In this document: positions 1 to 20,123 of the stretch, one piece after another
Numbering within the stretch: position 1 is the stretch's first letter
Layout: the number at the start of each line of letters is the position of its first letter
IMG/VR virus record: IMGVR_UViG_3300025120_000754
Location: 1 to 20,123 of that record
Strand: one strand, 5' to 3'
Length of the DNA stretch: 20,123 nt
Source of the DNA: a virus
Program-made: the position numbers and the translations under genes
Notes under the pieces: generated by a model
What the model saw: the letters and a program-made list of their open reading frames with translations, nothing else
What the model was told of the DNA's origin: nothing
The model's database searches: none

Positions 1-914
1 ATAAATCCTTCAGTATTATCATCAATTGTATCACCAGATTCTGATACTGTTTTAGTAGGATCTAAAACGACAGCAAATACTTGATTTGGATATCCATGAC
101 CAAAGTTTAAAAATTTTAAGTCTGTAACTCCACCAGTTGCACTTACATTAGATACTCTTACAACTGTGCCAACACCACCACCAAAGTTAATAGTGTATAC
201 TTGTCCAAGTTTAAATCCAGTTCCTCCTTGTGATATACTAAATCCGACTGTGGTTGGATTAATCTCACCTTCAAATATTACATTACCACCTTCAGAAGCA
301 TCTGTAACTGAAACTGATCTTCCAATTTCATAAGTAGGAGCAAGTAAACTCTTATCTAAAAATACTTCTGTAGTATCAGTTGTAAGTTCAACTGTTCCTA
401 CTACTGGTGTAATATATTCTATACCAGATTCAATATATCTTATGGATCTGTTAACTAAATTAGCTCTTTCACCGGTTGTAGATTTAATTCTTAAAGAATG
501 TCTTTGATCAAATGTACCATCAGAAGGAATCAATACAAATTCATAAGGTACTATTACATCTACTTCCTCATTGTAAAATAATCTAAATAAAATTTCAAAA
601 GATAGCTTTGTACCTTTAGATTCATAAAGATCTTTTATTCTTTTTATTAATATCTTTTTATCTGCTAAAGCAGTATCAGATATTAATGTTGTATAATTTT
701 TTAAAAAGTATTGAACAAAACTATCAGTCGTCTTATCAATATCTCCATATGATTGAAGATTTTGAATAGTTTCTTGTGGGTTTTGATCTTGTTCTAAAAA
801 TTTATAGTAAAGCTCAACAAATTCAACAAATGTTTGATGATCTTTTTGAATAAATTCTGGAAACTGACTGCTAACTATAGCAGATATTTTTTCCGTTAAT
901 CTAGTTGTTGCCAT
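1..914 (-). CDS. Large virion structural protein downstream of gp6 (partial, N-terminal 304 codons)
   Basis: The reading frame starts at the ATG at 914-912 and stays open to the window edge, so only the N-terminal part is seen. The start overlaps the gp6 stop as TAATG, which fixes it. The N-terminus (MATTRLTEKISAIVSSQFPE, then a Phe/Tyr-rich helix with a KDHQTFVEF segment) resembles the structural proteins that follow gp6 in marine T4-like phages. From about residue 140 it becomes Gly/Thr/Val-rich beta sequence, with GGTGF and GGGVGTV stretches typical of virion fibre or wedge domains. Its place after gp6 is where T4 has gp7, so it may be the wedge or peripheral baseplate equivalent, but I see no direct gp7 similarity. 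A fibre-like baseplate protein is the alternative. Structural role likely; exact identity open. Confidence 0.8.
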   Translation of the reverse strand, partial: MATTRLTEKISAIVSSQFPEFIQKDHQTFVEFVELYYKFLEQDQNPQETIQNLQSYGDIDKTTDSFVQYFLKNYTTLISDTALADKKILIKRIKDLYESKGTKLSFEILFRLFYNEEVDVIVPYEFVLIPSDGTFDQRHSLRIKSTTGERANLVNRSIRYIESGIEYITPVVGTVELTTDTTEVFLDKSLLAPTYEIGRSVSVTDASEGGNVIFEGEINPTTVGFSISQGGTGFKLGQVYTINFGGGVGTVVRVSNVSATGGVTDLKFLNFGHGYPNQVFAVVLDPTKTVSESGDTIDDNTEGF

Positions 915-2773
915 TATTCAACAGTACTTGAAATATTAACTGTCAATCCAGCATCTCTTCCAGCAGCAGCATTAAGTATTGTTTTATCTCTAACAATTAT
1001 TTGATTTCTTTTAGCTTGTATGTTTTGTGCTAATTCTTGTATACTTGCAGTTACTCTAAAATCTAAAATGTTATTTGGTAATGCTGTTGGTACAAATGAA
1101 TCTACAACAACTTCACCTGTTAAATAATTTACGTTTCCAACTTTTGCATTTAATATTTGTTTAGTAAGTGCATTCCTAGTAACTAATGTACCAGATCCAG
1201 CATCTTCAGCTGGTGAAGTATCAGGAACATCAGTAAAATTAACTATTGTTGATACATTTTGAATGTTTTGAAAAAATCTACTTGATTTAACTGATCCAGG
1301 TTTAATTGAATTATCAAAATCAAAACTATCATCTCCAGAAAAAGTATTAACTGTATTTAAAGTAACAGAAGTTCTTTTTTGTAACTTAGGAATAAGAATT
1401 ACAGAAACTATAGAACTATCAGATTCTATTATTTTTTTCATTAATAATGATTTGTTAAAGTCTTTATCAAATTTTTGTAAATCAGAAGTAAAGTAACCTT
1501 CAATTGTATTCTCAACAGTTGCTCTAATAGCATTAATAGATCTTGTTGTGTTATTAATATTATATACAACATCTACTATTAAATTTAAGAAAAAGAAATC
1601 TGGGTCAATAAATTCAGGCTGTATTGACATTACTTTTTTATCTTTTAAGATAGAAGTTACAATAGAATCTTTAGTTGTTTGTGATATATTAAAACCATCA
1701 AAAGGTTTTAACGATATCATTACTTTTCCAAACTTAGGTGGTATATTATCCTCACCACCATAAACAACAACTGATTCTGCATCTGTAAAATTAGCTTCTA
1801 TTAAACCTTTATAATCATTAGCAGTTACAGCTCTATTTCTAGCTGCATTGACTCTTGGTGCTTTAAATTTTATATCTGTTATTGTATCAGCATTTCTTGC
1901 TGCACTTGGATTAGACGCAGTTGCAACAGTAATATTTGTAGTACCTCCTATGGCCTGACCTGCTGAAAAACTAATGTCAGCTTTATCAGAAGCATTAGCT
2001 CCAGTTCCAGTCGATAAGAGATATTCTATAATTACTAAATTACCTTGAATTAATTTACTACCGATAGTACCGTCACCAAAAAATACTTCATATTGTTCCA
2101 AAGGATTCATTTCAACAAAGAATACTTTTGAAGAAGGATTAACATTTGATATGTCAGATGTTTGTGTATATGTGTTTACAAATGTGTTTGAAGTAGAACC
2201 TTGAACTTTTATTTTTAAAGTAGATGTATCTATATCTCTATCAGGTATTACAAACTTCTCATCAGGACCTGTTCCTAATGAAACATAAGACAATGATCTT
2301 GGTGAACCTTCTATTATTTGTAATCCACTTAATGAATAATTATTACCTGAAGGAATAATAGTTGCTGCTTCTAAATTAGTAAATGTAAATGTATTATTTC
2401 TAATAGTAGTGTTAAATGTTGTAAACGGTTCAATAGTTACAGTTGGAGGAGAATCTGTAGGATCTACTACAGTTAGATTTATATTAGCTCTTGCACTTCT
2501 TACTGAAGTTGGTGTGAATCCTAAATGTTTTGCAATGGAAACTGCAGATGATCTTTTTACTGCTGAATCTAAAAACATTTCATTCAACAGCATATTACCA
2601 ATATATGCATTGTAATGTGTATTATAAGCAAGCAAATCAATTAATACTGATAATGCTGACCCATCAAAATCATAATCTGTAAATGTATCTTGAGCATTTA
2701 AAAAAGTTTTTAAATTTTCTTTAATTGCATCAAAATCTAATTCAGATACATCTAATTTACTTATTTGTGACAT
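914..2773 (-). CDS. 6: Baseplate wedge protein gp6
   Basis: 619 aa, close to T4 gp6 (660). In T4, gp6 forms the inner ring that joins the six wedges and drives sheath contraction with gp25 and gp53. The N-terminal 95 residues (ISKLDVSELDFDAIKENLK, then a run with DGSALSVLIDLLAYNTHYNA) are the strongly conserved gp6 opening. Residues 228-260 carry the baseplate-J-type signature YEVFFGDGTIG...G...IIEY...TGTGAN. The C-terminal half is mixed alpha/beta followed by a Ser/Asp-rich segment. It lies between gp25 and the next structural gene and overlaps both by one base (TAATG at each end), implying coupled translation and stoichiometric wedge production. Identity is confident from the N-terminus, length and neighbours. 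Confidence 0.95.
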   Translation of the reverse strand: MSQISKLDVSELDFDAIKENLKTFLNAQDTFTDYDFDGSALSVLIDLLAYNTHYNAYIGNMLLNEMFLDSAVKRSSAVSIAKHLGFTPTSVRSARANINLTVVDPTDSPPTVTIEPFTTFNTTIRNNTFTFTNLEAATIIPSGNNYSLSGLQIIEGSPRSLSYVSLGTGPDEKFVIPDRDIDTSTLKIKVQGSTSNTFVNTYTQTSDISNVNPSSKVFFVEMNPLEQYEVFFGDGTIGSKLIQGNLVIIEYLLSTGTGANASDKADISFSAGQAIGGTTNITVATASNPSAARNADTITDIKFKAPRVNAARNRAVTANDYKGLIEANFTDAESVVVYGGEDNIPPKFGKVMISLKPFDGFNISQTTKDSIVTSILKDKKVMSIQPEFIDPDFFFLNLIVDVVYNINNTTRSINAIRATVENTIEGYFTSDLQKFDKDFNKSLLMKKIIESDSSIVSVILIPKLQKRTSVTLNTVNTFSGDDSFDFDNSIKPGSVKSSRFFQNIQNVSTIVNFTDVPDTSPAEDAGSGTLVTRNALTKQILNAKVGNVNYLTGEVVVDSFVPTALPNNILDFRVTASIQELAQNIQAKRNQIIVRDKTILNAAAGRDAGLTVNISSTVE

Positions 2774-3174
2774 TATCTTGCTCTCGTTAGTGATTGTGTA
2801 ATAACTAATGGATTTGGAATATTAGCCATTTTAAATTCAACAGTTACATCAACTTCATTGCTATCTTGGTTATCTAATATATCTACTCTTATTAATGTTG
2901 CTCTTGGTTCAAAATTGTTAATTGCATCTGTTATAGTTCTTTCCATTATATTTTTAGTAGCTGGTGTAAAATTTTCGAACATCATAGAATAAACTTGACA
3001 ACCTATTTCTGGATGAAATTTTCTTTCATAATTTTTTGTTAATATTAGATTCTTTATAGATTGCTTAACTGCATTTTCGTTTTCAGATTCGATTAAATCT
3101 TTAGTTTGAGGATCTGATTGAAAATTTAAATCAAAATCTATAAATTTTCTTACTTTTCTATTTACTATAGCCAT
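2773..3174 (-). CDS. 25: Baseplate wedge protein gp25 (gpW/gp25 family)
   Basis: 133 aa, essentially T4 size (132). gp25 sits at the inner baseplate ring, nucleates sheath polymerisation, and has TssE as its type VI secretion counterpart. Visible family marks are IDFDLNFQ at 12-19, the KNLILTKNYERKFHPEIGC segment at 41-59, and the diagnostic Glu-Pro-Arg triad at 89-91 (NFEPRATL), followed by the RVDI...VDVTVEF beta hairpin. It follows PAAR after 13 bases and precedes gp6 with a TAATG overlap. A GAGG ribosome site lies about 10 bases before the ATG. Confidence 0.95.
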   Translation of the reverse strand: MAIVNRKVRKFIDFDLNFQSDPQTKDLIESENENAVKQSIKNLILTKNYERKFHPEIGCQVYSMMFENFTPATKNIMERTITDAINNFEPRATLIRVDILDNQDSNEVDVTVEFKMANIPNPLVITQSLTRAR

Positions 3175-3187
3175 GCTTTATTTATCC

Positions 3188-3463
3188 TCAATTAGCAAAG
3201 GTATCTGAAGAACCTGTAGCAGTATGATCACAAGAAGCCTTATCACCTGCCCTTACAACACCTATACCACTAGCAAACACATTAGTTGAACCTTCTACCA
3301 TAGTTGCGCTGCAATGTGTTTCAGGCTCTGGGCAAGGATCATGTGATGCAACTGAGTCACCTATTAACGACACTTTATCACCATTTACAAACACAGTAGA
3401 AGAACCAGGACCAGTAATTAATCCACCTGCTGTATCTGTTCCTACTCTTGATACGCCTGGCAT
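3188..3463 (-). CDS. PAAR-motif tail spike tip protein
   Basis: 91 aa. PAAR proteins form a small cone that caps the central beta-helical spike and is the first part to touch the host envelope; a bound metal holds the tip. The sequence opens with PGVSRVGTDTAGGLI and has repeated Gly-x-x-V-x-V-NG-D turns. Candidate metal ligands are His41, His50 and Cys78/His80, with extra Cys44 and Cys51. There is no C-terminal toxin or fibre extension, so this is a plain tip. It lies directly after the beta-helical spike gene with a TAATG overlap, which fits assembly as spike plus tip. Confidence 0.9.
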   Translation of the reverse strand: MPGVSRVGTDTAGGLITGPGSSTVFVNGDKVSLIGDSVASHDPCPEPETHCSATMVEGSTNVFASGIGVVRAGDKASCDHTATGSSDTFAN

Positions 3464-5763
3464 TATGCTAGATCCACAAATTGATTATCTTTTTTCTTGT
3501 GATTAAAATATGTAAACATAAGTTTTCTTGGTTGATCTACTTTAAATGATATATGTATCCAAGGTAGTCCAGATCCAGTATCTTTATATTCTAATAATAT
3601 CTTATCAAAATTTATATTGTTTGCTATTTTTTCTGCTATATCAAAATATTCTTTTTTTCTTGTATTTTTAAATTGCATGTCAATAGCTTGACCTTTTAAG
3701 TGATCAGATGTTTTACTTCCTCCAGCTGTAACTTTTCTAAATCCTGAGGTAATAAACATATTAGGAAATAATTCTTTAATTGGTTCACAAATATTTAAAG
3801 CCATAGCCTGTAAGTTAAATACTATATCACCATAAGAAAGTCCAACTTGACCTTGACGAGGTATGTCATGAGGAAAGTAAGCCTTAGAAGATAATTTTTC
3901 AAGTGTAAACTTTGGTGATAATTTCATATTACCTGGTACAAATGTTACAGATTTAAGGCCTATGTCGGGTTGAACAATAGTTGATATAGTAGGTGTAGCA
4001 GTTGATCTTCTTATTTCAACTGGATCAGATCTATTAGTACCTGCAACACCTGATAAGATTTGACTTTTTTCAAACTGTTCTGATTCTTCATTAGATTCAG
4101 TATCTTCTGTTTCATAACCAACATTATCTAAATAATTAGAATATTCTGGATCATCTATTGTTTCTATTATTACACTGTTTCTATCACCTATAGTTCCAAT
4201 ATTAGCATCATTAGCATAAGTTGCTACAGAAGCAATGTTTGGAGGATTGTCTGCTACACTATATGAAGGATTATTCATATTAATAGTTGTTGCTTTTTCA
4301 TTATAAGTTGTAGCTTGTTCATGAATTGAATCTGCTGACGATATCATTTTACTAGTAGCTATCAAACTCATATCTTTAGCTGCTAATAAATTAAAGTTTT
4401 CATCTGAATTAATATGCATATCTTTTAATGTATGCAAAAACATTGAACTGTTACATTTATTATGAATACTATCTTTAGCTGTTATAAATGCATTACCCTC
4501 AGTTTTCATATTAATAAAATTAGATGATTCAATATTAATATTTGCACTATTTAAATTTATTTCTTCAGTGGCAGACAAATTTAAAGTTCCTGCTGCTTCC
4601 ATAGTAACATCATTAAAACATCTTAAATTAGTGTCTCCTTCAACTTCTAAATCTACATTACCAGAACAATATACTTTTAACGAACCTCCAATAGATACTC
4701 TTCCTTCACCCATTACAGATAAGTGATCATTTTTATCTACAAATCTATATTGACTACCTTTAGTTCTTTCTACAATAGAACCTGATTGATCTAATTCAAT
4801 GAATGTTCCATTAGTATGATAGATATGTAATCTCTCAGCACCTGGTGTATCATCCATTTCTATTATATGACCAGATTCTGTTTCTATAACTTTATTAAAT
4901 GGATATCTTGCATTGTATGGATTGAGAGGTTGATCAAAACTTTCATTATTTGGTAATTTACAACCTAATATTATGTCTTCTGTTTTTTCAAAAGTAATTG
5001 TTCCATTTACATCACCAGTGGCAAGTTTATTAGTTTCTGTCCTTGCTGAGTAATCTCGAGTTGGAAATGTAGCTGTAGGACTTACAAAACCAGTATCTCT
5101 TACAAATTGCTTTTTAATGTTTTCATCATTTTGAACATTAAAATTTGCAGCATCTTGTATAGCTGATGTAGCAGCTGCTGTATCAAATTTTTTATTGACA
5201 TCTGCAAATGCTTCCTTAGCACTTAGCTTATCATATATACCCCCTATATTAGGTACTGAAGGTAATTGAGGTATTCTACCAGATAATGCTTCTCCAGAAA
5301 ATAAATTTAATTCATGTTTTATACCTTTGGTTAAACCAGAAGATAAACCTCCACTTAATGCATTTTGTATTGCTGATGTACTAATTTTATTCCTAAGAAT
5401 AGGAGGAAGTTTAGTATTAAATTTTGAAACAACACTAGTAGTAAGTTTATCTGTTAATGCACCTGCAAGGGCACCTGTTATTTTACTATCTAAATTATTA
5501 GTTAAACTAGTTACATCTAAATTACTACTTATTAAATCAACTGGATTAGTTGGTCCAATAAGATTCTTAGGTATGTCTGTCAGTTCTTTATTAGCAGATA
5601 AATCAATATCATTAACTATTCCTGCTGAAAGTTCACTAGCTGTTTCTTCCAAAGCTTCATTCATAAATTTTCTAGCTATAGGAGGTAAACTTGTAAACTC
5701 AGGTCTAGCCTGAGCTTCAGCTACAACTATGTCTTTAAATTGGTTAACTTTAAATGAACTCAT
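3463..5763 (-). CDS. gp5-like central spike: beta-helix with C-terminal M15 peptidase domain
   Basis: 766 aa. Residues 1 to about 240 are Ala/Ser/Leu-rich helical sequence without a recognised domain. Residues about 290-500 have the short in-register repeats of a trimeric beta-helix spike (GHIIEMDDTPGAERLHIYH, then runs such as GSLKVYCSGNVDLEVEGDTN, LNLSATEEINLNSANINIES), as in gp5C and VgrG. Residues about 625-760 form a peptidase M15 (D-Ala-D-Ala carboxypeptidase or L-Ala-D-Glu endopeptidase) domain: SGFR near 673, TSDHLKGQAIDMQF with predicted zinc ligands His688 and Asp695, and WIHISF giving His737. In T4 the gp5 enzyme is a muramidase placed before the helix; here a peptidase lies after it. 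The OB fold is not in this protein but in the gene just upstream, so gp5 functions are split. Overlaps PAAR and the OB gene by one base each. Confidence 0.88.
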   Translation of the reverse strand: MSSFKVNQFKDIVVAEAQARPEFTSLPPIARKFMNEALEETASELSAGIVNDIDLSANKELTDIPKNLIGPTNPVDLISSNLDVTSLTNNLDSKITGALAGALTDKLTTSVVSKFNTKLPPILRNKISTSAIQNALSGGLSSGLTKGIKHELNLFSGEALSGRIPQLPSVPNIGGIYDKLSAKEAFADVNKKFDTAAATSAIQDAANFNVQNDENIKKQFVRDTGFVSPTATFPTRDYSARTETNKLATGDVNGTITFEKTEDIILGCKLPNNESFDQPLNPYNARYPFNKVIETESGHIIEMDDTPGAERLHIYHTNGTFIELDQSGSIVERTKGSQYRFVDKNDHLSVMGEGRVSIGGSLKVYCSGNVDLEVEGDTNLRCFNDVTMEAAGTLNLSATEEINLNSANINIESSNFINMKTEGNAFITAKDSIHNKCNSSMFLHTLKDMHINSDENFNLLAAKDMSLIATSKMISSADSIHEQATTYNEKATTINMNNPSYSVADNPPNIASVATYANDANIGTIGDRNSVIIETIDDPEYSNYLDNVGYETEDTESNEESEQFEKSQILSGVAGTNRSDPVEIRRSTATPTISTIVQPDIGLKSVTFVPGNMKLSPKFTLEKLSSKAYFPHDIPRQGQVGLSYGDIVFNLQAMALNICEPIKELFPNMFITSGFRKVTAGGSKTSDHLKGQAIDMQFKNTRKKEYFDIAEKIANNINFDKILLEYKDTGSGLPWIHISFKVDQPRKLMFTYFNHKKKDNQFVDLA

Positions 5764-7103
5764 TATGTTGGCCTTTGATTAGCTAAAGGTGATAAACCTC
5801 TTTTTATTCTTTCTGCATTTATTCTATCATAAACTATTGGATCATCACCAAAGTAATGCAAATCATCATTTTTAGTTCCTTGAAAAGCCTCTATACCACT
5901 TAAAGAAGGTAATCCTGGTAAATCTGGTATGCCTGGAAGACTTGGTAAATCTGGAAAAGATCCTAATGATGGCACTTTAGGAAGTAAACCATCAAGACTA
6001 CTTTTTTGAGAAGTTAACTCTGATTTTAATGAATCTAATTTACTACTATTTAATCCTGGAAAAAGTTCATCAGCAGATGCTTTCTTAAATTCACCAACTG
6101 AATCTAAAATATCATTATCATTTATAGATGATTTACCTCTTAATGCTCTATTAAATATTTCAGTTCCTCCTGATGGACCTGATTGTAAAGCAGTAGTAAA
6201 TCCAAGTTCTTTTACAGAAGGACCAAACTTATTAATATCAACACCTTTTCTTCTTAAATTAGATACAAATGAATCAAAATATTTTTTCTTCATAAAGTCA
6301 TCTTGATCTATTTCAAAAAGAAAACTATCAGAACTTGATATCTCTGACCATTTATTATCAAAGTCATCTGTACCTGGTTCTAATCCTACAAACTGTGGAC
6401 TAAATTTAGAATCTTTTACAAATGTACTTAACGGTGAACCTTTTGAAGAAGGTCTTGCTTTACCGCCCGGTGTATGTTTAGGTAAAAATGAAGCTAATTC
6501 ATACTTACCATATCTTGCACCAAATCTATCTTCACTTGTTTTAAAATCACTAATAAATCCAACACTTTTATTACCAGCACCAACTCCAAATGGTAATATT
6601 GTAGAAGCATTGTTTTTAGCAACATCACCTATTTTAAAATCTTTAACAGGAGGAACACCAGATTTAACTGGATTATTGTTACCATCTGTAATTTTTATTC
6701 CTGATTGATCTTTTATGTCTGAATCAGTTTTGTTTTTAGATTGATCATTATCTGTCTGTGGATCTTTAGGTGGTTCCTCAAATGTACTTTCATTGCCTGG
6801 TATTCCAGCTATAGTTCCAAAAAAAGCTGGTTGTTGCATGTTGTTACCATCTAAGAAAAAACCAACAACCCATGTTCCTTCAGCAGGTCCAATAGGAGTT
6901 GTTCCTTTTCCAGCAATAGCAGCAGAAGTTATAGGTTGTATTGGTGTTGCAAAAGGCAGATCTTCAGTAGGTTGTTCATTTTTATCTTCTGAATGATAAC
7001 CATATATTCTTACTCTACATCTACCAGCTTTAAGTGGGTCATCAGTTCTTGATTCCACTACACCTATAAACCAAATAAATCCGTCTTTATTAAATATATT
7101 CAT
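5763..7103 (-). CDS. 5: gp5-like baseplate hub protein: OB fold plus lysozyme-like domain
   Basis: 446 aa. Residues 8-105 are the OB-type hub domain seen at the N-terminus of gp5/VgrG: WFIGVVESRTDDP, RCRVRIYGYHSED, LPFATPIQP, GPAEGTWVVGFFLDGNNMQQPAFFG. Residues about 183-322 follow the pattern of phage Vgr-related lysozyme-fold domains: YGKYEL, STFVKDSKF, GLEPGTDDFDNKW, DQDDF...KYFDSF, GVDIN, and TALQSGPSGGTEIFNRAL. The segment where such domains normally carry a Gly-rich catalytic Glu loop looks degenerate (TSEDRFGARYG), so activity is uncertain. Residues 375-405 are a Pro/Leu linker with LPSLPGIPDLPGLP repeats. The spike and peptidase are encoded separately downstream with a TAATG overlap. 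OB hub role is confident; the lysozyme-like call is from remembered family patterns only. Confidence 0.85.
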   Translation of the reverse strand: MNIFNKDGFIWFIGVVESRTDDPLKAGRCRVRIYGYHSEDKNEQPTEDLPFATPIQPITSAAIAGKGTTPIGPAEGTWVVGFFLDGNNMQQPAFFGTIAGIPGNESTFEEPPKDPQTDNDQSKNKTDSDIKDQSGIKITDGNNNPVKSGVPPVKDFKIGDVAKNNASTILPFGVGAGNKSVGFISDFKTSEDRFGARYGKYELASFLPKHTPGGKARPSSKGSPLSTFVKDSKFSPQFVGLEPGTDDFDNKWSEISSSDSFLFEIDQDDFMKKKYFDSFVSNLRRKGVDINKFGPSVKELGFTTALQSGPSGGTEIFNRALRGKSSINDNDILDSVGEFKKASADELFPGLNSSKLDSLKSELTSQKSSLDGLLPKVPSLGSFPDLPSLPGIPDLPGLPSLSGIEAFQGTKNDDLHYFGDDPIVYDRINAERIKRGLSPLANQRPT

Positions 7104-8446
7104 TAACTATCTCTTGCTCCATTCATTGAATCTTTAATTAGTTCTACTATCATATGATGAGACTGCAAAGTTATTTTATGTCTAATAGCTGATATTAAGT
7201 AACTACCTGTATAAAATTTATCTCCAGTATCTTTGTTTTTATCTTTTTCTGATTTAGGTGAAACGTCTGGAAAAATAAAATCTAATGTTCTACCCACTTC
7301 AACATCAGTTCTTCCAGGAATTATCATATTTAATTTAAAATTGTTAAGTTCCATTAAATTAGACTTTCTGTTACCATGTATCTCTGACATTTTTTCATTA
7401 ACATTATCTTTCATATCAGGAAATAAACCTGGATGGACCGGTGCAAATTTTATATCAGATAAAGGTGATCTTGTAGAATCAACATTAAAAAAAGGTTTTG
7501 GTTTAGCTTCACTGTGTGAATAATCATCAAAACTTTCAATAGCATCATAATCGTGAGCTGCATACTTTTTATTTAATACATCTAATGTTATTAGTCTATT
7601 AGCCAAATATCCACTATTATAATTAGCTAAATGATCAACAGTTTTTACAAGTTGAAACTCTTCAACATTAAACATTTTGGATACTGGATTTTCGTTCTTT
7701 TTTAGTTGATTAGTTTGATATTTGTAAGTACCTATACTTAAACCATTATTACTATCTTTATTAAATTTAAATATTGTTTCTATACTACCAAAAACAAATG
7801 CTTTATTAGTCTCAAAAAATAAAAAATTACATGCTTTGCCTTCAAGTGGTATAGATTTGGAAGCACACCAATTTATACATTTAAATGGAGTCCATCCTGG
7901 ACTAACAAATTTAACAGCATTGGATGTAGAAGTTAAAATTTGTAGTTTAGATACATCATTATTGAAAGTATAAGCATTGTCTTTTTTTATAGCTGTTCTT
8001 TTAGTTTGTATATAATCATCAAATATATCTCTAACTAATGCACTAATTTGACCTTTAAAGGTTTTAAAAATTGGTTTAAATGTATTAGCTATTGCTTCTA
8101 AAGAAACAAAATTTAAATTATATATTTGAGTTCCTTGGTCATTAGCAAATTCTCTATCAGTTACAGAATAAACTCTAAATATTTTTTCTATTAATTGACC
8201 ACTACTTGGTGTTTCAATTTTAATATAAAGATATTCTTCACCAACAATAGGTAATTCTTTAATTAAGTTTCTAGAATCAACAAATAAAAAGTTGCCTGAC
8301 ATGTTTGGTGAAAATATATCTTCGTAAATGTTAAGTTCAGACATATAATCTTTTATGTCTAAAAATTTACCAGAACCTGTAAATATCACAAGCTCATGTA
8401 TATCAACTGTACCTGCAGTTTGAAAAGGTATAGTAGTTTGTGTCAT
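7103..8446 (-). CDS. 27: gp27-like baseplate hub protein
   Basis: 447 aa. Proposed gp27 equivalent, the trimeric hub torus that joins gp5 to the tail tube. The first 130 residues have the paired beta-barrel style of tail hub proteins: VDIHELVIFTGSGKFLDIKD, LNIYEDIFSPNMSGNFLFVD, EEYLYIKIETP, FRVYSVTDRE, QIYNLNFVSLEA. Residues about 130-220 resemble hub insertion domains (SALVRDIFDDYIQ, FVSPGWTPFKCINWCASKS, NFLFFETNKAFVFGSI). The C-terminus has LNMIIPGRTDVEVGRTLDF and GSYLISAIRHKI, a layout shared with gp27/gpD hubs. T4 gp27 is 391 aa. The gene lies immediately before the OB-fold gp5, as expected for partners. It overlaps gp53 by 4 bases (ATGA) and the gp5-like gene by one (TAATG). Confidence 0.78.
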   Translation of the reverse strand: MTQTTIPFQTAGTVDIHELVIFTGSGKFLDIKDYMSELNIYEDIFSPNMSGNFLFVDSRNLIKELPIVGEEYLYIKIETPSSGQLIEKIFRVYSVTDREFANDQGTQIYNLNFVSLEAIANTFKPIFKTFKGQISALVRDIFDDYIQTKRTAIKKDNAYTFNNDVSKLQILTSTSNAVKFVSPGWTPFKCINWCASKSIPLEGKACNFLFFETNKAFVFGSIETIFKFNKDSNNGLSIGTYKYQTNQLKKNENPVSKMFNVEEFQLVKTVDHLANYNSGYLANRLITLDVLNKKYAAHDYDAIESFDDYSHSEAKPKPFFNVDSTRSPLSDIKFAPVHPGLFPDMKDNVNEKMSEIHGNRKSNLMELNNFKLNMIIPGRTDVEVGRTLDFIFPDVSPKSEKDKNKDTGDKFYTGSYLISAIRHKITLQSHHMIVELIKDSMNGARDS

Positions 8447-9165
8447 GTTTTCATTAAGTTTTCAAATTGACTAATTATTGATGGTACAAAATCACTTTTA
8501 ATTATTTTAATACTTCTTTTTGCATCATTTTCTCTATCTTCATGGATTAGATTAGTAATAGCAGTACCATTTGTTATATTATCAGTACCAGTAATATTAG
8601 AAGTTATAGAAGTATTAGAAGCTAATGCAATTGTATCTCCATTATTAAAACCTCCTTGAGGTACTCTGAGTTTAAATGTAGAACTACCACTAATATTAAT
8701 ATCTGTAATAACTCCAACACCACTACCTGTTACATTAGTTAAAACTGAACCATTACTTAAATTTAATGTATCAATACTATCTGATAAAGTTATTTCAATA
8801 TTTGCATTGGTTGTTATATTACCAGTCGAATCTTCATAATGATGGGTAGAAGTTATATTTCCATATTTCTCTTTTGTGAATTGTTTTAAAAAGAATTGTT
8901 CTAATGGCCATCCAAACCTTGGATCAAGTATACCATTAGATTGTAATATAATCCAGTGTAATCCTGGATCACCATAAAACTTATCAGCTGTAATTTCAGG
9001 TGTTTCACCACTTACTATATCATATTCATCATAGTTAGATGCATTAGTAACTACGTTAGCTAAAAATTTACTTCTAGTAGATAAATCTGGCATAACTTGC
9101 ATAGATTCATAATTATCTAATGTAAATGTAGCTAACGGATATTTTTGAAAGTATTGATATGTCAT
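8443..9165 (-). CDS. 53: Baseplate wedge protein gp53, with inserted beta-rich segment
   Basis: 240 aa against 196 in T4. gp53 clamps neighbouring wedges together around gp6/gp25. The core matches T4 gp53 in order: SGETPEITADKFYGDPGLHW at 52-71, then ILQSNGILDPRFGWPL at 73-88, a KEKYGN step near 98-103, and the closing helix KIIKSDFVPSIISQFENLM at 220-238. Between them, residues about 118-204 are a Thr/Ser/Asn/Gly-rich beta segment (NGSVLTNVTGSGVGV, FKLRVPQGGFNNGDTIAL) which explains the extra length. It starts at a TAATG overlap with gp48 and ends in an ATGA overlap with the hub gene. Confidence 0.9.
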   Translation of the reverse strand: MTYQYFQKYPLATFTLDNYESMQVMPDLSTRSKFLANVVTNASNYDEYDIVSGETPEITADKFYGDPGLHWIILQSNGILDPRFGWPLEQFFLKQFTKEKYGNITSTHHYEDSTGNITTNANIEITLSDSIDTLNLSNGSVLTNVTGSGVGVITDINISGSSTFKLRVPQGGFNNGDTIALASNTSITSNITGTDNITNGTAITNLIHEDRENDAKRSIKIIKSDFVPSIISQFENLMKT

Positions 9166-10409
9166 TAGAATCCTTCTGCAATTCTTTCTTTAGTGAGTAC
9201 TTCGAGTTCTTTAAATCTTAGGCTCATGTTTACTTCTACTGGTTGACCATCTTCAAATGAAGCAAAAATATCACCACCATATTCTACATTCATATCTTCT
9301 AGTACACAAGTTGATATTTTATTAAAATATGTATTTTCTTCACCTCTATACATATATTTTATTTCAAATTCTGAAGGATATAAAAACATTAAACCAAGAC
9401 CACCTACCATTTCTGGATGCATATGAAATTTAAACATCTTAATTATATCTCTAACTTTTTGTGCTTCCTCTGCACTTTTAGGCATGAATGTATGTCTAAA
9501 ATTAAATGTTCTAAAATCTACTCTCTCAAAAAATTGTTCTCTAAATGGATTAGTTACTTGTTTAGAAGCAGCTTGCAATAGATCACTAGGCTTAGGAATT
9601 CCTACAGCACCTAAAACTGAACTTAGTCCTCCTACAACTTGAGTAGCCAAAACTGCAGTAGCTTCTTTAGTTGATTCCATGTTCAAACCCATTGAATCAC
9701 TAGCTCCTTGACCTCCTCCAGCAAAGCCACCACCTGCCATACCTAATGAAGTTTCTTGATAAGATACACCATAATTAACTGCTGGCCTATCTTGTATATG
9801 TAATGTAATAACATCTCTTAATCTTTGTGGAACATCTGGTTTTAATGTTGCAAGACCTTCTAATGCACTATTTAATCCTTTTTTAGCGGTGTTTAATGTG
9901 CCATCAATGAGTCCAGGACTTCCAGCATTAGTAGAATAATCTGCTGATTCTGAAGATGGTGTTGTTTGTTTTACTTGTTTTCCATCACCTATTCCAAGCA
10001 TCCCCCCAAGTGCTGAACCTTTCTCTTTAGCAAAGTTTACAGCACTATTAACTCTTTGAGCAGTTCTATTAGGATCAATTCTGTTTTCTCCACCTCCAAC
10101 TACAACATCAGCCATTAAATTATTTTTAATCCGTTCTCTGCCTTTTGCTTCACCTTCATTAAACTTAGATTTACCTCTCACATTAATATAAAATTGTATA
10201 TAATGTTGTTTATCTAAATCACTGCTTATACCTTCAGGATATGCAAAATCTGTAACATTGTATTTTTGAACTTCACCTTTTGGAGCAGTATCGGGTTGTA
10301 TGTTCAACCTAGTAACATCTTCTTGTAATTTAGCTGAAGGTGGACTCTTGTAATAGCTTGAACTACTACTATCTAAATTAATGCCACCCATGGTTGTACC
10401 ATATGACAT
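9165..10409 (-). CDS. 48: Baseplate tail tube cap, gp48-like
   Basis: 414 aa against 364 in T4. gp48 sits on the hub below gp54 and templates tail tube growth. The C-terminal third has the tube-family fold signals: DFRTFNFRHTFMPKSAEEAQ, RDIIKMFKFHMHPEM, FLYPSEFEIKYMYRGEEN, ISTCVLEDMNVEYGG, and VNMSLRFKELEVLTKERI. This Leu-Tyr-Pro/Glu-Val-Asn pattern is shared with gp48 and gp54. The middle (about residues 115-260) is Gly/Ala/Ser-rich and less conserved (GGGFAGGGQGA). It is the first gene of the leftward baseplate operon. A GAGG site eight bases before the ATG supports this start, and a late-type octamer sits 36-43 bases upstream. Confidence 0.85.
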   Translation of the reverse strand: MSYGTTMGGINLDSSSSSYYKSPPSAKLQEDVTRLNIQPDTAPKGEVQKYNVTDFAYPEGISSDLDKQHYIQFYINVRGKSKFNEGEAKGRERIKNNLMADVVVGGGENRIDPNRTAQRVNSAVNFAKEKGSALGGMLGIGDGKQVKQTTPSSESADYSTNAGSPGLIDGTLNTAKKGLNSALEGLATLKPDVPQRLRDVITLHIQDRPAVNYGVSYQETSLGMAGGGFAGGGQGASDSMGLNMESTKEATAVLATQVVGGLSSVLGAVGIPKPSDLLQAASKQVTNPFREQFFERVDFRTFNFRHTFMPKSAEEAQKVRDIIKMFKFHMHPEMVGGLGLMFLYPSEFEIKYMYRGEENTYFNKISTCVLEDMNVEYGGDIFASFEDGQPVEVNMSLRFKELEVLTKERIAEGF

Positions 10410-10420
10410 ATTTTTTTCCT

Positions 10421-10428
10421 CATAAATA
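10421..10428 (+). promoter_or_regulatory. Late-type promoter octamer for the rightward operon
   Basis: CATAAATA matches the T4 late promoter consensus TATAAATA in seven of eight positions. With a start about 6 bases downstream the leader before gp4 would be only about 18-20 nt. No Shine-Dalgarno sequence is visible before the gp4 ATG. Recognition by gp55 with gp33 is inferred from the T4 model. Confidence 0.55.
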
Positions 10429-10444
10429 GTTATTTAATTATTAT

Positions 10445-10452
10445 TATTTATC
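10445..10452 (-). promoter_or_regulatory. Late-type promoter octamer for the leftward baseplate operon
   Basis: Read on the minus strand this is GATAAATA, seven of eight to the T4 late consensus. A transcript starting near 10438 would have a leader of about 29 nt containing the GAGG ribosome site of the gp48-like gene. It lies back-to-back with the rightward octamer inside a 43-nt gap. The area is very AT-rich, so the match alone is not decisive; position carries most of the weight. Confidence 0.55.
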
Positions 10453-10908
10453 ATGTATAAAGAGACCTACAAAGGACGATATAGAGTTGCCAACCCTAAA
10501 AAGTACAGAGGTGATATAAAAGAAGTAGTTTATAGATCGTCTTGGGAACTTAAATTTATGAGGTGGTGTGATTATAACAGCAATGTGTTAGAATGGGGAT
10601 CCGAGACAACTATTATACCATACAAATCTCCAGTCGATAGTAAAATACACAGATATTTTGTAGATTTTTATATAAAAGTAAGAAACAAAGATGGTAAGGC
10701 CAGTAAGTATTTAATTGAAATAAAACCAGAAAGATTTACTAAACCACCACCTATACCAAAAAGAAAGACAAAAAGATTTATTAATGAAGTATTTACTTAT
10801 GGAACCAATCAAGCAAAATGGAAATATGCAAACGAATATTGTCTCGATAGAGGATGGGAATTTTTGGTACTCACAGAAAAGGATCTTGGTTTAGACAAAT
10901 ATGGCTAA
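10453..10908 (+). CDS. 4: Head completion nuclease gp4
   Basis: 151 aa, T4 gp4 size (150). In T4 gp4 (Tevgp4, formerly gp50/65) finishes DNA-filled heads before tail joining and has an endonuclease fold. Conserved marks: MYKETYKGRYRVANPKKYRG at 1-20, VVYRSSWELKFMRWCD at 25-40, LEWGSETTIIPY at 46-57, and a PD-(D/E)xK-type core RYFVDFYIKV (Asp71) followed by YLIEIKPE (Glu89, Lys91). It opens the rightward operon. The ATG has no clear Shine-Dalgarno and sits close behind the late octamer. The stop overlaps the next start by 8 bases. Confidence 0.93.
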   Translation: MYKETYKGRYRVANPKKYRGDIKEVVYRSSWELKFMRWCDYNSNVLEWGSETTIIPYKSPVDSKIHRYFVDFYIKVRNKDGKASKYLIEIKPERFTKPPPIPKRKTKRFINEVFTYGTNQAKWKYANEYCLDRGWEFLVLTEKDLGLDKYG

Positions 10909-11464
10909 TATATTAGAACAAATAACTTTACGTGCTGCAGGAAAAGTACAACCACAGAATTGGTATAAAACACAAGTTAGAGAATTGGGTGGAGCAAGTC
11001 CTAATAAACTTTTACAGTCTGGAAAGTTTGCAGCAAGAATTATTCCAGGTAACATGTATCTTTTTAAATATGATCCAAAAGACAAAGATATTCCATTTTA
11101 TGATATGTTTCCGTTGGTTATTCCTTTTTCAAGGACTGAAGGTGGATTTTTAGGTATAAATTTTCATTACTTACCATACATGATGAGAGTAAATATATTA
11201 AAGGAATTTAATAGATTTGCAACAGATAAAAAAATTACAGAGAAAACAAGATTAAGATTATCTTACAGAGTATTAGAAAGTACAAGAGTGTTTAGGTTTG
11301 TTAAACCAGCTATAAGACATTATTTAAAGCAACAATTAAGATCAAGATTGTTAATAATCCCATTTCCAGACTGGGTTGTAGCTTCTCAACTTCCTGTACA
11401 AAGATTTAGAGGTGCTCCTATGGAAACTGTTCTCAAAGAAACTAGAAAGAAGAGCGTAGCATGA
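10901..11464 (+). CDS. Conserved structural-type protein of marine T4-like phages, function unknown
   Basis: 187 aa, strongly basic. The mid-part has a compact beta pattern (IIPGNMYLFKYDP, IPFYDMFPLVIPFSRTEGGFLGINFHYLPYMMR) followed by an Arg/Lys-rich helical part (TRLRLSYRVLE, FRFVKPAIRHYLKQQLRSRLL) and an Ile/Pro segment (IIPFPDWVVAS). I recognise the style from marine T4-like genomes between gp4 and the tube genes, where it is usually unnamed or tentatively a DNA-end protector (gp2-like); I cannot confirm gp2 from this sequence. The high positive charge and gp4 neighbour would suit a DNA-binding head-completion or neck role, which is inference. It overlaps gp4 by 8 bases and gp54 by 4 (ATGA). 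Confidence 0.8.
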   Translation: MANILEQITLRAAGKVQPQNWYKTQVRELGGASPNKLLQSGKFAARIIPGNMYLFKYDPKDKDIPFYDMFPLVIPFSRTEGGFLGINFHYLPYMMRVNILKEFNRFATDKKITEKTRLRLSYRVLESTRVFRFVKPAIRHYLKQQLRSRLLIIPFPDWVVASQLPVQRFRGAPMETVLKETRKKSVA

Positions 11465-12195
11465 CAATAGGTACATTATCAAACTTTAATTTATCAAACT
11501 TTCAAGCTGAAGTTCTAGGTAAAGGACTTGCAAGAGTTAATCGCTTTGAAGTTATAATACCAAGGCCAAAACTTCTTAATCAAAGATCTCCACAAAAAGG
11601 TTTTAATGGAGGTATAATTGGTGGAGAAAGAGTTAGTACTTCAACAATAGCACCACAAAGAATATCACTCTTATGTGAACAAGCAGCATTCCCATTATTT
11701 AACATTAATGTTAAGCCTTATAGAATATATGGTACACCATATCAAAGACCGGTAACTTCGGATTATGGTGGTGATGGTTTACCTATGACATTTCACGTTG
11801 ATAGACAAATGACAGTAAAAAGATTCTTTGAGGATTGGGCAAGATTTATAATTAACAGAGATACATTCAATGTTGCTTATCAAGAACAATATATTGTTGA
11901 TATAGAAATATACCAATTAGATGAATTTAATAGAAGAACATATGGTATAAAAATAATTGAAGCATTTCCAAGAAGTTTAAATCAAATGGAACTTAATAAT
12001 AATGCTCAGAATCAAACACACAGATTAATAGTTTTATTTTCATATAGAAAATGGATGTTTATAAACGATAATCCAAGTAAATCAATACAAGAACCAACAG
12101 TTCAAAATCCTAAAGTTAGAGTGGATGCAGTTGGTGAGAGTATAATTAAAACTACAGAAACAAATATAGGTACAACTACATTCTTTGGACCTTAA
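11461..12195 (+). CDS. 54: Baseplate tail tube initiator, gp54-like
   Basis: 244 aa against 320 in T4. gp54 is a tube-fold protein related to gp19 that caps gp48 and starts tube polymerisation. Features seen: an N-terminal NLSNFQAEVLGKGLARVNRFEV tube-type opening, RISLLCEQAAFPLFNINV, YRIYGTPYQRPVTSDYGGDG with DGLPMTFHVDRQMTVKRFFEDW, and C-terminal YVIDIEIYQ-like and IKIIEAFPRSLNQMELN strands followed by LIVLFSYRKW. The YGG/F-x-x-W/AFP-x-S-x-N pattern is that of tube and tube-initiator proteins. gp19 itself is the alternative, but the place beside gp26 and the tape-measure gene favours gp54. Starts at an ATGA overlap. Confidence 0.78.
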   Translation: MTIGTLSNFNLSNFQAEVLGKGLARVNRFEVIIPRPKLLNQRSPQKGFNGGIIGGERVSTSTIAPQRISLLCEQAAFPLFNINVKPYRIYGTPYQRPVTSDYGGDGLPMTFHVDRQMTVKRFFEDWARFIINRDTFNVAYQEQYIVDIEIYQLDEFNRRTYGIKIIEAFPRSLNQMELNNNAQNQTHRLIVLFSYRKWMFINDNPSKSIQEPTVQNPKVRVDAVGESIIKTTETNIGTTTFFGP

Positions 12196-12210
12196 TTATG
12201 GAGATTAATA

Positions 12211-12909
12211 ATGGCATTACCTAAACTTGAAACACCTACATTTGAATTGATATTACCTTCGACAAAAGAGGTTGTTAAATTTAGACCTTTTTTAGTTAAA
12301 GAACATAAAATATTATTACAGCAACAAAATACTGTTGCAAATAATATTGTAAAAACTATTAAAGAATTAATACATGTATGTACATTTGAGAAGTTAGATT
12401 TAGATAAACTACCTAATTTTGATATGGAATATATTTTTTTAATGTTAAGAGCCAAATCTATAGGTGAATTGGTTGATATAACAGTTAAATGTGACTGTAA
12501 TAAGAAATTAAATGCAGTAGTAAACTTAAATAATATAAAAGTCATCAATGATGAAAATTTACAAAATACAAATTTAAAGATAAAAGATAATTTGTTTATT
12601 AAGGTTAGACATCCTGTATTTACTGAAATGATGGATATATATGAGCATGCAGATACTGATAAAGTATTTGAAGTAGTTGGTAAATGTATTGATTCAGTAA
12701 CTATGGATGATAAATTATATGATAATTTTAGTAATAAAGAACTTAATGAATTTATTTTAGGATTAACCAAAAAAGAGTTTGAAATTATAGAACAATTCTT
12801 TTTGGATATGCCTAAAGTTGTTTATGAAGATGAAATTAAATGTAAGGATGAAGAATGTGGTGTTACAAATGTAATAAAATTACAAGGAATTGAACATTTT
12901 TTTATATAA
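12211..12909 (+). CDS. 26: Baseplate hub assembly protein gp26 (zero-frame product)
   Basis: 232 aa against 208 in T4. gp26 is an assembly catalyst of the T4 hub and not a virion part; by position next to the tape measure it also resembles tail assembly chaperones. The opening LPKLETPTFELILPSTKEVV with FRPFLVKEHKILL is the gp26 (T4 baseplate protein) family signature. Cys94/Cys96 (KCDCN) and Cys211/Cys216 (CKDEEC) form a likely zinc ribbon. GGAG eight bases before the ATG fixes the start. The last codons are TTT TTT ATA TAA: a heptamer of T in the right phase for -1 slippage lies two codons before the stop, see the extension feature. Confidence 0.92.
   Translation: MALPKLETPTFELILPSTKEVVKFRPFLVKEHKILLQQQNTVANNIVKTIKELIHVCTFEKLDLDKLPNFDMEYIFLMLRAKSIGELVDITVKCDCNKKLNAVVNLNNIKVINDENLQNTNLKIKDNLFIKVRHPVFTEMMDIYEHADTDKVFEVVGKCIDSVTMDDKLYDNFSNKELNEFILGLTKKEFEIIEQFFLDMPKVVYEDEIKCKDEECGVTNVIKLQGIEHFFI
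12897..12903 (+). promoter_or_regulatory. Slippery heptamer T TTT TTT for -1 ribosomal frameshift
   Basis: Seven T residues split by the gp26 frame exactly as X XXY YYZ (the third base of the His codon, then two Phe codons). Both P- and A-site tRNAs can re-pair after a -1 slip. The in-frame TAA comes one sense codon (ATA) later. An AU-rich stem (TTAGCT at 12927-12932 with AGCTAA at 12955-12960, plus AATTT/AAATT inside) follows but starts 23 nt away, further than usual stimulators. Confidence 0.8.
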
Positions 12910-13106
12910 CTCTTTCTCAGGACGATTTAGCTAATTTTTACCAATTAAATTTTCAGCTAATCCATGAATATAATTATTCATTAACAGAACTGGAAACTAT
13001 GATACCCTGGGAAAGAGAAGTTTATGTTGGATTACTTTTACAACACTTAAAAGAAAAAAAAGAAAGACAGGAAATGATACAACAGAATCAAAAGCATTAT
13101 GGATAA
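12903..13106 (+). CDS. -1 frame extension of gp26 (gp51-like C-terminal part of a frameshift fusion)
   Basis: After a -1 slip at 12897-12903 translation continues as YITLSQDDLANFYQ... for 67 codons to TAA at 13104-13106, giving a fusion of about 298 aa. The extension looks like real protein: amphipathic helices, SLTELETMIPWEREVYVGLL, then a charged KEKKERQ tail. It has no start codon before an ATG deep inside (TELETM) and no ribosome site, so separate initiation could give only a fragment. The helix pattern MIPWEREVYVGLLLQHLK resembles the C-terminal part of phage tail chaperone extensions, and T4 has a second catalyst gene, gp51, beside gp26; homology to gp51 is a guess. It fills what would otherwise be a 189-base gap and overlaps the tape-measure start by 8 bases. 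Confidence 0.82.
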   Translation, partial: YITLSQDDLANFYQLNFQLIHEYNYSLTELETMIPWEREVYVGLLLQHLKEKKERQEMIQQNQKHYG

Positions 13107-14610
13107 ATTTAAAGATTCTCTTAAAAACATGTTGGGCAAAATGGTTCCTAGTAAGGAAACCAGAGGAGCTGTCGTTGATAAATTCAAAGGTGCATTTGCG
13201 GCTAATCCTGAAGTAAAAATATTAGCTAAAATTGAAAAGAAACAAAATCAACAGTTTTTACTTGTACAAACAATACAAGATAGTATTAGAAGGATAGAAG
13301 AAAAAGTAGTAGGTGAAGAAAAAAAATCATTTGCTAAAAAAATATTTGAGTTCTTAAAAAAAGGTTTAAGTGCAGCTCTTGGTTTAGCTGGAATAGTTGC
13401 TGCTATTACTGGGTTTTCTAAAATTCCAGGGAAAATTGTTGATGTATTATCTTCAGTACTATCTAAAATGGGTTTAGGTAAAATAGCAAACATGCTCCTA
13501 GGACCTAAAACTCCACCAACTTTAACTAAACCAACAACAACTGGCCCAGGGGGACTTGCAAGAAAAGTAACAGTTACAAATATAAAACCCATACCAGTTA
13601 TAGAAGCTGGTCTTCCTGGTAGAGATAAGAAAGGTAAAAAAGGTAGAGGTGCTAAAGGACCACAGACTAAAGGACCACAGACTAAAGGACCACAAACTAA
13701 AGTACCAGATACAAAAACTCCACCAAAAGGTACGAAAGTTCCAGATCTTCCTGATGACAAAAAATTCAGTGATAAAAAATTAGACCTTGAAAAAATAGCA
13801 GATAAAAATAAAGCACCTAAAGCACCAAGTAAATTAGCAAAATTTGGTAAAGCTGCATTAAAAGGTGCTAGATTTTTAGGACCTGCTGGAGCTGTTCTTG
13901 GTGCTGGAATGGCTGTCGGATCTGCAGTTCAAGGCTATGGTGATGAAGCTACATCAGAAAACTTAGGCATAAAAGGTAGAGATCCAACAGGTGGTGAGAA
14001 AGCATCATCAGCTGCTGGTTCAGCTATTGAGAGTGCAACACTTGGATTAGTTGATGCCTCAAAAGCAAGTAAAGCAATAGCAAAATTCTTTGGAGCTGGA
14101 CCCGGAGACTTAGAAGGTGTAGATGAAGAATTACATCAATTTATTAAAAAAGATGATATAGAAAGATTTAAAAAAGAAGGTACTTTTGCAAAATATAAGA
14201 AAAGATTATATAAAGCACCTGGTGCTCCTAATCCTCTTCTTGGAGGTATGACAGCTCATCAAGCATATCAAAAGGCTTATGATGTAGAAAAAGCTGATCC
14301 AAAATTACAAGCAGAACAAGAAGAAGAAAGATTAAAAGGTATTGCTTCAGGAGAAGTTGACACAATCAATACAGGAATATCTGATACAGGTGAAGTGCTT
14401 ACTCGTAAAGTTACAGCTGATGATGTTAAAGAAGCTCAGCAAAAATTAGATGAAAAGAAAGGTGGTGGTCAAGGTGGAGGTGTTACTGTTAATAATGTTA
14501 ATAATTCTTCTAATCAAGCTCCACCTCCCCCAGCTGGTGTCAAACCCCAGCCAAGGAAAGGTCCAAGCTCTTTAGAAATGCAGCTTCTAAGAGATGTAGT
14601 ATATCAATAA
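13099..14610 (+). CDS. 29: Tail tape-measure-like protein (gp29 position)
   Basis: 503 aa against 590 for T4 gp29, the extended protein inside the tube that sets tail length. Residues 1-75 are charged and helical (MDKFKDSLKNMLGK, KIEKKQNQQFLLVQTIQDSIRRIEEKV). Residues about 88-135 are hydrophobic, Ala/Gly/Ile-rich (LSAALGLAGIVAAITGF, VLSKMGLGKIANMLLG), as in tape measures that insert into membranes. Residues 187-201 are three GPQTK-type repeats. A second Gly/Ala hydrophobic patch lies at about 255-275. The C-terminus has Gly/Asn and Pro runs, then a conserved-looking helix SSLEMQLLRDVVYQ. The assignment rests on position after gp26/extension, composition and length; sequence similarity to gp29 is not evident. 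Start overlaps the fusion stop. No strong ribosome site, so coupling is likely. Confidence 0.72.
   Translation: MDKFKDSLKNMLGKMVPSKETRGAVVDKFKGAFAANPEVKILAKIEKKQNQQFLLVQTIQDSIRRIEEKVVGEEKKSFAKKIFEFLKKGLSAALGLAGIVAAITGFSKIPGKIVDVLSSVLSKMGLGKIANMLLGPKTPPTLTKPTTTGPGGLARKVTVTNIKPIPVIEAGLPGRDKKGKKGRGAKGPQTKGPQTKGPQTKVPDTKTPPKGTKVPDLPDDKKFSDKKLDLEKIADKNKAPKAPSKLAKFGKAALKGARFLGPAGAVLGAGMAVGSAVQGYGDEATSENLGIKGRDPTGGEKASSAAGSAIESATLGLVDASKASKAIAKFFGAGPGDLEGVDEELHQFIKKDDIERFKKEGTFAKYKKRLYKAPGAPNPLLGGMTAHQAYQKAYDVEKADPKLQAEQEEERLKGIASGEVDTINTGISDTGEVLTRKVTADDVKEAQQKLDEKKGGGQGGGVTVNNVNNSSNQAPPPPAGVKPQPRKGPSSLEMQLLRDVVYQ
13657..13701 (+). repeat. 15-bp tandem repeat, three copies, in tape-measure gene
   Basis: GGACCACAGACTAAA occurs three times head to tail (13657, 13672, 13687), the third with one change (CAAACT). 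Each unit encodes GPQTK and keeps the frame. A degenerate fourth (V-P-D-T-K) follows. Slippage here would change protein length by five residues per unit. Confidence 0.95.
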
Positions 14611-14612
14611 AC

Positions 14613-15506
14613 TCAATCTTCGTTAGCTAGCTTAGCAAAATAACTTAATGATTCATCTTCATCAGATGTATCAACTTTTGCCTGTGTAGCAGGAACTGGT
14701 GCAGCAGTTGGCTTAGGTTGATCTAAGTCAACTTGTTCAGCCTTGTGTAAATTAGCTCCAGTAGCTGTTAGAACCATTTCTAACTTCTTTTTAAGTTCAT
14801 CATAGTTCTTAAAGTTTTTTGGATCTGTAAATTCAACTAATGAATGCTCACCAGCCCAAATGTTTTCCAATTTCTCATCATCATCTGATAGAGGACTAAT
14901 ATCACTAAAGTCAGACTTATCATAATTACGATAACCTTCAACATTTCTGATCTTTAATTTAAAGTTAGCACCTTTCCAAAAATCAAATGGATTTATTGGA
15001 TCTTCGTCATCAAACTGAGGTTGCATAACATCTTTAATCTTATCAAAAATCTTCTTACCATATTTGTATAAGAATGCTTTTCCTTCATTTTGAGGATTAG
15101 CAGGATCTTTTACAACATAGATATTAGAGATGTAGCTGAGCTTTCTTTTTTGTGCACGAGCTGTATCTTTATCTTTCTCTCTACCAGTATGCCACAGTTC
15201 TGTATTTAACTCAGAAACTGGATCTGGTTTGTTGAGAGTAGTAAGAGAGTTTTCAATATACCACTTACCTGTTGTAGGACTTTGAAAGGCATGATGCCAT
15301 ACACGAGCCCAAGGTAAGTCTTCACCTGTTGGAGGAGGTAAGAATCTAATTACAGCTTGACCATTACCAGCTTTATCTACCTCTGGTTGCCAAAACCGTT
15401 CGTCTTTTTTGTTTCCTTCAGATGGTGTGTTAATCTTTTCGACTTCTTTCATTAAGCCATCAAAATTACCACGATTCTTTTTTAAAGCAGAAAAATCCAT
15501 TGCCAT
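14613..15506 (-). CDS. 32: Single-stranded DNA-binding protein gp32, lacking the zinc cysteines
   Basis: 297 aa (T4: 301). gp32 coats single-stranded DNA in replication, recombination and repair. It has a basic N-terminal cooperativity region (LKKNRGNFDG), the core with GQAVIRFLPPP at 49-59, KWYIENSLTT at 81-90, YISNIYVVKDPANPQNEGKA at 125-144 and FLYKYGKKIFDKI at 145-157, and an acidic partner-binding tail (DTSDEDESL...ANED). T4 gp32 has a His/Cys3 zinc site just after KWYIE; here the equivalent stretch is NSLTTLNKPDPVSELN, and the protein contains no cysteine at all. GGAG eight bases upstream supports the ATG. It is last in its transcription unit and its stop faces the tape-measure stop two bases away. 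Confidence 0.95.
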   Translation of the reverse strand: MAMDFSALKKNRGNFDGLMKEVEKINTPSEGNKKDERFWQPEVDKAGNGQAVIRFLPPPTGEDLPWARVWHHAFQSPTTGKWYIENSLTTLNKPDPVSELNTELWHTGREKDKDTARAQKRKLSYISNIYVVKDPANPQNEGKAFLYKYGKKIFDKIKDVMQPQFDDEDPINPFDFWKGANFKLKIRNVEGYRNYDKSDFSDISPLSDDDEKLENIWAGEHSLVEFTDPKNFKNYDELKKKLEMVLTATGANLHKAEQVDLDQPKPTAAPVPATQAKVDTSDEDESLSYFAKLANED

Positions 15507-15579
15507 ATTTTTTACTCCGTATAAATTGTATTATTGTATGATTGTGTATATTACTGTATTTTACTACTATTTACAACTG
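15507..15579 (-). promoter_or_regulatory. AU-rich leader of gp32
   Basis: The 73 bases before gp32 hold no gene. On the minus strand they are A/U-rich with repeated TACA/ATACA units and end in CGGAGTAAAAAATATG. TACAAT elements could act as weak -10 boxes, but no paired -35 is clear. T4 gp32 represses its own mRNA by coating an unstructured AU-rich leader; this stretch would suit the same control, which is inference. Confidence 0.4.
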
Positions 15580-15798
15580 TTACCTATTAGCACTTGTGTC
15601 AACTGCAATATAAGGCCAAAAGGTAATTCTTTTAGATATCTCATGTTGATTTCTTGCAAACTTAGCAAGCACATTTTGAGTATCTCTTAACTGTCCATTA
15701 AGAACATATAAATTTTCTTGTGCAATGGCTATATTCTTTTCTATCTCTGCCATTCTACCATTAATCTTGTCTAATTCTTCGTCTGAGTATTGACTCAT
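15580..15798 (-). CDS. Small coiled-coil protein between gp59 and gp32
   Basis: 72 aa, not recognised. Residues 5-50 form a charged heptad-like helix (EELDKINGRMAEIEKNIAIA, LYVLNGQLRDTQNVLAKFAR), probably a coiled coil. The tail ITFWPYIAVDTSANR is short and hydrophobic. The ATG lies inside the end of gp59 with a 38-base overlap and an AAGGAAA ribosome site just before it (GGAAAAGTATG), so translation is credible. Its place between two proteins that bind each other on the replication fork (gp59 and gp32) makes a replication accessory role possible but unproven. Confidence 0.72.
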   Translation of the reverse strand: MSQYSDEELDKINGRMAEIEKNIAIAQENLYVLNGQLRDTQNVLAKFARNQHEISKRITFWPYIAVDTSANR

Positions 15799-16369
15799 AC
15801 TTTTCCTTATCTACGTCTAAAAACGGTGTATACTTTTTAATAATCCTTGATACATCAGGCCATATAATATCATTATCTAATGTTTTATCTAAAATAGCCA
15901 CATAATTATTTATATCATTTAGTATTACCATTGTTTCTATTGAAACATCTTTACGTAAATACTTCTTTAAAAGTATGGGATGATTTCTTCCATTATCAAA
16001 TATATCTTCAAACTTTATTTCTCTCTTCTCTACTTCAAACAATAACTTATCAATATCATTTGTAAATGTATAAGTCATTGCTTCAATTCTTCTTCTCCAA
16101 TCATTATAATTACTTTTTGCTTCGGAGTTAAAAACACCACCCCATCTATCTCCTGAAACAAAATTAGCAACTAAGAAATCTACAACTTCTTTTTCATTGA
16201 ATGTATCAGCAATCTTTCTAATACTCAAAAGATCATTCCTTTTAAAGAAAGATTGTTTAGTTGCTCTCACTCTACCTCTTTGTTTAATAACATCATACTT
16301 ATCTGTAGTGAAATGTAATTTCAAGGCTAAGTATGATCTATAAACGTCAAATGCTTCCATACATATCAT
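15761..16369 (-). CDS. 59: Loader of gp41 helicase, gp59
   Basis: 202 aa against 217 in T4. gp59 binds fork DNA and gp32 and loads the gp41 helicase. Family marks: AFDVYRSYLALKLHFTTDKY near the N-terminus (T4-type P-F-D-V-Y/A-Y), KQSFFKRNDL, EKEVVDFLVANFVSGDRWGG at about 59-78, and LLKKYLRKDVSIETMVILND in the C-terminal helical half, ending in a basic ILRRRIRQD. Two starts are possible: the ATG at 16369, overlapping the gp33 stop as ATGA, or the ATG three codons later (MEAFDVY). The overlap favours the first. Located between gp33 and gp32, as in T4 (59-33-32 cluster). Confidence 0.9.
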   Translation of the reverse strand: MICMEAFDVYRSYLALKLHFTTDKYDVIKQRGRVRATKQSFFKRNDLLSIRKIADTFNEKEVVDFLVANFVSGDRWGGVFNSEAKSNYNDWRRRIEAMTYTFTNDIDKLLFEVEKREIKFEDIFDNGRNHPILLKKYLRKDVSIETMVILNDINNYVAILDKTLDNDIIWPDVSRIIKKYTPFLDVDKEKYESILRRRIRQD

Positions 16370-16617
16370 ATCGGTAATTTACCTTTGGGTTTCATTAAAT
16401 TAGATTCTTCAGCTTCAAGTTGTATCTTTTGTTTTAAAGACGGTGTTATTAAATTACCTATGCTTTCAATATCAACTGCATTAGTATTGCAGTAGTCTAT
16501 TATTGCGTCCATATATCCTATTCTATCCTTAGAAACTCTCTCTTCAATAAAAAGTGAAAATTCAGTAGGGGATCTAAACCTCTTTGTTATAACTATACTA
16601 TCATTAAATTCTAACAT
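16366..16617 (-). CDS. 33: Late transcription co-activator gp33
   Basis: 83 aa against 112 in T4. gp33 binds the RNA polymerase beta flap and, with gp55 and the sliding clamp, activates late promoters. The conserved block is IDYCNTNAVDIESIGNLITP (40-59) followed by SLKQKIQLEAEESNLMKPKG, the pattern shared by gp33 of marine T4-likes. The N-terminal 30 residues are variable. The short hydrophobic end KLPI is in the place of the clamp-binding tail. It starts one base after the upstream microprotein stop with no clear ribosome site, so it is probably translated by coupling. The two late octamers near 10421-10452 would be its targets. Confidence 0.85.
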   Translation of the reverse strand: MLEFNDSIVITKRFRSPTEFSLFIEERVSKDRIGYMDAIIDYCNTNAVDIESIGNLITPSLKQKIQLEAEESNLMKPKGKLPI

Positions 16618-16618
16618 A

Positions 16619-16717
16619 TTATACTATACCATATGTACGTAACATAATTAATGATGTGTTAATAGCAACACAAGTAACTGAAAAGGCACTAATAGTTAAA
16701 CAAACTTTCTGATACAT
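16619..16717 (-). CDS. 32-aa membrane microprotein A (paralog of B)
   Basis: ATG, 32 codons, TAA. A strong AGGAG lies eight bases before the ATG. Residues 5-26 are hydrophobic with small and Thr/Ser residues (ISAFSVTCVAINTSLIML), enough for one membrane helix; the end is RTYGIV. Cys6 and Cys16. It fills most of the space between microprotein B (14 bases upstream) and gp33 (1 base downstream), as a real gene in a tight operon would. 14 of 32 residues are identical to B, including LIMLRTYGI. No family recognised. Confidence 0.75.
   Translation of the reverse strand: MYQKVCLTISAFSVTCVAINTSLIMLRTYGIV
16628..16653. repeat. Direct repeat copy 1 (microprotein C-terminus)
   Basis: 26 bases, ACCATATGTACGTAACATAA then TTAATG, matching the copy at 16741-16766 with two mismatches. 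It codes for the shared LIMLRTYG end of microproteins A and B. The repeat period is 113 bases, so a small gene-length duplication is the simplest origin. Confidence 0.9.
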
Positions 16718-16731
16718 ATTATCTCCTAATA

Positions 16732-16830
16732 TTAAAAAATACCATACGTGCGTAACATAATTAATGTAGTGCTAGTTGCTATCGTACTTATTGCAATAGT
16801 ATGAACAATCTGACAAATTTTATCTCTCAT
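16732..16830 (-). CDS. 32-aa membrane microprotein B (paralog of A)
   Basis: ATG, 32 codons, TAA, exactly the length of A. TTAGGTAAGT gives a moderate ribosome site. Residues 5-26 are hydrophobic (ICQIVHTIAISTIATSTTLI), with a charged N-terminus MRDK and the end RTYGIF: positive residues on both sides of one likely helix. It starts two bases after the nuclease stop. Shares Cys6 and LIMLRTYGI with A, but the middle has drifted, so both copies seem kept by selection on the ends and hydrophobicity. No family recognised. Confidence 0.75.
   Translation of the reverse strand: MRDKICQIVHTIAISTIATSTTLIMLRTYGIF
16741..16766. repeat. Direct repeat copy 2 (microprotein C-terminus)
   Basis: ACCATACGTGCGTAACATAA then TTAATG, partner of 16628-16653 with two base differences, one of them synonymous in Thr and one in Arg codons. 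Same orientation, same coding phase. Confidence 0.9.
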
Positions 16831-16832
16831 AC

Positions 16833-17273
16833 TTACCTAATATAATTTTTATTTAAAACATCTTCTAATATAACTACATGCTCTCTATTGTTTAGATGTT
16901 GTTCTTTAATATCATCTTTTGATTGACCATGATAATCTACAGCGTGATGGTTCTTTATCATCATTTCATCAAGCCTTTGATTGTCATATTCAGGTAATAC
17001 AAATACACCTAAGATTCTACCGTACTTTCCAACCCCATCTTTCATAGTTCTTAGTGTTTGTGTAGAATCCAAAGGCATAGTCTCTTGTACAAACTTTTTT
17101 GAAGCAATGCCATATTTTTTTTCTTCTTTGTCACTTGTTCTTGATTCAGGAGCATCTATACCATAAAGACGTACTCTCTCATTTCTCATCCATACACCAA
17201 AGCCAAGGTCAATATCAACATCAACTGTATCACCATCAACTACTTTAACTATTTTACAATTATATTCGTACAT
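16833..17273 (-). CDS. SNase-like (thermonuclease family) nuclease
   Basis: 146 aa, full length for a bare SNase domain. Calcium-dependent phosphodiesterase fold that cleaves DNA or RNA. Residues in order: KVVDGDTVDVDID (Asp13, Asp15), ERVRLYGIDAPES with Arg35, Asp40 and Glu43, and GKYGRILG with Arg86, matching the Arg/Glu/Arg catalytic set and calcium aspartates of staphylococcal nuclease. No signal peptide, so it acts in the host cell, plausibly in host DNA breakdown or nucleotide scavenging (inference). AAAGGA six bases upstream supports the ATG. Follows the exonuclease in the same unit. Confidence 0.92.
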   Translation of the reverse strand: MYEYNCKIVKVVDGDTVDVDIDLGFGVWMRNERVRLYGIDAPESRTSDKEEKKYGIASKKFVQETMPLDSTQTLRTMKDGVGKYGRILGVFVLPEYDNQRLDEMMIKNHHAVDYHGQSKDDIKEQHLNNREHVVILEDVLNKNYIR

Positions 17274-17285
17274 GTTTTTCCTTTG

Positions 17286-17936
17286 CTAACAACCGTAATT
17301 TTCCCGATAGGTTTCTCGTAAATCTATAAATTCATTAATATAATTATCGCGTTTTTCCTCAAATATAACTACACCTTCATGGGCGACTGCCATAATTATT
17401 AACAAATTAGAAACAGGTACTTTTGTTCTTTCCTCAAATGCAACAGCATATGCAGCAGTCTGCATAAAATAATTTTTTATCTGTTCTTTTGTCTTAAACT
17501 TAGAAGACGTTTTGAAATCTATTACTGACAACTTACCTTTATATTCCCCAACACAATCTACTGTACCAGCTATCTCTAAATGATCAGAATATAACTTACT
17601 TTCTAAACCATGTATATTATCTATGCAATCCAACTCTGGCTTGATTGAATGCCACATTTCAAGGTCAAACTCTTTGTTACGGAATTCTTTGTTCGATAAG
17701 TAGTCTTCGCATAGAAGATGCACTCTTGTTCCTTGCTTTGAGGCTTTAGCTGTGATTGCAGCTGCTTTTTCTTTACCAATTCTTTCTCGCCATGCTTGTA
17801 TTGCTTTTTTGGCAAGTTGACCGGTAATCGAAGTGACGGATGGATAGGCTTTACCTGACGGAGTCCTGTATAACCTTGTACCATTATCGTTAAATCGTTT
17901 AATTGGGGGAAATTCATGATGTATATGGTTGAACAC
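17286..17936 (-). CDS. PD-(D/E)XK exonuclease, MGME1/RecB-like
   Basis: 216 aa. Domain order fits the RecB-type nucleases of marine myophages: RLYRTPSGKAYPSVTSITGQ at 21-40, KQGTRVHLLCEDYL with His73 at 67-80, Glu112, GTVDCVGEYKGKLSVIDFKTSSK with Asp127, Asp140 and Lys142, then QTAAYAVAF with Gln159 and Tyr163 (the QxxxY motif). Such enzymes digest single- or double-stranded DNA ends, likely in recombination or host DNA breakdown. The best start is a GTG at 17936-17934 overlapping the upstream stop as TAGTG; the nearby ATG is in another frame. Confidence 0.88.
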   Translation of the reverse strand: MFNHIHHEFPPIKRFNDNGTRLYRTPSGKAYPSVTSITGQLAKKAIQAWRERIGKEKAAAITAKASKQGTRVHLLCEDYLSNKEFRNKEFDLEMWHSIKPELDCIDNIHGLESKLYSDHLEIAGTVDCVGEYKGKLSVIDFKTSSKFKTKEQIKNYFMQTAAYAVAFEERTKVPVSNLLIIMAVAHEGVVIFEEKRDNYINEFIDLRETYRENYGC

Positions 17937-18400
17937 TAAGCAATTAATCCTAATTTATAAACTGTTCTCCCGTTCTCCTTCAAAGCTGTCATTATCTTCT
18001 TATCGTTGTCATCTATATTATATGATACATGAACCCACCCAGAGTCACCAACACCTGGTGTGTAAAATTCTAATATTAATTGACGAAATTCACAATTATC
18101 TTTAATCCATTCAGCTATTTCGCTATTATCTACACCAGCTATCTCTATATCTGCTGCCATTCCCTTGCAATGATCAGAAGTACCTGACCCCCCTATAGCT
18201 TTATTAAGTTCACTACTCCTAAAACCTGAATTAATACTTACAGGTTTACCAAAGTGCTCTCTAACTGGCTGTAACACATATTCACATAATAATCTTAAAT
18301 TATCTATTTCATTATTACTTGGGTCATTATCTATTCCACGACGAAGAGCTGTTTGGCTCTTCGTCATCTCGTTTAGTGAAAAATTATTTGTTAGTTTCAT
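17936..18400 (-). CDS. Peptidase M15 family protein, probable endolysin
   Basis: 154 aa, one M15 domain (M15_3 type). Predicted to cut peptidoglycan peptides. Zinc ligands are read as His77 and Asp84 in TSDHCKGMAADIE and His124 in GWVHVSY; Arg61 in INSGFRSSELN is the conserved substrate-side residue. The N-terminus FSLNEMTKSQTALRRGIDND is the usual opening of phage M15 endolysins. No signal peptide, so release would need a holin, and none is recognised in the window. Overlaps PhoH by one base and the exonuclease start by three (TAGTG junction). Its catalytic layout parallels the M15 end of the tail spike. Confidence 0.9.
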   Translation of the reverse strand: MKLTNNFSLNEMTKSQTALRRGIDNDPSNNEIDNLRLLCEYVLQPVREHFGKPVSINSGFRSSELNKAIGGSGTSDHCKGMAADIEIAGVDNSEIAEWIKDNCEFRQLILEFYTPGVGDSGWVHVSYNIDDNDKKIMTALKENGRTVYKLGLIA

Positions 18401-19164
18401 TAGGTTTCCTCATACATGTCTTCAAATACATTTCTTGCAACTATGTATTCTTTTACTAGTTTAGATCTAACAATATCATCATTACCATATTCAACTACTC
18501 TGGCAGAAGGCATTAGATCAGCTATTAACATAAACTTTTTGAGTCCTGATTTATCAAATCTTTTATATAGGTCTGTTTGTCTAAAATCCCCACAAAATAT
18601 AATTTTAGATCGTTCCCCAACTCTTGTTATAATACTATTAAGTTCCATATCTGTCATATTTTGACATTCATCAACTATAATAATAGAATTATCAATTGTT
18701 ATGCCTCTTATATAAGAAGTTAGCATAAACATAATATTTTTTTGCTCTTGTAATCTTTGGTATGAATCTTTTCTTGTAAATAAACTATCACAAATATCTT
18801 GATATGGTTTTTCATAAATCTCAGCTTTTTCGTGTACATCACCAGGTAAATGACCTATATCTCTTGAAGGCACAGCTGATCTTACAATAATAACATTTTG
18901 AAATCTGTTATCTTTTGAAAGAACTTGTTGGATGGCTTTGTAGAGTGCAATATAAGTTTTACCTGTGCCAGCTACACCATGTAGCAAAATAAAACTTGAC
19001 TGATCATATAGTTTGAAAAACTTCTGTTGATTTATAGTTAATGGAGTTATTTCATAAAGATCTTCTATTTTAACTTTTAATTTATTATCTTTATTTTTAT
19101 CAAGAACTGTTACATTAGATTGTTGTAACTGTAGAGTTGGTTGTAGACATTTTTTACGCGACAT
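18400..19164 (-). CDS. phoH: PhoH-like P-loop ATPase
   Basis: 254 aa. Walker A GVAGTGKT at 63-70, Walker B IIIVDECQN at 161-169, plus the family's VIIVRSAVPSRDIGHLPGD at 91-109 and CGDFRQTDL at 191-199. PhoH is common in marine phages and is named from the E. coli phosphate-starvation gene; the true role in phage is unknown (RNA helicase/nuclease-associated activity is suspected). Residues 1-40 are a variable Lys/Gln-rich leader. TAAGGAG with good spacing precedes the ATG. No pho box is evident in the 44-base upstream gap. Confidence 0.95.
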   Translation of the reverse strand: MSRKKCLQPTLQLQQSNVTVLDKNKDNKLKVKIEDLYEITPLTINQQKFFKLYDQSSFILLHGVAGTGKTYIALYKAIQQVLSKDNRFQNVIIVRSAVPSRDIGHLPGDVHEKAEIYEKPYQDICDSLFTRKDSYQRLQEQKNIMFMLTSYIRGITIDNSIIIVDECQNMTDMELNSIITRVGERSKIIFCGDFRQTDLYKRFDKSGLKKFMLIADLMPSARVVEYGNDDIVRSKLVKEYIVARNVFEDMYEET

Positions 19165-19208
19165 TTATACTCCTTAGAGTTAGATTGAATGATCACTTTA
19201 TTCATAAT

Positions 19209-19505
19209 CTATTTTTTGTGCCCAACTGTTGGTAACGCGTTACGAATACCTGTTTTGGCACGGGATAAGTTTTGTCCAAGAGTACTACCATAACCAGATT
19301 GTTCATGTATCTTGGATAAAACTTCTTTGAATCCATTATCTGTAGTTTTTACACCAAGACGTACTGGATCACCTATAGCAGGTGTATAATCTATTACTTG
19401 TTCTAAGTGTGGATTTTTTTTCTTAAAATGGGTATGATCTTTCATTGGAAATTTATGTTCCGAAAGCTCACCTGTGTTTATATCTTTAAATGTGTAAGTT
19501 GGCAT
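19209..19505 (-). CDS. FmdB-like small protein without zinc cysteines
   Basis: 98 aa. The opening MPTYTFKDINTGE resembles the MPTYEY start of FmdB zinc-ribbon proteins, and the DHTHFKKKNPHLEQVIDYTP and NGFKEVLSKIHEQ segments match small proteins seen beside phoH in marine T4-likes. There are no cysteines, so the ribbon cannot bind zinc in the usual way. The C-terminus is basic (RAKTGIRNALPTVGHKK). No clear ribosome site; an AATAAATA stretch lies just upstream. Function unknown. Confidence 0.75.
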   Translation of the reverse strand: MPTYTFKDINTGELSEHKFPMKDHTHFKKKNPHLEQVIDYTPAIGDPVRLGVKTTDNGFKEVLSKIHEQSGYGSTLGQNLSRAKTGIRNALPTVGHKK

Positions 19506-19518
19506 ACAATTTTATTTA

Positions 19519-19698
19519 TTAAAAAAAACTACGGTTATTGAAGACTTGAAAAGTTATTTTGTTTTTATTTTTAATTAATAACTTTTCCTTAGCCATTTCT
19601 ATATCATCTATATTTGTAAAGATACCAGCAAATTGGGCATTCTTTTCTCTACCACGACTGTCGGTATTTTTATACTCTAGCACAAAAAATTCTCTCAT
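19519..19698 (-). CDS. Small conserved-type hypothetical protein (59 aa)
   Basis: 59 codons from ATG 19698-19696 to TAA at 19521-19519. It begins MREFFVLEYKNTDSRGREKN, then AQFAGIFTNIDDIEMAKEKL and a Lys/Asn-rich end. A GGAG site (GGAGCATAAGT) overlaps the end of the upstream gene, which stops two bases before. Tight spacing, ribosome site and a sensible N-terminal strand/helix pattern argue for a true gene. An 11-bp inverted repeat lies in its second half. Not recognised. Confidence 0.72.
   Translation of the reverse strand: MREFFVLEYKNTDSRGREKNAQFAGIFTNIDDIEMAKEKLLIKNKNKITFQVFNNRSFF
19548..19587. repeat. Perfect 11-bp inverted repeat, AT-rich loop
   Basis: GAAAAGTTATT at 19548-19558 and AATAACTTTTC at 19577-19587, loop 18 bases. 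It sits inside the 59-aa gene and is not directly followed by a T run, so it is not a standard terminator. Confidence 0.6.
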
Positions 19699-19700
19699 AC

Positions 19701-20096
19701 TTATGCTCCATAATACTGAACATTAGCTGTATCATATGAATCAACTCTGTAAGTTTCATGTGAAGGTCTATCCATTGGAAAAGGAAATGTTGCTTGATTA
19801 ACATAAATGTTAGTTTGGTCTTCACTATAAGGATACTCAAAATTCTTATATGATTCCATATTTGGATTTATTTGATTATCATAATTACCGTAAATACTCT
19901 CAGATTCAGAATCAAAATCATCAATCATATCTTCATCATCAACTAGTTGAAGAAAACCTGATTGAGCAAAACCTATACTTACCATAAATGAATTAAGTTC
20001 TTCAACCATTTCAGTTTCATCTTCAGCTGAAAATTCATAAGTAAGTCTGGATTTATTATCGACATTTTCTTGTGTAATTGTATATTTGTAGGGCAT
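19701..20096 (-). CDS. Acidic hypothetical protein (131 aa)
   Basis: Starts at ATG 20096-20094, because GAGGAG at 20108-20103 is spaced six bases from it; a TTG one codon upstream would leave only three. The N-terminus YKYTITQENVDNKSRLTYEF is a beta hairpin, followed by an acidic helix (EDETEMVEELNSFMVSIGF) and LQLVDDEDMIDDFDSESES. The second half is Asn/Tyr/Pro-rich and probably disordered (YGNYDNQINPN, FPFPMDRPSHETYRVDSYD). Not recognised. First complete gene of the visible leftward unit; what lies upstream is outside the window. Confidence 0.78.
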   Translation of the reverse strand: MPYKYTITQENVDNKSRLTYEFSAEDETEMVEELNSFMVSIGFAQSGFLQLVDDEDMIDDFDSESESIYGNYDNQINPNMESYKNFEYPYSEDQTNIYVNQATFPFPMDRPSHETYRVDSYDTANVQYYGA

Positions 20097-20102
20097 CAAT
20101 TT

Positions 20103-20108
20103 CTCCTC
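20103..20108 (-). promoter_or_regulatory. Ribosome binding site deciding the 20096 start
   Basis: GAGGAG on the minus strand, six bases before ATG 20096-20094. It rules out the in-frame TTG at 20099 as the main start. Confidence 0.8.
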
Positions 20109-20123
20109 ATGTTAGCATGATCA

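Follow-up and report, generated by a model that had tools for sequence, protein, structure and literature searches.

A predicted -1 frameshift joining gp26 to a gp51-like domain in T4-like phages, and its relation to T4 genes 26 and 51

T4 is the textbook contractile-tail phage, and a 2016 review (Atkins et al.) named it as an exception with regard to tail chaperone frameshifting. The window examined in the present study, the whole 20,123-nt stretch at positions 1 to 20,123 of the IMG/VR virus record IMGVR_UViG_3300025120_000754, raises the question of whether the gp26 gene that it carries on the plus strand ends in a site at which ribosomes shift frame and, if so, what the longer product would be. 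The 3' end of the gp26 ORF (12211..12909, 232 aa) reads GAA CAT TTT TTT ATA TAA, and its T run at 12897-12903 places T TTT TTT in the X XXY YYZ phase of the gp26 frame, exactly as the original prediction had it. The -1 frame, which opens just 13 nt 5' of the gp26 stop, is then open for the 67 codons that were claimed (12903-13103; YITLSQDDLANFYQLNFQLIHEYNYSLTELETMIPWEREVYVGLLLQHLKEKKERQEMIQQNQKHYG) up to a TAA stop at 13104-13106, and no ATG, GTG, or TTG is found in it before codon 33 of the extension, in agreement with the suggestion that an independent gene would lack a usable start here. From its sequence, the second product of the window is predicted to be a -1 fusion of 298 aa (12211..13106) made via this canonical heptamer at the 3' end of gp26, in which ...GIEHFF would be followed directly by YITLSQ...; gp26 itself would be the short, 'G-like' form, the extension (12903..13106, plus strand) the 'T-like' domain, and the fusion the long, 'GT-like' form.

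Conservation of the heptamer and of the -1 frame

The heptamer alone would be no evidence, because the gp26 gene is AT-rich and has an in-phase T TTT TTA elsewhere that is not conserved. This other site lies upstream at 12430-12440 (ATT TTT TTA of EYIFLML) and was used as a negative control, with an in-phase T TTT TTA at the matching motif in just 14 of 157 relatives. Relatives were gathered using a divergent gp26 alignment, the extension, and T4 gp51 as queries, together with annotated isolates, and the heptamer was not a selection criterion. In an initial scan, 75 of 75 gp26 relatives carried T TTT TTC or T TTT TTT immediately 5' of the stop, each with an identifiable extension in the -1 frame. 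Among public loci having gp26 and then the extension, the extension was in the -1 frame in 247 of 247 and T TTT TTN was kept in phase in 245, 11 of which carry the T TTT TTA/G variant; conservation of the heptamer in relatives had been named beforehand as a test of the frameshift. Deduplication of identical contexts left 198 distinct contexts in 178 clusters, and the heptamers among the former were TTTTTTC (143), TTTTTTT (44), TTTTTTA (10), and TTTTTTG (1). At the TTTTTTA/G sites the zero-frame residue becomes Leu, and the slipped reading remains Phe-Phe.

The motif is also commoner here than at comparable sites: Phe-Phe pairs elsewhere in the same gp26 genes are encoded by T TTT TTY in only 11 of 156 cases, and gp26 genes that prefer TTC still carry T TTT TTY at the shift site. 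In ACP17 (GC 0.58-0.59), for instance, TTT is used at 0 of 12 other gp26 Phe codons, all of which are TTC, and despite this preference the junction reads GAT TTT TTC GTA TAA. The residue following the heptamer is highly variable in the zero frame (V, G, stop, E, A, T, and others), and in the fusion reading it is Arg in 123 of 178 clusters, followed by I/L/V.

Purifying selection in the -1 frame, the absence of which was to have spoken against a programmed shift, was evident across relatives: the dN/dS of the extension frame was 0.079 (263 close pairs), compared with 1.2 and 2.5 for the remaining frames, and fell below 1 in 42 of 42 disjoint pairs. That a sequencing error or a decayed gene produced this arrangement, for which there is nothing to be said except that the junction is a homopolymer, can be set aside as vanishingly improbable, and is in fact already refuted by the conservation of the junction, given that the same junction recurs in 245 loci, complete isolate genomes among them, with the -1 frame under purifying selection.

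A second explanation, and the one embodied in the databases, treats the extension as a small gene in its own right (gp51), read by ribosomes that reinitiate after termination or that use a non-standard start. Separate gp51 genes have been deposited for S-PM2, P-HM2, and phiM7, and an ATG occurs near the gp26 stop, in addition to the heptamer, in nt-1, phiM7, and Bhz51. The isolate records, however, give the extension as a free-standing gp51 with inconsistent starts or leave it unannotated, and the annotated starts cut into conserved sequence, at about extension codon 4 in S-PM2 and well inside the extension in P-HM2. ATG, GTG, and TTG are missing from the first 12 extension codons in 111 of 178 clusters and in the window, and an ATG falls within the first six codons in 18 of 178; extension codons 1-9, which precede any usual start in most genomes, are nevertheless under purifying selection when taken alone (pS 0.29, pN 0.08). 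Reinitiation would moreover leave the retention of T TTT TTN in 245 of 247 loci unexplained. In six clusters, Mosig included, the gp26 stop is at offset 31 rather than about 10 while the heptamer and the -1 extension are unchanged, which identifies the site and not the stop as the conserved item and argues for slippage over stop-coupled reinitiation. Together with the observation, described below, that T4 gp51 corresponds to the full fusion and not to the extension alone, these results make a separate gene improbable, and the extension is, on comparative sequence grounds, a conserved -1-frame coding sequence without a start of its own.

Slippage of the RNA polymerase on the T run, in place of ribosomal slippage, could also yield a fusion. 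Bacterial transcription is known to slip on long runs, and the window has a T homopolymer of 7; runs of six are short for RNA polymerase slippage, however, and the run has a length of just 6 in 134 of 178 clusters (9 in one) and stays in the X XXY YYZ phase, so that we regard this origin as less probable still than a separate gene. Ribosomal frameshifting is the reading that we carry forward.

Other routes to expression of the extension do exist, as seen in three phages that lack the heptamer. The two loci without a heptamer among the 247 are both from Ackermannviridae, and in the Ackermannviridae phages Det7 (L090:2750-2960) and T751 (L095:2760-2980) gp26 is followed by a gp51-like extension in the -1 frame, at an ATT TTC ATT TAA junction that has neither T TTT TTN nor a good start. 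The occurrence of the extension as a separate gene in relatives, which had been put forward as grounds for rejecting the frameshift, is not general, with the rare exception of Vibrio phage K469 (L091:2700-2905), in which the extension follows gp26 via a TAATG stop-start overlap with no heptamer and is apparently a separate gene.

Two candidate stimulatory elements were considered. Shine-Dalgarno-like elements 5' of a slippery site are also present in dnaX, and here an AAGGA (12884..12888, plus strand) lies 8 nt 5' of the heptamer; relatives have AAGGA/GAGGG 8-9 nt upstream, with GG at -11/-10 in 98% of clusters and a Shine-Dalgarno-like 4-mer in 149 of 178. A role for this element as a stimulator is suggestive only, being confounded with a conserved Gly codon. 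The region 3' of the gp26 stop (12910..13010, plus strand) has weak RNA structure, and RNA structure was rejected as a general stimulator: the mean z of downstream structure across relatives, -0.9 to -1.2, was only weakly above controls (about -0.5), and strong structure was restricted to a few genomes, S-PM2 and nt-1 among them.

Homology with T4 genes 26 and 51

The identity of the short form is well supported, as the window's gp26 matched PF12322 (T4_baseplate) at E 8.6e-52 (176 bits, with a Pfam gathering cut-off of 24.5) and phrog_150 at E 8e-57, and the marine gp26 profile matched the T4 gp26 family at E 1e-28 in hhalign. The original prediction had described gp26 as the T4 hub-assembly catalyst, which has to be corrected: the 'assembly catalyst' is gp51, and gp26 is described as a hub subunit or chaperone. 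Its conjecture that the extension might stand in for gp51 fared better. At E 1.6e-22 the extension hit the gp51 family phrog_634 ('baseplate hub assembly catalyst'); it also matched residues 202-249 of gp51 in hhalign (E 1e-7) and columns 235-281 of phrog_150, the gp26 PHROG, which identifies it as the gp51 C-terminal domain; a Pfam search with the extension alone returned no real match. The phrog_634 entries and the GenBank cyanophage 'baseplate hub assembly catalyst' genes are thus the extension itself, and differ from the arrangement proposed here in that it is either annotated on its own, with starts that vary from record to record, or omitted. A fusion annotation was found in none of the frameshift-type records examined. 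On the sequence evidence for the frameshift, many deposited genomes carry a mis-annotated gp51 that is free-standing, truncated, or absent.

T4 gp51 (249 aa) is longer than the extension and spans columns 13-280 of the 282 columns of phrog_150, with T4 gp26 covering columns 14-235 and both proteins matching PF12322. The predicted fusion aligned with T4 gp51 over residues 21-285 in BLASTP (E 2.5e-7) and, in hhalign, the virtual fusion matched the T4 gp51 family across positions 20-283 (E 6e-21). T4 gp26 and T4 gp51 were also alignable to one another (hhalign E 5e-17), with the alignment extending to the C-terminus of gp26, which is the shift point; hhalign controls with gp25 and gp27 gave E values of 0.16-0.9. 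By sequence homology, T4 gp51 is therefore the counterpart of the fusion along its length and T4 gp26 that of the short form, with its C-terminus falling at the shift point. The short and long forms are thus encoded in T4 by a pair of paralogues, genes 26 and 51, with no slippery site. In the window, on the other hand, the body of gp51 is gp26 itself and the remaining domain is in the -1 frame, with no independent gene in a single frame; T4 instead has two diverged genes on opposite strands, oriented divergently.

The split-gene group comprises T4, RB43, and the 44RR group. The gp26 Phe-Phe is retained in T4 and its close relatives, where the codons are TTC TTT, and T TTT TTN was present at this Phe-Phe in 0 of 10 split-gene loci. 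A tree resolved T4 gp51 (support 100/99), T4 gp26, and the frameshift type as groups, with the Straboviridae phages nt-1 and Aeromonas 65 falling with the frameshift type. Very long branches of the RB43 and Aeromonas 31 gp26 sequences keep the tree from placing the duplication exactly. In RB43 (L266:2501-3794), gp51-like and gp26-like genes, assigned by profile, stand in tandem on one strand with an 8-nt overlap. Sequence evidence thus points to the frameshift being present in the wider T4 superfamily, including cyanophages and the Straboviridae phages nt-1 and Aeromonas 65, which would make these phages a natural experiment in recoding versus gene duplication. We favour, with reasonable confidence, the broader proposal that the T4 superfamily uses a G/GT-type frameshift and that gene duplication has fixed the pair in T4 as genes 26 and 51, with gp28 perhaps a third, degenerate paralogue. 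Searches of the open-access literature turned up neither a described gp26/gp51 frameshift nor any mention of the two genes as paralogues.

With respect to gp28, T4 gp28 (L087:6349-6882) showed a weak hhalign match to T4 gp26 (E 3.6e-4; best column-shuffled control 0.05), and T4 gp26 matched the gp28 PHROG 1140 at E 9e-4. Judged by these matches, T4 gp28 is possibly a third chaperone paralogue, adjoining the tape measure gene 29.

Predicted fold, neighbouring genes, and proposed role

The AF2 model of gp26 (pLDDT 93.7) was compared with 975 aligned PDB chains, only three of which had a Z of at least 5, the next best chain being at 2.2. All three matched residues 1-89 of the model: YqbN (3KLU; Z 7.2, rmsd 4.2, 85 aligned), Rbstp2171 (3FGX; Z 7.1, rmsd 3.9, 85 aligned), and HK97 gp13 (2OB9; Z 6.7, rmsd 4.0, 83 aligned). 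In a published comparison, exactly these three structures are classed as tail assembly chaperones of phages (PMC9603447). Taken alone, a Z around 7 is middling, and the match is persuasive because the three neighbours are of the same kind and well above the remaining chains; residues 1-89 of gp26 therefore look like a tail assembly chaperone fold of the HK97 gp13 type in the predicted model. A Foldseek search of the PDB with the gp26 model returned no match at E ≤ 0.001, the chaperones being recovered only via the second aligner, and a sequence search of solved structures with the gp26 profile returned no relative. The model of a T4-like gp51 (pLDDT 89, with 59-77 in the C-terminal part) has a similar order of elements, with lower-confidence C-terminal helices for the extension, and chaperones were missing from its structure matches, the rows of which were taken by its other parts.

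Upstream of the gp26 gene is a gene for a tail-tube-family protein (gp54/gp19-like; 11461..12195, plus strand) that matched phrog_3629 at E 6e-30 and phrog_45 at E 3e-27, and downstream is a 503-aa ORF (13099..14610, plus strand). The extension overlaps this ORF by 8 nt, so the stop is placed as predicted; that the ORF is the tape measure gene, which had been taken for granted, is only likely, judging from its position and variability. In relatives the downstream ORF is mostly 424-814 aa where complete, is highly variable, and overlaps the extension or begins within 20 nt of it in 121 of 168 loci, and no homology to T4 gp29 or to other known tape measure proteins was found by sequence.

Taken with T4 gp51 being the counterpart of the whole fusion, the chaperone-like predicted fold lends support to the G/GT-type interpretation, and we consider it highly probable that the gene makes two products by -1 frameshifting after the design of lambda gpG/gpGT, with the slippage, the ratio of the forms, and their action on the tape measure or hub-tube nucleus being inferred. 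Most ribosomes would translate gp26 and terminate just past the heptamer, and a minority would slip back by one base on T TTT TTN and continue in the -1 frame to produce the gp26-gp51 fusion. The short form may coat or stabilise another protein, for which the product of the next ORF, the probable tape measure protein, is the likeliest candidate, and the added helical domain of the long form may bring in a tube or hub component; in T4, RB43, and the 44RR group, two paralogous genes, 26 for the short form and 51 for the long form, would do the same after loss of the slippery site. This would give gp26 and gp51 a concrete and testable role.

The locus shares with lambda gpG/gpGT and the HK97 gp13-type chaperones a short chaperone and a predicted -1 fusion, with the slippery site at the 3' end of the upstream ORF, a location between a tail-tube-type gene and a long ORF that follows, and, in the model, a gp26 fold like that of HK97 gp13 (2OB9). 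In lambda, gpGT is the less abundant long form, and its extra helical domain recruits another tail component. The two systems differ in the heptamer, T TTT TTN here and G GGA AAG in lambda, and in gp26 being longer (232 aa) with a chaperone-like part confined to residues 1-89; the likeness is one of layout and predicted fold. A less likely possibility is that the frameshift is real but that the two proteins work on the baseplate hub (gp27/gp5/gp28), resembling G/GT in layout only and binding neither tape measure nor tube. Genetic work on T4 assigns both gp26 and gp51 to hub assembly, and gp51 is needed for assembly and is absent from the particle (PMC3004832); the downstream ORF, too, is only a probable tape measure. 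Against a role restricted to the hub are the tail assembly chaperones that neighbour gp26 in predicted fold, the tail-tube-family gene upstream and the long variable ORF downstream, and the fact that the T4 tape measure gp29 is itself counted among the hub proteins (PMC3004832).

G/GT had previously been assigned in a T4-like phage, Citrobacter phage Moon (L270:4607-6245), in which a joined CDS over gp27/gp28 is annotated as 'tape measure chaperone, GT-like fusion protein'. This assignment concerns gp27/gp28 and not gp26/gp51, and as gp27 is a known structural hub protein it is probably misplaced. Elsewhere in the window, at 3188-5763, a PAAR-like protein gene adjoins a gp5-like hub gene, the C-terminal part of which resembles an M15-type peptidase by eye.
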